DNA from: Methylococcales bacterium
GTDB lineage: Bacteria > Pseudomonadota > Gammaproteobacteria > Methylococcales > Methylomonadaceae
Direction of reading: 5' to 3'
Assembly (NCBI GenBank): GCA_030693155.1
Contig: JAUYBJ010000084.1
Span: 1 to 64,000, forward strand
DNA: 64,000 bases
The notes below the pieces were generated by a model. That model saw nothing but the letters and a program-made list of their open reading frames with translations. It did not search any database and was not told the origin of the DNA. Numbering within the stretch: the stretch's first letter is position 1; each line of letters opens with the position of its first letter. Positions 1 through 64,000 of this stretch are shown piece by piece. The position numbers were made by a program, and so were the translations under genes.

Positions 1-1
1 C

Positions 2-1510
2 AAAACCGAAGTGTATTTACAAATTATTCACGAAGTGCTGAAACGCGGACAGCAAGTGCTGGTGCTAGTCCCTGAAATCAGTCTCACGCCGCAACTGGAA
101 GCGCGATTTAAACACCGTTTTGCCGTCAATATCGCCGTTTCCCATTCTAAATTAACCGATAATCAACGCCAAAGCGCGTGGCTAAAAGCACAACAAGGCA
201 GCAGCCCGATTCTGCTCGGTACGCGCTCTGCGTTATTTACACCGTTTACTAATCTAGGCTTGATTATTCTCGATGAAGAACACGATGCTTCGTTTAAACA
301 GCAAGAAGGCGTTCGTTTTTCGGCGCGGGATACCGCCATTGTGCGCGGCAAATTACTCAACATTCCTGTATTGTTAGGCTCGGCAACGCCCTCCTTAGAA
401 AGTCTGCATAATGTGGATAAACAACGCTATCAATGGCTACCGTTGCCAGAACGTGCAGGCTATTCAATAAAACCCACGTTACACTTATTGGATATTCGTA
501 ATAAAAAAATCAGCGAAGGCTTATCCGAAATCCTGCTCACCGAAATACGCGCCACACTGGCAAAAAATGAACAGGTTTTACTGTTTTTAAATCGGCGCGG
601 CTTTGCACCGACCTTGATTTGTCATGGTTGCGGCTGGGTGGCGCGGTGTCTGCATTGTGAAGCCAATCTGGTGATTCATCATGATGAACATCTATTACGC
701 TGTCATCATTGCGGTACGGAACACCGCCTGATTAAGGTTTGTCCTGCCTGCAAAACAGGCGAACTTACCCCGTTAGGTTTAGGCACGGAACGCGTCGAAA
801 AAGTGCTGGGCAAACTGTTTGCCGATAAAACCATTTTGCGTTTAGACCGTGATTCCACGCGCCTGAAAGGGTCGCTGGAAGCGTATCTGGAGCAAATTAA
901 TCAGGGCGAAGTGGATATTATTTTAGGTACACAAATGCTGGCGAAAGGGCATCATTTCCCCAATGTCACGCTGGTCGCCATACTGGATGTGGACAGCGGC
1001 TTATTCAGCATTGATTTTCATACCGCTGAAAAACTCGCGCAACTCATCGTCCAAGTATCAGGACGCGCAGGACGTGCCGAAAAAGCAGGGCGCGTTATTA
1101 TGCAAACCCGCCAACCCACACACCCATTATTAACCACGCTGATTGACCACGGTTATCAACAATTTGCGGTCAGTGCGTTAGCCGAACGCCACGCCGCGCA
1201 ACTCCCGCCGTTCAGCTATCAAGCCATGCTCAGCGCACAAGCACATGACGCGGAACTGCCGCCTATGTTTATACAAGCGGTCATCGACTTAGCAGGAAAA
1301 ATCCCAGACCATAACGTACAACTACTGGGCCCTGTGACCGCGCCGATGGCAAAACGCGCAGGTCTGCATCGTTATCAATTACTGTTCCAAAGCCAACAAC
1401 GCCGCGATTTACAAACCTTATTAACAACAATAATTCCGCAAGTTGCCAAACTTAAACTGACCGCTAAAGTGCGCTGGTCGCTGGATGTTGATCCTGTGGA
1501 TTTGTATTAA
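2..1510 (+). CDS. priA: Primosomal protein N' (replication restart helicase PriA), 5' truncated
   Basis: 3'-to-5' superfamily 2 DNA helicase that recognises stalled forks and reloads the replicative helicase. The frame is open from base 2, where the visible KTEVYLQ is the tail of the PriA Walker A motif (normally preceded by GVTGSG), so the N-terminal DNA-binding part and the start codon lie left of the window. The DEEH box is at bases 272-283. Four Cys pairs (CHGC, CLHC, CHHC, CPAC) between about bases 618 and 755 form the two zinc-binding clusters specific to PriA. Motifs V and VI follow (ILGTQMLAKGHHFPNV and QVSGRAGRAEKAG). About 500 residues are visible of a family of about 730. It ends at TAA and is followed 51 bp later by rsmI on the same strand. 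Identification is secure. Confidence 0.97.
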   Translation, partial: KTEVYLQIIHEVLKRGQQVLVLVPEISLTPQLEARFKHRFAVNIAVSHSKLTDNQRQSAWLKAQQGSSPILLGTRSALFTPFTNLGLIILDEEHDASFKQQEGVRFSARDTAIVRGKLLNIPVLLGSATPSLESLHNVDKQRYQWLPLPERAGYSIKPTLHLLDIRNKKISEGLSEILLTEIRATLAKNEQVLLFLNRRGFAPTLICHGCGWVARCLHCEANLVIHHDEHLLRCHHCGTEHRLIKVCPACKTGELTPLGLGTERVEKVLGKLFADKTILRLDRDSTRLKGSLEAYLEQINQGEVDIILGTQMLAKGHHFPNVTLVAILDVDSGLFSIDFHTAEKLAQLIVQVSGRAGRAEKAGRVIMQTRQPTHPLLTTLIDHGYQQFAVSALAERHAAQLPPFSYQAMLSAQAHDAELPPMFIQAVIDLAGKIPDHNVQLLGPVTAPMAKRAGLHRYQLLFQSQQRRDLQTLLTTIIPQVAKLKLTAKVRWSLDVDPVDLY

Positions 1511-1561
1511 TGCGTTAGAATGCCAGATACCTTAAAATTTTTTTGCAAATGCGAGTAACCA

Positions 1562-2416
1562 ATGACCAGTGAATACGGCAAACTCTATGTGGTGGCAACA
1601 CCAATCGGCAATCTCGCCGACCTGAGTTTCAGAGCAGTCGCCACGCTCAAAGAAGTCGATTTAATTGCCGCCGAAGATACCCGTCATGTCGGGATGCTGT
1701 TACAACATTATGGCATTACCAACAAATTAACCGCGTTGCATCAGCATAACGAAGAAAAAGCCGCTGTGGGATTATTGGAAAAACTCCGCGAAGGCAAATC
1801 TATCGCGCTGGTGTCGGATGCAGGCACGCCATTATTAAGCGATCCAGGAATGCCGCTGGTTAAATTGGTCAAAGAAGCAGGGCTGGATGTTGTCCCTATT
1901 CCAGGTGCGTGTGCCTTAATTGCCGCGTTATCAGCGGCGGGTTTGCCGGTCACCCAGTTTACTTTTTTCGGTTTTTTACCGCGCACGTCTTCCGCTCGCA
2001 AAAGTTTTTTCACTGAACAACTCAACTGCCCGACAACGTGGGTGTTTTATGAATCCAGTCATCGTATTTTGGCTTCTTTAGAAGATATGGCGGACATTTT
2101 GCCGCTAAATCGGCAGATTGTCATTGCCAGAGAAATCACCAAACTGCATGAAACTATCGTCAAAACCAGCTTGACAGAGGCACTGGCATTAGTTGCCAGT
2201 AATGACAATATGCGCAAAGGCGAGTTTGTCGTCATCGTCGATGGTGCGGAAGCGGTCGATAAAAGCGAGCAGCTATTAACCGATGAGCAGGACAGGGTGT
2301 TGCGCGTGTTATTAACCGAATGCTCCATTAAAACCGCCGTAGCATTAGCAGTAGAAATCACAGGCGCACGCAAAAAAACCTTGTATCAAGCCGCATTAGC
2401 CATCGCGGGCGACTGA
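1562..2416 (+). CDS. rsmI: 16S rRNA (cytidine-1402-2'-O)-methyltransferase RsmI
   Basis: SAM-dependent enzyme that 2'-O-methylates C1402 of 16S rRNA at the ribosomal P site. The 284 residues match the usual family length. The N-terminus LYVVATPIGNLADLSFRA with IAAEDTRH and the SDAGTPLLSDPG loop are RsmI hallmarks within the tetrapyrrole-methylase fold, and a VPIPGACALIAALSAAGLP segment follows. The stop codon overlaps the next start by one base (TGATG at 2414-2418), so it is probably translationally coupled to the HisA/HisF-like gene. Identification rests on motifs and length and is confident. Confidence 0.95.
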   Translation: MTSEYGKLYVVATPIGNLADLSFRAVATLKEVDLIAAEDTRHVGMLLQHYGITNKLTALHQHNEEKAAVGLLEKLREGKSIALVSDAGTPLLSDPGMPLVKLVKEAGLDVVPIPGACALIAALSAAGLPVTQFTFFGFLPRTSSARKSFFTEQLNCPTTWVFYESSHRILASLEDMADILPLNRQIVIAREITKLHETIVKTSLTEALALVASNDNMRKGEFVVIVDGAEAVDKSEQLLTDEQDRVLRVLLTECSIKTAVALAVEITGARKKTLYQAALAIAGD

Positions 2417-3120
2417 TGCGCTTAATTCCTGTGCTTGATTTAAAAGACGGCGTGGTGGTTCATGCGCAACGCGGACAACGTGAGAGCTATCAACCAATTC
2501 ATTCCCCGTTATGCCCCAGTGCCGATGTGTACGCTGTTATCGACGCATTTTTACAACTGCATGATTTTACTGTTATTTATATAGCCGATTTAAACGCAAT
2601 TACTCAGCAAGGCGATAATCAGGCGTTGATTCATCAGGTCTTACTGCATTATCCAATGATTACTTTTTGGCTGGATGCAGGTTATCAATCTCCTGATTTG
2701 GCGTTTGCAGATGTGGCTAATTATCGCCCCGTCTTAGGCAGCGAATGCTGTACTGCTGAACAACTGGCAGCAACTAAAAACGCCCTACTATCATTAGATT
2801 TTTCCGCACATGATGAACCGTTAGGTGAGGCGCAGTTATTTTCTGACAGCACATTATGGTCTGAGCAAGTGATTATCATGACCTTGGCGCGGGTGGGTAG
2901 CGATATGGGTGCAGATAGCGACAAATTACGCCATTATCAACAACGTTATCCACAAACAGCGTTTATCGCCGCAGGCGGTGTGCGCAATATTGCCGATGTT
3001 CAACAGCTTCAAGCCATGGGCATCAATCATGTGTTAGTCGCCAGTGCGTTACACACAAAAGCAATCAGCAAAGCAGATATTGTTAATCTATCAGCAACTG
3101 TAAACGCCGTGTGCGATTGA
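2416..3120 (+). CDS. HisA/HisF-related TIM-barrel protein (methylotroph/methanogen type)
   Basis: A 234-residue (beta/alpha)8-barrel related to the histidine enzymes HisA and HisF. Visible landmarks are MRLIPVLDLKDGVVVHAQRG (the HisA-type first strand with its Asp), VIYIADLNAITQQGDN, and a C-terminal phosphate-binding half with FIAAGGVRNIADVQQL and GINHVLVASALH. True HisA is usually longer and sits in a his operon; here no his gene is nearby and the gene overlaps rsmI by one base. From family knowledge, this HisA/F-related subfamily occurs in methanogens and in H4MPT-using methylotrophs, often near C1-pathway genes, and its reaction is not firmly established to my knowledge. The methylotroph reading is inference. 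A divergent HisA is the alternative. Confidence 0.75.
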   Translation: MRLIPVLDLKDGVVVHAQRGQRESYQPIHSPLCPSADVYAVIDAFLQLHDFTVIYIADLNAITQQGDNQALIHQVLLHYPMITFWLDAGYQSPDLAFADVANYRPVLGSECCTAEQLAATKNALLSLDFSAHDEPLGEAQLFSDSTLWSEQVIIMTLARVGSDMGADSDKLRHYQQRYPQTAFIAAGGVRNIADVQQLQAMGINHVLVASALHTKAISKADIVNLSATVNAVCD

Positions 3121-3158
3121 TTTGCAGAATTTATTCGCAGTGTATTAAACGTTGAGAT

Positions 3159-3191
3159 ATGACTGCCAGTTCTTCAAGGACTGGCAGTCAT
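3159..3191. terminator. Hairpin between convergent genes
   Basis: A perfect 12-bp stem (ATGACTGCCAGT at 3159-3170 pairing with 3180-3191) around a 9-base loop lies between the end of the HisA/F-like gene and the end of the minus-strand flavoprotein gene. There is no T-run on either side, so it is either a weak bidirectional terminator or a REP-like palindrome. Confidence 0.5.
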
Positions 3192-3210
3192 TAGTATCGC
3201 CGTAACAAGT

Positions 3211-4467
3211 TTAACCTGTGATAGAGAACCCAGATTCCAGAGCCAGCTCTCTTTCATATTCGTCAGGCGACTCAATATGCAAGAGTTCCAGCCCCTTGTG
3301 GAAAATATCTATCACTGCCGCTTCGGCACTCTCTACCGCCAATTCGACCAATAACAGATAATCTTCTTTGGGAACGGTTTCTATCAGCGATTTAACACCG
3401 ATATTTTTAGCCACCAGTTTCAACATTAAAAACGCTTCTTCTTCGGTAATCGTTAAAGTAAACAGTTTTTCACACATCAAAGGCCCCGCTGCACCTAATT
3501 CACCGTTAGGATCAAATAATCGGATAAAGGCATTCAGATCATCGGCTGAGGCGAACGACAGAAAATGCGTGGCGATTTGATCCAGCAATACTTGATATTG
3601 TGAGCGTCTGGTTAATTGAATCAAGCCCGCCAAGTATTCCTTATCCAAATTATCTGCTTTAACGGCAGCACTCAATTGATGCGCATATTTTTTGTAATTG
3701 GCGATAATAAACGATGCGCCCCAGCCACAAGGGGAAGTCCAACACGCTGAACTGCCCACAAACGCAACGCGATTACGGGTTACTTTTTGTGAATCTTCAT
3801 CACCTGACGGATACCAGCCGTGTTTCATTTCGGTAATGGTGACGTTATGAAAATCCGAAGTGCTGGGTTCGTTGCGCAAAATGTGTAAAAATTCGCTTTC
3901 CATATCGGCAAACGGTACACGGAACTGCCCCAGAAAAAAGATAAACACAAACGCGGAGTTTTCATCCAGCACTTCGTATTCCCACACGGGACGACCCTGA
4001 CTTAACGAGGCATTTTCATCGGCATTGGTATCACGAAACGTTTGCCACAGTTGGTAATCACCGACCTGCATCCCTTTGGGCAAACCGTCGGGAAAATTAA
4101 CAATCGCGCCGCACACCGACCACCAATACCAGTTTTCTCTTAACGCATATTTGCCGCGAATAGGCGATTGACCGCCTGAGGCATCAATCAATAATTTAGC
4201 GCAAAATTCGCCTCTTGAGGTGCTGATGACAACCCGTTCATCGGTAATAAAAGAATCTTGAAACCAGCAATTCAGCAGAATATCCGAACCGTTATCGGTG
4301 ACTTTTTTGCCCCAATAAGTCAGTAGCTCATGTTCTTTTGCAAAATGATATTTATAATTTGCCTGCCACTGCACATCAACACCCTGAAAGGTATTGGCTA
4401 AAAAACTGGTTACGCCGTTTTTCATAAAGGGCAGAATATCGTCTGCCTCGCCAATGCGTAACGTCAT
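3211..4467 (-). pseudogene. N-terminally truncated FAD-dependent oxidoreductase (geranylgeranyl reductase/lycopene cyclase/halogenase-like)
   Basis: The 418-residue frame carries internal and C-terminal flavoprotein features: AKLLIDASGGQSPIRG (the DASG segment of the FAD-monooxygenase/reductase superfamily) near residue 90, and VAFVGSSACWTSPCGWGASF near residue 255, equivalent to the second FAD-contacting GD-G motif. The N-terminal beta-alpha-beta dinucleotide fold with GxGxxG is missing. The upstream space cannot hold it: only 74 bp separate the ATG from the end of relA, and a TAA lies immediately before the ATG in frame. No good ribosome site is seen. It is therefore a decayed or rearranged remnant, or less likely a subunit whose FAD-binding half is encoded elsewhere. 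The remaining frame is long and free of stops, so decay would be recent. Substrate unknown. Confidence 0.6.
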
Positions 4468-4541
4468 TTAATAAACTTAATTTTGCCATCATAAGTTAAT
4501 AGGCGTATCAATCGTCACCAGCAATTCATCGAAGCAACCGA

Positions 4542-6638
4542 TTAAACCTGCCGTCTGACTTCGATGATGTTCGGCAACTGGGTAATTTTATCGAGTACCT
4601 GACTTAATTGCTGGGTGTTTTGAATTTGAATACTCATGTTCAGCTCACCTGATAAATCGGGGTTGCTGGATAGCGTGGCACTGAAAATATGCACTTTTGC
4701 TTGCGCTAAAATGTGCGATACGTTATTCAATAAATTTTGCGCATTGTAGGCTTGAATGACAATCGGCACCGCGTGAGAGGTTTTTTCTACCGCCCACGAT
4801 ACCGCTATCAACTGCATTTGTTTTTCGACATTTAATTGAGTGATATTTTTGCAATTTTTACGGTGTATGGTGATGCCGTGATGATGGGAGATATAGCCGA
4901 TAATGTCATCACCTAACACGGGCGAACAGCAATGCGCGAGCGAGGTTTGTACGTTATCAATCCCCGCAACTGAAATGACCGACTTAGCCGCCGCTTTTTT
5001 CTGTTTGACGTTGGTGTGCGCGTCTTCTAATTCGGGAACTTTTAAAAATGCGGCAAGTTGACGGCTGTTAATCAAACCTTTGCCGATAGCTTCTAATAAC
5101 GCATCGGTATCGGCTTGCTTAAAATGACTGATTGCCTCGGTTAGATTGGGATTTTTAATCCCCAAACGATGACATTCTTTGTCTAAAATGGCTTTACCTG
5201 CGGCGATTTTTTCTGTTTGTTTCTGATTGCCGAACCAGCTTTTTACCCGACTGATAGCACGGTGTGATTTTAAATAACCCAGATTGGGGTCTATCCAATT
5301 ATGATTGGGTGCGCCGTCTTTGGCGGTAAGAATTTCAACTTGTTCGCCTGATTTCAGCGCGTAAGTCAGCGGTACAATACGCCCGTTCACTTTTGCACCA
5401 CGACAACGATGCCCTACTTCACTATGAATAGCATAGGCAAAATCCAGTGGGGTCGCGCCTTTGATCAAATCAATTAATTTTCCCGCTGGCGTTAAAACGT
5501 ATACGCGGTCGCCGAATAATTCATTCCGAAAATTTTCATCCACGCTATCGGCTGGGTGTTTTTCTTCCAGCAATTTACGCAGCGTGGCAACGCTTTGCTC
5601 CATTGCCGCCGTTTGTTTGCCGCCTTCTTTATACGACCAATGCGCGGCAACGCCCAGTTCCGCGTAATCGTGCATATCCTGCGTGCGTATCTGCACTTCA
5701 ATGCGATTGCCATCGCTATCTAAAATAACAGTGTGCAGCGATTGATAGCCGTTTTCTTTTGGATTGGCGATGTAATCATCAAATTCTTTGGGTATGGTTT
5801 GCCATAAATTATGGACGATACCCAGCGCGGTATAGCAATGCGCTAAGTTATCGACAATCACGCGCACCGCTAACAGGTCATACAACTCCTCTATCGGCAG
5901 TTGTTTACGCTGCATTTTTTTCCAGATACTGTAAATATGTTTGGGGCGACCATAACATTCACAGTTGACACCTTCTTCGGCTAAGGTGCTTTGCAGTAAG
6001 TGAATAAAATTATTAACGCAGTTTTCCCGCTGGACACGATTAACGGCAAGAGATTTGGCAATTTGCCGATAAGTAGCGGGGTCTAAATAGCGAAACGCCA
6101 TGTCTTCCAGTTCCCATTTAAACTGGTGTATGCCTAGACGGTTGGCAATCGGGGCATAAATATCGAGAGTTTCCTGCGCGATAAAATGCCTGTCATCATA
6201 AGAAACGTGGGCTAAATTGCGCAACAATTGTATGCGGTAGGCTAATTTTACCAATACCGCGCGGACATCCTGTGTCATGGACAGTAACATTCTGCGCAGG
6301 GTTTCGGCTTGATGGGGTTTGTTCATCATTTCAGGCGAATACACCGCCAGTTTATTCAACCACACCACATCTTTAACCAAATTAGCAACGGTATCGCCGA
6401 ACTGTTTTTTGATGTCAGCATCTACCAGACGCGGATCACTTAAAATAGCTGCCAATATGGTGTTCAAATCGACATTAAAGCCCATTAATATAGCTGCTAC
6501 CTCAACGCCTTTGGGGTAGTGATAATGCGAGTCATCGGGAATCAAATCGACAATCGCTAACGCCTGTTCTATTTGTTGACGCTCAGACGCAGAAAACGCA
6601 CTGAAAAGTGATGTTAAAGGTTCGCTATATGTTTGCAT
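4542..6638 (-). CDS. relA: GTP pyrophosphokinase RelA (monofunctional (p)ppGpp synthetase)
   Basis: Makes (p)ppGpp from ATP and GTP/GDP on the ribosome when uncharged tRNA enters the A site. The 698 residues hold, in order: an N-terminal HD-type domain (about 20-190) in which the metal-binding His/His-Asp residues are lost (ILAAILSDPR where an active hydrolase has a HD pair), a synthetase domain (about 200-350) with YGRPKHIYSIWKKM and EFDDYIANPKENGYQSLHT, a TGS domain (about 385-450, DRVYVLTPAGKLIDLIKGAT), and a C-terminal ACT domain (about 625-698). The EFDD motif instead of RxKD marks the monofunctional RelA class. A TGS-linked SpoT paralogue for hydrolysis would be expected elsewhere. It is transcribed divergently from lpxD. 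Confidence 0.93.
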   Translation of the reverse strand: MQTYSEPLTSLFSAFSASERQQIEQALAIVDLIPDDSHYHYPKGVEVAAILMGFNVDLNTILAAILSDPRLVDADIKKQFGDTVANLVKDVVWLNKLAVYSPEMMNKPHQAETLRRMLLSMTQDVRAVLVKLAYRIQLLRNLAHVSYDDRHFIAQETLDIYAPIANRLGIHQFKWELEDMAFRYLDPATYRQIAKSLAVNRVQRENCVNNFIHLLQSTLAEEGVNCECYGRPKHIYSIWKKMQRKQLPIEELYDLLAVRVIVDNLAHCYTALGIVHNLWQTIPKEFDDYIANPKENGYQSLHTVILDSDGNRIEVQIRTQDMHDYAELGVAAHWSYKEGGKQTAAMEQSVATLRKLLEEKHPADSVDENFRNELFGDRVYVLTPAGKLIDLIKGATPLDFAYAIHSEVGHRCRGAKVNGRIVPLTYALKSGEQVEILTAKDGAPNHNWIDPNLGYLKSHRAISRVKSWFGNQKQTEKIAAGKAILDKECHRLGIKNPNLTEAISHFKQADTDALLEAIGKGLINSRQLAAFLKVPELEDAHTNVKQKKAAAKSVISVAGIDNVQTSLAHCCSPVLGDDIIGYISHHHGITIHRKNCKNITQLNVEKQMQLIAVSWAVEKTSHAVPIVIQAYNAQNLLNNVSHILAQAKVHIFSATLSSNPDLSGELNMSIQIQNTQQLSQVLDKITQLPNIIEVRRQV

Positions 6639-6676
6639 GAGGCGATTGTAAACGATTGAAAGAAGTTAGCGCGCAG

Positions 6677-6694
6677 GATTCTTTATTAAGAATC
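6677..6694. promoter_or_regulatory. Small palindrome in the relA/lpxD divergent region
   Basis: GATTCTT (6677-6683) and AAGAATC (6688-6694) form a perfect 7-bp inverted repeat with a TATT centre, in the 160-bp space between the divergent starts of relA and lpxD. This could be an operator or chance. No convincing sigma-70 pair could be fixed here. Confidence 0.3.
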
Positions 6695-6798
6695 AAATAA
6701 ACTAGCAAGCAAACCTTATACCTACGTTAATAAACACACTAAAAATCAAAATAGGTTTGATACACTATGAATTCACATAACACACCGCAGAGACTATT

Positions 6799-7860
6799 AT
6801 GCCAATTACATTGAAAGAACTTGCTGATTTTTGTGATGCTCACATTGAAGGCGATAATCTATCCGCCCTCATTGAATCCGCTGCTGATATTACCTCAGCA
6901 CAGGCAGGTCAAGTGACCCAGCTGACTAACAGTCGATATGCACGCTATCTTAAAGACTCCAAGGCTTCCGCGTGTTTTATTGCCACTGATTTTGCCGTTG
7001 ATAATAGTCCCGACACTATCGCGTTACTACGTTGCGCTGATCCTGAAATGGCGTTTATTAAAGCAGTGGGGCTGTTGCACCCCGATAGAGCATACGGACA
7101 GCACATCGCACCACAAGCGGTACTGGGAAATAATGTCAACTTCGATGAAACCGTTCATATTGGTGCGTTTGCAGTCATTGGCGATGATGTCAATATCGGC
7201 GAAGGCAGCGTGGTATTGGCAGGTGCGTACATCGGTAATAATGTCAAAATCGGCAAGCACTGTCGCATTTATCCTTATGCTGTTATTTATGACGACGTGG
7301 TTCTGGGTGATAACGTCATTATTCACTCAGGTGCGATTATCGGTGCCGATGGTTTTGGATACAAATTCAGAAATAATGCCCATGTCAAAGTACCTCAGGT
7401 CGGTAATGTCGTCATTGCTGATAATGTCGAGATTGGTGCTAATACCTGTATTGACCGAGGCGCGTTAGGCAGCACCACGATAGGTGCGGGTAGTAAAATA
7501 GATAATTTAGTACAGGTCGGACACAATAATCAAGTCGGTAAACATGTGATTATGTGCGGTTTAACAGGCGTGTCGGGTTCTTGTACGATTGGTGATTACG
7601 CGATTCTAGCAGGCAGCTCAGGCATAGCGGATCACGTCAATATCGGACAGGGCGCGGTGATTATGGCGCGGTCAGGTGTAGCAGGTGATGTAGCCGCTGG
7701 CACGCAAATGTTCGGCAGTCCTGCAAAAGAGAAGCGTATTGCTTATAAAGAACAAATTGCCATCAGCAAATTGCCTGAATTATTGAAGACAGTAAAACAA
7801 TTGGAAGAAAAGATTCAAGCGTTGGAAAAACAGGGGAATAATGATGTTCAGTGCGAGTAA
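6799..7860 (+). CDS. lpxD: UDP-3-O-(3-hydroxyacyl)glucosamine N-acyltransferase LpxD
   Basis: Third step of lipid A synthesis: transfers an R-3-hydroxyacyl chain from acyl carrier protein to the 2-amino group of UDP-3-O-acylglucosamine. The 353 residues show the N-terminal uridine-binding domain (about 1-105, with LTNSRYARYLKDSKASACFIA), then a left-handed beta-helix of hexapeptide repeats (about 110-320), and a C-terminal helix (LPELLKTVKQLEEKIQALEKQ). The catalytic His is in VQVGHNNQVGKH (H242). GADGFGYKF and GANTCIDRGALGST are LpxD signatures. It stands alone rather than with fabZ-lpxA-lpxB, so it may be a second copy. A strong hairpin follows 22 bp after the stop. Confidence 0.95.
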   Translation: MPITLKELADFCDAHIEGDNLSALIESAADITSAQAGQVTQLTNSRYARYLKDSKASACFIATDFAVDNSPDTIALLRCADPEMAFIKAVGLLHPDRAYGQHIAPQAVLGNNVNFDETVHIGAFAVIGDDVNIGEGSVVLAGAYIGNNVKIGKHCRIYPYAVIYDDVVLGDNVIIHSGAIIGADGFGYKFRNNAHVKVPQVGNVVIADNVEIGANTCIDRGALGSTTIGAGSKIDNLVQVGHNNQVGKHVIMCGLTGVSGSCTIGDYAILAGSSGIADHVNIGQGAVIMARSGVAGDVAAGTQMFGSPAKEKRIAYKEQIAISKLPELLKTVKQLEEKIQALEKQGNNDVQCE

Positions 7861-7882
7861 TCACTGAATTTTGGGCGTAAAA

Positions 7883-7914
7883 AACCCCCCGAAAAGGTCA
7901 GTAAACGGGGGGTT
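7883..7914. terminator. Strong convergent terminator
   Basis: A perfect 9-bp stem (AACCCCCCG at 7883-7891 with CGGGGGGTT at 7906-7914) and 14-base loop lies between the ends of lpxD and the minus-strand small membrane protein gene. Read on the minus strand the stem is followed by a run of T (complement of the A-run at 7879-7884), so it best fits rho-independent termination of the minus-strand gene and may also serve lpxD. Confidence 0.85.
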
Positions 7915-7920
7915 AATATC

Positions 7921-8130
7921 TTATTTGCCTGAGATTTGCTCAGCAGATGCGTTGTTGCTAGTGTGTCTTTTTTCAATTTTGGTAAACACTTCTTTTTGTG
8001 ATTCAGCAACTGCACCACTTTGTAAATGTTTAGTTTCGTCCGCTTTCAACATAACAACTAAAACGATAATCGCAGCAATACAAACACCGACGATCAACCA
8101 CAGATTATCTTTTTCTTCTACTTCAGCCAT
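7921..8130 (-). CDS. Small single-pass membrane protein, function unknown
   Basis: The 69-residue protein starts MAEVEEKDNLW, preceded by AGAGGAT about 8 bases upstream, which is why I place the start at 8130 rather than at the longer upstream option. Residues about 11-29 (WLIVGVCIAAIIVLVVMLK) form one transmembrane helix with a short acidic N-terminus and a charged, polar C-terminal tail (KEVFTKIEKRHTSNNASAE). It has its own ribosome site and a strong terminator, so it is probably a separately expressed gene. No family recognised. Confidence 0.65.
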   Translation of the reverse strand: MAEVEEKDNLWLIVGVCIAAIIVLVVMLKADETKHLQSGAVAESQKEVFTKIEKRHTSNNASAEQISGK

Positions 8131-8576
8131 TTTAAAATCCTCTAAACTTATAGTTATGTGTATGATTTCTCTCTCCTCAAGAGAGCTACTCAAATATATT
8201 TTGAGCAGGTTGTCTGAATCTTTTTCTAAACAACGGGGTAATTTTTATCATGAGACATGGTGTCGTGTCAAAACTATAAATAAAAAACTGGTAAATAATT
8301 TTGTAACCGTTGATTTTATTTATTACCAAACACTTGTGCCATAACCTGCTAAGCTAATGATTATTAATACTATATTGCTTTTATCAGTCCTATTCAGGTA
8401 GTCATTTATGACTTTTTTTAAATTGCTGTAATGTATTCAAATAAATCTGTCGGACAGGTCGTCCTTAACGTTAGTAATTTTGAATTTTTCCACTCGTTCT
8501 TACGCTAAAATAACACTGGCAGTCTAGCCATTGTTATACAATGTTTGCCCTATTTTGCCGCTGAATACTTTCCTAC
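8131..8576. other. Intergenic region, 446 bp, divergent
   Basis: AT-rich spacer between the divergent starts of the small membrane protein gene and the SNF2 helicase gene. It should hold both promoters, but I cannot fix convincing -35/-10 pairs. A short imperfect hairpin (CTCAAA...TTTTGAG) lies near 8189-8205. No gene is supported: the open frame that spans 7871-8344 on the plus strand has no ribosome site and overlaps the terminator. Confidence 0.5.
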
Positions 8577-11500
8577 ATGAATACGCCCAAAAAACTATCG
8601 CGCTCCGATATACAGTTCGGATGTACTGCCAACACTTATGAACGTGGTATCGAGTATTATGCGAAAGGACGTGTACTTAATCTTGGCATTGTCAGTAAAG
8701 GCGTGCTTTTTGTGCAACTGAGTGCAACAGTTAAAGGCAATGATGTTATTCCCTACAAGCAGAATATTCGTATCACTTGGCGTGCAGATCATCGTTCTGC
8801 GGCTATTTCAGGGAACTGCTCTTGTCCTATCGGCTACAATTGCAAACACGTTGTTGCCGCTTGCCTCATGTATCAATACTCTCTGCAAAGTGCCAATACG
8901 GATGCGAGCTGTCTGGACTGGCTGAATACGCTGGATGAACCCGTAGCGCAACCCGATAGCCATCAGGAGTTTATTGCTTACATACTCAATTCTGCCATTA
9001 ACAGCCCGCATGAATTTACCGTCGAACTGCGCGTCACCAAACTAAAAAAATCGGGAGGGCTGAACAAGGGACGCGGGCTGTCATTGCAGCATATTCCTTT
9101 CCTGCGCCACGACTACAACTACTTGAAACCCGAAGATCAGGACATTGTAAAACTGCTGACTGCCTTGGAGACCAATTATCATGGCAATAATCCACGCCTT
9201 GTCGGTAATATCGGTTTTCTTGTGCTAACCAAATTATTACACACAGGGCGTTTATTCTGGCAGGACAACACCCTTACTGCATTACGCGCTGGAGCTGACC
9301 GAGATCTGGATTTTAACTGGCAACAATCCAGTCAGGGCGATTACCAATTATCCATCGCTGTTGAACCTGAAGCACAATTGATGCTCACTAACCCGCCGCA
9401 ATATCTCGACATCAATACAAACACTATTGGCGCGTTTAATCAGCAACTCAGTGATGAGCAATTAAAAAAATACTTCTCCGCACCGCGTATTCCTGCCGCT
9501 CATGCGGATGAGTTCAGCAGACGGTTACTGGTCGAACATAGCGCACACCCACTCCCTGCGCCGAAAAAAATCCCCATCACAGAAGTGCGTGACTTAACGC
9601 CCACACCCAAACTACGCTTGTTCGGCGCACAACTGCCTGACCGACACAGCACACTGCATTTAATGGCGGTGAGTTTTCATTATGGGCAATGGCCAGTATC
9701 GGCAAAAAACCTTGAACCCTACAGCATCATCAAAACCACCTCACCGCTGATCCGCATACAACGGCACACCGCCGCTGAACAGGCGGCTATTGCACGCCTG
9801 ACCGACTGGGGCTTTATATCGCCTGCTGTTGACGTACCCGATGAAAAAGCACTGCTATTGACCAGCAACGCCAACGAGGCGCAATGGGGTGATTTTCTGC
9901 AAAATGCACTGCCTGAATTAGAAAAAGACGGCTGGATTATCGACACCGACGACAGTTTTAAACTGACTTTTCAACAGGCAGAAAGCTGGGATGCCGACAT
10001 CAGCGAAAGTAAGAATGACTGGTTTGAAATGCGCTTTACCGTTGACATTAACGGACAGCCCTACCCGTTACTGCCGTTAATCATGCCCGTACTGGAAAAT
10101 TATTCACTGGACGCGCTCCCCGAACACCTCAACTTGCCGCTGGGCAATTATCAATACCTGAGCGTTCCCAGAGAAAAACTCAAGCCCATTCTCGCGGTAT
10201 TGATGGAATTATTTAACGCCAGTTTATTAGGCAAAGACGGCACACTCAAACTGTCCCGTTTTAACGCCGCCAGTCTGGCAAATCTGGAAACCCACAGCTA
10301 CGGCTTACTTTCCCTCACAGGCGGCCAAAAACTGCGCGAATTGGGGCAAAAACTCAACAACTTTGCGGGTATTGAAAACGTTGCTTTGCCTGATAACTTT
10401 CACGCCGAACTGCGTCCCTACCAGCAACAAGGCTTGAACTGGCTGCAATTTTTACGCGAATACAATTTTGGCGGCATACTTGCGGATGACATGGGCTTGG
10501 GTAAAACCGTGCAAACCCTCGTGCATTTACTGGTCGAAAAGCAGTCAGGACGCATGACCTCACCCTGTTTAATCATCGCCCCCACCAGCCTGATGAGCAA
10601 CTGGCGGCGCGAAGCCGAACGCTTTACTCCAGACCTCAGTGTTTTGATTTTACAAGGCACAGACCGCAAACAACACTTCGACAAAATCAACGACTACGAT
10701 CTGGTGTTGACCACCTACCCGCTACTGCCCAGAGACGAAGAAGTATTACTCAAACATCGCTATCATTATCTGGTGTTGGACGAAGCGCAAACCGTCAAAA
10801 ACCCCACCGCCATCGCCGCGCAACTGGTGCGTAAAATCACCACCAACCACCGTTTATGCCTCACAGGTACGCCGATGGAAAATCACTTGGGCGAACTGTG
10901 GACACAATTTGACTTTTTAATGCCGCACTTTTTAGGCACCAGCGCGACGTTTAAAAAACACTACCGCACTCCCATTGAAAACCTGGGCGATAGCGAACGT
11001 AAAGCCCAATTATCGCGCCGTCTCGCGCCGTTTATGCTCCGTCGTACCAAACAAGCAGTGGCAACCGAATTACCCGCTAAAACCGAAATTATTCGCAGCG
11101 TCCCGTTACACCCAAAACAAGCCACACTCTACGAAAGCATCCGCCTGACAATGGAGAAAAAAGTGCGTGATGCCATTGCCGAACGCGGCTTATCACGCAG
11201 CCACATCACCATCCTAGACGCGCTATTGAAATTGCGGCAAACGTGTTGCGATCCGCGCACTTTATCGCTGAAAGAAGCGCAAAAAATCACCGAATCCGCC
11301 AAACTGGATTTACTCATGGACATACTGCCTGAACAACTCGAAGAAGGTCGGCGTATTCTGGTATTTTCCCAATTCACCCGCATGATTGCCCTGATTGAAA
11401 CAGAACTAACCGCACGCGACATCGGCTACAGCAAACTCACCGGGCAAACCAAAAGACGCGATGATGCAATTGAATTGTTTAAAAGCGGCGCGGTCAACGT

Positions 11501-11807
11501 GTTTTTAATCAGCTTAAAAGCAGGCGGAGTCGGATTAAACCTCACCGAAGCCGACACCGTTATTATTTATGACCCGTGGTGGAATCCCGCCGCCGAAAGC
11601 CAAGCAGCAGACCGCGCCCATCGTATCGGACAAGACAAACCCGTGTTTGTCTACAAACTGATTACAGAAAACACCGTCGAAGAAAAAATCATCGCCATGC
11701 AGGAACGCAAACGCGCCTTAGCCGACAGCATCTATACCGACGGCGCAAAAGAAGAAAGCCTCGCCCTAACCGCCGAAGATTTAACGGTATTGTTTGAGCC
11801 GTTGTGA
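8577..11807 (+). CDS. SNF2-family DEAD/DEAH helicase with N-terminal SWIM zinc finger
   Basis: ATP-dependent DNA translocase of the bacterial RapA/HepA-like SNF2 group. Of 1076 residues, about 79-97 form a SWIM zinc finger (CSCPIGYNCKHVVAAC, pattern CxCx6CxH). A long middle region of bacterial SNF2-associated type follows, then the helicase core from about 620. Walker A is DDMGLGKTVQTL near 638, Walker B is LDEAQTVKNP near 735, motif III is LTGTPMEN, and the C-terminal RecA lobe shows ILVFSQFTRMI, GLNLTEADTVIIYDPWWNP and QAADRAHRIGQDKP. The gene is monocistronic and convergent with the McrBC-like operon. Its role (repair, transcription recycling or defence) is not revealed by the sequence. 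It is next to a defence-like operon, but its base composition matches the core genome. Confidence 0.9.
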   Translation: MNTPKKLSRSDIQFGCTANTYERGIEYYAKGRVLNLGIVSKGVLFVQLSATVKGNDVIPYKQNIRITWRADHRSAAISGNCSCPIGYNCKHVVAACLMYQYSLQSANTDASCLDWLNTLDEPVAQPDSHQEFIAYILNSAINSPHEFTVELRVTKLKKSGGLNKGRGLSLQHIPFLRHDYNYLKPEDQDIVKLLTALETNYHGNNPRLVGNIGFLVLTKLLHTGRLFWQDNTLTALRAGADRDLDFNWQQSSQGDYQLSIAVEPEAQLMLTNPPQYLDINTNTIGAFNQQLSDEQLKKYFSAPRIPAAHADEFSRRLLVEHSAHPLPAPKKIPITEVRDLTPTPKLRLFGAQLPDRHSTLHLMAVSFHYGQWPVSAKNLEPYSIIKTTSPLIRIQRHTAAEQAAIARLTDWGFISPAVDVPDEKALLLTSNANEAQWGDFLQNALPELEKDGWIIDTDDSFKLTFQQAESWDADISESKNDWFEMRFTVDINGQPYPLLPLIMPVLENYSLDALPEHLNLPLGNYQYLSVPREKLKPILAVLMELFNASLLGKDGTLKLSRFNAASLANLETHSYGLLSLTGGQKLRELGQKLNNFAGIENVALPDNFHAELRPYQQQGLNWLQFLREYNFGGILADDMGLGKTVQTLVHLLVEKQSGRMTSPCLIIAPTSLMSNWRREAERFTPDLSVLILQGTDRKQHFDKINDYDLVLTTYPLLPRDEEVLLKHRYHYLVLDEAQTVKNPTAIAAQLVRKITTNHRLCLTGTPMENHLGELWTQFDFLMPHFLGTSATFKKHYRTPIENLGDSERKAQLSRRLAPFMLRRTKQAVATELPAKTEIIRSVPLHPKQATLYESIRLTMEKKVRDAIAERGLSRSHITILDALLKLRQTCCDPRTLSLKEAQKITESAKLDLLMDILPEQLEEGRRILVFSQFTRMIALIETELTARDIGYSKLTGQTKRRDDAIELFKSGAVNVFLISLKAGGVGLNLTEADTVIIYDPWWNPAAESQAADRAHRIGQDKPVFVYKLITENTVEEKIIAMQERKRALADSIYTDGAKEESLALTAEDLTVLFEPL

Positions 11808-11821
11808 AAACACGGTGAAAA

Positions 11822-11845
11822 TATAGCGGTTTTTAGCCCGCTATA
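11822..11845 (+). terminator. Weak hairpin after the helicase gene
   Basis: TATAGCGG (11822-11829) pairs perfectly with CCGCTATA (11838-11845) across an 8-base loop, 15 bases after the helicase stop codon. There is no following T-run, so it is a possible but weak terminator. Confidence 0.4.
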
Positions 11846-11869
11846 ACCGCGTTAAAAGTTGGAGTTTTT

Positions 11870-11905
11870 GTAGGTTGGGTTGCCTCTTTTCGCAACCCAA
11901 CCTAC
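11870..11905. repeat. REP-like palindrome
   Basis: A perfect 14-bp inverted repeat (GTAGGTTGGGTTGC with its complement GCAACCCAACCTAC) around an 8-base pyrimidine-rich loop. It sits between the convergent helicase gene and McrBC-like operon. The sequence style is that of short interspersed palindromes repeated many times in some bacterial genomes. It may also act as a bidirectional terminator. Confidence 0.75.
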
Positions 11906-11909
11906 GATG

Positions 11910-12353
11910 CTAAATATCTAATGGCAATACGGAATTTCTCCTCAAAAAAGAAAAAATATCTTTTATGTCGATATAAATAAAATAGAATACAGGTTCTTTA
12001 TAAAGTAAAAATTCATCATAGTGTATTCCTGTTTTATCACAGATTTTACTACAATTTGTTTCATCTAGGGTTATGCAGTAAGTAATGACCGTTTCTACTT
12101 TATCGTTGGTTTTATGAATTTCATCGACTATAAAATCATAAAAATGCGGAAAGAAATATTGGAAATTAGAGTATTTAAAATCTAAGTCTGAAATACTTGC
12201 TTGTTTATCGATACATTTGTAATACTTTATATTTCTTGTATCAAAGAATGCTCTTACTTTAGGTAAAATTAATCCTTCATTAACTTTGTCACAGTCTTTA
12301 ATACCTAAATAACCGACAAAATTGCTTTTAGACTCTGTTCTCTCTTCAATCAT
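11910..12353 (-). CDS. Unknown 147-residue protein, third gene of the McrBC-like operon
   Basis: I do not recognise this family. It starts MIEERTESKSNF and overlaps the end of the McrC-like gene by 8 bases (12346-12353), so it is probably translationally coupled to it. The protein has no signal peptide or membrane helix. It is rich in aromatic residues (YSNFQYFFPHFYDFIVDEI, EPVFYFIYIDIKDIF) and contains four Cys and several Asp/Glu; no catalytic motif is obvious. Its codons are as AT-rich as the two upstream genes. By position it could be an accessory specificity or regulatory subunit, or an immunity or effector component; that is inference only. Confidence 0.75.
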   Translation of the reverse strand: MIEERTESKSNFVGYLGIKDCDKVNEGLILPKVRAFFDTRNIKYYKCIDKQASISDLDFKYSNFQYFFPHFYDFIVDEIHKTNDKVETVITYCITLDETNCSKICDKTGIHYDEFLLYKEPVFYFIYIDIKDIFSFLRRNSVLPLDI

Positions 12354-13983
12354 GGCTTAAGTATACTTCTTGTATTTTGGTAAAGTTTGCTTGAAAAACT
12401 TCTATTTTATTGTCTCTAATACGATGATAAAGTATTTCATTATTTATATTGTCACCAATATCTTCTCTTTTATCTTTATAAAAATATGGTATAACAAATT
12501 GGTTTCTTATTAAGAAATCAAAATAACAATTTTGCAATGAAAATTCATAACAAAGTTGTTTATTTATATCTTGTTCTATTTTTTTATTTAGGCTTAAAAA
12601 ACAAGAAGCATCCATATATTTCCAATCTAGGATAATATGTCTTGATAATTTATTTATTATCATATTGTGTTTATTTTCTATGGAATATTTTTCTTGTTCT
12701 AATTCATTTTTTGGGTAATTTTTAAAGCTATTATCTCCTACCACCCTTGCTCCACTAACTCGATTATGAGAGATTCTACTGCTATTTATAATAGCTTGCT
12801 TTAAATTATAGCAAAACCCGTCATAGACATCTTTTTTTGATTTATCCTTTAAATAAACATCAAAATCCAATCGTCCATTTTGATGTTTATTTTTAGTAAC
12901 AATAATTATTGATTCAGAAAATATATCTTTACTTTCACTGTAAAAATGAATGCAATCAGGACGCATCCATCTTTTTTTATCTCTAAATTCTACAAAAAAC
13001 GGATTATTAAAATCCGTTTTTTTAAAGATAGAATAACCAGTTGATTTGTCATTAGCTACACATTTTCCGTCAAAGATAATATTGGTATCCGCATAAACAA
13101 CATCAAAATTAGCAAAAGCATAGGTATTACACATATCCTCCCATATTTGATAAAAATTGCTAATACCCCAGAAAATACCATCTTCATGAGTATTTTGCAT
13201 ATCTAACTCACCATAAAGAAATGACTCTATAGCTTCGTAAAGCTGCCAGTAGTCTTCATCTTTATAAGCTGTTATTTTATCAATTTCATCTAATATATCT
13301 TTTAATACAGTAATTGTTGTTTCAAAAGTTTCTTCGTTAAACAGGGATTGCTCATGACTAAGATGCTGTTCTTTGAATCTATTAGCTAAGTCCTTAACAC
13401 GACTGTCTGAATCCTGCTCTAACTCAGTTTCTAATTCGTATAAAATGAAACAAAATAAATCTACTAAGGTTGCAGAATCATAATGTAATGTGTGACGTGG
13501 CAAATCCATTTCATCAAGATAGATAACATCATTTGGCAAGTAAATAGCTTTGTGCAAATACTGGTCTATTTTTGAGTAATCTATTTTTTCATCACGACCT
13601 ACACGCCGCTCTATAACGTCTAATGCTAAATCTTTATAAGCGTCAAGTAAGTTTTCTATTACTGATATTTTGCTGTACAACAATACTTCGTTGTCTTCTT
13701 TATCCTTGAATAAATAAGCGTTTCCTTTAGTCTCTATATTGTCTTTACCTGCCGACTTTTCGTCTAATGACAATGATGAGTTATTTTGTTCAAATTTTTT
13801 AAATGTTCGATACATTCTAAAAAATAACTGTTTAGTCGCATCAAAATCATTATCTGGAAATTCTTCAAATCCTTTAGGCAACCGAAACTCTAGCTCGTTA
13901 TTATTCCGTCTAATGCCAACAAAAGAACTTAAATTATCAGTGCTTTCTCTTCTATCGAGTTTCAGTTCTTTGAAGTTAAACAT
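12346..13983 (-). CDS. McrC/LlaJI-like PD-(D/E)xK nuclease subunit
   Basis: A 545-residue protein resembling the nuclease partner of McrB-type ATPases. After a long helical N-terminal part (1-270) comes a segment like the McrC core: NFYQIWEDMCNTYAF (276-290), MRPDCIHFY (340-348), HIILDWKYMD (449-458) and KQLCYEFSL (475-483). RPD, LDWK and the Q-x3-Y pattern together give a PD-x(n)-DxK nuclease centre of the McrC/DUF2357/LlaJI class. The roughly 105 residues between RPD and LDWK are longer than in plain McrC. Its start (ATG at 13983) lies 2 bases after the McrB-like stop. McrC itself needs a McrB oligomer for cleavage, so the pair should act together. The AT-rich composition suggests horizontal acquisition. 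Confidence 0.72.
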   Translation of the reverse strand: MFNFKELKLDRRESTDNLSSFVGIRRNNNELEFRLPKGFEEFPDNDFDATKQLFFRMYRTFKKFEQNNSSLSLDEKSAGKDNIETKGNAYLFKDKEDNEVLLYSKISVIENLLDAYKDLALDVIERRVGRDEKIDYSKIDQYLHKAIYLPNDVIYLDEMDLPRHTLHYDSATLVDLFCFILYELETELEQDSDSRVKDLANRFKEQHLSHEQSLFNEETFETTITVLKDILDEIDKITAYKDEDYWQLYEAIESFLYGELDMQNTHEDGIFWGISNFYQIWEDMCNTYAFANFDVVYADTNIIFDGKCVANDKSTGYSIFKKTDFNNPFFVEFRDKKRWMRPDCIHFYSESKDIFSESIIIVTKNKHQNGRLDFDVYLKDKSKKDVYDGFCYNLKQAIINSSRISHNRVSGARVVGDNSFKNYPKNELEQEKYSIENKHNMIINKLSRHIILDWKYMDASCFLSLNKKIEQDINKQLCYEFSLQNCYFDFLIRNQFVIPYFYKDKREDIGDNINNEILYHRIRDNKIEVFQANFTKIQEVYLSHD

Positions 13984-13985
13984 TT

Positions 13986-15047
13986 TTAATATTTTTCAGT
14001 TATTACATTGATAAACTCATCAACTTGTTTAGCGAAATCACCAAAAGTAATAAGTTCATCATGATATTTTTTGTCTTCTCCGTAGAGCAAATTAATTAGT
14101 GGCTTTTTATCGCGATTGAAAACACTGTCCCATAGGAAAAACATGAGTTTATTTTGAATGGTAGCTTTTCTTATCTGTTCATCCTTGATAAAGAAATGAC
14201 CAATTTGTTTATCTTCTATACCGCGAATATACTTGTGATTACCTTTGATAAATACATTTAATTTACCTATAAAGTTTATCCACTGTTCTCTGCTCTCAAA
14301 AGCAACACCTTCAGCACATATTAATTTAGAATCAATATCAATAAACCCCCATTCCCATCGACGTTTAAAAGCACTGTCCATATAATAAATAGAGCTATCA
14401 GAAGTATTCATCGTAGCGACAACAGAAAGGTTATTAGGGATTTTTATAGTTCGATTAATTAAATCGAATTTCAAAAATTTAAGCTTATCTTGTAATGTTT
14501 CTAGCTTTTTTACGCCATCATGCGGTTTAAGTTTATATTCATCAATATCACCTCTATTGTCATAAGAAAAAGTAACTCCAATAAGCTCTAGTATTTTTAT
14601 GAAAGCAATTTCGTTAATACTCACATAATAGCTTGACCAACCTGTATCATCTCTATCTAACAACTGAAATACAGAGCCAAATATAGCCGCCGAATTCCCT
14701 CTGTTAATTTCATCAATAACTAATACAACATTTTCTATTTCACTACCCTCTATTTGATTTCCATGTTTATCATGAACCTTCAAAATATTTTTATAGGCTT
14801 GTGCTAATGCTCGTAAAAAATGTCCTTCATAAAAATTATATTCTACTTTTCCTGAGCGAGTAATTGGCATTAATTTACCGACAAAATCACCATAAGTATA
14901 TTCAGGGTGAAAAACAGTTTTAATAACATTTTCTGGTGTTTTGCTTATGTCTATTCCTAATTCATAAGGAATAATTTCAGCGTCAATTTTATGACTTTTA
15001 CCTGTTCCAGGACTACCAAATAAGATTTTTTGTATCGGTGAATTCAT
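13986..15047 (-). CDS. McrB-like AAA+ GTPase/ATPase
   Basis: Motor subunit of a McrBC-type restriction system. The 353 residues consist of the AAA+ module alone: Walker A GSPGTGKS (11-18), the McrB-typical FHPEYTYGDFVGKLMP (46-61), Walker B VLVIDEINRGN (108-118), MNTSDSS (213-219, the sensor region equivalent to the NTAD nucleotide-specificity motif of McrB), AFKRRWEW (226-233, candidate arginine finger) and IGHFFI (282-287). E. coli McrB has a separate N-terminal methyl-cytosine-binding domain; none is present here, so target recognition must lie in another subunit. A good ribosome site (AAAGGAAAAT) precedes the ATG at 15047. First gene of a tight three-gene operon. Confidence 0.88.
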   Translation of the reverse strand: MNSPIQKILFGSPGTGKSHKIDAEIIPYELGIDISKTPENVIKTVFHPEYTYGDFVGKLMPITRSGKVEYNFYEGHFLRALAQAYKNILKVHDKHGNQIEGSEIENVVLVIDEINRGNSAAIFGSVFQLLDRDDTGWSSYYVSINEIAFIKILELIGVTFSYDNRGDIDEYKLKPHDGVKKLETLQDKLKFLKFDLINRTIKIPNNLSVVATMNTSDSSIYYMDSAFKRRWEWGFIDIDSKLICAEGVAFESREQWINFIGKLNVFIKGNHKYIRGIEDKQIGHFFIKDEQIRKATIQNKLMFFLWDSVFNRDKKPLINLLYGEDKKYHDELITFGDFAKQVDEFINVITEKY

Positions 15048-15243
15048 ATTTTCCTTTTATATTGGTTAACACAGTAAAATGTAATCCCGTAGCAAGTAGC
15101 TAGCATGGAGTGTAAAAATTGTCCACTATACCCTACCTGTAAATAACAATAGCAAAAATTGTTAGTAAGTAGAGCTTTTCGTCATAACATTACCACTCCT
15201 CCCGACGCTCCGAAACTAACCGAGAAGGAGATTACACGAAAAT

Positions 15244-15714
15244 ATGATTAATCCAAGATTATTAGCGTTACTCAAACAAGACGCGCTGCTTTTTAATAGC
15301 CCTGTTCATGGGATTAGCCATTGGGAAACGGTGCAACGCAACGGGCTTTATTTAGCCCAGTTTACGGGGGCTGATGTGCAGGTGGTGTCTTATTTTGCGT
15401 ATTTTCATGACTGCATGAGGGAAAATGAGTATGACGACCCAGAACATGGGGCGCGTGGTTCTTTGTATGCCAAGCAGCATAAGCATTTATTGGATTTAAC
15501 CGCTGAACAATTGGCTATGCTGTGTCGGGCGTGCAGTGGGCATACTTTTGGGCGCAAATCCGCTTGTGCGACGGTGGCAACCTGTTGGGATGCGGACAGG
15601 TTGGATATTGGGCGTGTCGGTATTGTGCCGAATTCCAAATATTTGTTCAGTGATGAAGCAAAACGCATTGCGGATGAGGACGATTTTAAAATATTGCGCG
15701 GGGTTTGCCGATGA
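15244..15714 (+). CDS. HD-domain-like protein
   Basis: A 156-residue protein with the spacing of a compact HD phosphohydrolase: NSPVHGISHWETV (H22, H26), FAYFHDCMRE (H55-D56), SGHTFG (H100) and CWDADRLDIGRVG (D116 or D118). It carries no fused domain. HD proteins of this size act on nucleotides or related phosphoesters, but the substrate cannot be told. AGAAGGAGATT lies about 13 bases before the ATG. It leads a same-strand group with the next three genes. Confidence 0.7.
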   Translation: MINPRLLALLKQDALLFNSPVHGISHWETVQRNGLYLAQFTGADVQVVSYFAYFHDCMRENEYDDPEHGARGSLYAKQHKHLLDLTAEQLAMLCRACSGHTFGRKSACATVATCWDADRLDIGRVGIVPNSKYLFSDEAKRIADEDDFKILRGVCR

Positions 15715-15774
15715 ACAAGACGCATCATGATAAAGCTGATTTCTGGACAAAATGGGCGGCTGGTTTTTAATGTG

Positions 15775-16539
15775 ATGACATTCTCCATTATTATTCCCAC
15801 GCTCAACGAAGCCGCGAATATTGAACGCTGTTTGCTTGCTTTACAGCCGTTACGCGACTGTGCGGAAGTGATTGTTGTCGATGGCGGCAGTGTTGATAAT
15901 ACGGTCGAACTCGCCACGCCTTATGCGGATAAAATCCTGTTGTCTGGTCGAGGACGCGCCAGACAAATGAATCAGGGTGCGCAACAGGCAACGGGCGATA
16001 TTTTGCTGTTTCTTCATGCGGATACGGCATTGCCCGAACAGGCGTTATCGCTGATTGCGCCCGCTATCACGCCACGGGAATCTTGGGGGCGGTTTGATAT
16101 TCGGCTGTGCGGCGAGGGAATTTCTGCGAGTTGTGCAACGCGGCGCGTTGCCACTGCATTCCCACGCGGCGCGTGGGAACGAGATAAACTAGAATTTTCA
16201 TTAAATATAATTGCTTTCATGATGAACTGGCGGTCACGTTTCACGGGTATTTGTACAGGGGATCAAGTGTTGTTTGTCACACAATCGGCGTTTATCGCCG
16301 TCGGTGGCTATCCTGAAATTGCGTTAATGGAAGACATTGCTTTCAGCCGCGCATTAAAAAAACTCAGCCGACCTGTGTGTCTGACTGCCAAAGTGACCAG
16401 CTCGGCACGTCGTTGGCAACAACACGGTATTTATAAAACGATATTATTAATGTGGAGTTTGCGGTTACGATACTGGCTGGGTGCAGAGCCTGATTTGTTA
16501 GCTGAACTTTACCGCACAGGATCACTATGGAAACGTTAA
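15775..16539 (+). CDS. Family 2-like glycosyltransferase (TIGR04283 type) with in-frame palindromic insertion
   Basis: Small GT-A glycosyltransferase: FSIIIPTLNEAANIERCLLAL, VIVVDGGSVDNTVELA and ILLFLHADTALP (the DxD-like site), then TGICTGDQVLFVTQSAF near the C-terminus. This is the family often labelled arsenosugar-type glycosyltransferase (TIGR04283). I place the start at ATG 15775 because the family begins directly at the first beta strand; an in-frame ATG at 15727 would add 16 unrelated residues. About 20 residues after RFDIRLCGEG (SASCATRRVATAFPRGAWER) are not family-like and are encoded by two adjacent palindromes at 16135-16179. The frame stays open. The 3' end overlaps the next gene by 13 bases. 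Confidence 0.8.
   Translation: MTFSIIIPTLNEAANIERCLLALQPLRDCAEVIVVDGGSVDNTVELATPYADKILLSGRGRARQMNQGAQQATGDILLFLHADTALPEQALSLIAPAITPRESWGRFDIRLCGEGISASCATRRVATAFPRGAWERDKLEFSLNIIAFMMNWRSRFTGICTGDQVLFVTQSAFIAVGGYPEIALMEDIAFSRALKKLSRPVCLTAKVTSSARRWQQHGIYKTILLMWSLRLRYWLGAEPDLLAELYRTGSLWKR
16135..16179. repeat. Double palindrome (REP-like) inside the glycosyltransferase gene
   Basis: Two hairpins in tandem: GCAACGC/GCGTTGC (16135-16141 with 16145-16151) and TTCCCACGC/GCGTGGGAA (16159-16167 with 16171-16179), each with a 3-base GGC loop. Both are perfect. They read in frame as CATRRVATAFPRGAWE. The TTCCCACGC-type palindrome resembles short repeats common in several bacterial genomes. Confidence 0.75.
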
Positions 16540-17303
16540 TTCGCTTGGGTTGCGCGCTGGGTATTTTTGCCATGATGATTGGCTGGGAGATGCTTAATCC
16601 ACGCCGCCCAGACCCGCAACGCAAACCACGCTGGTTTATTAATCTGGGTTTGGCGGCATTCAATACGCTGATTATGCGTGTCAGCATCGGCGGCTTGGCG
16701 TATTTAAGCGCGGTTTATGCCTCTGAACAGTCTATCGGTTTGTTGCACATTTTCGCCGCGCCCGATTGGGTTGCCATTATTGTGACCTTGTTATTTTTGG
16801 ATTTTGCGATTTATTGCCAGCACATTGTGTCGCACCGCTGGTCATTATTATGGCGATTGCATCAAGTGCATCACACCGATACAGCTTTTGATGCCACGAC
16901 TGCGGTGCGTTTTCATCCGTTGGAAATCGTGGTTTCCATGCTGTATAAAACGCTGTGTGTTTATCTTATCGGCGCGAATCCTGCGGCTGTGCTGGTGTTT
17001 GAAGTGGTGCTGAATGGCGCGGCGACTTTTAATCACGCGAATATCAAGCTCCCTGCCCTGCTGGAAAATAGTATTCGTATGGTGTTGGTTACACCCGATA
17101 TGCACCGCATTCATCATTCCACCAACCCTGTGGAATACAACAGCAATTACGGCTTTTGCCTGTCTTGCTGGGATAAATTATGCCGAACTTACACCCCCGA
17201 ACCGAAACAACCCCAGACCACGATGGACATCGGTTTAACGCCTTATCGTCACACGGTGGGTTTTGTCGCGCTGTTATTGCTACCGTTTAAAACCTTACGA
17301 TGA
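16527..17303 (+). CDS. Sterol desaturase/fatty acid hydroxylase family membrane protein
   Basis: Integral-membrane di-iron oxygenase of the fatty acid hydroxylase superfamily. The 258 residues contain several hydrophobic segments (LIRLGCALGIFAMMIGWEML, WVAIIVTLLFLDFAIYC) and the clustered His motifs that bind the two irons: HIVSHRWSLLWRLHQVHHTD and, later, HRIHHSTNP with a preceding FNHAN. It lies between the two small glycosyltransferase-like genes, overlapping the first by 13 bases and the next by 4 bases (ATGA). It is probably translated together with them in one pathway modifying a lipid or lipid-linked product. Substrate unknown. Confidence 0.87.
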   Translation: METLIRLGCALGIFAMMIGWEMLNPRRPDPQRKPRWFINLGLAAFNTLIMRVSIGGLAYLSAVYASEQSIGLLHIFAAPDWVAIIVTLLFLDFAIYCQHIVSHRWSLLWRLHQVHHTDTAFDATTAVRFHPLEIVVSMLYKTLCVYLIGANPAAVLVFEVVLNGAATFNHANIKLPALLENSIRMVLVTPDMHRIHHSTNPVEYNSNYGFCLSCWDKLCRTYTPEPKQPQTTMDIGLTPYRHTVGFVALLLLPFKTLR

Positions 17304-17917
17304 GGTATTTGTATCCCGATGCCGTGCTGTTGGTTTTTTGCAAAGCTCCGATAGTAGGTCAAGTGAAAACCCGTTTAATGCCGACGCTCACCGCTGAACA
17401 AGCCATGCAGGTGCATATCGAACTCAGTCTAAGCACCTTGCAACGCGCCACTGAACAGCCGTTATGCGCGGTACAGTTATGGTGTGCGCCGACGATAGAC
17501 CATGAGTTTTTTATTTCTGCGGCTGATAAGTACCCGATAACGCGCCACTTGCAACACGGCGCGGATTTGGGTGAGCGGATGAATCACGCGCTGTGTACCG
17601 CACTTAAACACTATAAACGCGCGGTGTTAATCGGCTGTGATTGCCCGTCATTCACGACGCACGATTTAGCCGATGCTATTAGCGCGTTAAATGAGCAAAC
17701 GACGGCGGTATTTTCGCCTGTGGAAGATGGCGGTTATGTGTTAATTGGTTTGAATAGCCCGCAGCCTGAATTGTTTGTTGATATGCCGTGGAGTAAGCCG
17801 CATTTAATGAGTGCAACTCGCGCCCGTTGTCAGCAATACGGTATTGTTTATCAGGAATTGGCAATGCAGTGGGATGTGGATACGCCCGATGATTTACTGC
17901 GTTATCAGGCTCTTTAA
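17300..17917 (+). CDS. TIGR04282-type glycosyltransferase/nucleotidyltransferase-like protein (DUF2064)
   Basis: A 205-residue GT-A fold protein: VLLVFCKAPIVGQVKTRLMPTL (the N-terminal nucleotide-binding loop with KTRL), AVLIGCDCPSFTTHDLADAI (acidic metal site), FSPVEDGGYVLIGL and MQWDVDTPDDLLRY. This is the DUF2064 family, commonly annotated beside TIGR04283 glycosyltransferases, as here. The start overlaps the hydroxylase stop (ATGA). The 3' end runs 24 bases into the convergent iscS gene. The family name refers to arsenosugar pathways, but no arsM or arsS is in view, so the product is open. Confidence 0.82.
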   Translation: MRYLYPDAVLLVFCKAPIVGQVKTRLMPTLTAEQAMQVHIELSLSTLQRATEQPLCAVQLWCAPTIDHEFFISAADKYPITRHLQHGADLGERMNHALCTALKHYKRAVLIGCDCPSFTTHDLADAISALNEQTTAVFSPVEDGGYVLIGLNSPQPELFVDMPWSKPHLMSATRARCQQYGIVYQELAMQWDVDTPDDLLRYQAL

Positions 17918-19000
17918 AGTAGTCACAAAATCAGCAATTTCAACCGCTGTATTACTCATGCCTAAACTCACCCGCACCGCTGTTTTAGCTTGCCCCTCTT
18001 CTACGCCCATTGCCAGTAATACATGACTGGGCAAACTGCCGCCACTTGCACACGCTGAACCGCTGGACACGGCAATGCTTTTTTTATCCAAGCGCATCAC
18101 CAGCATTTCACCATCAACTTCATCAATACCGAACAATACGGTGTTGGCTAATCGGGGCGTGTGTTGGGCAAAAATGGTTAAATGGGGAATGGTGGCTAAC
18201 TGTTTTTCCAGTAAGGTTCTGAGCGCGAGCAAATGCTCATTGCGCTGGTTGAGTTCGCTGTGTGCCAATTCTGCGGCTTTACCGAATGCGACAATCGCCG
18301 CGACATTTTCGGTGCCTGAACGCAGGTTTCGCTCTTGTCCGCCGCCGCGTAATATTGGCTTGATGGTGACGTCTTTTCCGACAATCAACGCACCACAACC
18401 TTTAGCTCCATAAATTTTATGGCTGGATACGCTCATCAAATCAACATTGAGCTGATTAAAAGCAACGGGGATTTTGCCTAAGGCTTGCACGGCATCGGTA
18501 TGAATGAGGATATTGTTGGCTTTTAATTGCTCTGCATAAGCGGCGACAGGCTGAAGAACACCTGTTTCATTATTCGCCAGCATCATGGAGACCAGTTGCG
18601 GTTGACGCGAGATAAGCTGATTAATTGCGTCCTGTGTAATTGTCCCGTTGCTATCGACAGCTAACAGAGTCAAGTCATGACCTTGGGTTGTTAAATACTG
18701 GGCAGGTTCGAGTATCGAGGGGTGCTCAATCGCCGACACCGCAAACCCAGCATTCGGGCTAAGCGTTGCCAATGCCAGATTATTGGCTTCCGTACCGCCG
18801 CTGGTAAAAATAATTTGTGCGGCTGATACGCCTACCAAGGCGGCAAGCTGTTCACGCGCGGTGTCAATGGCACTGCGTACCAGTCTGCCGTGCCGATATA
18901 AGCTGGAGGGATTGCCGTAATAGGTGGAGAGAAACGGGAGCATCGCCGCCAGCACCCGCTCATCGAGCGGGGTGGTGGCGTTGTAATCGAGATAGATCAT
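17894..19000 (-). CDS. iscS: Cysteine desulfurase (IscS/NifS family)
   Basis: PLP enzyme taking sulfur from cysteine for Fe-S cluster assembly or thiolation. The 368 residues show the N-terminal YLDYNATTPLDERV, IIFTSGGTEANNLAL, HTDAVQALGKIPV, the PLP lysine in SVSSHKIYGAKG (K195) and the catalytic Cys in SSGSACASGG (C317). It is shorter than IscS of E. coli (404) and resembles the NifS-like second copies found beside iscR. It overlaps iscR by 4 bases (ATGA) and is probably repressed by it. No iscU, iscA or hscBA follows, so the scaffold is encoded elsewhere or it serves another acceptor. Confidence 0.9.
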   Translation of the reverse strand: MIYLDYNATTPLDERVLAAMLPFLSTYYGNPSSLYRHGRLVRSAIDTAREQLAALVGVSAAQIIFTSGGTEANNLALATLSPNAGFAVSAIEHPSILEPAQYLTTQGHDLTLLAVDSNGTITQDAINQLISRQPQLVSMMLANNETGVLQPVAAYAEQLKANNILIHTDAVQALGKIPVAFNQLNVDLMSVSSHKIYGAKGCGALIVGKDVTIKPILRGGGQERNLRSGTENVAAIVAFGKAAELAHSELNQRNEHLLALRTLLEKQLATIPHLTIFAQHTPRLANTVLFGIDEVDGEMLVMRLDKKSIAVSSGSACASGGSLPSHVLLAMGVEEGQAKTAVRVSLGMSNTAVEIADFVTTLKSLITQ

Positions 19001-19488
19001 TGCAGCGTGTGCATTAAATCGCTATGGTTACGAATTTCAATGGTTTGTTGGGCGTGCTGGTCTTGGCGTTCCGCCACTTCTTTTACGCGATTTTTTGCCA
19101 ACAAGTCAGCCAGCGTGATTTTTTCTAAATAACTTTTGACGTGATCGCCTAAATCCATCCATAAATCGTGGGTTAAACACTCGTGAGTTTTTTGGCAATT
19201 GGCTTCACCGCCGCATTTGGTGGAATCAATACGCTCGCCCACGGCAGCGACAATTTCAGCAATACTGATGTTATGTGCATCACCACACAGGCTGTAACCA
19301 CCGCCTGGTCCGCGTACACCCTTGACCAAATCAGCACGACGCAAACGTGCAAATAATTGTTCCAGATATGATAAAGAAATAGTTTGTCTGGCCGCTATGT
19401 CGATCAGCGTCACTGGTTTTAATTGGCTGTGAAAAGCCAGATCCAGCATTGCAGTTACTGCATAGCGTCCTTTAGATGTTAAGCGCAC
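18997..19488 (-). CDS. iscR: Rrf2-family Fe-S regulator IscR
   Basis: [2Fe-2S] transcription regulator of Fe-S cluster genes. It has an N-terminal winged helix (VRLTSKGRYAVTAMLDLAFH; recognition region TISLSYLEQLFARLRRADLVKGVRGPGGGY) and three Cys ligands in the spacing Cx5Cx5C (KCGGEANCQKTHEC). I prefer the GTG at 19488, which gives the family-typical VRLTSKGRY start and puts AAGGGTG about 7 bases upstream; a GTG at 19497 would lie inside that ribosome site. The product is then 163 residues. It is the second-to-last gene of trmJ-cysE-iscR-iscS, with its own promoter. Confidence 0.92.
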   Translation of the reverse strand: MRLTSKGRYAVTAMLDLAFHSQLKPVTLIDIAARQTISLSYLEQLFARLRRADLVKGVRGPGGGYSLCGDAHNISIAEIVAAVGERIDSTKCGGEANCQKTHECLTHDLWMDLGDHVKSYLEKITLADLLAKNRVKEVAERQDQHAQQTIEIRNHSDLMHTLQ

Positions 19489-19523
19489 CGTAATCACCCT
19501 TATAAATAATGTTGAAAAAGCCT

Positions 19524-19551
19524 ACTATACTTAACACAGTAAGTTAGTCAA
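19524..19551 (-). promoter_or_regulatory. iscR promoter with probable IscR half-site
   Basis: On the minus strand TTGACT (19551-19546) and TATAGT (19529-19524) are spaced by 16 bases, 35 bases before the iscR start. The -35 lies in ATAGTTGACT, which matches the left half of the type 1 IscR-binding consensus; the right half is poor. This suggests autoregulation by Fe-S-loaded IscR. Confidence 0.6.
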
Positions 19552-19644
19552 CTATTACTCATTATGTTTTACACATCGGGTTTATACGGCGGTTTTAATT
19601 CAGGTTAGTGACTGACAGACCAGTCAGGTTTTAACTTAGAGCAA

Positions 19645-20409
19645 CTAATCTAACTTGGAACGATTGTAACCGTCTTCAATTTCACAGCCATTCAGCGTAT
19701 TAATGGGTGTTTCGCTGCAATTAATACCCGCTTTATTGACCGCTGTTTGTAAGGTGGCAATTTGCTTATCCAATACCTGAATATGATCCAGCATCTGATT
19801 AATGGCATGAGCAATCGGGTCGGGCATATCAGCGGTCATGCCATAAGCATTAAAACCGATTTTACTGGCAATTTCGTTCAATTCGGCTTTTTTAGCCTGA
19901 CTATCAACGATATGGGCGGGAATACCGACCACCGTCACACCGGCAGGTACATCTTTTAACACCACTGAATTTGAACCGACTCGCGCCCCCGCACCGATTT
20001 CGATAGGGCCTAACACTTTTGCACCCGCACCAATCACCACACCATTACGCAGAGTGGGATGCCGCTTGCCTTTATTCCACGTTGTACCGCCCAAGGTCAC
20101 GCCATGATACAGCGTGCAGTCATCACCGATAATCGCGGTTTCGCCGATGACGACACCCATACCATGATCTATAAAAAACCGCCGCCCAATCACCGCACCC
20201 GGATGAATTTCAACCCCTGTCAAAAAACGCCCTAAATGAGCAATAAACCGCGCCAACCATTTAAAATCAGCCATCCAGCACCGATGACTCAGGCGATGAA
20301 TCAACACTGCATGAACACCTGGATAAGTGGTGATAATTTCAAATACTGATTGTGCCGCAGGATCGCGTTCAAAGACACAGGCAATATCTTCTTTCAGCCA
20401 AATCAACAT
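19645..20409 (-). CDS. cysE: Serine O-acetyltransferase CysE
   Basis: Makes O-acetylserine from serine and acetyl-CoA, the first step of cysteine synthesis. The 254 residues have an N-terminal helical domain ([35 protein letters not shown]) and a left-handed beta-helix with [35 protein letters not shown] (catalytic His and Asp region) and [17 protein letters not shown]. The C-terminal extension of about 60 residues contains a short helical stretch ([18 protein letters not shown]). It is translationally coupled to trmJ (TAATG, one-base overlap) and lies just upstream of iscR-iscS, linking cysteine supply with its use for sulfur. Confidence 0.95.
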
Positions 20410-21143
20410 TATTTGTCATGCCTTTTATTGTGATCTTGCGACATTCGTAAAATACCGCGCAGAATATCCAGCTCCTTGGTATCCAGCAGGGTGCGATTAT
20501 AAATCCGCCGCAACCGACGCATGATGGATTTTGATTTATCAGGGTGCATAAAACCAATATCAATTAATGCCTGATGCAAATGCTCATAAAAAGATTCCAG
20601 TTGTGCGGCACTGGCTAAGGGTTCGTCACCTCTATCGCCAACGACTGTTTCCTGTTGGATACCTGTCGCGACAAATAATTCATAACACACCACCTGTACG
20701 GCGGCGGCGATATTCAACGAACTGTAATCACTATTGCACGGAATACGCAGTAAAAAATGGCACAAATCGAGTTCATGATTTTTTAAGCCTGAATTTTCCC
20801 GCCCGAATACGATAGCGACTTTATTGTGCGGCTCATTAATCACCACTTTTTCAGCGCATTGTCTCGGTGTCATTTCCGGCCAGCTAATAGTGCGTCCGCG
20901 TGCACTTGCACCGATGACCAACTGACAATCGGCTACTGCATCGGACAGATCCTGATAAATGACGGCGCGTGCCAACACATCATCCGCACCCGATGCCCTT
21001 GCCGTTGCATCCGCACAGGGAAACAATTTTGGTTTGACCAGACATAAATTAGTCATGCTCATGTTTTTCATCGCCCGCGCCACTGCGCCGATATTGCCAG
21101 AATGCGATGTTTCCACTAAAACGATTTTGATATGCGACAGCAC
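20409..21143 (-). CDS. trmJ: tRNA (cytidine/uridine-2'-O)-methyltransferase TrmJ
   Basis: SPOUT-class enzyme 2'-O-methylating nucleotide 32 in the tRNA anticodon loop. The 244 residues contain [45 protein letters not shown] and the trefoil-knot motif [23 protein letters not shown]. The C-terminal extension ([34 protein letters not shown]) is typical of TrmJ. It leads the trmJ-cysE-iscR-iscS group, an order seen in other gammaproteobacteria. Confidence 0.95.
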
Positions 21144-21600
21144 GGTGATGTCCTTCTGGGTAAAAAAGATGGCAAGTCTACCAAAAATTATTTATGTCAT
21201 GGCGTTTTCTGGGATAAATGGCGATTTAATACACTTCCAACGCAGTGCCTTTTCCATAAAAAAAACCGCACTATCAGCTAAAGTCAAGTACAATAATAAA
21301 ACTTTGACTAGCAAAACCGATAGTTATTCACTTGATTAATAAAAGAATTGTTTTAATTTGCTTCTGTAAAAATGCTATAAATCAACTTCACGAACAATAA
21401 ATAACAGGCGTAACCGCGCTTACTTTGAGCTTGCTAACAACACACAAAACAGCTATTAACTTCCGTATGCTTAATCACAAAAACCTGACAACCCCACAAC
21501 CGAGCATTATCTGCTTTAGCCAGAAAAACCTGACTGCCGCCAAGATGCGTAAACAATTGGTTACATCACTCGTCCGCATTCATGATAAAGGGTGGTTGCT
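21144..21600. other. Intergenic region, 457 bp, divergent
   Basis: AT-rich spacer between the divergent trmJ and the start of the polysaccharide cluster. It contains an inverted pair AGTCAA/TTGACT near 21281-21309 and presumably the promoter of the surface-polysaccharide locus. I found no clear ops/JUMPstart element and no supported gene; the open frames here lack ribosome sites. Confidence 0.45.
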
Positions 21601-22146
21601 ATGAACATAATTCCTACCACTATTCCCGACGTGCTTATCATCGAACCAAAAGTATTTGGTGATGCTCGCGGCTTCTTTTTTGAAAGTTTTAACCAAGCTG
21701 CGTTTACTGAAACCACTGGATTCAATGCGTCTTTTGTACAGGACAATCACAGCCGTTCCAGCAAAGGCGTATTACGCGGCTTGCATTATCAAATTCAACA
21801 ACCTCAAGGTAAATTAGTGCGCGTAGTACGCGGTGCCGTGTTTGATGTTGCCGTCGATATTCGTCAATCTTCACCGACGTTCGGACAATGGGAAGGCGTG
21901 GAACTGTCGGAAGACAATCACCGTCAACTGTGGATTCCACCCGGTTTTGCACATGGTTTTCTGGTACTCAGTGACAGCGCGGAATTTTTATACAAAACTA
22001 CCGATTACTACGCGCCTCAATTTGAACGCTGTATCGCATGGAACGATCCCTCTATCGGCATTCAATGGCCGCTGGACGATGCACCACAACTATCTGCCAA
22101 AGATCAAGCAGGTGTCACACTTTCCCAAGCTGAATTATTCTCATGA
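21601..22146 (+). CDS. rfbC: dTDP-4-dehydrorhamnose 3,5-epimerase
   Basis: Epimerises dTDP-4-keto-6-deoxyglucose at C3 and C5 on the way to dTDP-L-rhamnose. It is a 181-residue cupin with GDARGFFFESFNQAAF, FVQDNHSRSSKGVLRGLHYQ (catalytic His region), GAVFDVAVDIRQSSPTFGQW and IPPGFAHGFLVLSD. I start at ATG 21601, preceded by AAAGGGTGG; a GTG nine bases upstream lies in that ribosome site. The other rhamnose genes (rfbA, rfbB, rfbD) are not in the window. It overlaps the wzm-like gene by 4 bases (ATGA) and opens the polysaccharide cluster. Confidence 0.93.
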   Translation: MNIIPTTIPDVLIIEPKVFGDARGFFFESFNQAAFTETTGFNASFVQDNHSRSSKGVLRGLHYQIQQPQGKLVRVVRGAVFDVAVDIRQSSPTFGQWEGVELSEDNHRQLWIPPGFAHGFLVLSDSAEFLYKTTDYYAPQFERCIAWNDPSIGIQWPLDDAPQLSAKDQAGVTLSQAELFS

Positions 22147-22982
22147 ATCCTCACGCCTCACAACCGACCTCACCTATCGCTTTACTCCGTAGCGTCATAC
22201 GCAACCGCCAACTGATTGCGCAAATGGCAAGACGTGAAGTAGTCGGTCGCTATAAAGGATCGGTGATGGGCTTGCTGTGGTCGTTTCTTAATCCTATTTT
22301 CATGCTGGCTGTTTACACCTTCTTTTTTTCCGTGGTGTTTAAAGCCCGCTGGAGCGGCGGTGTTGATGGTGTGGAAGAAAGCAAAACCCAGTTTGCGGTA
22401 GTGCTGTTTGCCGGCATGATTGTACACGGGCTATTTGCCGAAGTATTAAACCGCGCACCTGATTTAATCACCAATAACGTGAACTACGTTAAACGAGTGG
22501 TTTTCCCGTTGGAAATTCTGCCTATTGTCAGTTTAAGTGCCGCCCTGTTTCACTCTCTGGTGAGCTTATCCGTATTACTCATCGCTTTTGTGACCTTCAA
22601 TCATTACCTGCACTGGACGGTTATTTTCGCGCCGCTGGTGTTTTTGCCGCTGATTATTATCAGCCTTGGCTTTGCGTGGATGCTGGCATCGTTAGGTGTA
22701 TTTTTGCGTGATGTCGGACAGACTATCGGCATTTTTACCACCATATTGATGTATATTTCTCCCGTGTTTTTCCCCATTTCCGCCATGCCGGAACAATATC
22801 GCCCTATCATTATGGCAAATCCGTTGACCTTCATTATCGAACAGGCACGAGAAGTCCTCATCTGGGGACACTTACCCGATTGGACAGGTATCGGTATTTA
22901 TACCGCCGCCGCCAGCGTAGTCGCGTGGGTGGGATTTATCTGGTTTCAAAAAACCAGAAAAGGCTTTGCCGACGTTTTATAA
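22143..22982 (+). CDS. wzm: Polysaccharide ABC transporter permease (Wzm-like)
   Basis: Membrane subunit of an ABC-2 exporter carrying an undecaprenyl-linked glycan across the inner membrane. The 279 residues have a cytosolic N-terminal helix (LLRSVIRNRQLIAQMARREVVGRYKGSVMGLLW, typical of O-antigen and teichoic acid exporters) and about six membrane segments, including FLNPIFMLAVYTFFFSVVF, FAGMIVHGLFAEVLNRAP and VFLPLIIISLGFAWMLASLGVFLRDVGQTIG. The start overlaps the rfbC stop. Its ATPase partner follows after 50 bp. Confidence 0.93.
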   Translation: MNPHASQPTSPIALLRSVIRNRQLIAQMARREVVGRYKGSVMGLLWSFLNPIFMLAVYTFFFSVVFKARWSGGVDGVEESKTQFAVVLFAGMIVHGLFAEVLNRAPDLITNNVNYVKRVVFPLEILPIVSLSAALFHSLVSLSVLLIAFVTFNHYLHWTVIFAPLVFLPLIIISLGFAWMLASLGVFLRDVGQTIGIFTTILMYISPVFFPISAMPEQYRPIIMANPLTFIIEQAREVLIWGHLPDWTGIGIYTAAASVVAWVGFIWFQKTRKGFADVL

Positions 22983-23032
22983 CGTGTTTAATCAATAACT
23001 ATCAACGTGTCACTCAACAGTAGCAAGAAATT

Positions 23033-24376
23033 ATGACCGACATTGCCATTCGTGCAACTCACTTAAGCAAGTGCTATCACATCTACAGCACTCCACACGA
23101 CCGCCTCAAGCAGTTTATGGCTCCTCGCCTGCAACGCATGGTCGGTATGCAACCTAAACAATACTTTCACGAGTTCTGGGCTCTCAACGATGTGTCTTTT
23201 GAAATTAAAAAAGGCGAAACCGTTGGTATCATTGGTCGCAATGGCTCAGGTAAATCCACCTTATTGCAATTGCTGTGCGGCACACTCACGCCGACAAATG
23301 GGCAAGTAGAAATTAATGGTCGCGTTGCTGCGTTACTGGAATTGGGTTCGGGGTTTAACCCTGAATTTACAGGCCGCGAAAACGTTTATATGAATGCCGC
23401 CGTGTTAGGGCTAAGTCATGCAGAGGTACAGGAACGCTTTGATGATATAGCCGCTTTTGCTGATATTGGTGAATTTATCGAACAACCCGTGAAGACTTAT
23501 TCCAGCGGTATGTTTGTCCGCTTGGCGTTTGCCGTCAACATTCTGTCTAATCCCGATATTATGATTGTCGATGAAGCTCTGGCAGTCGGTGATATGAATT
23601 TTCAGGCAAAATGTATGACCGCATTGACGCGCATACAGGAACGTGGCGCGACCGTGTTGTTTGTCAGTCATGACGTAGGCGCATTAAAAAGCCTGTGTTC
23701 GCGCGGTATTTATCTCGATCATGGACAGCTTAAAAAAATAGGCACCGCCGCCGATGTGGCAGAACAATATGTTCGTGTGATGCGTGAAGAAATGAACGTA
23801 GATAATGCGTTACCAACTAAAACCATTGCTAATGAACCAAACACAGCGCAGACATCTGACAGTGCTGAACTCATTGATTCTTCTGATTTTAAAGTCTCCC
23901 GTGATTTTGAAAAACGGGTAGCCTCCTTTCGCTACGGTGATGGCGGTGCAAAAATTACTTATGTCGAATTGCTTGATGAACATTCCATGCCGACTAATTA
24001 TGTGGACTTCAATCAAACGGTGTTGGTAAAAATTTATTTTGAAGCCCTATTTGATGGGCAAGTGACCTGTAATTACTACGTTGGTGATGATAAAAAGAAT
24101 TTAATTCTCGGCTCTGATTGTATGCTCGCAGGATTACCTCTGATTACCGTAGTCAGCGGCGGTCGCTATGTCGTCACTTACAAAACACGATTACCGTTAC
24201 AAGAAGGTCATCACAGCATTCAGGCGCAAATAACCGTACCGCTGATACCCAATATGTCCGCCACTTTTCTTGACGTAGTGGATGATGCGGTAGTGTTTAA
24301 TGTCGCCCGAAGACCCAATAATCGAATCTGGACAAAAGCGTTTGTTGACAATGAATGTCAGGTAATGTCATGTTAA
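23033..24376 (+). CDS. wzt: Polysaccharide ABC transporter ATP-binding protein with C-terminal glycan-binding domain (Wzt-like)
   Basis: ATPase of the exporter. Residues 1-250 are the nucleotide-binding domain: Walker A GRNGSGKST (68-76), signature YSSGM (about 157), Walker B IMIVDEALAVGD (about 179) and the switch His in FVSHD. Residues about 290-447 form the extra C-terminal beta-sandwich of the Wzt class (ASFRYGDGGAKITYVELLDE ... VLVKIYFEALFDG), which in characterised systems binds the modified non-reducing end of the glycan before export. That implies a chain-terminating modification, and the methyltransferase right after it is a natural candidate. The stop codon overlaps the methyltransferase start. 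Confidence 0.94.
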   Translation: MTDIAIRATHLSKCYHIYSTPHDRLKQFMAPRLQRMVGMQPKQYFHEFWALNDVSFEIKKGETVGIIGRNGSGKSTLLQLLCGTLTPTNGQVEINGRVAALLELGSGFNPEFTGRENVYMNAAVLGLSHAEVQERFDDIAAFADIGEFIEQPVKTYSSGMFVRLAFAVNILSNPDIMIVDEALAVGDMNFQAKCMTALTRIQERGATVLFVSHDVGALKSLCSRGIYLDHGQLKKIGTAADVAEQYVRVMREEMNVDNALPTKTIANEPNTAQTSDSAELIDSSDFKVSRDFEKRVASFRYGDGGAKITYVELLDEHSMPTNYVDFNQTVLVKIYFEALFDGQVTCNYYVGDDKKNLILGSDCMLAGLPLITVVSGGRYVVTYKTRLPLQEGHHSIQAQITVPLIPNMSATFLDVVDDAVVFNVARRPNNRIWTKAFVDNECQVMSC

Positions 24377-25140
24377 AACAATGGCTTAATCGTTTTTTCA
24401 AAACAAATCCGCCACCTGCTGATTTATACTGCCCTGTGTGTAACAGTCACCCGACGGCTTTTGTACCCTTGTCTGAACATTATATTGAGCAATGGCGGCA
24501 GCATGGTTTCCCTTACACTGATGCAGGCGAAATGACTGCGCTGGAGACTTACAGCTGTCCTGCTTGCGGGGCATCGGATAGAGAACGTTTATATGCGTTA
24601 TGGATTAAACAACAGATTGCCGAAAAAACGGTCTTTGAAGGTGATAGATTAATACATTTCGCCCCTGAGGCTTGCTTGTCAAAACAACTTCGTGCCTTGA
24701 ATTTTTTTGACTACGCCAGTGCAGATTTAATGATGGCAGAAGCCGACCATCAAATTGACATCACTGATATGCTGTTTGCCGATGAGCAGTTTGATTTTTT
24801 TATTTGTAGTCATGTATTGGAACACGTTGACAGTGACGATAAAGCAATCAGCGAACTGTACCGTATCTTGAAAACGGGCGGGCGCGGTATTTTAATGGTG
24901 CCTATTGTCGTCGGACTGGAACATTCACAAGAAGACATTACCCTTAACGATGCAGCGGAACGCTGGCGTTTGTTCGGACAAGATGACCATCTGCGGATTT
25001 ATGCTCATGATGATTATGTCAACAAACTGCAATACCACGGTTTTGCGGTCGAACAGCTGGATCAGGCTTACTTTGGCGCAGAGGTATTTCAATCGCTGGG
25101 TTTAAAACCAACCAGCATTCTTTACATTGTAACTAAATAG
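24370..25140 (+). CDS. SAM-dependent methyltransferase with N-terminal zinc ribbon
   Basis: Class I methyltransferase of 256 residues. N-terminal Cys pairs (YCPVCNSH, YSCPACGASDRERLYALW) suggest a zinc ribbon. The Rossmann core has FAPEACLSKQLRAL, YASADLM, FDFFICSHVLEHVDSDDKAISELYRILKTGG and a C-terminal region DDHLRIYAHDDYVNKL. I choose ATG 24370, with AGGT 7-8 bases upstream and overlap with the wzt stop; an ATG at 24355 would add five residues. In this locus it probably methylates a sugar of the exported glycan, possibly the terminal one read by Wzt; that role is inferred. Confidence 0.85.
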   Translation: MLKQWLNRFFKTNPPPADLYCPVCNSHPTAFVPLSEHYIEQWRQHGFPYTDAGEMTALETYSCPACGASDRERLYALWIKQQIAEKTVFEGDRLIHFAPEACLSKQLRALNFFDYASADLMMAEADHQIDITDMLFADEQFDFFICSHVLEHVDSDDKAISELYRILKTGGRGILMVPIVVGLEHSQEDITLNDAAERWRLFGQDDHLRIYAHDDYVNKLQYHGFAVEQLDQAYFGAEVFQSLGLKPTSILYIVTK

Positions 25141-25148
25141 TTAATGTC

Positions 25149-26261
25149 ATGAAATCCACTAAACCCATTTACGTCACCCAACCTGCGCTTCCCGAACTGG
25201 CGGATTTTATTCCCTATCTGGAACAGATATGGGATAACAAAATTCTCACTAATTGCGGCCCGTTCCACCAACAACTGGAACAGGCATTGTGTGATTATTT
25301 AGGGGTTAAACATATCTCTTTATTTACCAACGGCACACTCGCGCTGGTGGTTGCGTTGCAGGCTCTGCGTATCACAGGTGAAGTCATTACTACGCCCTAT
25401 TCGTTTGTTGCCACCTCGCATTCGTTGTTATGGAACGGCATTAAGCCCGTCTTTGTTGATATACATCCCGACACACTCAATCTTGATCCCGACAAAATAG
25501 AAGCGGCTATTACCCCGCAAACCACCGCGATTATGCCCGTGCATTGCTATGGGCATCCTTGTGACGTGGAACGTATTCAAAAAATTGCCGATAACTATAA
25601 CCTGAGCGTTATTTACGATGCAGCTCATGCTTTTGGCGTACAACACCAAAACGCCAGCGTCCTTAATTACGGTGATTTATCCGTCTTGAGTTTTCACGCT
25701 ACCAAAGTATTCAACACCTTTGAAGGCGGCGCAATTGTTTGCCCTGATGCAAAAACCAAGCAACGCATAGATCATTTGAAAAACTTCGGTTTTGTCGATG
25801 AAGTGACAGTCGTCGCACCCGGTATCAATGGCAAAATGAGTGAAATTAACGCCGCGTTCGGTTTACTGCAACTGAAAAGTATTGATGCGAACTTACAAAA
25901 ACGCCAAAAAATTGACAGCTATTACCGCGCGGCATTAGCAAACGTACACGGTATTCATTGTTTAGGCGATAGCGGCGAAACTATCGCAAACTATGCGTAT
26001 TTCCCGATTCTGGTACGCTCAGATTATCCGTTAAGCCGCGATCAGTTATTTGAAAAATTGCGTGATAACGGCATCTATGCACGTCGCTATTTTTATCCGT
26101 TAATCAGCGATTTTCCGATGTACCGCAGTCTGCCATCTGCCGCACCCGCTCACTTGCCTGCCGCGCAAAAAGCCGCGAATGAAGTCATCTGTCTGCCGAT
26201 TTATCCAACGCTTGAGTTTGAGCAGCAACAAAGCATTATTGCGCTGATTACAGGAAATTGA
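25149..26261 (+). CDS. DegT/DnrJ/EryC1/StrS-family sugar aminotransferase
   Basis: PLP-dependent aminotransferase acting on nucleotide-linked keto sugars. The 370 residues show SLFTNGTLALVVALQAL, ITTPYSFVATSHSLLWNGIKPVFVDI, AIMPVHCYGHPCD, IYDAAHAFGV and the PLP lysine in SFHATKVFNTFEGGAIV (K186). The overall pattern (LTNCGPFHQQLEQAL at the N-terminus) resembles enzymes making dTDP-4-amino- or 3-amino-dideoxyhexoses. The adjacent acyltransferase 1 bp downstream fits an N-acetylated amino-deoxy sugar such as Qui4NAc, Fuc4NAc or Fuc3NAc. The exact regiochemistry cannot be read from sequence. Confidence 0.9.
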   Translation: MKSTKPIYVTQPALPELADFIPYLEQIWDNKILTNCGPFHQQLEQALCDYLGVKHISLFTNGTLALVVALQALRITGEVITTPYSFVATSHSLLWNGIKPVFVDIHPDTLNLDPDKIEAAITPQTTAIMPVHCYGHPCDVERIQKIADNYNLSVIYDAAHAFGVQHQNASVLNYGDLSVLSFHATKVFNTFEGGAIVCPDAKTKQRIDHLKNFGFVDEVTVVAPGINGKMSEINAAFGLLQLKSIDANLQKRQKIDSYYRAALANVHGIHCLGDSGETIANYAYFPILVRSDYPLSRDQLFEKLRDNGIYARRYFYPLISDFPMYRSLPSAAPAHLPAAQKAANEVICLPIYPTLEFEQQQSIIALITGN

Positions 26262-26262
26262 T

Positions 26263-26853
26263 ATGGCGTGGTTGACACAGGAACAGATGACAGCAATGGG
26301 CTTTGCCTGTTTCGGCAGCAACGTTTTATTGTCCGATAAAACCTCTTATTATAACTGCCAAAATATTCGCCTTGGCAATAACGTCAGAATTGATGATTTT
26401 TGTGTGTTATCGGCAGGTGCAGGCGGTATAGACATCGGCAATTATATTCATATTGCGGTGTTTTCATCACTCATCGGGGCGGGCAATATCACACTGGCTG
26501 ATTTTTGTAACATCTCGTCGCGAGTGTCTATTTATAGCAGCAACGATGATTACAGCGGCGCGGCAATGACTAATCCAACACTGCCTGAATCATTAACCAA
26601 CGTACACCATGCCGATGTTAAAATAGGTTCTCATGTCATTATTGGCGCAGGCAGTATTATTTTGCCCGATGTTATTTTAGAAGAAGGTGCGGCGATTGGC
26701 GCACTTAGTCTGGTGAAATCACACTGTCAATCTTTCGGTATCTATGCTGGAGTACCTGCCAAAAAAGTAGGCAATCGAAAGCGTGACCTACTTGATTGTT
26801 TACCTTTACTACATTCTTTCGAACAGAACACCCCTACAGCAGCACGGGACTAA
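26263..26853 (+). CDS. Hexapeptide-repeat acyltransferase (sugar O/N-acetyltransferase)
   Basis: A 196-residue left-handed beta-helix acetyltransferase: repeated hexads from about 30 (NIRLGNNVRIDDFCVLSAGA, DIGNYIHIAVFSSLIGAG) to 175 (VIIGAGSIILPDVILEEGAAIGALSLV) and the capping GIYAGVPAKKVGNRKRDLLD. It starts one base after the aminotransferase stop, so it probably acetylates the amino sugar made there. Similar to galactoside/maltose-type and FdtC-like transferases. Confidence 0.85.
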   Translation: MAWLTQEQMTAMGFACFGSNVLLSDKTSYYNCQNIRLGNNVRIDDFCVLSAGAGGIDIGNYIHIAVFSSLIGAGNITLADFCNISSRVSIYSSNDDYSGAAMTNPTLPESLTNVHHADVKIGSHVIIGAGSIILPDVILEEGAAIGALSLVKSHCQSFGIYAGVPAKKVGNRKRDLLDCLPLLHSFEQNTPTAARD

Positions 26854-26963
26854 CCGCCCCAATCAACGCGATAAATATCAATATAGTTCGTATGTTTGAT
26901 ACAATTCTACAATGCTTTGCATAACCTTAATCACTTATTCCAATTGTCATAGCTCAATCCTAT

Positions 26964-29900
26964 ATGCCTAAAATTTCTGTCATTTTGACCTCGTTTAATC
27001 ATGATAAATACATTTGTGAAGCGATAGATAGCGTACTCCAGCAAACGTTCACCGATTTTGAGCTGATTATTTGGGATGATGCCTCAAAAGATCATTCGTG
27101 GCACTTAATCAATCAATATACAGATACCCGAATTAAAGCGTTTCGTAACGAGATTAACCAAGGGCCTGTATTCGGTGTCAACAAAGCTATCTCAGAGATT
27201 GCAACAGGCGACTATATCGCAATGCACCATTCTGACGATGTATGGGAAATAGATAAATTACAACAACAAATTGATTTTTTAGAATCTCATGCAGACATCG
27301 GTGCGGTTTTTTCTAACGCACTGGCTATTAACGAAGACAGCTTACCGCTTGCCGATGAACAGCATTTTTATAGCAATGTGTTCAATAAAACCAATCGAAC
27401 GCGGCATGAATGGTTACGGTTTTTCTTCAGTGAGGGTAACGCGCTTTGTCATCCGAGTATGCTGATTCGTAAACAATGTTACATAGATTGCGGTTTGTAT
27501 CGCCCCATGCTGGCGCAAGTACCCGATTTTGATATGTGGATTCGACTGTGTTTGCAGTACGAAATTCATGTATTACCCGAACAGCTGGTCAGATTCAGAG
27601 TGCGCAATGAAGAAGCCAATACCAGCGGCAATCGCCCGGACACCAGAATTCGCGGGCTGTATGAATACTACAAACTATTGCCCAACTACCAAAAAATCAG
27701 CTCTCTGGATGAACTGATAAAAATTTTTCCTGCCGCACAAAAATACTATCGCAGTGAAACCACGGATGCCACTTTTGCATTGGCAATGGTTGCTTTAGAA
27801 GAAAAACCTTTTCCATTCACAGAATTGTTTGGCGAGGAAATTTTGTTTGCCAGTATTTCAGATCCTGAAAAAGCGGAACAGATTAAGCAACTGTATCATT
27901 TTGATTATCATAGTTTCATTGAATTAACCGCCAAACATGATGTGTTTTCTCGTGAAGAGGTCATGAGTCTCTGGCAGGATATTACGACGCTTAATCAGGT
28001 CATTGCAGAACGTGAAACTGCTGTGGCGACCCTTAACCAAGTCGTTGCGGAACGTGAAGGCAGTATAACTGCTATCAGTAAAATCGTAGCCCAACGCGAA
28101 GCTGATATAACAAATCTGAAGCAAGTTATCGTTGAACGCGACGAACAACTTCATCACGTCATGGCAGAACATGATCGTGCATTAAAAGAAATTCGTAGCA
28201 GCAGTTCGTGGAAAATAACCGCGCCAGTACGTTTTTTAGGGCACTTAGCGAGTGGTAATTTCACCATTATCCGCCAGATAATTCATCATGTGATACTGCA
28301 ACCGTTGCTGAATGGTCAAGACAGGATAAAACAGCCATTTATTCAGGCATCAATCGTGCCTGAAATAATCAATGATGCGGCACTCAATGCGATTGTTATG
28401 CCGCGTTGCCAGTTGACACAACAAACCTTAACCGCCGATCCACTGAGTTCACCGATACCAGCGGCATTGCCGCCTATTGATGTTAGTGTGGTCACTTACA
28501 ACAGCTCTCGCTGGATTAATGCCTTTATTGACAGCCTGATTCAGCTGGATTACCCAAAGCACTTATTAACCATCCGTTTTGTTGACAACAGTTCGACAGA
28601 TTCAACCTTAGCTGACCTAGAAGCAATTGCCCCTACATTAAGAGCCGCTGGGTGCAGCGTTGACATCATGAAAAGACCTAATCATGGTTACGGCTCAGGA
28701 CATAATGCCGCTATTAAATCAGGCAGCGCACCGTTTTGTCTGGTCACCAATATTGATCTGACCTTTGAAGCAGACGCGTTATCTCGAATTGTTGCAGTTG
28801 CGGCGGATGATGAAACGACTGCGGCATGGGAGATGCGCCAAAAACCTTACGAACATCCCAAATATTACGACCCTGTCACAGGCATCACCAACTGGAATTC
28901 TCATGCCTGTGTATTACTACGTCGCAGCGCATTACAACAAATAGGCTTTTATGATGAAACCTTGTTTATGTACGGCGAAGACGTGGAATTATCTTATCGG
29001 CTACGTCAAGCGGGATTTTTATTACGCTATTGCCCGCAAGCGGTAGTCTGGCACTACAGCTATGAAGACATCACCAAAATCAAACCCTTGCAATACACAG
29101 GCAGCACCTTCGCCAATTTATATCTACGCCTTAAATACGGCAGTCGCGCAGATGCCGAGCTTGTGCCGTGGTTAGGTTTAAGTTTATTAATGACCGAGGT
29201 CTATCCGCGCTCGCGTCTGGCGGTTATGCGGCATTTATTACGCTTGCTGGTCATCGCGCCCAAGGTGTTATTATCTCGCCAGCCCAGTCAGATTCAGTTT
29301 CCATTCCGCGCATGGGATTATGAAATTATTCGTGAAGGTGCGTTTGTTGAACAACACGCGCTCCCCGACTCGCCGCCACTGGTCAGCATTATTACCCGTA
29401 CTTATCGCGGTCGTGAGATCTACTTGCGGCAGGCATTGCTATCCGCCATACACCAAACCTACCCGAATATGGAATATATCGTGGTAGAAGACGGTGGTGA
29501 TACCATGCAGTCTGTGGTTGATAATATCAATACTGTCACAGGAAAAAATATTCGCTTTCTTCCTCAGCCTAAATGCGGCAGATCGGCAACGGGTAATGCA
29601 GGATTAGCCGCCGCAACAGGTCGCTGGTGCTTATTTTTGGATGATGATGATTTATTATTTGCTGATCATGTTGAAAATTTAGTGACTGCCTTACTTGACC
29701 AGCCTGATGCGGTCGCCGCGTATTCACCTGCATGGGAAATTACAACGGATGGCTCTAAACTGCACAATGGCGAATATGTGGAAGTCAGCCACAAAATGCC
29801 GCCAGCACTGAGCCAAGACTTTGATATTGACATACTCAAGCATCACAATTTTATGGCGATTCAATCCGTGTTGTTTGAACGCCGACTATTTGAAGAGCGT

Positions 29901-30122
29901 GGCGGCTTTGAAGAAGATATGGATGCTCTTGAAGATTGGCTGTTATGGTTAAAATACGCATTGGGTAATAAGTTTAAGTATGTACCAAAAGTGACCTCAA
30001 TGTACCGAGTCCCTGCTTGTCCGTCGAATAGTGAGAAACGACAAGCTATTCTTCATGACGCTTATGAGTTGGCGCAAAATAAATTAGCAACTTATTTAGA
30101 GGAATTCAGCAATGAATCCTAA
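26964..30122 (+). CDS. Triple-domain family 2 glycosyltransferase with central coiled coil
   Basis: A 1052-residue cytosolic protein with three GT-A domains. Domain 1 (about 1-235) begins MPKISVILTSFNHDKYICEA, with the metal-binding HHSDDVWE. A conserved helical extension runs to about 335. Residues 343-398 are four 14-residue repeats (LNQVIAERE type), predicted coiled coil, followed by the SSSSWKITAPVR motif. Domain 2 (about 505-750): IDVSVVTYNSSRWINAF, VTNIDLTFEADALSRIV, LFMYGEDVELSYRLRQAG (rhamnosyltransferase-like). Domain 3 (about 805-1040): LVSIITRTYRGREIYLRQAL, CLFLDDDDLLFADHV. Such multi-domain proteins usually build an oligosaccharide repeat in steps. Domain 1 is closely similar to the N-terminal half of the protein at 32184-34265. 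Confidence 0.9.
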   Translation: MPKISVILTSFNHDKYICEAIDSVLQQTFTDFELIIWDDASKDHSWHLINQYTDTRIKAFRNEINQGPVFGVNKAISEIATGDYIAMHHSDDVWEIDKLQQQIDFLESHADIGAVFSNALAINEDSLPLADEQHFYSNVFNKTNRTRHEWLRFFFSEGNALCHPSMLIRKQCYIDCGLYRPMLAQVPDFDMWIRLCLQYEIHVLPEQLVRFRVRNEEANTSGNRPDTRIRGLYEYYKLLPNYQKISSLDELIKIFPAAQKYYRSETTDATFALAMVALEEKPFPFTELFGEEILFASISDPEKAEQIKQLYHFDYHSFIELTAKHDVFSREEVMSLWQDITTLNQVIAERETAVATLNQVVAEREGSITAISKIVAQREADITNLKQVIVERDEQLHHVMAEHDRALKEIRSSSSWKITAPVRFLGHLASGNFTIIRQIIHHVILQPLLNGQDRIKQPFIQASIVPEIINDAALNAIVMPRCQLTQQTLTADPLSSPIPAALPPIDVSVVTYNSSRWINAFIDSLIQLDYPKHLLTIRFVDNSSTDSTLADLEAIAPTLRAAGCSVDIMKRPNHGYGSGHNAAIKSGSAPFCLVTNIDLTFEADALSRIVAVAADDETTAAWEMRQKPYEHPKYYDPVTGITNWNSHACVLLRRSALQQIGFYDETLFMYGEDVELSYRLRQAGFLLRYCPQAVVWHYSYEDITKIKPLQYTGSTFANLYLRLKYGSRADAELVPWLGLSLLMTEVYPRSRLAVMRHLLRLLVIAPKVLLSRQPSQIQFPFRAWDYEIIREGAFVEQHALPDSPPLVSIITRTYRGREIYLRQALLSAIHQTYPNMEYIVVEDGGDTMQSVVDNINTVTGKNIRFLPQPKCGRSATGNAGLAAATGRWCLFLDDDDLLFADHVENLVTALLDQPDAVAAYSPAWEITTDGSKLHNGEYVEVSHKMPPALSQDFDIDILKHHNFMAIQSVLFERRLFEERGGFEEDMDALEDWLLWLKYALGNKFKYVPKVTSMYRVPACPSNSEKRQAILHDAYELAQNKLATYLEEFSNES
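27990..28157 (+). repeat. Four tandem 42-bp repeats coding a coiled coil
   Basis: Within the triple glycosyltransferase, four diverged 42-bp units each encode two heptads: LNQVIAERETAVAT, LNQVVAEREGSITA, ISKIVAQREADITN and LKQVIVERDEQLHH. Divergence at the DNA level shows this is protein-level selection and not a recent expansion. Confidence 0.8.
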
Positions 30123-31128
30123 TAACCTCAATGCAATTAGACTTATCGCCGCATTTTTAGTGCTTTATGGGCATTCGTTTGTCTTCTTGGGACTACCTCA
30201 TCCATTGTTTTTATCATGGATAACATTGGGGCCACTTGGGGTGTATGTCTTTTTCACCATCAGTGGTTATTTGATTGCAGAAAGCTGGGATCGCGATCCG
30301 CATTTAGGCAGATTCTTTGCTCGCCGTGCCTTAAGAATATTTCCAGGGTTGGCAGTTTGCATTGTGCTGTCCGCATTTATTCTCGGCCCACTGCTGACGA
30401 CCTTACCATTGAAAGACTATTTCGATAGTATCCACACTTGGAATTACCTGCATAATATTGCTCTTTACATCACTTATTATCTACCTGGCGTTTTTGAAGC
30501 CAATCGTGTTCCGAATGCAACCAACGGTTCGTTATGGAGTTTACCCGTAGAATTCTTTATGTATATTATTGTGGCTATGATTGGACTGGTGCGCGGCAAC
30601 CGTTGGGTTTATCTCGGTTTAGTAGTGAGTTTTGCGCTTATTACTTTTTTCTGGGCGCAACGCACCGAACAAATGCTGGTTGTGTATGCAACGGATGTGC
30701 GTCAGGTCTTTCTGTGCGGTATTTACTTTTGCGTAGGCGCGGTATTTTATAAATTTGATATTAAACGCTATTTTTCTCTATCCGTCGTCATGTTGGCAGT
30801 GATTGCATTACTTTGTTTGGAGAGATGGATACCTGTCTTAGCGGTTGCCGCATGGATTCTATTACCTGTGGTAACGTTGGCTTTCGGCTTTGCCTATAGC
30901 CCATTATTAAATCGCTTGATTCGTACAGGCGATTATTCTTATGGCATTTATATCTACGCATTTCCCATTCAGCAAACTATTGTGTATCTATACCCTGATA
31001 TATCCCTAAGGCTTTATCTATCGGTCTGCTCAGTATTAACACTTATTTGTGCCATTTTGTCCTGGCATTTAATTGAACAACGCGCCTTATCATTAAAGCC
31101 TCGGCGCACTGTCGTTACAACTCAATGA
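30112..31128 (+). CDS. Acyltransferase 3 (OafA/YrhL-like) membrane O-acyltransferase
   Basis: Integral membrane acyltransferase of 338 residues with about ten hydrophobic segments. Landmarks: LNAIRLIAAFLVLYGHSFVFLG with the conserved His, FFTISGYLIAESWDRDPHLGRFFARRALRIFPGL (the R-x10-R-x-xRI-P family signature) and NGSLWSLPVEFFMYI with the catalytic-region Glu. It probably O-acetylates sugars of the surface glycan on the inner membrane. AGAGGAA precedes the ATG, and the start overlaps the preceding gene by 11 bases. Confidence 0.92.
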   Translation: MNPNNLNAIRLIAAFLVLYGHSFVFLGLPHPLFLSWITLGPLGVYVFFTISGYLIAESWDRDPHLGRFFARRALRIFPGLAVCIVLSAFILGPLLTTLPLKDYFDSIHTWNYLHNIALYITYYLPGVFEANRVPNATNGSLWSLPVEFFMYIIVAMIGLVRGNRWVYLGLVVSFALITFFWAQRTEQMLVVYATDVRQVFLCGIYFCVGAVFYKFDIKRYFSLSVVMLAVIALLCLERWIPVLAVAAWILLPVVTLAFGFAYSPLLNRLIRTGDYSYGIYIYAFPIQQTIVYLYPDISLRLYLSVCSVLTLICAILSWHLIEQRALSLKPRRTVVTTQ

Positions 31129-31222
31129 ATACATTAAACAATATAGCTAATGTATTCGTCACTTTTGACAATACGAAAAGCTATTTAAGTAGCAACGCTC
31201 CGCACAGTAGGAGTGATTTTTC

Positions 31223-32155
31223 ATGCGTTGTTTAGTGCTGGGTGCGAGTGGTTTTATCGGTGGGCATTTAATCACCTCACTTGCTGATTCAGGACATCAG
31301 GTTGTTGCCTACGCGCGGCATTTTGATAGCAACCATTCAATAAGTACAAATACCAATATCGAATATGTTACGGGGGATTTTTGTAATGAACAGCGCTGGA
31401 ACGAGTTACTGACAGGTGTTCAGGTGTGTTATCACCTTATCTCCACAACAGTACCTAAGTCCTCTAACGATGATCCGATTGCGGATGTGACAGGTAACAT
31501 TATCGGCACGCTGCATTTTCTGGAAGCCGCAAAAAAGAAAAATGTGCGCATCGTATTCGCGTCTTCAGGCGGAACAGTCTATGGAAGAATCAACACAGAT
31601 TCAATTGATGAGCATCATCCTACCGACCCATTGTGTTCTTATGGCATCACCAAATTAGCCATAGAAAAATATCTGTTACTGTATCGCGAGCTTCATGGTA
31701 TGCGTTCTGTTGTCTTACGAATCGCCAACCCCTATGGTGAAGGGCAACAACCCGATGCCATTCAAGGGGCGGTCGCTGTTTTTATGGGGCGCGTATTGCG
31801 CGGGCATACCATTGATATTTGGGGCGACGGCTCGGTCGTTCGAGACTACATCTATGTACAGGATGTGGTGCAGGCAATGATAGCCGCTTCTGAATATGGC
31901 GGTCGATTGAATGTATTTAATGTGGGTTCTGGTGTCGGCGTTTCTTTATTGGAACTGCTGGGGATGATTGAACAAGTAACCGCTAAAAAAGCGGATATTA
32001 TTTTCCATCCGTCCAGAAGTTTTGATGTGCCAAGAAATGTGCTTAATATTACTGCCGCACAAAAAGAACTGGAATGGACTCCACAAATACCCATGATTGA
32101 AGGCTTGAAAAAAACAGCATTATGGATGCAAGAAAAAATCAATGATAGCCTGTGA
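31223..32155 (+). CDS. NAD-dependent sugar-nucleotide epimerase/dehydratase
   Basis: Extended short-chain dehydrogenase of 310 residues: N-terminal CLVLGASGFIGGHLITSL (GxxGxxG), VCYHLISTTVP, FASSGGTVYG with the catalytic Ser/Thr region, and the Tyr-Lys pair in CSYGITKLAIEKYLLLY. The C-terminal VVRDYIYVQDVVQAMI and NVGSGVGVSLLELL are typical of GalE/UGE-like and dTDP-sugar epimerases. The substrate is probably UDP- or dTDP-hexose of this locus. AGGAGTG lies about 8 bases before the ATG. It is followed by the bifunctional glycosyltransferase gene. Confidence 0.87.
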   Translation: MRCLVLGASGFIGGHLITSLADSGHQVVAYARHFDSNHSISTNTNIEYVTGDFCNEQRWNELLTGVQVCYHLISTTVPKSSNDDPIADVTGNIIGTLHFLEAAKKKNVRIVFASSGGTVYGRINTDSIDEHHPTDPLCSYGITKLAIEKYLLLYRELHGMRSVVLRIANPYGEGQQPDAIQGAVAVFMGRVLRGHTIDIWGDGSVVRDYIYVQDVVQAMIAASEYGGRLNVFNVGSGVGVSLLELLGMIEQVTAKKADIIFHPSRSFDVPRNVLNITAAQKELEWTPQIPMIEGLKKTALWMQEKINDSL

Positions 32156-32183
32156 TAAAACACCTGAAAACATTAATCAGCGA

Positions 32184-34265
32184 ATGAATACATCAAAAAA
32201 ACCACCTACAGTCTCAGTCATTCTAACCTCCTATAATCATGGTAAATTTCTTAGTGAGGCTATTGAGAGCGTACTTAATCAGACGTTTCAAAATTTTGAA
32301 TTAATTATATGGGATGATGCCTCAGCTGATGATTCGTGGCATATTATCAGTGAATACCGCGACATCCGAATCAAAGCGTTTCGCAATGAAGTCAATCGAG
32401 GCCCTGTATTTGGCGTAAACAAAGCCATCTCGGAAATAGCGATGAGCGAATATATTGCCATACACCATTCTGACGATGTCTGGGAAACCACAAAACTGCA
32501 ACAACAAGTGGATTTTCTCAATACTCATCCTGAGATTGGCGCGGTATTTTCCAACGCACTGGCGATTAATGAAGAAGGTTTACCTCTGGTCGATGTACCG
32601 CATTTTTACGCCAATGTGTTTCAGCAAACCAATAAAACGCGCCATGAATGGTTGCGCTTTTTCTTTACTCAAGCCAACGCACTTTGCCACCCTAGCGTAC
32701 TGATTCGTAAGCAGTGTTATGAAGATTGCGGATTGTATCGCCCCATGTTGGCACAATTACCCGATTTTGATATGTGGGTACGCTTGTGTTTAAAATATGA
32801 AATTTACATTTTACCCGAACCCCTGATTCGTTTTAGAGTGCTTAATCAGGAGGCAAATACCAGCGGTAATCGTCCGGAAACACGCATACGCTGGAGTTAT
32901 GAGTTTTATAAAGTATTGGCTAATTATTTATCTATTCATTCATTCGATGAATTGCTGAGCATTTTCCCCACTGCGCAAACCTATTACCGAGGTACTGATA
33001 CCTCCGTGCATTTTGCGTTGGCAATGATTGCTTTGGCAGAAAAAAACTCGCCATTTACCGAGTTGTTTGCACAAAATACCTTATTTAGCCTCATTTCTGA
33101 TCCCGATAAACAGGTGCAGCTTAAGCAACTGTATGATTTTGATTGCCTTAGTTTTATTAACATAACCGCACAACATGATATTTTTTCTTCTGAAAAAACG
33201 CAGATACTCCAACAGGAAATCGCCGACCGTGACGCGCAAATCAAGCAACTGCTAACCAATCGGCATCGCACTTTAAAAGCCAACCTGTTATGGATATGGA
33301 CAATCATTAACAAACTGCGTCAATCCCTAGCGCGTAAGATGTCAAGACAGCCAGCAATCAGTGAAAAACCGCACTTCTCGCCCCCTTCCGACGATTGCTG
33401 TTTCATAGTACCGTTTAGTTACCCGCTGGAAAACCCAAGTGTTGAACCCAGTTTAGCGGTCATCTGCCATCTGTATTATCCCGCGATGATTGAAGAGTTT
33501 AAGCACTACCTCAGCAACATTCCCTTTGCTTTTGACTTATTCATTACCACCGATACCGAAGAGAAAAAACAAACCATTGCCTACAGCTTGTTACAATGGC
33601 ATAAAGGCAAGGTTGACATTCGTATCGCCCCCAATCGCGGCAGGGATATAGCTCCTAAATTACTGGCTTGCCGTGATGTCTATGACCGTTACGAGTTTTT
33701 TCTGCATATTCATTCCAAAAAATCCCCGCACGCAGAAGATATAACCACGGGATGGCGTTATTATTTATTAGAAACTTTATTAGGCTCTGAACAAATCGTA
33801 CGCAGTGTGTTTGCCGCATTTGCCGCTGATAGTCAATTAGGTATGATAGCCCCTGAACATTTCGAACCAATTCGCTCCAACATCGGTTGGGGCTGGAATT
33901 TTCCAATCGCCAAAGCATTTTCCAACCGATTGGGAATGAACTTATCACTCAACAGCAAACTGGATTTTCCATCCGGCTCTATGTTTTGGGGCAGATCCGC
34001 CGCGCTTAAACCGTTATTGAGCATGAATTTAACTCTGGATGACTTTCCACCTGAAAATAATCAGATAGATGCCACGCTGGCACATATTATAGAAAGAATG
34101 TATTTCTTTATTTGTGAAGCAGCGGGTTATCGGTGGATTAAAATTTCCAATCCTAAACTGAAAAGAAGGCTGTCAATCACCAGTAAAGACACACTGGTAG
34201 AGTCTATTGAACGCACGCAGTATCATCTTCTTGCATCACATGAAAACGAGCTGCCTCACCCTTAA
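32184..34265 (+). CDS. Bifunctional glycosyltransferase: GT2 domain plus RgpF-like domain
   Basis: A 693-residue protein made of an N-terminal GT2 domain (VSVILTSYNHGKFLSEAIES, HHSDDVWE) with its helical extension, and a C-terminal RgpF-like (rhamnan synthesis F) domain from about residue 390: AVICHLYYPAMIEEFKHYL, DLFITTDTEEKKQ, APNRGRDIAPKLL, FLHIHSKKSPHA, LGMIAPEHFEPIRS, FPSGSMFWGRSAAL. I take ATG 32184 because the paralogue at 26964 begins at the same point; an in-frame ATG at 32142 would overlap the epimerase gene by 14 bases. Neither has a strong ribosome site. The N-half is a close copy of 26964-27960 and the C-half of 36620-37612, so it looks like a recombinant of its neighbours. Confidence 0.88.
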   Translation: MNTSKKPPTVSVILTSYNHGKFLSEAIESVLNQTFQNFELIIWDDASADDSWHIISEYRDIRIKAFRNEVNRGPVFGVNKAISEIAMSEYIAIHHSDDVWETTKLQQQVDFLNTHPEIGAVFSNALAINEEGLPLVDVPHFYANVFQQTNKTRHEWLRFFFTQANALCHPSVLIRKQCYEDCGLYRPMLAQLPDFDMWVRLCLKYEIYILPEPLIRFRVLNQEANTSGNRPETRIRWSYEFYKVLANYLSIHSFDELLSIFPTAQTYYRGTDTSVHFALAMIALAEKNSPFTELFAQNTLFSLISDPDKQVQLKQLYDFDCLSFINITAQHDIFSSEKTQILQQEIADRDAQIKQLLTNRHRTLKANLLWIWTIINKLRQSLARKMSRQPAISEKPHFSPPSDDCCFIVPFSYPLENPSVEPSLAVICHLYYPAMIEEFKHYLSNIPFAFDLFITTDTEEKKQTIAYSLLQWHKGKVDIRIAPNRGRDIAPKLLACRDVYDRYEFFLHIHSKKSPHAEDITTGWRYYLLETLLGSEQIVRSVFAAFAADSQLGMIAPEHFEPIRSNIGWGWNFPIAKAFSNRLGMNLSLNSKLDFPSGSMFWGRSAALKPLLSMNLTLDDFPPENNQIDATLAHIIERMYFFICEAAGYRWIKISNPKLKRRLSITSKDTLVESIERTQYHLLASHENELPHP

Positions 34266-34296
34266 CTATCCGTCTGTGAACACACAACTATCAATC

Positions 34297-35271
34297 ATGC
34301 ACAACACTGATAAACACCCAGTGGACACCGTCCAAACCCCCGTCTGCTCTATTGTCATTCCAACCAAAAATGGCGGCGCGTTATTCCATAAAGCGTTAGC
34401 CGCATGGGCTGAACAGACGCTGTGGAATCAATGTGAATTAATCGTCGTAGACTCTGGCTCTCAGGATGATACTGTTGCTGCGGCTAAGCAGGCTGGCGCG
34501 AAAGTCTTTGAAATTCCCCCCGCCGAATTCAATCACGGTGCAACCCGCGACTACGGCATATCACTGGCAAGTTCAGAGTACATTATCCTCACCGTACAAG
34601 ATGCCGTACCGTCTCATCCTCAAGTATTAGAACGGTTGGTATCGGCATTACAAGCACCCGCAGTTGCGGGCGCGTACACGCGCCAACTGCCCCAGACTGT
34701 TGCCGATGTACTGACAAAACGCAATCTGGACGGTTGGCTGGTCGGAAAATTACAGCGTGAAGAACGCTTTATTCCCCATGAAGGTTGGTATGAAGCCTTA
34801 ACCCCTATGGAAAAACTGACCTTCTGCACCTTTGATAACGTCTGTTCCGCCATTAAAAAATCAGTCTGGCAACAAGATCACTTCGGCACGGTCGATTTTG
34901 GTGAAGATGTTGACTGGGCAAAACGAGTATTATTGGCCGGACATCACATCATCTATGAACCCGATGCCGCTGTCATCCACTCGCACGACAGATCCCTTGC
35001 TTATGACTACAAACGCACTTACGTTTGTCACCGCAAACTGTACACCCTGTTCGGACTGCATTTAGCCCCCAGCTTTAAGGGTTTATGGCGGTGCTGGCTG
35101 TCTGCTTCTATGGTCGATATGAAATACATTCTGAACCATGAACCGCGCTTGCTGAAAAAGCTGCAAATGCTCTTGAAAGCACCGATACTCAACAGTCTAA
35201 CTATTTATGGGCAATACAAAGCCGTACAAGATGAATTAAACGGCATCAACAATTCGGTGAAAGGAATATGA
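34297..35271 (+). CDS. Family 2 glycosyltransferase (rhamnosyltransferase-like)
   Basis: GT-A transferase of about 324 residues from the chosen ATG (MHNTDKHPVD): CSIVIPTKNGGALFHKAL, LIVVDSGSQDDTVAAA, EFNHGATRDYGISLASSEYIILTVQDAVP (acidic metal site) and FGEDVDWAKRVLLAGH (catalytic-base region). FNHGATRD followed by TVQDA is typical of rhamnosyltransferases. The frame is open further upstream to 34207, inside the previous gene, so the start is uncertain; 34297 lies just after the previous stop. It overlaps the following GT4 gene by 4 bases (ATGA). Confidence 0.85.
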   Translation: MHNTDKHPVDTVQTPVCSIVIPTKNGGALFHKALAAWAEQTLWNQCELIVVDSGSQDDTVAAAKQAGAKVFEIPPAEFNHGATRDYGISLASSEYIILTVQDAVPSHPQVLERLVSALQAPAVAGAYTRQLPQTVADVLTKRNLDGWLVGKLQREERFIPHEGWYEALTPMEKLTFCTFDNVCSAIKKSVWQQDHFGTVDFGEDVDWAKRVLLAGHHIIYEPDAAVIHSHDRSLAYDYKRTYVCHRKLYTLFGLHLAPSFKGLWRCWLSASMVDMKYILNHEPRLLKKLQMLLKAPILNSLTIYGQYKAVQDELNGINNSVKGI

Positions 35272-36623
35272 AAATCCTGCTTACCGTGCATCAGTTTGTC
35301 CCTGAATGGTCGGCGGGTACCGAAATACTGACCTTTAGCGTAGCAAAAGAATTAATGCGCCGTGGGCATCAAGTCACTGTGTTTACAGGTTTTCCTGTCG
35401 CAGAAAATCCACCCGCTGACCAACGCATAGACCGTTATGAAATCGAAGGCATCAGCGTGTATCGTTATGCCCACGCAATGTTAGCGACCGCCGAACAAGC
35501 CGCCACTACTGAAATTGAATACGACAATCACTTGGCAACGCGCTTATTTGATGACCTCGTTGCCAATGTACAACCCGACATTATTCATTTTTTCCATTTC
35601 TTCCGTTTAGGCTCAGGTTTAATTGATGTCGCCGTCAAACGCGGCATATTGGCTTATTTTACCCCCACCGATTTTTGGACGATTTGCCCGACCAATCAAT
35701 TGTTACTGACCGATAACACTATGTGCAAAGGCCCCAGTTGTGCGGCGGGCAATTGTATAAAACATATCGTGATGCTGACGCGGGGCGAAAAAGAACGCAA
35801 CTTCATGTCAAAATTACCGACACCGATTGCCGATATATCGGCACTGTTGATTAGCAAATTGTTTGCTAAACGTCATCATTTAGCCTTGGAAATCAGCGCG
35901 ATGGTCAAGCGCAGCAAACTGAATGTGGCGCGAGTGAATCAATTACAACGCATTTTTTCGCCCTCACGCCTGATGACTGAAACGCTGGTTAATAACGGCA
36001 TTAATGCGGATTTAATGCAATCCACGGCTTTCGGTATTGACGTATCAGGTTATGAACACGCCCAAACACGCACAGGCGTTGCGCGTACCATCGGTTTTAT
36101 CGGCACTATTTCCGAAACCAAAGGGTGTCATGTATTGATAAACGCCTTTAAACAATTGAACCTGCCCGACGTGCGCTTAAAAATGTATGGCAGTTTTGAG
36201 CATTACCCCGATTACGCGGCAAGTCTGCAAGCCTTAGCGGCGGAGTGTGACGCGATTGAATTTTGCGGTACATTTCCTAATCAGCAAATCGCTCACGTCT
36301 TAAGTGAACTGGACGCATTGGTTGTGCCGTCACTGTGGTATGAAAACACCCCGTTAGTCGTGTATTCCGCCTTAGCCGCGCGTTGCCCTGTGGTTGCCTC
36401 TAATTTTGCGGGTATGTCCGAAGTGGTGCGTCATGACGACAACGGCTTATTATTTACCGCAGGTGATGCGGATTTATTGGCAGAAACCCTGCGTTCTTTA
36501 GCAACCACCGCCGATTTATTGCCGCGTTTAAGTGCCAATTGTCAGCCGCCTAAATCAACCGTACAGTATGTTGATGAGATAGAAGCGGTGTATCAACACG
36601 ACTTAGCCTCTACTAAAAAATGA
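35268..36623 (+). CDS. Family 4 glycosyltransferase (GT-B)
   Basis: GT-B transferase of 451 residues. N-terminal lobe: KILLTVHQFVPEWSAGTEIL, LMRRGHQVTVFTGFP and a Cys-rich stretch (CPTNQLLLTDNTMCKGPSCAAGNC, about 140-163) often seen in GT4 proteins of polysaccharide loci. C-terminal lobe: IGFIGTISETKGCHVLINAF, FCGTFPNQQIAHVLSELDALVVPSLWYENTPLVVYSALAARCPVVASNFAGMSEVV, containing the E-x7-E donor-binding region. Coupled by 4-base overlaps to the genes on both sides. Acceptor and donor unknown. Confidence 0.9.
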   Translation: MKILLTVHQFVPEWSAGTEILTFSVAKELMRRGHQVTVFTGFPVAENPPADQRIDRYEIEGISVYRYAHAMLATAEQAATTEIEYDNHLATRLFDDLVANVQPDIIHFFHFFRLGSGLIDVAVKRGILAYFTPTDFWTICPTNQLLLTDNTMCKGPSCAAGNCIKHIVMLTRGEKERNFMSKLPTPIADISALLISKLFAKRHHLALEISAMVKRSKLNVARVNQLQRIFSPSRLMTETLVNNGINADLMQSTAFGIDVSGYEHAQTRTGVARTIGFIGTISETKGCHVLINAFKQLNLPDVRLKMYGSFEHYPDYAASLQALAAECDAIEFCGTFPNQQIAHVLSELDALVVPSLWYENTPLVVYSALAARCPVVASNFAGMSEVVRHDDNGLLFTAGDADLLAETLRSLATTADLLPRLSANCQPPKSTVQYVDEIEAVYQHDLASTKK

Positions 36624-37612
36624 AACAGCTTTATCAATATGCCGTTAAATTAATCTGGTGGACAGTGACCTTGCAACTGGCACAACGCCTGCGCTTATGG
36701 TGGGCAGCGCGTCACGCCCATTTCGCACCGCCTACCGATAGCTATCATTTTGCCGTGCCGTTTAATTACGCCGTCACCCCGCCCGACGCGCCCGGTGTCG
36801 CGGTGATGTGTCATTTGTTTTATCCCGATATGCTGAGCGAATTTAAACCGTATTTGCTCAATATTCCGTTCGCTTTTGATTTATTCATCACCACCGATAC
36901 CGAACAAAAACAGCAACTGATTCAACAAAATCTATTAGATTGGCACAAAGGTGCAATAGACATTCGCCTCGTACCTAATCGCGGTAGGGACATTGCGCCC
37001 AAATTATTGGCATGGCACGATGTCTACCCGCGCTATGAATTTTTTCTGCATATTCATTCCAAAAAATCGCCGCACGCAGACAGTATTTTATCGGGCTGGC
37101 GCAATTATTTACTAAAAACCCTGTTAGGTTCAGAAGCCATCGTCAACAGTATTTTTGCCGCATTCAATAGCGATGCACAACTGGGTATGATTGCCCCTGA
37201 ACACTTTGCGCCTGTGCGCTCAGGGATAGGCTGGGGAACTAATTTTGCTGCCGCTGAAACGTTCGCCCGCGAGAAACTGACAATGCACTTATCGCTAGAA
37301 GGCAAAATAGATTTTCCATCGGGTTCGATGTTTTGGGCACGATCTGCGGCGATTAAACCCTTATTAGACCTGAATTTGTCCATAGAAGATTTTCAGCCTG
37401 AGAAAAAACAAATGGACGGCACACTGGCGCATATTATTGAACGGCTGTATTTTTTTATCTGCGAACAGGCGGGGTATCGTTGGATTAAAATTGCCAATCC
37501 TGCGTTACATCATAACGACAAAACTCTGTACATTGATAATCAAGAAATGCTGATAGAACGTATCAAACACACGCAATACGCTATTTTGCCATCCACAGAC
37601 ACTGATTTATAA
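36620..37612 (+). CDS. RgpF-like (rhamnan synthesis F family) protein
   Basis: A 330-residue protein with a single RgpF-like domain: VAVMCHLFYPDMLSEFKPYL, DLFITTDTEQKQQ, VPNRGRDIAPKLLAW, FLHIHSKKSPHAD, LGMIAPEHFAPVRSGIGWG, FPSGSMFWARSAAI. RgpF proteins are needed for rhamnose-glucose polysaccharide assembly in streptococci and are probable transferases. Its sequence closely parallels the C-terminal half of the protein at 32184-34265. The end overlaps the convergent panC by 6 bases and closes the polysaccharide locus. Confidence 0.87.
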   Translation: MKQLYQYAVKLIWWTVTLQLAQRLRLWWAARHAHFAPPTDSYHFAVPFNYAVTPPDAPGVAVMCHLFYPDMLSEFKPYLLNIPFAFDLFITTDTEQKQQLIQQNLLDWHKGAIDIRLVPNRGRDIAPKLLAWHDVYPRYEFFLHIHSKKSPHADSILSGWRNYLLKTLLGSEAIVNSIFAAFNSDAQLGMIAPEHFAPVRSGIGWGTNFAAAETFAREKLTMHLSLEGKIDFPSGSMFWARSAAIKPLLDLNLSIEDFQPEKKQMDGTLAHIIERLYFFICEQAGYRWIKIANPALHHNDKTLYIDNQEMLIERIKHTQYAILPSTDTDL

Positions 37613-38446
37613 CGCAACACTCATATTATCAATCAAGCGGGTTTTGCCCAGTTTTGCGGCAACTAACAACACCAGTTCAGTATCACCCTGCTGGGCTTGA
37701 GCTAAATCGAGACTACGGCAGATGCGAAAATAATCGGGCTGAAACCCTGCATTCCCTAAAGCTGATAAGGCTTGCTTTTCTACGCTGCTGTAATCCAAAC
37801 CCGCTACCATCGCCTCCCGCGCCGCACATAACGACTGATACAACAACGGGGCAAGCTGGTGTTCTGCTGGTGTTAAATAACCATTTCTGGAACTCATGGC
37901 TAAACCATTAGCCTCGCGTACGGTGTCTATACCGATAATGTCCACAGGCATATTCAAATCATTGACCATTGTGCGTATCACCGCCAATTGCTGAAAATCT
38001 TTCAGCCCGAATAATGCAACATCAGGTTGTACCATATTGAATAATTTACATACTACAGTCGCAACGCCATCAAAATGCCCGACGCGGGACGCGCCACAAT
38101 ACAGTTCAGATAAACCTGCCACACTGACCACGGTTTTCGCATTCGGTGCATACATTTCCGCCACTGACGGCAGAAATAATACATCGGTGTCTATCGCTTG
38201 CAGTTTTTCGGTGTCTTGTGCTTCGGTGCGCGGGTAACTGTCAAAATCTTCTCCTGCGCCGAATTGCGTCGGATTGACAAAAATACTGACCACGACTTTA
38301 TCGGCGTGCTGTTGGGCGGCGGTGACTAACTGACAATGCCCCGCGTGTAAATTGCCCATAGTGGGTACAAAGGCGATACGCTCACCTGCGACTTTCCAAG
38401 TGTAAATAAGGGTGCGTAGGGCTTGGACGGTGTTGACTATCTGCAT
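37607..38446 (-). CDS. panC: Pantothenate synthetase (pantoate-beta-alanine ligase)
   Basis: Joins pantoate and beta-alanine with ATP to give pantothenate, the precursor of coenzyme A. The 279 residues carry the HIGH-type motif VPTMGNLHAGHCQLV, VVSIFVNPTQFGAGEDFDSYPRT, ALFGLKDFQQLAVI and SSRNGYL (the KMSKS equivalent). The start codon abuts the panB stop directly. Last gene of the pcnB-folK-panB-panC operon. Confidence 0.97.
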   Translation of the reverse strand: MQIVNTVQALRTLIYTWKVAGERIAFVPTMGNLHAGHCQLVTAAQQHADKVVVSIFVNPTQFGAGEDFDSYPRTEAQDTEKLQAIDTDVLFLPSVAEMYAPNAKTVVSVAGLSELYCGASRVGHFDGVATVVCKLFNMVQPDVALFGLKDFQQLAVIRTMVNDLNMPVDIIGIDTVREANGLAMSSRNGYLTPAEHQLAPLLYQSLCAAREAMVAGLDYSSVEKQALSALGNAGFQPDYFRICRSLDLAQAQQGDTELVLLVAAKLGKTRLIDNMSVAL

Positions 38447-39262
38447 TTAAAAACTGTGTTCAGGAGTGGGAAATTGGCTTTGTTTGACTGCCAGCTGATA
38501 AGCGGCAAGCGCGTCGCGGATACTATGTGCATCGTGCATAAAATTCTTGGAAAATCGAGGCGATTTGCCGATACTGATACCCAGCATATCGTACAGTACC
38601 AGCACTTGCCCGTCACAACCCACCCCTGCACCGATACCGATGGTAGGAATGGTCAATTCATGACTGATGAGTTTGGCAAGCGCGGCAGGGACGCATTCCA
38701 GCACTAATAAACTCGCGCCTGCTTGCTGGAGTTGGTGGGCATTTTCAAGAATTTTGTCAGCATCGGCACTGGTTTTACCTTGCACTTTATAAACCCCCGT
38801 GTGGTTAATGTGTTGCGGTAATAGCCCTAAATGCCCGCAGACAGGAATGCCCTGCTCGACTAAAAAACGCGTTGTGTCCGTTCGCGCACCTTCTAATTTG
38901 ACCATTTGCGCACCGCTTTCCTGCATTAAACGGGCGGCATTTTGCGCGGCAATCAAGGGCGTGGGATAGCTCATAAACGGTAAATCGGCAATGATAAACG
39001 CGCGTTGCCGTGCCTGACTGACACAACGGGTATGATAAATCATGTCGTCAATCGTGACGGGCAGCGTGGTACTGCGTCCTTGTATCACCATGCCCAAGGA
39101 ATCACCGACCAGTAACAATTCAATACCGACGGCATCACATAAGGCACTGAAACTGGCATCATACGCGGTTAAACAGGTAATTTTTTCACCACGCTGTTTC
39201 ATGGCGGTGATGTCCTGCATGGTTAAGGTTTTGACGGTCGTGCCGTACAGTGCATTACTCAT
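38447..39262 (-). CDS. panB: 3-methyl-2-oxobutanoate hydroxymethyltransferase
   Basis: Transfers a hydroxymethyl group from methylene-tetrahydrofolate to ketoisovalerate, giving ketopantoate. A TIM barrel of 271 residues: TMQDITAMKQRGEKITCLTAYDASFS, LLVGDSLGMVIQGRSTTLPVTIDDM, MVKLEGA, VCGHLGLLPQHIN and TIGIGAGVGCDGQVLVLYDMLGI. It overlaps folK by 4 bases and abuts panC. Confidence 0.97.
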   Translation of the reverse strand: MSNALYGTTVKTLTMQDITAMKQRGEKITCLTAYDASFSALCDAVGIELLLVGDSLGMVIQGRSTTLPVTIDDMIYHTRCVSQARQRAFIIADLPFMSYPTPLIAAQNAARLMQESGAQMVKLEGARTDTTRFLVEQGIPVCGHLGLLPQHINHTGVYKVQGKTSADADKILENAHQLQQAGASLLVLECVPAALAKLISHELTIPTIGIGAGVGCDGQVLVLYDMLGISIGKSPRFSKNFMHDAHSIRDALAAYQLAVKQSQFPTPEHSF

Positions 39263-39753
39263 AACCGTTTGAGTCCCGCTAACGGGCAGTGTTCCAGTAA
39301 TTCAACCAGCTTGCCTTTGTTGGGAATATCCAGTTGCGGGGCGATTTCATGCAGCGGATAGAGTACAAACTCGCGTTCGGTCATGCCGATATGCGGTATG
39401 GTTAAATCAGGCAGTTCAATGACTTGCTCGCCGTACAGTAAGATGTCTAAATCCAGCGTGCGTGCGCCCCAGCGTTCAGCCCTGACGCGCCCATGACTGT
39501 TTTCAATGGCTTGTAAGGCGCGGAGTAATTCCAGCGGTGACAGCTCGGTTGTCACTGCCATGACTGCATTGACATAATCAGGCTGGTCTTGCGGCCCCAT
39601 CGGTGCGCTGTGATAAAGACTGGAAAAACCCTGTTCTGCAATACCTGTCACTGCGGCAATCGCGGCGCGGGCTGAATGGATTTGTTCGCTTGGATTTTCT
39701 AGGTTACTGCCTAAACCGATGTAGGCAATAACCTTGGTTGGTGTTGTGTGCAT
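39259..39753 (-). CDS. folK: 2-amino-4-hydroxy-6-hydroxymethyldihydropteridine diphosphokinase
   Basis: Pyrophosphorylates 6-hydroxymethyl-dihydropterin in folate synthesis. The 164 residues contain AYIGLGSNLENPSEQI, SSLYHSAPMGPQDQPDYVNAV and the family signature RWGARTLDLDILLYG. It lies between pcnB (23 bp upstream) and panB (4-base overlap), linking folate and pantothenate synthesis in one operon. Confidence 0.97.
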   Translation of the reverse strand: MHTTPTKVIAYIGLGSNLENPSEQIHSARAAIAAVTGIAEQGFSSLYHSAPMGPQDQPDYVNAVMAVTTELSPLELLRALQAIENSHGRVRAERWGARTLDLDILLYGEQVIELPDLTIPHIGMTEREFVLYPLHEIAPQLDIPNKGKLVELLEHCPLAGLKRL

Positions 39754-39776
39754 AATAATGTGTGTGAACGAGGCGA

Positions 39777-41150
39777 TTACTCGGTACTCGTTACATTGGT
39801 GGTGGTTTTTTTGCGGTAGACTCTTTTGCGCGGTGCTTTGCTGGTTTTAGCATTACGCGGCGGTGCGGTCATTTTGCGCTGTTCATTTTCATTGGCATTT
39901 TGGTAAATTTCCCACCATTTTACCACTTCCATCTCTGCACCACCTGTTTGGGCGCGTAATAACAGAAAATCGTAAGCCGCTCTAAAACGCGGATGGGTAA
40001 TCAAGCGGCTGGGTTTAGAGCCGAACCGTGCGTTAAATTTGGGTTGTAAACTCCACACTTCGCGCATGGCGAGCGTGATATGTCGTGGTAGCGCGGTGCT
40101 TTTCACCTGCATGGCAATCACTTCGTTAGCCGCTTCCTGATACGCTAAAAATTCAGGCGCACCTTTTAGCGTGTTTTGTTGGGCGCGTATTTGGACTGCA
40201 TCCCATAAAAACGCGGCAAATAAAAAGTATGAGGTGACCGTTTTACCTTCGGCAATGCGATTGTCAGAATTTTCCAGTGCTTTAATGAGTAATAAACGCG
40301 GGAAGCCTTGATCTTCAACCGCCAAGCTGTTTTCTGTGGCGGGAAACAGCACTTGAAACAGTCCGTAGTGACGAAGCATTTCAAAGGTTTGCAGCGCGTA
40401 ACCTGATAAAAATAATTTTAAGGCTTCATCGTACAAACGGGCGGCAGGAATACTGGCTAATAGCGGCGCGACATCGTGGATGGATTTTTCACACGCGGGA
40501 TCAATATGAAAACCCAATTTAACGGCAAAACGTACTGCACGAATCATGCGCACAGGGTCTTCACGAAAACGGGTTTCAGGGTCGCCGATTAAGCGCAACA
40601 CGCCCGCTTTGTGATCATCCATGCCGCCTGTGTAATCGACCACGGAAAAATCTTTGATGTTGTAGTACAAGGCATTAACGGTGAAGTCACGCCGCCATAC
40701 GTCTTCTTCAATCGTGCCGTAGACATTATCACGCAACAATCGCCCTTCTTTATTCAGTACCTGTTCGTCATTTTGCGCTTCGCCTGTCCCCCGAAACGTG
40801 GCAACTTCAATTACTTCACGCCCAAAATGTACATGAGCCAAACGAAAACGGCGACCGATGATGCGGCAATTACGAAATACTTTGCGTACCTGCTCAGGGT
40901 CGGCATTGGTGACCACATCAAAATCTTTCGGTTCGCGTCCCAGTAATAAATCGCGCACACAACCACCGACCAGATACGCATCAAAGCCGTCTTTTTGCAG
41001 TCGGTACAACACTTTTAGCGCGTTTTCACTGATTTGTTTGCGGGAAATACAGTGTTCTGAACGTGTATAGATGCTAACGGCGCGTTGTACGCTGACCGGC
41101 TCAACTTCATTTTTAGCTGAGTTAATAATTTTTTTGAAAAAGTTTAAAAT
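39777..41150 (-). CDS. pcnB: Poly(A) polymerase I, probable AUU start codon
   Basis: Adds 3' poly(A) tails that mark RNAs for decay. From ATT 41150 the product has 457 residues: a helical basic N-terminus (LNFFKKIINSAKN), CISRKQISENALKVLYRLQK, the nucleotidyltransferase motif LVGGCVRDLLLGREPKDFDVVTNA, RIIGRRFRLAHVHFG, RRDFTVNALYYN and PVRMIRAVRFAVKLGF. The basic C-terminal tail (PPRNAKTSKAPRKRVYRKKT) is typical. No ATG, GTG or TTG occurs in frame between the upstream TGA and a GTG at 41012, but that GTG lies inside the conserved region (at LYRLQK). ATT 41150 has AGGG nine bases upstream. E. coli pcnB is known to start at AUU, so this is probably conserved low-level translation. Confidence 0.88.
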   Translation of the reverse strand: MLNFFKKIINSAKNEVEPVSVQRAVSIYTRSEHCISRKQISENALKVLYRLQKDGFDAYLVGGCVRDLLLGREPKDFDVVTNADPEQVRKVFRNCRIIGRRFRLAHVHFGREVIEVATFRGTGEAQNDEQVLNKEGRLLRDNVYGTIEEDVWRRDFTVNALYYNIKDFSVVDYTGGMDDHKAGVLRLIGDPETRFREDPVRMIRAVRFAVKLGFHIDPACEKSIHDVAPLLASIPAARLYDEALKLFLSGYALQTFEMLRHYGLFQVLFPATENSLAVEDQGFPRLLLIKALENSDNRIAEGKTVTSYFLFAAFLWDAVQIRAQQNTLKGAPEFLAYQEAANEVIAMQVKSTALPRHITLAMREVWSLQPKFNARFGSKPSRLITHPRFRAAYDFLLLRAQTGGAEMEVVKWWEIYQNANENEQRKMTAPPRNAKTSKAPRKRVYRKKTTTNVTSTE

Positions 41151-41338
41151 GACCTGTAACCCTGTTTGTTTTGCCTTGTTTTGATAATCATATCATTTCA
41201 ATCAATTCTAGCCCAATCTATAGGGTGGTTTTCTTTTACATTATGCTTTTGTATATAGTAAAATCATTGACCTAATGGCTATCTGCTCGGCAGATAAGTA
41301 TTCAGAGAACTCTCATTAACACACTATCCGGTATCGTT

Positions 41339-41521
41339 ATGTTCAAAAAAATTCTTAATGGTCTGATTGACCATCCGTTCTTAACCAGTATTTTTGTCGC
41401 TGATTTTGGTGTTCTACTGTTTCACAGACCGCCTTTTCTATTCTCATTGCTGATGCTGGGTGCATTAATGGCAATGTGTATGTATTTTGGTCAAAAATTA
41501 GCCTTATTCAACAACATCTAA
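41339..41521 (+). CDS. Small membrane protein, unknown
   Basis: A 60-residue frame (MFKKILNGLIDHPFLTSIFVADFGVLL...) with two hydrophobic segments (about 15-28 and 31-51) separated by HRPP, and a Lys-containing amphipathic N-terminus. No strong ribosome site is seen before the ATG. It ends 7 bases before the RDD-family gene on the same strand, which supports it being a real upstream partner. Not recognised. Confidence 0.55.
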   Translation: MFKKILNGLIDHPFLTSIFVADFGVLLFHRPPFLFSLLMLGALMAMCMYFGQKLALFNNI

Positions 41522-41528
41522 TAATTAA

Positions 41529-41981
41529 TTGTCTAATAATAATGCTGAAACCCCTGCAAAACCAGGTGCAGATAACCCATCAGCCCCTGGTTTTTTATGC
41601 CGATTGGCAATCGTTGTTTACGATTTTCTCTTACTCATCGCCCTGCTCTTTTTAGCGACTGCGCTGTTATTGCCCTTTAATGCAGGCGAAGCGTTCACAC
41701 GCGAACAAGTCTTTTATCCTGTTTACCTGCTGATAGTCAGCTTTATTTTTTATGGCTGGTTCTGGACGCATGGCGGACAAACCTTAGGCTTGCGAGCATG
41801 GAAAGCTAAAGTGTTGACCATTAATCAACAACCTATTAACTGGACTCAGGCGTTAGTACGGTTTATCACGGCTTTTGCCTCCTGCGGGCTGGGTTTGTTA
41901 TGGATACTGGTCGATAAAAAGCGATGCGGTTGGCACGATTACTTATCCAAAACAGCAGTGTTTTTTGACACAAAAAAATAA
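41529..41981 (+). CDS. RDD-family membrane protein
   Basis: The 150-residue protein begins at a TTG codon; no internal Met precedes the domain, so no better start exists. The RDD domain covers about 23-145: GFLCRLAIVVYDFLLLIALLFLATALLLPF (Arg and Asp in the first helix), FYPVYLLIVSFIFYGWFWTHGGQTLGLRAWKAKV and LLWILVDKKRCGWHDYLSKTAV. Three membrane helices. RDD proteins are of unknown or ion-transport function. An unstructured N-terminus rich in Asn and Pro precedes the domain. Confidence 0.8.
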   Translation: MSNNNAETPAKPGADNPSAPGFLCRLAIVVYDFLLLIALLFLATALLLPFNAGEAFTREQVFYPVYLLIVSFIFYGWFWTHGGQTLGLRAWKAKVLTINQQPINWTQALVRFITAFASCGLGLLWILVDKKRCGWHDYLSKTAVFFDTKK

Positions 41982-42029
41982 AGATGCAGATGCCCGCCTC
42001 TGCAATAACTTATCTGACTTGATAACGCT

Positions 42030-44075
42030 ATGAATAATCCTTTGTTAATAAACGCCACCCTCCCCTTATTTTCTCAAATAAAACCTGAACACGTTGAGCC
42101 TGCCATTGATGCGCTATTGGCGGAAGCGCGTGCCGTTGTTGAAGAGCAACTGCAAACTCGCAAAAATTACTCGTGGGAAAAGCTCATCCAACCATTGGAC
42201 GATGTGGAAAATAAACTGCATAAAGCATGGTCGCCCGTCAGTCATCTTAATGCTGTGCTGAACAGCGAAGAACTACGCGCCGCTTATAATGCCTGCTTAC
42301 CTAAACTCAGCGATTACGGCACGGAAATGGGGCAGAACAAAGCCTTATTTAATGCCTATCGCATGATTTCTAAAAGTACCGAATTTGCCAGTTTCGATGT
42401 AGCGCAACAAAAAATTATTCGTAACGCGCTAAGAGATTTCAGATTATCAGGTATTGATTTAACCGAAGCACAAAAACAACGCTACAAAGAAATTGCTCAG
42501 GAATTATCCCAGTTTACCAGCCGTTTTGAGGAAAATGTCCTCGATGCCACCAATGCGTGGATCAAACTCATTACTCACAAAACCGACTTGGCAGGCTTGC
42601 CTGAATCGGCATTGGCTCAGGCAAAGCAAACCGCCGAAAGTCGCGGTGAAGAGGGCTGGATGATTACCCTGCAATTTCCGTCTTATCTTGCCGTCATGAC
42701 CTATGCAGACGACTGGAATTTACGCCGCGAACATTACGAAGCCTTTGCCACCCGTGCCTCCGACCAAGGGCCGCAATACCCTGAAAAAGACTTTGACAAC
42801 ACCCCCGTGATGGAACGTATTTTGGCATTGCGCCATGAAAAAGCCTTGTTATTAGGCTTTAATAATTACGCTGAGCTATCTCTTGCCACCAAAATGGCAA
42901 ACAAACCTGAAGAAGTCATGGCGTTTCTGGACGATTTAGCGGCTAAATCATGGCGACAAGCGCGTAATGACCTGATTGAACTCAAAGAATTCGCCTTGGA
43001 ACATTACCATTTTGGCGATCTTGAACCGTGGGACATCGGTTATTACAGCGAAAAAATGCGCCGCCACCAATACCAACTCTCACAAGAAGAAGTTAAACAA
43101 TACTTTCCGATTACGCGTGTATTACCCGGATTATTTGCTATCGTTGAAGAACTATACGGCTTACAAATCAAGGAAATAAGTGATTTTGACAGCTGGCATC
43201 CTGATGTGCAGTTTTTTGAAATCCACGACCAAGACGGACAACTGCGCGGACAATTTTATCTGGATCTGTATGCGCGGGAACACAAACGCGGCGGCGCGTG
43301 GATGGATGATTGCGTGGGGCGCAGAAAAGTCGATGACGTGGTGCAAACGCCCGTCGCTTATTTAGTGTGCAATTTTACGCCGCCGACAGGTGATGAACCT
43401 GCGCTATTGACCCATGATGAAGTCACTACGCTGTTTCATGAATTCGGTCACGGCTTGCATCATTTACTCACCCAAGTCGATTATTCAGGCGTATCAGGCA
43501 TTAACGGCGTGGAATGGGATGCGGTCGAACTACCCAGCCAATTCATGGAAAACTGGTGCTGGGAAAAACAAGCCTTAGCCCTGATTTCAGCACATTATCA
43601 AACAGGCGAAGCGTTACCCGATAGCCTGTTTGACAAAATGATAGCCGCGAAAAACTTTCAGGCGGGTATGCAGATGGCAAGACAACTGGAATTCAGTTTA
43701 TTTGATTTTAGAATTTACCGTGATTTTGACCCCGAAAAAGGCGGTCGTATTTACAACACTCTGGAAAAAGTCAGATCCCAAGTTGCCGTCATGCCTGCCG
43801 CGCCGTTTAATCGCTTCGCCCATAGTTTCTCCCATATTTTTGCAGGTGGCTACGCGGCAGGTTATTACAGCTACAAATGGGCAGAAGTATTATCCAGTGA
43901 CGCGTTCTCGTTATTTGAAGAAAACGGTATTTTTGACAGCACTACAGGGCAGTCATTTCTGCACAATATCCTTGAAAAAGGCGGTAGTGAAGAAGCCATG
44001 AGTTTGTTTGTTAAATTTCGCGGACGCAAACCCAACATAGACGCACTACTGCGACATAACGGCATTAATCCATGA
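42030..44075 (+). CDS. prlC: Oligopeptidase A (M3 family zinc metallopeptidase)
   Basis: Cytosolic zinc endopeptidase degrading short peptides, including cleaved signal peptides. The 681 residues match the family. The zinc motif HEFGHGLHH lies near residue 470 ([15 protein letters not shown]), with the third ligand Glu downstream in [33 protein letters not shown] and [34 protein letters not shown] are characteristic of M3A peptidases. Its stop overlaps the ubiD start (ATGA). Confidence 0.96.
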
Positions 44076-45532
44076 AATACCGTGACCTGCGCGACTTCAT
44101 CACTCAACTGGAAAAACAGGGCGAACTAAAACGCATCACCGTTCCAGTGAATCCCTATCTGGAAATGACGGAAATTTGTGATCGGGTACTCAAACAACAA
44201 GGCCCCGCGCTGTTATTTGAGAATCCCACAGGCTACAACATTCCCGTGTTAGCCAATTTATTCGGTACGCCGCGCCGTGTCGCAATGGGAATGGGCGCGG
44301 AATCGGTCACTGAATTGCGCGGCATCGGCGAACTGCTTGCCACGCTCAAAGAACCTGAGCCGCCGAAAGGCATGAAAGATGCGTGGGACAAATTTCCCAT
44401 GTACAAACAAGTGCTGAATATGGCTCCTAAACTGGTCAGCAGTCCGCCGTGTCAGGAACTGGTCAGAGTCGGCGATGAGATTGATTTAAGCGATTACCCG
44501 ATACAAACCTGTTGGCCCGATGATGCCGCGCCGCTCATCACTTGGCCGTTAGTCATCACTAAAGGCCCGCATAAACAACGGCAAAATCTGGGCATTTATC
44601 GCCAGCAAGTCATCAGTAAAAATAAAGTCATCATGCGCTGGTTGGCACATCGTGGCGGTGCGCTGGATTTTAGAGAATGGCAGCTTGCTTATCCCAATGA
44701 GCCGTTTCCTGTTGCCGTCGCCTTAGGTGCAGACCCAGCCAGCATTTTAGCCGCTGTCACGCCCGTACCCGACACCCTGTCAGAATATGCGTTTGCAGGT
44801 TTATTGCGCGGCAGTAAAACTGAAGTTGCCAAGTGTTTACTGAGCGATTTACACGTCCCCGCCAGTGCCGAAATTGTCTTGGAAGGCTTTATTTATCCCA
44901 ATGAAACCGCACCCGAAGGCCCGTTCGGCGATCACACAGGCTATTACAATGAAGTGGGTGAATTTCCTGTCTTTACGGTAGAGCGCATTACCCAACGCAC
45001 CGCGCCCATTTATCACAGCACGTTCACCGGCAAACCACCTGATGAACCTGCGATTTTAGGCGTGGCGTTAAATGAGGTATTCGTACCGATTTTACAAAAA
45101 CAATTCCCTGAAATTGTTGATTTTTACCTGCCGCCCGAAGGCTGTTCATACCGCATGGCAGTTATCAGCATGAAAAAACAGTACGCAGGTCATGCCAAGC
45201 GCGTCATGCTGGGTACTTGGTCGTATTTACGGCAATTCATGTACACCAAATTTGTCATCGTCGTCGATGATGATATTGATGTGCGCAACTGGCAGGAAGT
45301 CATCTGGGCAATCACCACGCGCATGGATCCTGCCCGCGATTTAACGATTTTAGAAAATACGCCAATTGATTATCTGGATTTTGCCTCACCCGTGTCGGGT
45401 TTAGGCTCAAAAGTCGGCTTTGATGCTACTAATAAGTGGGCAGGCGAAACCAACCGCGAATGGGGCAGAACCATCGTCATGTCACCCGATGTCATCCAGC
45501 GGGTTGACGCAATGTGGGATTCGTTGTTTTAA
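44072..45532 (+). CDS. ubiD: 4-hydroxy-3-polyprenylbenzoate decarboxylase UbiD
   Basis: Prenylated-FMN-dependent decarboxylase of ubiquinone synthesis. The 486 residues contain [48 protein letters not shown] (prFMN and Mn-binding region), [30 protein letters not shown] and [16 protein letters not shown], with the conserved C-terminal [14 protein letters not shown]. It requires prFMN made by UbiX, which is not in the window. Last gene of the prlC-ubiD pair; a hairpin with a T-run follows about 120 bases later. Confidence 0.96.
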
Positions 45533-45652
45533 CAAGTTGTCAGTCTACATTTATTATCAGCAATTAAAACAGAGAGCATAAAAAATGATACTGCCTTATT
45601 TGAAAATCTGTAAATCGGATCGTACATTACCGCGTATGGATTGATCGTGGGT

Positions 45653-45692
45653 GCGTATTTCGCATGAAATCATGCGAAATACGCCGCTTTTT
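45653..45692 (+). terminator. Terminator-like long palindrome downstream of ubiD
   Basis: A 14-bp perfect stem (GCGTATTTCGCATG at 45653-45666 with 45671-45684), 4-base loop, then CGC and five T (45688-45692). It fits plus-strand termination after ubiD, although 120 bp from its stop. The rest of 45533-45823 shows no gene. Confidence 0.7.
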
Positions 45693-45823
45693 AACATATA
45701 TCCAGTAGATTTAATTATTGTCACCATCAAAAGCCGCACCTATATTAATTATGATGCGTTTCGACTATGGTCGTATTCTTATTTTTGAAATGCAGTTTAT
45801 AGCTTAGCGTAACGGTTTTTACC

Positions 45824-46249
45824 TTATACCATTGTTGTTTTTTTATAATTATCGGTCATTCTTTGTTGCTTGGTTGCCGGTTGTTTACTGATGGATTGGT
45901 GAACCGCTAACATTCTTTCCAATACCGCTTTTTGCCTGTGTACCTCCTCCAGCTCCATTCGCAATGCACTAATGGTCGCATCTGCTTTGACGGCTTTAAT
46001 TTTAGTGCAATAATCATCAGCTGTTTTCCACATTAACGTCGTGGCTTTTTGACCTATAACGGCTATTTCATTACGCAGATCACTGACTTCTCGAGTATCA
46101 CTCATCCTTCTGTCTTCTTTCCACTGCCTCAAAAAAGGATTTATGGTTGAGAAACTGCCCCCACCTAATTCATTTCGCACTCGCACAAGCGTAGGCTTAG
46201 TACCTTGTTCTGCTAATTGATTACATATATTAAAGATTCTTTTTTTCAT
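45824..46249 (-). CDS. KfrA-like DNA-binding protein
   Basis: A 141-residue protein with the KfrA N-terminal type DNA-binding domain: ICNQLAEQGTKPTLVRVRNELGGGSFSTINPFLRQWKED (about 8-46), a helix-turn-helix with the GGGS turn. An alpha-helical, Ala/Glu/Lys-rich tail (ALRMELEEVHRQKAVLERML) is probably a short coiled coil. KfrA proteins are plasmid-borne autoregulators with a much longer coiled coil; this is a short version with no plasmid gene nearby. A near-palindrome at 46264-46305, directly upstream of its ATG, is a candidate operator. Confidence 0.75.
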   Translation of the reverse strand: MKKRIFNICNQLAEQGTKPTLVRVRNELGGGSFSTINPFLRQWKEDRRMSDTREVSDLRNEIAVIGQKATTLMWKTADDYCTKIKAVKADATISALRMELEEVHRQKAVLERMLAVHQSISKQPATKQQRMTDNYKKTTMV

Positions 46250-46263
46250 AATGTTACCTATAG

Positions 46264-46305
46264 GTATTTTTGCAGAATGTCATATTATGTCTGCTACAAA
46301 AATAC
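46264..46305. promoter_or_regulatory. Candidate operator upstream of the KfrA-like gene
   Basis: GTATTTTTGCAGA (46264-46276) and its near reverse complement (46290-46305, with a 3-base insertion inside the arm) flank a 13-base centre, ending 15 bases before the start codon. The position fits autoregulation of the KfrA type. Binding is inferred. Confidence 0.45.
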
Positions 46306-46657
46306 AAATCGCAAAGGTTATAATTGTGTAAATTATCAACTTGATAGCAAAAAATAAGCATCCAGTGACTTTTACAACCCTGTTAATTTTTGCCAAACAC
46401 TTGTAAAAATCGCACCCATCAACCGTCCGCTACCTCTGAATATATTCAGTTTTAGCGTTAAGCGCGACTACAAATACGATAATCTATCGCGTGGTTATTT
46501 TCGACTAAGAGAATAGAAAGGACAACGACTTAGAATGGGGTATTAATGGATAGAGAATGGGTATAAAAAATACCCATTCATTAATAAAACACTACAAATC
46601 ATATGTTATTAGAGAAGAAACAAGGAATCATTTCGCAGTATGTGCATTATGGAACAC

Positions 46658-46700
46658 GTTGGTTTTAGCATGAAAAATTCATGCTAAAACCAACTTTTTT
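46658..46700. terminator. 17-bp palindrome followed by T6
   Basis: A perfect stem GTTGGTTTTAGCATGAA (46658-46674) with 46678-46694 and a 3-base loop, followed on the plus strand by TTTTTT (46695-46700). It lies just after the end of the minus-strand cytochrome gene. The T-run would serve plus-strand transcription, which has no gene here, so it may be a REP-like element used as a minus-strand terminator. Confidence 0.65.
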
Positions 46701-46718
46701 AACCGATTTGCTGTGAGA

Positions 46719-48626
46719 TTAGAGCGTTTTAAGGTATTCGACCAGAGCTTGTCGTTGGCTGTCATTAATGGGCTGCAACTTTTCCAATTCAAACTTTCCC
46801 GCTGCATTTTTAATTGGCTTACCCGATTTATCCAGCTTGATAATAGGTGTATTACCCGCCGCATATTCATGACCATTATTTCTATTACCCGCTAGCGACG
46901 TATCGAATTCAAATAAGCGGGGATAAGTGGATAACGGTTTACTGACGAAACCGACTTTTACAGGATCAAATTCCCGACTACCCAGCGTAAAACGATTGGG
47001 ACGGCATTTTTTTCCTGCGGCAATATCGGCATCACTGCAACTGGGCAAAAACAGTTCATACAGAGTAGGCACAGAACCGTTATGCAGATAAGGCGCAGTC
47101 GCCCAGATGCCGTTTAATGGACGGGCTTTGTAGACCAGCAGGCTGTTAGGAAGCGTGTCATTGATTTCAAAATCAACGTGCCGTTCGGTATGCTCAATCG
47201 GATTACTGGCTAAGGCAGCCATAAAATCATAGGCCTGCTCTACACCACGCCGTAAAGCCGATTTATCATGATCGGGTTCTAATATCACCCCGCCCGCCAC
47301 TTTTTGCAGTGCGGGTAACGCAGGGGTTATATCACCAAATTTATCATTCGACTTAAGCAGAGTTTCACCTTTAAGCACGCCACTATTGCCTTTAGCTTGC
47401 AGCGCGTTGATTGCCATCACAGGATCTGTGCCTATTTGTTGCAAACTGGCAAACTGAGCAATAACACGCCTATCAGGGTTGCTACGATCAAATTTATCAG
47501 AACTGCTATGACAAACATCACATTTGTAATCGCTAAAAACTTGTTTGCCTTGGTCTGCCAGTTTGCGGTCAATCGGTGGCAGAATGGTTTCTGGCCATAC
47601 GGGGGATTCCAAGGAGACCAGATGTTCTTCAAGCCTGACCAGATTACGCTGCACCACCGATGAACGATAACCGACATCGCCCGTGTGTTTTTGTAAATCA
47701 AAACTCGCAAACACGCCTAATACTTCGCCCGTATTACGACTTAATGGCCCTAAAAACCCTAAGCGACCACCTGGATTATTATCAGAGACACCATTCCATT
47801 GTACAAAATCATGGTGTGGTGTGTCCCATAAAAACGGATAACTAACAGGTGCGTTGACGGGATTGGTGTTTGCCTGATTGGGCGTTAAATTTTCCAGAAT
47901 CCGATTAAAAATCCGTCCGAACGCATCAAGCCGCCCATAGCCATAATGCACCAGTTGATTACCCTGTTTAGGTGCGTTACTGACATTGTAACTATTGCGG
48001 TCACGATAAATGGCTTCCAGCATTTTACGAAATTCATCAGGATTTTCTGCCAGCTCTTTGTCTACCATGACTTTGGCAAGACGATTAAATTTTGCCGTAT
48101 CGTCCAGCGTTGCCTTGACTGCTTGTTCAATTCCTTCAAAAAAGCCTTCAAAATCAGCAAGCGCGGGCGCACCATCAATGCGTATACCTGTATTTTTGTA
48201 ATTAATTTGCGTGGTATGACACGCCGCACAGGTAAAGCCCATATAGTCTTTGCCCTGATAATCGTCTTTTACAAAGCCGATAGGCAATCCGTCTGGGTTG
48301 TCATAACTGGATTTTTGCGTCAGAAACCGATAGTTGTTCATATTTTCGGCATTACGAAACGGCTTAGTACTGTCTGCTTGTTCAAGAGCCAGAAAAACCT
48401 CGTAAGGCATAAAATCGGAACCCTGAGTAGTGAAATAAAACCACAGGCTATCGTAACGATCCCAATTCTGGTCAAGATAGATCACCTTATCAGCGGTGTC
48501 GCCAAAAATATCTTGTGTTGACGTTTCGGCATAACGGTCTTTATCGGCGACTACGCCTTCGGAAACATAAGTGCAGTCGGTCAGCAACAGCAAAGCCGCT
48601 GCACACAATGGAGTAATTGTTTTCAT
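46719..48626 (-). CDS. Di-heme c-type cytochrome (cytochrome c peroxidase/RoxA-like)
   Basis: Exported 635-residue protein: a hydrophobic signal (TPLCAAALLLLTDC, possible but non-ideal lipobox), then two covalent heme sites, TCAACH (C133, C136, H137) and KCDVCH (C369, C372, H373). ARPLNGIWATAPYLHNGSVPTLYELF near residue 530 is shared by the di-heme peroxidase superfamily and the RoxA-type rubber dioxygenases, as is FTLGSREFDPVKVGF. The length (about 635) is nearer RoxA-like proteins than the roughly 330-residue classical peroxidases. It is transcribed 21 bp after a catalase-like gene, with AGGGGCA before the start. Likely periplasmic oxidation of a lipid or peroxide; substrate unknown. Confidence 0.85.
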   Translation of the reverse strand: MKTITPLCAAALLLLTDCTYVSEGVVADKDRYAETSTQDIFGDTADKVIYLDQNWDRYDSLWFYFTTQGSDFMPYEVFLALEQADSTKPFRNAENMNNYRFLTQKSSYDNPDGLPIGFVKDDYQGKDYMGFTCAACHTTQINYKNTGIRIDGAPALADFEGFFEGIEQAVKATLDDTAKFNRLAKVMVDKELAENPDEFRKMLEAIYRDRNSYNVSNAPKQGNQLVHYGYGRLDAFGRIFNRILENLTPNQANTNPVNAPVSYPFLWDTPHHDFVQWNGVSDNNPGGRLGFLGPLSRNTGEVLGVFASFDLQKHTGDVGYRSSVVQRNLVRLEEHLVSLESPVWPETILPPIDRKLADQGKQVFSDYKCDVCHSSSDKFDRSNPDRRVIAQFASLQQIGTDPVMAINALQAKGNSGVLKGETLLKSNDKFGDITPALPALQKVAGGVILEPDHDKSALRRGVEQAYDFMAALASNPIEHTERHVDFEINDTLPNSLLVYKARPLNGIWATAPYLHNGSVPTLYELFLPSCSDADIAAGKKCRPNRFTLGSREFDPVKVGFVSKPLSTYPRLFEFDTSLAGNRNNGHEYAAGNTPIIKLDKSGKPIKNAAGKFELEKLQPINDSQRQALVEYLKTL

Positions 48627-48647
48627 TTGCTTGCCCCTGCATAGTGT

Positions 48648-49832
48648 TTAGCCAAAGAGAGATTTAAACAATTTTTCCAGTAAGCGCACAAAAGACGGCA
48701 GTGGCTCTGGTTGCTCAAGGCGATGTGTTGCCGACGCTTGATATACATCTTTGCGCAGTCGATTGATACTGCCTATCGGCTGATGCTCAACTAATGAATG
48801 CCAAGGGGTAAACACCAGTTTTTCGCAACGGGCTTTATGTTCCGCAGTATCGACTTCTGGTTGTGGCGCGGGAATGGTAATTTTGGCAACACTGACAAAA
48901 TCGTCATGCCACTCCGAAGATGCATTCTCAATTAACTCATTATCTACACCAAAATCATCGCACTCACGACGTACCTGTAGCATAAAATCAAAATGAAGCT
49001 CTTCATTTCGATTCATGGTTTCAGTCAGTGCATCACTCAGGTAGTCAGGCGGCGGGGAGTCAGGAACGTCTGTCGGAGGGACTACGGCACAGGGCATTGC
49101 CGAAAATTTCATCACCCGATCTGAGCCAAACAAAAACGGTGCAGCACTGAAATATTGAATTCCTAATGGATTTGCGACGGGGGTAGACTGGATTCCTGCA
49201 ATGATTTTGGCACTAGCACCCATTCGCCGCATCGCTTCCTCTGAAATATTTTCAGCTTCCATATAGGCAAGGATACGCCGCTTTTCTTCCTCGGTAATAT
49301 TGGGATTTAGCTTAAGCTGTAAAGGTGCAAAAAATTCTGGAGCATTATCATCACCGCGCTCAAAAAGGATTTTGTCCAGCCTCAAATAATCTTCCGTGTT
49401 GGCAAACGCAAATACAGGCTGATTTATCATCAAAAAATCCTGATTGTGCGCACCGTTATCGTCGATTAATACCTCTCCGCCCACATCAAACACTTTGATT
49501 GCCATGCCACGGCTACCATGCTTTCCTTTGTCAATGTCAGGGCGAACCAACGCCGCCGCATTGGAAAAACGAATAATGGCATCGAATTGCTTACCCGCTT
49601 CGGCAAACAGTCCAACCTGAAATTCAGGGGCTATATCGGAGTTGATAGTAAAAGTGGCTTTAACACAGCCATGGGATTTTGGATGCACACCTCTGAGTAT
49701 TTGCTCAGGGGGTGGATAACGTTTGTCGAGTAATTTAACAGTGAGATCAGTGGTTTCCGCAATTTGTTCAGCTTCCTGATCGGGGTTTTGAATATGCTCA
49801 AAAGGGCATCTTGATGTAGTTGTTGATGACAT
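48648..49832 (-). CDS. Catalase-like heme protein
   Basis: A 394-residue member of the catalase superfamily without the classical catalase length: VHPKSHGCVKATFTI (distal His), FDAIIRFSNAAALVRPDIDKGKHGSRGMAIKVF, AHNQDFLMINQPVFAFANTEDYL and INRLRKDVYQASATHR, where RxxxY would provide the proximal Tyr heme ligand. The pattern is close to the minimal catalase/allene-oxide-synthase-like group that acts on fatty-acid hydroperoxides. No signal peptide is seen. GAGGAGGG precedes the ATG. It is followed 21 bp later by the di-heme cytochrome gene, so the two are probably an oxidised-lipid or peroxide operon. Confidence 0.83.
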   Translation of the reverse strand: MSSTTTSRCPFEHIQNPDQEAEQIAETTDLTVKLLDKRYPPPEQILRGVHPKSHGCVKATFTINSDIAPEFQVGLFAEAGKQFDAIIRFSNAAALVRPDIDKGKHGSRGMAIKVFDVGGEVLIDDNGAHNQDFLMINQPVFAFANTEDYLRLDKILFERGDDNAPEFFAPLQLKLNPNITEEEKRRILAYMEAENISEEAMRRMGASAKIIAGIQSTPVANPLGIQYFSAAPFLFGSDRVMKFSAMPCAVVPPTDVPDSPPPDYLSDALTETMNRNEELHFDFMLQVRRECDDFGVDNELIENASSEWHDDFVSVAKITIPAPQPEVDTAEHKARCEKLVFTPWHSLVEHQPIGSINRLRKDVYQASATHRLEQPEPLPSFVRLLEKLFKSLFG

Positions 49833-50266
49833 GGCCTACCCTCCTCATTTGAATAAAATGAACATCGCAAACGCAAGTGAAACACATAGTTTTTATGACT
49901 GATTATTTTTAACTTTCACCTGAATGCGATTTAACGCGAGCCTTAATTATCCTGATAAACATCTTAATGCAACTGTTTAACGATGAGGCGAGGGGAGTAT
50001 TACTGGCAAAAAGTGAGACTCATGACCCTAAATTCCTTTAATCAATGCCAGTGCATCAGCAAGAATGCGCCTGACTTTAACGGTCTGGAGTCTTATTTTA
50101 GTCATACCAACATCATTCCATAATGCTGTCGAAACAACAAAACATATCAATTTAGGCTCAGTTCGTATCGTACTCACAAAAATTCCAGATAACAATAATA
50201 ATTTTAACTGGAGATTCAACACTGAAACAAGATAGCAGGCAGATAGCCTGTCTAACGCCCAAACTG
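49833..50266. other. Intergenic region, 434 bp
   Basis: Upstream region of the catalase-like gene, after the end of the DUF2934 gene. It should contain the catalase operon promoter, but I cannot identify one confidently. A 64-codon minus-strand frame at 50028-50222 has no ribosome site and no recognisable feature; I do not call it. Confidence 0.45.
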
Positions 50267-50551
50267 TTATGAATTTCTTAAGTTTTCAATGAGTTGTAGC
50301 CGCGCTGCCAACCAATGAGCCACCGCATTACCGTGCTGGCAACCGCTGTGTTCCCACAGTTGATAAGCTAATTGGCTGATTTTTTCTTCCGAGGGTCTGT
50401 CGTCCCAATAATGCTCACAATCACCTGTCATTTTATTGAACGGTGAGCTACCAAAAAAATCTTGCCTACCACCAATAACCGTAGTGCAGCGTAAGCAGGT
50501 GTCTTGTAAGGGGCAATTTGCGCCCCAACAGTGAGTTATATCGTAAGCCAT
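50267..50551 (-). CDS. Cys-rich protein with C-terminal DUF2934 domain
   Basis: A 94-residue protein. The C-terminal part (about 53-85, EEKISQLAYQLWEHSGCQHGNAVAHWLAAR) has the DUF2934 pattern (helix with AYxLWE, then HWxxA). The N-terminal part has four Cys in the order C8-x4-C13-x5-C19-x2-C22 (HCWGANCPLQDTCLRC) plus C45 in TGDCEHYW, resembling a metal or Fe-S site. DUF2934 is of unknown function. The combination with a Cys cluster is unusual in my experience. A palindrome lies just upstream. Confidence 0.75.
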   Translation of the reverse strand: MAYDITHCWGANCPLQDTCLRCTTVIGGRQDFFGSSPFNKMTGDCEHYWDDRPSEEKISQLAYQLWEHSGCQHGNAVAHWLAARLQLIENLRNS

Positions 50552-50579
50552 GGTAATTATTTTCTGCTGTGTGTTGGAA

Positions 50580-50605
50580 TGGAGTACAAAACGGATGTTG
50601 TACTC
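50580..50605. repeat. REP-like palindrome, GGAGTACAA type
   Basis: GGAGTACAA (50580-50588) pairs perfectly with TTGTACTCC (50597-50605) across an 8-base loop, between the DUF2058 and DUF2934 genes. The arms are shared with the palindrome at 63756-63781. Confidence 0.7.
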
Positions 50606-50624
50606 CTGATAAAAGTATATTTAG

Positions 50625-51176
50625 TTACCACATTAAATCATCGGGTACGGCATAGCCCGCGTAAGGATCGTCTGCTAGGACAACGCTTGCCGCAGGTTCA
50701 TTGTGTACCAGTACACTGCCCGCATCACGTTCGCTGATTTTTTTGGCGATGTCGGCGGTGACGACTTCGTAGCTTTTGCCTGATTTGACAATAGCCAACT
50801 GACCGCTAATGAGTTGTACGCGCATGGTTTCGGCGACATATAAAGTTTTAACTTTGTTGTCGTCGGTGAACCGATAAGCAACACCATCTTCATCTCTGGC
50901 GAGTTTGTTTTGCTCAATCAGTTGTTTGACTTGCGCAAGCAACTGTTTTTTCAGTTCTTGTTGCTGACGTTGCTGATTAAGCTCGATGTCTCTTGCCAGT
51001 TGTTCGGCGCGGGCTTGTTGTGCCAGTTCTTTGGCATCATCATTCACGACCACGTTATTTTTGCGCTGTTGCTGCACTTGTTTGTGCTTATTGGTTTTGG
51101 CGGTTTTGGCTTGCGCGGTACTCACCAAACCCGATTTTAACAACTGCTCTTGTAATGATAATTTTTGCTTGCTCAT
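50625..51176 (-). CDS. DUF2058 family protein
   Basis: A 183-residue nucleoid- or RNA-associated-type protein of unknown function common in gammaproteobacteria. Start at ATG 51176 (MSKQKLSLQEQLLKSGLVS), the family N-terminus, with AGGGAAG about 8 bases upstream; a longer frame to 51215 runs into lysA. The middle is a highly charged, Gln/Lys-rich helix (about 20-95). The C-terminus has YRFTDDNKVKTLYVAETMRVQLISGQLAIVKSGKSYEVV, a small beta domain. It follows lysA closely. Confidence 0.88.
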   Translation of the reverse strand: MSKQKLSLQEQLLKSGLVSTAQAKTAKTNKHKQVQQQRKNNVVVNDDAKELAQQARAEQLARDIELNQQRQQQELKKQLLAQVKQLIEQNKLARDEDGVAYRFTDDNKVKTLYVAETMRVQLISGQLAIVKSGKSYEVVTADIAKKISERDAGSVLVHNEPAASVVLADDPYAGYAVPDDLMW

Positions 51177-51187
51177 CGGTGACTTCC

Positions 51188-52435
51188 CTACGGTAACAAA
51201 TGTTCGCCTGCCCACAATTGCGGAATGGTTTCGCGTTCTCGAATCAAATGAACCTGCGTGCCATCGACCATCACTTCAGCAACACGCGGTCTGGAATTAT
51301 AATTAGAACTCATGCTGAAACCATACGCGCCCGCAGAGCGTATTGCCAATAAATCACCTTGACTGAGTTGCAATACGCGGTCTTTACCCAGAAAATCGCC
51401 TGTTTCACACACAGGCCCTACGATGTCCCAGTGTTGCGCGGTGGCGGTACTGTGTTGATTGACGGGAATAATGTCCTGCCACGCGCTGTACAACGCAGGA
51501 CGCATCAGGTCATTCATTGCGGCATCAACAATAGCAAAATTTTTGTGTGCGGTGGGTTTCAAGTATTCCACTTGGGTGACTAAAATCCCTGCATTGCCGA
51601 CAATCGCACGGCCAGGTTCTAATAGAATTTTAAAATTATTCTGCCCGAGTTTTTCTAATACTGCTTGAATGTACTCAGCGGGTTCGGGCGGTTGTTCGTC
51701 TTTGTAGCAAATACCTAAACCGCCGCCTAAATCTAAATGCGCTAATTCAATACCCTCGGCTTGCAGCCTTGCAACCAGTGCCAGAATTTTATCCAGCGCG
51801 TCTAAAAACGGGCGCGTTTCGGTGAGTTGTGAGCCGATATGACAGTCGATGCCGACCACTTTAATATGCGGCATGGCGGCGGCGCGGCGGTATTCATTGA
51901 CCGCTTCATTAATATCAATACCGAATTTATTTTCTTTTAAACCTGTGGAAATGTACGGATGAGTTTTAGCGTCTACATCGGGATTAACGCGAAACGACAC
52001 GGGCGCGATTACGCCTAATTGTTCGGCGAGTGCGTTAATGCGGTCGAGTTCGTCGCTGACTTCGATATTAAAACAGGCGATGCCGATTTTTAACGCCGCT
52101 AAAATTTCATCTTCCCGTTTGCCTACGCCTGAAAACACGATTTTTTTCGCATCACCACCCGCCGTAAGTACCCGTTGGAGTTCGCCTAAGGACACAATAT
52201 CAAACCCAGAACCTAACCGCGCCAGTACATTGAGCAAACCGATATTGGAGTTGGCTTTGACGGCATAGCAGATTAAATGCGCCTGCTCGCCAAAAGCGGA
52301 ATCAAACGCCCACCAGTGTCTTTCCAGCGTGGCTTTGGAATAGATGTAGCAAGGGCTGCCGTATTTATAAACGATGTCGGCAACTGCCACCTCTTCGGCA
52401 AACAGTTCGTTGTTGCGGTAATTAAAGTAATCCAT
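51188..52435 (-). CDS. lysA: Diaminopimelate decarboxylase
   Basis: Last step of lysine synthesis: decarboxylates meso-diaminopimelate with PLP. The 415 residues show the PLP lysine in ICYAVKANSNIGLL, GSGFDIVSLGEL, IDCHIGSQLTE, HLDLGGGLGI, LEPGRAIVGNAG and the active-site Cys in VGPVCETGDFLGKDR. It is preceded on the same strand by lptM with a 5-bp gap, the usual lptM-lysA arrangement. Confidence 0.97.
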   Translation of the reverse strand: MDYFNYRNNELFAEEVAVADIVYKYGSPCYIYSKATLERHWWAFDSAFGEQAHLICYAVKANSNIGLLNVLARLGSGFDIVSLGELQRVLTAGGDAKKIVFSGVGKREDEILAALKIGIACFNIEVSDELDRINALAEQLGVIAPVSFRVNPDVDAKTHPYISTGLKENKFGIDINEAVNEYRRAAAMPHIKVVGIDCHIGSQLTETRPFLDALDKILALVARLQAEGIELAHLDLGGGLGICYKDEQPPEPAEYIQAVLEKLGQNNFKILLEPGRAIVGNAGILVTQVEYLKPTAHKNFAIVDAAMNDLMRPALYSAWQDIIPVNQHSTATAQHWDIVGPVCETGDFLGKDRVLQLSQGDLLAIRSAGAYGFSMSSNYNSRPRVAEVMVDGTQVHLIRERETIPQLWAGEHLLP

Positions 52436-52440
52436 GACTA

Positions 52441-52626
52441 TTATTTGGTTTTTTCAGGTTCGGATTGGGTGGCGGGTGACGTTTTTTGGGTGTTGCTTGC
52501 TTTAGGTGCAGGCTGTTCCTTAGGTACGGTGATAGGCGGATTGGGGTCGTTAGGCATATACAGCGGCCCAACTTGACCGCAGCCTGTCAAGGCAATAAGT
52601 AATAACAATAGCGAATAATTTTTCAT
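52441..52626 (-). CDS. lptM: LptM-like small lipoprotein
   Basis: A 61-residue lipoprotein starting MKNYSLLLLLIALTGCGQVGPLYMP: signal peptide, lipobox LTGC and the GPLY(M)P motif of LptM (YifL), which assists oxidative maturation of LptD. The tail is Pro/Thr/Lys-rich and disordered. I use ATG 52626; the longer frame upstream lacks family features. Located immediately before lysA, as is typical. Confidence 0.88.
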   Translation of the reverse strand: MKNYSLLLLLIALTGCGQVGPLYMPNDPNPPITVPKEQPAPKASNTQKTSPATQSEPEKTK

Positions 52627-52727
52627 AGTGTGATGGACAAATAAACAGGATGATGAGTGCGAGTAATGGATGTTGTTAGCGTGGATTAGTCGGTGCGACA
52701 CGGTTGCCTACTATAGATTTTCAGGCA

Positions 52728-53330
52728 TTATTTACCGCTTTCAGTCACCAGCGCGTCAATGCCGCTTTGTTTTAAGCGGGCATTCAGCGTATTAACACTG
52801 GCTATCTGTTCAAAGGGGCCTATTTTGATGCGATACCATATTGTCGTACCGACTTTTGCGCGTTGGATATTGGATTCAATCCCCATTGCCGCCAGTCTCG
52901 CCTGCATTTTTTCAGCATCTTTAGCAGAGGTAAAAGAACCTGCCTGCATAATGTAATTAGTCGCTTTCGCTTGCCCTAAGCGTTCTTCACGGGTACGGGT
53001 TTTAATTTCATATTCGGGAACAACCGCTTCTTTTTCAGGCAAAATGGTATAAAAATCAAACTGCACGGGTTTTGGTTGGTCAGGTGGCTTTATCGCGTCG
53101 GGTTCAGGCTTTTTTTCAGGGTCAACAGGCTTGGGTATCACTTGCGCAATCGGGTCAGGTGTTACGTCTTTCAAGCCGATGCCGCTCACATAAACAATCA
53201 GAACCACCGCCAAGATAGCCAAGGCAGTCACCAGCATCCATTTCCACACGCTCAAACTTTTTACAGGATCGAAATCCTGTAACTTCAAGGTATTTTTGCC
53301 GCTTATTCTGTGTTTATAGTCTTTTGCCAT
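52728..53330 (-). CDS. SPOR-domain cell division protein (FtsN-like)
   Basis: A 200-residue bitopic membrane protein: cytosolic N-terminus (MAKDYKHRISGKNTLKLQDF), one membrane helix (about 32-50, WMLVTALAILAVVLIVYVSG), a Pro-rich periplasmic linker (about 60-100), and a C-terminal SPOR domain (about 125-200: YIMQAGSFTSAKDAEKMQARLAAMG ... WYRIKIGPFEQIASVNTLNARLKQ) that binds denuded septal peptidoglycan. It starts 1 bp after the argS stop. An argS-ftsN order is common, which supports an FtsN-like role. Confidence 0.88.
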   Translation of the reverse strand: MAKDYKHRISGKNTLKLQDFDPVKSLSVWKWMLVTALAILAVVLIVYVSGIGLKDVTPDPIAQVIPKPVDPEKKPEPDAIKPPDQPKPVQFDFYTILPEKEAVVPEYEIKTRTREERLGQAKATNYIMQAGSFTSAKDAEKMQARLAAMGIESNIQRAKVGTTIWYRIKIGPFEQIASVNTLNARLKQSGIDALVTESGK

Positions 53331-53331
53331 G

Positions 53332-55092
53332 TCACATAGTTTCAGGAGTAGTGATATTTAACAAGCCCAAACCGTTTGCCAATACTTGTTTGACGGCGCA
53401 CACCAGATTTAAACGGGCATCACGCAACGGCGCATCTTCCACCAAAAATTGGTGTGCATTATAGTAAGTATGAAACTCATGCGCCACATCACGCAGATAG
53501 TTGATTAACAAATGCGGTTCGTGTTGCAACGCGGCTTTTTCCAGAGCTTCTGCATAACGGGCTAACGTACCTAATAAAGCAATTTCATGTTCCGCGCTTA
53601 GCAAGGTTAAATTATCCATACCGAGCTGTACATTGCGTTGAAAACCTTTTTCATCCAACTGGCGTAACACGCTGCACACTCTGGCATAAGCGTACTGCAC
53701 ATAAAATACGGGGTTTTCATTGGTTTTTGACGTTGCCAATTTTAAATCAAAATCCATGTGTTGTTCAGATCGACGCATGGCATAAAAAAACCGCGCCGCA
53801 TCTTTGCCGACTTCATTGCGCAATTGTCTGAGGGTGACAAATTCACCTGAACGGGTGGACATTTGCACTTTTTCTTCACCGCGATATAAGGTGGCAAACT
53901 GCACTAATAATACTTTTAATTTGTTGTCATCCGCGCCCAAGGCACGAATCGCGGCACGCACACGCGGAATATAACCGTGATGATCCGCGCCCCAGACATT
54001 AATCAACTGGTCGAAACCGCGTTCCAGTTTATGATGATGATAGGCTATATCGGAGGCAAAATAAGTGTACTGCCCGTTTTCACGCACCACTACGCGGTCT
54101 TTTTCATCGCCTAATTCGCTGGATGCAAACCACGTTGCACCGTCTTTTTCGTATAAATGCCCGCCATCACGCAAGCGATTCAGGGCTTTTTCAACCGAAC
54201 CGTCATCGACTAATTGTTGTTCAGAAAACCAGTGCTGATAATTTACACCAAACTCGCTTAAATCGGCTTTAATGTCTTCCAGAATATCATGCAGACCGAC
54301 TTGAAATACTGCACGATAGTTTTCCAGACCCAGCAAAATTTTAGCTTTGGCAATCAATGCGTCAATATGCAGTTCTTTATCGCCGCCTTGGGGTTCATCG
54401 GCGGGTATATTGTCCAGCACCGCAGCGATAGGTTGATGATACGCATTGGCGGAGTTTTTATGAATTTTCGCCGCAATATCACGCACATAATCGCCACGAT
54501 AGCCGTTACTGGGAAATACAAACACTTCGCCGCATTCTTCTAAATAACGCAGCCATACGCTGGTCGCCAGAATGTCCATTTGCCGACCTGCATCATTAAC
54601 ATAGTATTCGCGCTCAACCTCAAAACCTGCCGCTTGCAATAAATCGGCAACCACCGAACCATAAGCCGCGCCACGTCCGTGTCCGACATGAAGCGGGCCA
54701 GTGGGATTGGCGGACACAAATTCGACTTGTACTTTTTTACCCGAGCCGACGGTGCTTAAGCCAAAATCACGCCCCTGTTCATGAATGGTGTTGATAATGG
54801 CGTATTGCGCGGCGGGATTGATAAAGAAATTGATAAAACCCGGCCCTGCCAATTCCACTTTGGTGACTGCATTATGTGCAGGTAACGCGGCGAGAATTTT
54901 TTCAGCCAGTTGTCGTGGGTTGGTTTTAGCTGCTTTGGCTAATATAAGAGCCAAATTAGTAGCAAAGTCACCATGCTGAGCATCGCGGCTACGCTCTATC
55001 GTTACCGCTGGCAGGGTGTTTATATCGAGGTCGCCGTTGGCTTTAAGGGTGTCAACGGCTTGCAGAATAAGAGTCTCTATCGTTTGTTTCAT
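53332..55092 (-). CDS. argS: Arginyl-tRNA synthetase
   Basis: Class I aminoacyl-tRNA synthetase of 586 residues. N-terminal additional domain (about 1-110), HIGH motif as [11 protein letters not shown] in [14 protein letters not shown], the KMSKS region as [11 protein letters not shown] (the Lys-less form typical of many ArgS), and the C-terminal anticodon-binding helical domain ([32 protein letters not shown]). Length and motifs are standard. Confidence 0.97.
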
Positions 55093-55211
55093 TGCTACAC
55101 TGTGTCAGTTAAAAAATCAATTGAATAGTGGCGCATTATCCATGAAACACGGGCGTTTATCCATTCACATTATAGTGCAGTGGAAATTCTCCAAGACTCA
55201 GACTGTGCAAA

Positions 55212-56885
55212 TCATAGTAGGGTACTTGCCGATTGTAACGCACTCAGTGTGATAGGCTGGAACGTGGTCAGTATACGCGGCGTGGTTTGCGGCGTATTGA
55301 GTTTAAGCGATAACATCGGGCTGGCAAATTGCGGTAATTTATTCGGCAATGATGCGGCTACTGCCATCGGTAGATTATTATGCGCGTCATCTGCCTGCGC
55401 TCTTTGTTGCAACGGGGCATTGCTAATGCTGGGTTCAGCAATAAACTGCTCTACATAATTGAGATGCTGGTGCAATTGTTTGGCATTACTGGCGGGCATT
55501 AATAAGGTAAACGGCTCATCAGTTTCTAATGTCGGCTTTAAATAACCGGGATTAAGCTGCACGAACTGTTCATAACTGAGATTCGCCAGTTCAGCAATTA
55601 CCGTCAGTTGTTTTTTCGATAAGTAATCAATATCAAAACGTCTATCAACTTTGACTTTGACAAAATAAGGTTCATTTTTAACGGCGGGCAGTTTTAAGCC
55701 ATAGGTTTTAGGATTGGCAAAAATACTGGATAACGCCAGAAAACGCGGCACATAATCCTGTGTTTCTTCGGGAAGATGCAATGACCAGTAATCGGTTGGC
55801 AAGCCGTTGGCACGGTTGCTACTGATTGCATCATCGACTCTGCCCAAGCCGCAGTTATAGGCGGCTAATGCTAATAACCAATCACCATTAAAATGCCGTT
55901 TCAAAAACGATAAATAACGAATGGCGGCTTGTGTGGAGGCTTCAATATCCAGCCTGCCGTCATAACGCTCACTTTGCGCCAAATCAAAATCCAGTCCTGT
56001 GCTGGGCATAAACTGCCATAACCCCGCTGCACTTTTAGGCGATTCTGCGGTGGGTTGATAGGCACTTTCGACAATGGGTAATAAGGCTAATTCAGCGGGT
56101 AAATGACTGGCACTGAGTCCACTGACGATGTGATAAAGATAAGGTCGGGCGCGTTCGGCGACTTCCTGCAAATAACTGGGACGTTGCGAATACCACGCGA
56201 TTTGCTTGTTGATGCGCTCATTAGCCAGTGCGTGGGCATCTTTAATCTGCGCGGGGTCAGCGGGGGTTGCCTGCCCTGATTTTACGTTTATTGTTTGCGT
56301 GGTAATGGTTGCCACTGTTTTTACAATCAGTGGGGTGCGCTTAACGGCTTTTTCAATCATCGCATTGGTCTCAGATTTTTCAGCCTGTGCATTAGCATCC
56401 AGTTTGTCTGTTCGCGGATGAAATTGAATTTGCGTCCGAATGCGTGTTGCTGGCACAGCGGAGGCAGAGCTTGGCGATTTATCGTTGACGTAATCAACAA
56501 TCTGTTTTTGTATATCGGCGGAAAGGCGGGATTTATTTTTACGCTTATCGTCTACGCTCGTTGGTTCGTTGAGCTTGGTGCGTGTCATTTCATTATGACT
56601 GAGCGTTGATGCGGGCAACAGTGTGGTTTTAATCAGCTTGGTTTTTTGCAATTTGCCTGCATTTACTGGCAACGTTTGTGCAGATGCAGGCGGTAACGCA
56701 CTAAATACAGGAATTTGCATTCCGAAGCGAATACGCTCCCACAAATTGCCCGCATCACGCGACACATTTTTTCGCACACCTTTTTTCGCGCTGTTTATCT
56801 TACTGGCACTTGCCAAAGATTCAAACGGCTGTGTGAGTAACGATGCAGCAATAACAATCTTTAAAACTAATAGCAATGATCGCAT
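55212..56885 (-). CDS. mltD: Membrane-bound lytic murein transglycosylase D (MltD-like)
   Basis: Cleaves peptidoglycan to give 1,6-anhydromuropeptides. The 557 residues have an N-terminal signal (LLLVLKIVIAASLLTQPF), a long low-complexity Lys/Thr/Ala-rich linker (about 30-225), then the SLT/GH23 domain (about 250-390): HLPAELALLPIVESAYQPTAES with the catalytic Glu, GLWQFMPSTGLDFDL and WLLALAAYNCGLGRVDDAI. The C-terminal part has one weak LysM-like segment (LTVIAELANLSYEQFVQLNPG) instead of the clear tandem LysM domains of E. coli MltD. No Cys follows the signal, so it is probably not a lipoprotein. Confidence 0.87.
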   Translation of the reverse strand: MRSLLLVLKIVIAASLLTQPFESLASASKINSAKKGVRKNVSRDAGNLWERIRFGMQIPVFSALPPASAQTLPVNAGKLQKTKLIKTTLLPASTLSHNEMTRTKLNEPTSVDDKRKNKSRLSADIQKQIVDYVNDKSPSSASAVPATRIRTQIQFHPRTDKLDANAQAEKSETNAMIEKAVKRTPLIVKTVATITTQTINVKSGQATPADPAQIKDAHALANERINKQIAWYSQRPSYLQEVAERARPYLYHIVSGLSASHLPAELALLPIVESAYQPTAESPKSAAGLWQFMPSTGLDFDLAQSERYDGRLDIEASTQAAIRYLSFLKRHFNGDWLLALAAYNCGLGRVDDAISSNRANGLPTDYWSLHLPEETQDYVPRFLALSSIFANPKTYGLKLPAVKNEPYFVKVKVDRRFDIDYLSKKQLTVIAELANLSYEQFVQLNPGYLKPTLETDEPFTLLMPASNAKQLHQHLNYVEQFIAEPSISNAPLQQRAQADDAHNNLPMAVAASLPNKLPQFASPMLSLKLNTPQTTPRILTTFQPITLSALQSASTLL

Positions 56886-57446
56886 GATATACCTTTTTAT
56901 CTATTCAATGCTCGGTGAGGTTTTCACCAAGTAAAGAGCGGTACGATTCCATGTTGTATCACCTTTTCCCCTGTACATTACTGGGGTTCAAATGAGACCA
57001 GACCACTCGTCAAAATAACGCTGACCGAACTCCAAAAACTATCCCTGATAGCACGGAATTCAATGAATACACTCAGCAAATAAGTCGTTTCTTTACGATT
57101 ATCTATCAAATTATCAGTATCCTTCAATCAGCATACTGTAACTTCATTAGTCGATATTCTGTAGAAAAAGTTCAATCCAGTCGGCACCTGATGCCTAACT
57201 GTATGACAGTAGTTTTAACTGTTTTTTATACAATTAGCAATGAATATTCAAAACCTGTTCAATCATATCAACATTTTTTTTCATCCGTCACTGTCACAAA
57301 AACGTCAACAAAGTTTCATCTTTTTGTCACACCAGCACACTAATCTTTAGCAAAAACAATTCAATAATAACAACCGAAAATCAATGATTTTCACGACGGC
57401 AACAGGTCGCGGTCGATAGTTGCTGTCGATGACCGGAGGATGAAAA
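56886..57446. other. Intergenic region, 561 bp, divergent
   Basis: AT-rich space between the divergent mltD and PAP2 genes, presumably with both promoters. No gene is supported. A minus-strand frame beginning at 57754 lies mostly inside the PAP2 gene and is a shadow. Confidence 0.45.
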
Positions 57447-57986
57447 ATGAAACTACTATATTCCATACACAAATACGATGTATCTCTGTTTACTTGGCTG
57501 CTCAATGTCAAAATAAACGCTTCATTAACCAAAATTGCCCGTACACTCTCTAAAACAGCCGATGGCCCGTTATATGTGTTATTAGCGGTACTGCTGGCTA
57601 AATACCAAGGTATTGACAGCCCGTTTTTACACGCCATTTTGCTGGCTTTTCTCATCGAACGCCCGCTGTATTTTGTATTAAAAAACAGTTTCAAACGCAA
57701 TCGCCCTGCGGCGGCGTTGGACAATTTTGTCAGTGCCATTATTCCCTCTGACAAATTCAGCTTTCCCTCAGGTCACACCTCCGCCGCTTTTATGATGGCG
57801 ACCTTAATCAGTTATTTTTCTCAGTCGTTCACAGACGTATCACTGATTGTCTTACTGTATCTGTGGGCGACGACAATCGGCTTTTCGCGCGTTATTTTAG
57901 GAGTACATTTTCCAACCGATACCTTGATGGGTGCTGTGTTGGGAGTTAGTACGGCTTTATTCAGTTTAGAATTGTTGGGCTTATGA
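57447..57986 (+). CDS. PAP2-superfamily membrane phosphatase
   Basis: A 179-residue integral membrane phosphatase with the three PAP2 motifs: KNSFKRNRPAA (KxxxxxxRP), FPSGHTSAAF (PSGH) and SRVILGVHFPTDTLMGA (SR...H...D). Five to six membrane helices. Ribosome site GGAGG precedes the ATG. The stop overlaps the next glycosyltransferase (ATGA), so it probably dephosphorylates a lipid or polyprenyl phosphate linked to that enzyme's product. Confidence 0.9.
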   Translation: MKLLYSIHKYDVSLFTWLLNVKINASLTKIARTLSKTADGPLYVLLAVLLAKYQGIDSPFLHAILLAFLIERPLYFVLKNSFKRNRPAAALDNFVSAIIPSDKFSFPSGHTSAAFMMATLISYFSQSFTDVSLIVLLYLWATTIGFSRVILGVHFPTDTLMGAVLGVSTALFSLELLGL

Positions 57987-59026
57987 AAATTTTTTACGGT
58001 GTACAAGGTACGGGCAATGGTCATATCACTCGCGCTAGAGTCATGGCAAAGGAGCTTTACGCGGCAGGGATGGATGTCACGTTTCAGTTTAGCGGCAGAC
58101 CCGCAGAAAAATATTTTGATATGGAGATTTTCAAGGACTATCAATTACGCACAGGTCTGACATTCAGCATTCATAAAGGCAACATCAATTTTTTAAAAAC
58201 CGCGACTGAAGCTCAGCCACTGCAACTTATCAAGGACATTAACAGCCTTGATTTAAGCGATTATGATTTAGTCATCAGCGACTTTGAACCTGTCACCTCA
58301 TGGGCTGCTCGAAAACAGAAAAAGCTGGCACTGGCTATTGGTCATCAATATGCGTTCAAATATAAAGTGCCCAGAGAACACGCAGATCCCGTTGCGGAAC
58401 TGGTACTGAAATATTTTGCGCCTGCCGAAAAAAGTATCGGCTTGCATTGGCATCATTTCGGACAACCCATTTTGCCGCCGATTATTGAAACCAAAACCGC
58501 CCTGCCCGCGATTAAAAATAAAATCGTGGTGTATCTGCCGTTTGAAGATCCCGAAGATGTCGTCAAATTATTAGCCCCGTTTACTGACTTTACCTTTCAC
58601 TTTTACACACCTGAAACGGTCACCTCTACTTTTGATCACGTTATCATCTACCCGCTGTCACGCGACGGCTTCCAGAAAAATCTGATTGATTGCGAAGGTG
58701 TTATCAGTAACTCAGGGTTTGAGCTTGCCAGTGAATGTTTGCAATTAGGCAAAAAAATTCTCGCCAAACCGATACACGGGCAAATGGAACAGCTTGCCAA
58801 TGGTGCTGCTTTGGCACAATTGGGCTACGGTCATTCCACCTACAATTTAGATGCGGCTGTGATTGAGCATTGGCTGCATAACCAACATGGCGTACATATT
58901 ACTTATCCCAATATCGCCAACGTCATCGTGCGCTGGATTCAAGACGGAATGCCCGAAATGACAACCGATTTTATTGAATCGGTCTGGGATACCGTCAATG
59001 TCGAACATCTGAAAGATAAATCTTAA
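57983..59026 (+). CDS. MJ1255/VC2487-family glycosyltransferase (GT-B)
   Basis: A 347-residue protein of the MJ1255-like glycosyltransferase family: KIFYGVQGTGNGHITRARVMAKEL (N-terminal GT-B glycine loop), DYDLVISDFEPVTSWAARKQ, AIGHQYAF, and the C-terminal VISNSGFELASECLQLGKKILAKPIHGQMEQLANGAALAQLGYG donor-site segment like that of MurG. Paired with the PAP2 gene; substrate unknown. Confidence 0.87.
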   Translation: MKIFYGVQGTGNGHITRARVMAKELYAAGMDVTFQFSGRPAEKYFDMEIFKDYQLRTGLTFSIHKGNINFLKTATEAQPLQLIKDINSLDLSDYDLVISDFEPVTSWAARKQKKLALAIGHQYAFKYKVPREHADPVAELVLKYFAPAEKSIGLHWHHFGQPILPPIIETKTALPAIKNKIVVYLPFEDPEDVVKLLAPFTDFTFHFYTPETVTSTFDHVIIYPLSRDGFQKNLIDCEGVISNSGFELASECLQLGKKILAKPIHGQMEQLANGAALAQLGYGHSTYNLDAAVIEHWLHNQHGVHITYPNIANVIVRWIQDGMPEMTTDFIESVWDTVNVEHLKDKS

Positions 59027-59334
59027 GGTGAATGTGTCGCGTCTATTCTCAGGTGCAGTCCGTTCTGGAGTGCATTGATACAAAATTTACACAGCGACTT
59101 ACCCCCGTCACCCTCAAAAGTATCGTGGTCTTGTTTAAAGCAATTGATTCAAGACCTCGATGCTTCTTTTTTACTGTTAAATCACAACTCACTTAATTGA
59201 ATGAGTCATGCCGTAAATCGCTGGCTTACCCTGTATCGCCTAGTGTTAGCCATTAATAGTGGTTATAATCGCCGACAAAACAGGACACACAATTATCCTG
59301 CACATCCTAAATCCTTCTTTTTGGCAATTACCGA
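59027..59334. other. Intergenic region, 308 bp
   Basis: Separates the PAP2-GT pair from the CDP-sugar cluster on the same strand. No clear terminator, promoter or gene could be fixed; a modest T-rich stretch (CTTCTTTTTTACT near 59162) is present. Confidence 0.4.
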
Positions 59335-60105
59335 ATGAAAGCAATCATACTCGCAGGCGGCTTAGGGACACGAATCAGCGAAGAAACCTCCACACGCCCC
59401 AAACCGATGGTCGAAATCGGCGGCAAACCGATACTGTGGCACATTCTCAAAACCTACTCCGCGCACGGCATCAACGACTTTATTATTTGCTGCGGCTACA
59501 AGGGCTATGTGATTAAAGAGTATTTCGCCAACTACTTCCTGCACAGTTCCGATGTCACCTTTGATATGCAGCACAATAAAATGGAAGTGCATGAGCGTCA
59601 CGCCGAACCGTGGCGCGTCACGCTGGTGGATACAGGGGATGACACCCTGACAGGCGGACGCTTAAAACGGGTCGCGCATTATGTGCAGGACGAAGATGCT
59701 TTTTGTTTTACTTACGGCGATGGCGTTGCCGATATTGATGTATCAGCGCAACTGGCGTTTCATCAACAACACGGCAAATTAGCCACTATTACCGCCGTAC
59801 AACCACCTGGTCGTTATGGCGCGTTACATCTGGACGGCGACACCGTGCGCGGTTTTATTGAAAAACCCCAAGGTGATGGCGGATGGATTAACGGCGGTTT
59901 TTTTGTATTATCGCCGCGCTGTATCGACCTGATTGCCGATGATGATACCCCGTGGGAAAGTGAGCCATTAATGCAGCTTGCAGCCCTTGATGAATTACGC
60001 GCCTATTCACATCAGGGTTTCTGGCAACCGATGGATACCTTACGCGACAAAAATCATCTCGAAGCCTTATGGGACAGCGGCAAAGCACCGTGGAAAATAT
60101 GGTAG
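59335..60105 (+). CDS. rfbF: Glucose-1-phosphate cytidylyltransferase
   Basis: Makes CDP-glucose from CTP and glucose-1-phosphate. The 256 residues show [65 protein letters not shown] (metal site), [17 protein letters not shown] and [12 protein letters not shown]. First gene of a CDP-deoxyhexose cluster. Its stop overlaps the rfbG start (ATGGTAG). Confidence 0.95.
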
Positions 60106-61163
60106 TGAATCACGATTTTTGGCAAGACAAACGAGTATTCTTAACAGGACACACAGGCTTTAAAGGCGGTTGGTTAGCCTTATGGTTGCAGGCTATGGGC
60201 GCGAAAGTCACAGGCTACGCGCTATCGCCACCCACCGAACCCAATTTTTTTACTGTGGCAAACGTTGAACAAGGCTTGGTTAAGCACATCATCGGCGATA
60301 TTCGTGAAGCCGAACAGCTTAAAAATGCCATGCAAGCCGCACAGCCCGACATCGTGCTGCATTTAGCCGCGCAAGCCTTAGTGCGTTATTCTTACGCCCA
60401 ACCCATTGAAACCTATAGCGTTAATGTCATGGGAACCGTGCATTTATTGGAAGCCGTTCGCGCCACGTCCAGCGTGAAAGCGGTGGTCAATGTCACCACC
60501 GACAAATGCTATGAAAATCGGGAATGGCACTGGGGCTATCGTGAAAACGAAGCCATGGGCGGTTTTGATCCCTATTCCAGCAGCAAAGGCTGTGCAGAAT
60601 TAGTCACTGCCGCGTATCGGCAATCGTTCTTACACGGTGCAGGTGTCGCTCTCGCCAGTGCCAGAGCAGGTAATGTTATCGGCGGCGGTGATTGGGCGAT
60701 TGATAGATTAATCCCCGATTTTTTACGCGCCCTTGATACTCAGCAGTCATTAACCCTGCGTTCACCCGAAGCCACCCGCCCGTGGCAACACGTTTTAGAA
60801 CCATTGTCTGGTTATTTGCGCTTGGCAGAACGCTTGTACACCGACGGTGCAGAATTTGCCGACGCATGGAATTTTGGCCCACTGCCTGAAGATGCCCGTT
60901 CGGTACGGTGGATAGTGGAACAACTCGCCGAACACCGCCCTGATTTACACTGGCAATGTGATAGCGCACCCCAAGCCCACGAAGCGCATTATTTAACGTT
61001 GGATAGCAGTAAGGCGAAACATCGTTTACCGTGGCAACCGCGCTGGCGACTAGCCACTGCCTTGCAAAAAACCCTCGCGTGGCATGAAGCGTGGCGCGAA
61101 GGGCAAGCTATGCAGGCAGTCACCTTGGCACAAATTGACGATTATACCCATGGCAAAATTTGA
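60099..61163 (+). CDS. rfbG: CDP-glucose 4,6-dehydratase
   Basis: Converts CDP-glucose to CDP-4-keto-6-deoxyglucose with bound NAD. An extended SDR of 354 residues: [66 protein letters not shown], the catalytic Tyr-Lys in [14 protein letters not shown], and [22 protein letters not shown] choose ATG 60099 ([12 protein letters not shown]), overlapping the rfbF stop; an in-frame ATG at 60069 would lie inside rfbF. Confidence 0.95.
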
Positions 61164-61710
61164 GTTTATTCCCACGCCATTGGCAGGTTTGCAGGTCGTA
61201 CAACGACAGCTTATCAGCGACACTCGCGGCTTTTTATCGCGCTTTTATTGTGCGGAGGAATTTCGTGACGCGGGCGTAGTCAAACACATGGCGCAAATGA
61301 ATCACACCTTGACCAAGCAACAAGGCGCAGTGCGCGGCTTGCATTTCCAACTGCCGCCCCACGCAGAAACCAAAGTTGTCAGTTGTTTACACGGTGAAAT
61401 ATGGGATATTGCGGTGGATTTACGCCGCGATTCGCCAACTTTTTTACACTGGCACGGTGAAATGCTGAGTGCGGAAAATCGTAAAAGCCTGTTGATACCC
61501 GAAGGCTTCGCGCACGGATTCCAAGCCTTAACGCCTGATTGTGAGTTACTCTATCTGCATACGGCAAGTTATCATCCAGAAGCCGAACGCGGTTTACAGG
61601 TCAGCGATCCGTATTTAAACATCGCATGGCGACTACCCATTATTGATTTATCGCCCCGCGACCAGAATCATCCTTTTATCAGCTCAGATTTTCAGGGAAT
61701 CGCATTATGA
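61150..61710 (+). CDS. RfbC-like CDP-sugar 3,5-epimerase (or 3-/5-epimerase)
   Basis: A 186-residue cupin of the RfbC superfamily: FIPTPLAGLQVVQRQLISDTRGFLSRFY, QMNHTLTKQQGAVRGLHFQLPPHAETKVVSC, DIAVDLRRDSPTFLHWH and IPEGFAHGFQALTPDCELLYLHTASYHPEAERG. Start at ATG 61150, overlapping the rfbG stop by 14 bases. Its position after rfbG and before a C-methyltransferase suggests it acts on the CDP-4-keto sugar, not on the dTDP-rhamnose intermediate as the first rfbC (21601) probably does. Confidence 0.87.
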   Translation: MAKFEFIPTPLAGLQVVQRQLISDTRGFLSRFYCAEEFRDAGVVKHMAQMNHTLTKQQGAVRGLHFQLPPHAETKVVSCLHGEIWDIAVDLRRDSPTFLHWHGEMLSAENRKSLLIPEGFAHGFQALTPDCELLYLHTASYHPEAERGLQVSDPYLNIAWRLPIIDLSPRDQNHPFISSDFQGIAL

Positions 61711-62933
61711 AATGCCGCCACTGCCACAGTGAATTAAGTTTATCGTTTATTGATTTAGGTGCTGCGCCGCCCTCAAATGCCTATTTAACGTTATCCCGTT
61801 TAGCCACACCTGAAAAACATTATCCGTTGCGCGTCTTGGTGTGTACCGAATGCTGGCTGGTGCAAACCGAAGATTACGCCAACGCAGATGAATTATTTGC
61901 CGCTGATTATGCCTATTTCAGTTCATTTTCCAGCAGTTGGCTGGCACACGCGGAACACTATGTAGACAGCATGATTAACAGCTTCGCGTTATCTGCCAAT
62001 TCATTGGTAATTGAAGTGGCGGCAAATGATGGTTATTTATTGCAATACGTTAAAGATCGCGGCATCCATTGCTTGGGCATAGAGCCCACCACCAGCACCG
62101 CCAATGCGGCGCGTGCCAAAGGCATAGACATTGTGGAATATTTTTTCGGCGTAGCTCTGGCGCAAACTTTAGTCGCACAAGGCAAAGCCGCCGATTTAAC
62201 CGCCGCCAATAACGTGTTAGCGCACGTTCCTGATATTAATGATTTTGTCAGTGGTTTCGCGCTGTTATTAAAACCCGCAGGCGTTGCCACCTTTGAATTT
62301 CCGCATTTATTGCGTTTGGTTGCTGATAATCAGTTTGACACTATTTATCATGAGCATTATTCCTACCTGTCGCTGACCGCCGTGCAACGTATTTTTGCCG
62401 ATAACGGTTTGCAGGTGTTTGATGTCGAAGCACTCAGCACTCACGGCGGCAGTTTGCGCGTGTACGCACAACGCAGTGATATAAGTGAACGCGCTATTAG
62501 CGCAAATGTAGCGCGATTATTGGCGCAAGAAACCGAAGCAGGCATGACCACACCTGCGTTTTACAGCGGGTTTCAAGCGCGTGCCGATAAAGTAAAAGAT
62601 GATTTTGTCAGCTTTTTAATCACCGCAAAACGCGAAGGCAAAAGCGTTGCCGCTTACGGCGCGGCGGCAAAAGGCAACACACTATTGAATTATGCAGGCG
62701 TGCGCCCTGATTTATTGCCTTATGTCGTTGACCGTAATCCTGCAAAACAGCACAAATTTTTACCTGCCAGCCGCATTCCCATCGTCGATGAAATCCAGCT
62801 GCAACACACCAAGCCTGATTATGTGGTGATTTTGCCGTGGAATTTACGCACCGAAATCACCTCGCAACTGGCGTATATTCGTGACTGGGGCGGACAGTTT
62901 GTCACCGCCGTGCCTTATTTGACGGTTGAATAA
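61707..62933 (+). CDS. Sugar C-methyltransferase (zinc-finger class I SAM methyltransferase)
   Basis: A 408-residue methyltransferase of the TylC3/NovU-like three-domain type: an N-terminal zinc domain (MKCRHCHSEL ... VCTECW, two CxxC), a SAM-binding core (LVIEVAANDGYLLQYVKDRGIHCLGIEPT) with ANNVLAHVPDINDF and FDTIYHEHYSYLSL, and a C-terminal domain with VAAYGAAAKGNTLLNYAG and YVVDRNPAKQHKFLP. This class C-methylates nucleotide-linked 4-keto sugars, usually at C3. Together with rfbF and rfbG it indicates a branched CDP-3-C-methyl-deoxyhexose. It overlaps the preceding gene by 4 bases. Confidence 0.88.
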   Translation: MKCRHCHSELSLSFIDLGAAPPSNAYLTLSRLATPEKHYPLRVLVCTECWLVQTEDYANADELFAADYAYFSSFSSSWLAHAEHYVDSMINSFALSANSLVIEVAANDGYLLQYVKDRGIHCLGIEPTTSTANAARAKGIDIVEYFFGVALAQTLVAQGKAADLTAANNVLAHVPDINDFVSGFALLLKPAGVATFEFPHLLRLVADNQFDTIYHEHYSYLSLTAVQRIFADNGLQVFDVEALSTHGGSLRVYAQRSDISERAISANVARLLAQETEAGMTTPAFYSGFQARADKVKDDFVSFLITAKREGKSVAAYGAAAKGNTLLNYAGVRPDLLPYVVDRNPAKQHKFLPASRIPIVDEIQLQHTKPDYVVILPWNLRTEITSQLAYIRDWGGQFVTAVPYLTVE

Positions 62934-62936
62934 GTC

Positions 62937-63770
62937 ATGCAAATCGCTGTTACAGGTGCGACGGGGTTTATTGGTCGTCATGTTATCAACGCGCTACAAG
63001 CGACCGACGTGGAGATTGTCGCAGTGGTGCGTCATGCGTCGGTTTTAGATGAGTCTGTGCGCACAGTGCTGATGGATATTGCCCAACCCAATGATAACGC
63101 TTGGCAACAACTGGGCTGTCCCGATGTGCTGATTCATTTAGCGTGGGACGGTTTGCCCAACTATAAATCCCTGCATCATTTTGAAACCGAATTACCGAAA
63201 CAGTATGCGTTTCTTAAACAGCTGATTACCGAGGGTTTACCTGCGGTGGTGGTCGCAGGAACGTGTTTTGAATACGGAATGCGTTCTGGCAGTTTATCCG
63301 CCGATTTATTACCCCAACCTGTCAACCCCTACGCTTACGCCAAAGCAGCGTTGCATCAGCAACTGCAATTTTTACAAACCACCCACCCGTTTACACTGAC
63401 GTGGGCGCGGTTATTTTATTTATATGGTGCAGGGCAAGCTCCAACTTCACTGTACACCCAACTGCAACAGGCAATTGCTCGCGGTGATAAAATGTTCAAT
63501 ATGTCAGGCGGCGAACAATTACGCGATTTTTTACCTGTGGAAATTGCCGCTCAGCAATTAGTTCAACTGGCAATGAATCAAGACGTAAACAAGACCGTAA
63601 ACATCTGCTCAGGTCAGCCCATCTCAGTACGCTGTTTGGTTGAACACTGGCTAAAGGAAAAAAACAGCGAGTTAGTGTTAAACCTAGGCTATTATCCCTA
63701 CCCTGATTATGAACCCATGGCGTTTTGGGGTGAACCGTATTTTAAAAACACCGCAGGAATACAAACCTAG
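62937..63770 (+). CDS. NAD(P)-dependent epimerase/reductase (sugar 4-ketoreductase-like)
   Basis: A 277-residue SDR: MQIAVTGATGFIGRHVINAL (GxxGxxG), DVLIHLAWDGLPNYKSLHHFE, VVAGTCFEYGMRSG, and Tyr-Lys in NPYAYAKAALHQQLQF. NMSGGEQLRDFLPVEIAAQQLVQLA and VNICSGQPISVRCLVEHWL complete the fold. HLAWDGLPNY is typical of 4-ketoreductases ending a deoxysugar pathway. It is the logical final step after the C-methyltransferase. The stop codon lies inside the palindrome at 63756-63781. Confidence 0.85.
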   Translation: MQIAVTGATGFIGRHVINALQATDVEIVAVVRHASVLDESVRTVLMDIAQPNDNAWQQLGCPDVLIHLAWDGLPNYKSLHHFETELPKQYAFLKQLITEGLPAVVVAGTCFEYGMRSGSLSADLLPQPVNPYAYAKAALHQQLQFLQTTHPFTLTWARLFYLYGAGQAPTSLYTQLQQAIARGDKMFNMSGGEQLRDFLPVEIAAQQLVQLAMNQDVNKTVNICSGQPISVRCLVEHWLKEKNSELVLNLGYYPYPDYEPMAFWGEPYFKNTAGIQT

Positions 63771-63781
63771 GTTTGTACTCC
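63756..63781. repeat. Palindrome overlapping the reductase stop codon
   Basis: TACAAACCTAGGTTTGTA (63760-63777) is a perfect 18-bp palindrome; flanking GGA/TCC pair after one mismatch, so arms extend to 63756-63781. The outer motif (GGA-TACAA...TTGTA-TCC) matches the hairpin at 50580-50605. The reductase stop TAG (63768-63770) is at its centre. Confidence 0.7.
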
Positions 63782-63808
63782 CATTAACAGTATCCCAATG
63801 AGACATCC

Positions 63809-64000
63809 ATGAGCCACCGTGAACTATTCTGCGTCCAAGGACTGCCCGTTTTTCAAAACAAAATGTTTGCCGATAGCGCGTCCGCACTGGCTTGCCCTAC
63901 AGGGGATATGCAGCTGGTACAGGACGATGATACAGGGTTGATTTTTAATGCCGCGTTTGATACCAACCTGCTGCAATACGATGCCGATTATCAAAATGAA
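63809..64000 (+). CDS. Class I SAM methyltransferase, probably, 3' truncated by the window
   Basis: An open frame from ATG 63809 runs off the right edge: 64 residues beginning MSHRELFCVQGLPVFQNKMF and continuing ACPTGDMQLVQDDDTGLIFN and LLQYDADYQNE. CxxGLPxFQNK...TGDM.L..DxxTGLIFNxxFD...YDADYQNE resembles the N-terminal region of Methyltransf_13/14-type sugar methyltransferases, where a short Cys-containing head precedes a YDxxYxN motif and the SAM domain. The position after the C-methyltransferase and reductase fits the same deoxysugar cluster. The catalytic part is outside the window, so the call is tentative. Confidence 0.6.
   Translation, partial: MSHRELFCVQGLPVFQNKMFADSASALACPTGDMQLVQDDDTGLIFNAAFDTNLLQYDADYQNE

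Follow-up and report, generated by a model that had tools for sequence, protein, structure and literature searches.

Initiation of Escherichia coli pcnB at AUU was reportedly described in 2002 (Binns and Masters, Mol Microbiol 44:1287). In the RefSeq record of strain MG1655 the gene is annotated from an ATT that lies behind the sequence GAGGTG. The autoregulation of initiation factor 3 (IF3) through the AUU or AUC start codon of its own gene, infC, is a related case: pcnB shares with infC a start codon of the type that IF3 discriminates against, but its product is not IF3, and a feedback loop is therefore absent. In the accessible parts of two articles, infC and pcnB are called the only two E. 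coli genes starting at AUU (PMC9410913) and the share of ATT among E. coli start codons is put at 0.14% (PMC11742677). Another comparable gene is Streptomyces sigR, in which, according to the accessible part of its description (PMC5472188), a weak start keeps a regulator scarce and gene callers misannotate the coding sequence; sigR is however a different gene, it starts at GTC, and its repression by IF3 was shown experimentally in Streptomyces. The literature found on the AUU start of pcnB, in the parts accessible, deals with the E. coli gene only and does not mention conservation elsewhere; most subscription journals lay outside the search and an earlier mention is possible. The mechanism of the AUU start is already known from E. 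coli pcnB, and what is new here is the depth of its conservation and the turnover among weak codons.

The window, i.e. the whole stretch of 64,000 nucleotides that was analysed, carries on its minus strand pcnB followed by folK, panB and panC (Table 1). The open pcnB frame is bounded by a TGA at 41195-41193 and by its stop codon at 39779-39777. The encoded protein scores 523.4 bits against TIGR01942, above the cut-off of 305.65, and 494.5 against the narrower NF008634 equivalog, below the cut-off of 702; the solved poly(A) polymerase chains 3aqm, 3aql and 3aqk match residues 25-426 with E values of about 1e-127. By these matches the protein is PcnB, poly(A) polymerase I, the enzyme by which bacteria polyadenylate RNA, with its activity predicted by homology. 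Contig C143 of this genome carries a second, separate PcnB-like match, which is weak (84 bits) and is likely a CCA-adding enzyme. The nearest named relatives of the window's PcnB come from Methylococcales genomes; the best is a metagenome-assembled genome with 98% identity, and the protein of Crenothrix sp. D3 is 89% identical.

Table 1. Features of the pcnB region in the window, and loci with CTG in two sister families
Feature	Position	Strand	Basis
pcnB coding sequence from ATT, poly(A) polymerase I, 457 aa	39777..41150	-	TIGR01942, solved-chain matches
ATT start codon of pcnB	41148..41150	-	ATT in 133/134 family 5' ends; coding-phase substitutions begin here
AGGG, Shine-Dalgarno-like site, nine bases before ATT	41160..41163	-	sequence and family SD-like motif
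TGATATGAT, likely extended -10 promoter element	41187..41195	-	clustering of -10-like hexamers in the family
GTG, first canonical start codon in frame	41010..41012	-	internal Val of the conserved core, inside ISENALKVLYRL
folK, next gene downstream of pcnB (control, canonical start)	39259..39753	-	
panB (control, canonical start)	38447..39262	-	
panC (control, canonical start)	37607..38446	-	
CTG loci, f2 and f159			L053, L338, L339, L340, L342-L346, L353, L358-L360, L362

A first-pass annotation, made from the sequence alone, had placed the start of this gene at ATT 41150, with AGGG nine bases before it and a product of 457 residues, and had stated that no ATG, GTG or TTG lies in frame before the first GTG. 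Both statements agree with the sequence: direct reading of the minus strand from TGA 41195 to GTG 41012 finds none of the three codons, and the ATT is in frame with the GTG, 138 nt or 46 codons upstream of it. Since there is no canonical codon before GTG 41012, the mechanical ORF caller reports pcnB as a protein of 411 residues from that position; the expectation that automatic callers truncate the gene is borne out by this list, which is its sole basis. Being the first canonical codon in frame, GTG 41012 could in principle be the true start, but a protein of 411 residues would lack the conserved stretch ISRKQISENALKVLYRL. As the first-pass annotation had noted, part of the conserved PcnB region, CISRKQISENALK, is encoded upstream of the GTG, and a start there removes the pattern R-SEH-ISR--IS-NALK, which is conserved as far as E. 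coli and is present in the solved chains. Together with the coding pattern of substitutions described below, which already holds right after the ATT, 46 codons above the GTG, this makes initiation at GTG 41012 very improbable. The basic N-terminal helix expected for the longer protein is indeed predicted, at residues 2-9, but with a pLDDT of only about 30-35, and the model is uncertain over residues 1-22.

For a comparison within the window's family, PcnB was searched in 101 genomes and found above the cut-off in 96, of which 83, the window's own included, had their 5' ends examined. To these were added 72 named Methylococcales loci, 64-98% identical to the window and hence taken as belonging to the same family, for a total of 155 loci. 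In 145 of the 155 the start was placed by a motif in which the first residue was left free, giving 124 distinct 5' sequences; in the remaining ten loci the aligned Ile was set by eye, so that these are less independent. The resulting 134 distinct 5' ends, window included, are related to one another, and the counts that follow are not independent trials.

At the column of ATT 41150, 133 of the 134 sequences have ATT and one (L003) has ATC; the codon is therefore conserved as ATT, beyond the mere conservation of Ile. In L003 the frame also has two upstream GTG codons, and its congener L009 has ATT. A general preference for ATT does not account for this fixation, because the other Ile codons of pcnB vary: another column with at least 90% Ile and all rows present holds 38 ATT, 82 ATC and 5 ATA (n=125), an Ile column with fewer rows holds 30, 26 and 17, respectively, and the remaining Ile codons among the first 110 residues of the family sequences sum up to 381 ATT, 221 ATC and 129 ATA. 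The window comes from a draft assembly of 281 contigs, in which an ATG start might be hidden by a frameshift or by a mistake in sequencing or assembly; however, another 132 distinct 5' ends share this ATT, among them that of the cultured Methylobacter tundripaludum SV96 (L255), and such an error is so improbable as to be negligible.

Using a permissive list of motifs, an SD-like sequence is found 4-13 nt upstream in 133 of the 134 members, so that the conserved ATT with an SD, which the first-pass annotation had proposed to look for in related genomes, is there; a purine-rich tract occupies positions -13 to -9, and position -11 is G in 126/134. In the window the SD is moderate, AGGG with a nine-base spacing. 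The substitutions per codon position, taken from 894 overlapping pairs of alignable relatives and meant as a description rather than a significance test, are 0.32/0.30/0.38 over the 30 bases that precede the ATT and 0.17/0.17/0.66 in the 27 bases after it, the latter being the mark of a translated frame. By this comparison the coding pattern begins at the codon of ATT 41150 and not before. Initiation at another near-cognate codon would require either a site upstream of 41150, where the pattern of substitutions is non-coding, or one of the two in-frame ATT at 41129 and 41126 (codons 8 and 9). The latter are ATT in 44/134 and 72/134 of the sequences, respectively, with many ATC, ATA and other codons in their place, and lie at least 30 bases from AGGG; we consider a start at any of these sites to be very unlikely. 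The comparison turns the AUU start at 41150 from a guess into a reading that we infer with good support.

The leader of the gene appears to be short. A -10-like hexamer falls at -47 to -32 in 99/133 sequences of the family (mean of composition shuffles 16.6) and, as a second cluster, at -62 to -47 in 61/133 (shuffles 17.1); in two other ranges such hexamers are at or below the shuffle level. In the window's sequence the first range holds the putative promoter TGATATGAT (41195-41187), a string that is identical in close relatives but does not figure in the output of a generic promoter scan. Since this string contains the TGA, the in-frame stop upstream of pcnB forms part of the likely promoter. 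As judged from sequence alone, transcription from this site would give a leader of about 30 bases. Farther upstream, a terminator-like hairpin with a run of T is seen on the minus strand at 41357-41375.

The bases past the start are constrained as well. Leu at codon 2 (41145-41147 and its homologues in the 134 family members) is encoded by TTA in 115 of 121 cases, while elsewhere in the family's pcnB TTA accounts for 274 of 1103 Leu codons. Such fixation might mean that the ATT is kept because it belongs to an element acting as RNA or DNA, with initiation being incidental. However, no Rfam match was found, folding around the ATT is not unusual against shuffles (z 0.95), and in sister families, as described below, a weak start codon is retained but elsewhere; an AU-rich second codon is, moreover, what is expected to help a weak start. 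Conservation as an element is in our opinion a slight possibility, about as slight as that of another near-cognate start, and the near-fixed TTA may help initiation at the weak AUU.

The neighbouring genes served as controls. Of the 134 family pcnB sequences, 40 have no ATG, GTG or TTG in frame from the preceding stop to the conserved core. In the other 94 a canonical codon is in frame before the core, upstream or downstream of the ATT, with no widely shared place; the commonest one borders the SD tract, three codons before the ATT, and is GTG in 19/134 and ATG in 3/134. When only named contigs are considered, 18 of 80 pcnB lack a canonical start before the core, whereas none of the 219 control genes lacks a canonical codon before residue 12 (0/73 for panB, where one partial match of 74 was set aside, 0/76 for folK and 0/70 for panC). 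Across the class, panB was present in 53 of 58 genomes and none of the 30 examined lacked a canonical start before residue 22. As a positive control, of 30 infC loci from the family (L303-L332), 29 start at AUC and the other one (L331) at AUU, with GGAGGAT within 20 bases upstream in 26/30; the window genome's own infC (L330, contig C230) has AUC. Therefore, the window's family uses starts of the type that IF3 discriminates against.

Taken with the E. coli precedent, these data point to the following explanation, which we regard as highly probable. Translation of pcnB would start at AUU 41150, with the AGGG nine bases before it as guide; the leader would be short and probably transcribed from the putative extended -10 promoter. 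The initiator tRNA would pair imperfectly with AUU, and the 30S complex formed there would be of the kind that IF3 destabilises, so that few poly(A) polymerase molecules would be made per mRNA. The low yield and the sensitivity to IF3 are proposed for the window's gene by analogy with E. coli and with other IF3-controlled genes. The retention of AUU almost without exception among the relatives suggests that a low PcnB output is a trait kept for a long time.

The likeness to E. coli is close, with some differences. In both cases pcnB lies beside folK, the codon is AUU and an SD stands upstream, but the gene preceding pcnB is not the same, and the SD is GAGGTG with a four-base spacing in E. coli compared with AGGG and nine bases in the window. 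The first-pass annotation had described the start as being as in E. coli: this holds for the identity of the codon and not for its position, since the E. coli start precedes the window's by four residues when the proteins are aligned. The offset implies that the AUU codon was kept, or regained, at a shifting position.

Sister families of the same order show other codons, here assigned by eye. In the family f2 a CTG is present two codons before the homologous Ile in 13 of 14 sequences (L348 differs), and the single f159 sequence (L340) also has CTG. No clear SD accompanies the CTG in f2, and CTG is common among the downstream Leu codons of these 14 sequences, 13 from f2 and one from f159 (76/175); because of both facts CUG initiation in f2 and f159 is a suggestion only. 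In f160 the place of the CTG is taken by TTG in 8 of 9 sequences examined, with L355 ambiguous and a tenth genome without a full match. ATT is found in both f161 sequences and in two of f157, where a third has ATC; the diverged f3 proteins, 12 of which were examined from 14 genomes, have TTG in 11 and GTG in one. Three f158 loci (L351, L364, L378) could not be placed and stand outside these counts.

On the scale of the Gammaproteobacteria, 377 genomes were searched and 137 loci examined. The latter were drawn from the best-scoring matches, with some same-genus sequences and one gene cut by a contig end omitted, so that weaker or diverged genes are unrepresented; L053 is counted both here and in f2. 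No canonical start precedes the core in 12 of the 137 loci, and the other 125 have at least one in the open leader. A strong SD directly before ATT or ATC, together with no canonical start, is seen in L048, L050, L056, L084, L086, L095 and L155; these belong to distant Gammaproteobacteria with a short PcnB leader. Choosing the start with the best SD in each genome of the class proved too ambiguous for a full tally, and this strict minimum and an enrichment analysis are given instead.

In that analysis, at positions -15 to -2 before the core, an SD lies 5-9 bases upstream of 26 of 88 Ile codons compared with 196 of 1838 codons overall (hypergeometric p 4e-7, with about 20 codon groups compared and three settings of range and threshold tried). 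The signal comes from ATT (14/38) and ATC (10/33), while ATA (2/17) is not enriched, here or in the other settings, and Ile is the only group that stands out: ATG (3/17), GTG (4/41) and TTG (2/26) do not. After removal of similar sequences, which left 117 of the 137, the values are 20/71 for Ile against 170/1574 overall (p 2.6e-5); in the range -45 to -16, for longer leaders, Ile is marginal (27/149, p 0.058). The narrow range and tight spacing replaced a previous per-codon analysis over about 60 leader codons, in which Thr, Cys, Trp and other codons outranked all start codons; this was uninformative, since one SD serves several adjacent codons and long leaders add noise.

For many members of the class an ATG, GTG or TTG is a plausible start of pcnB, such as the GTG common to four Ectothiorhodospira loci and the ATG of RBG_16_51_14, and these counterexamples argue against a universal weak start. 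It is possible, although we hold this only tentatively and would rather bet against it, that poor initiation is a selected trait of pcnB across the Gammaproteobacteria, with both codon and place turning over, and that pcnB and infC form a standing pair of IF3-responsive genes. Such a reading would bring together the AUU of the window's family, the CUG or UUG of its sister families and the SD-linked AUU or AUC of short leaders elsewhere. Callers limited to ATG, GTG and TTG are expected to place the start of PcnB wrongly in genomes of this kind. The fixation of AUU in a methane-oxidising family, next to sister families with different weak codons, represents a natural experiment on the reasons for the scarcity of PcnB, and the start of pcnB offers a direct test of a putative IF3 link between translation initiation and RNA decay. 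If the reading is true, pcnB and infC would tie RNA polyadenylation to the supply of initiation factor.
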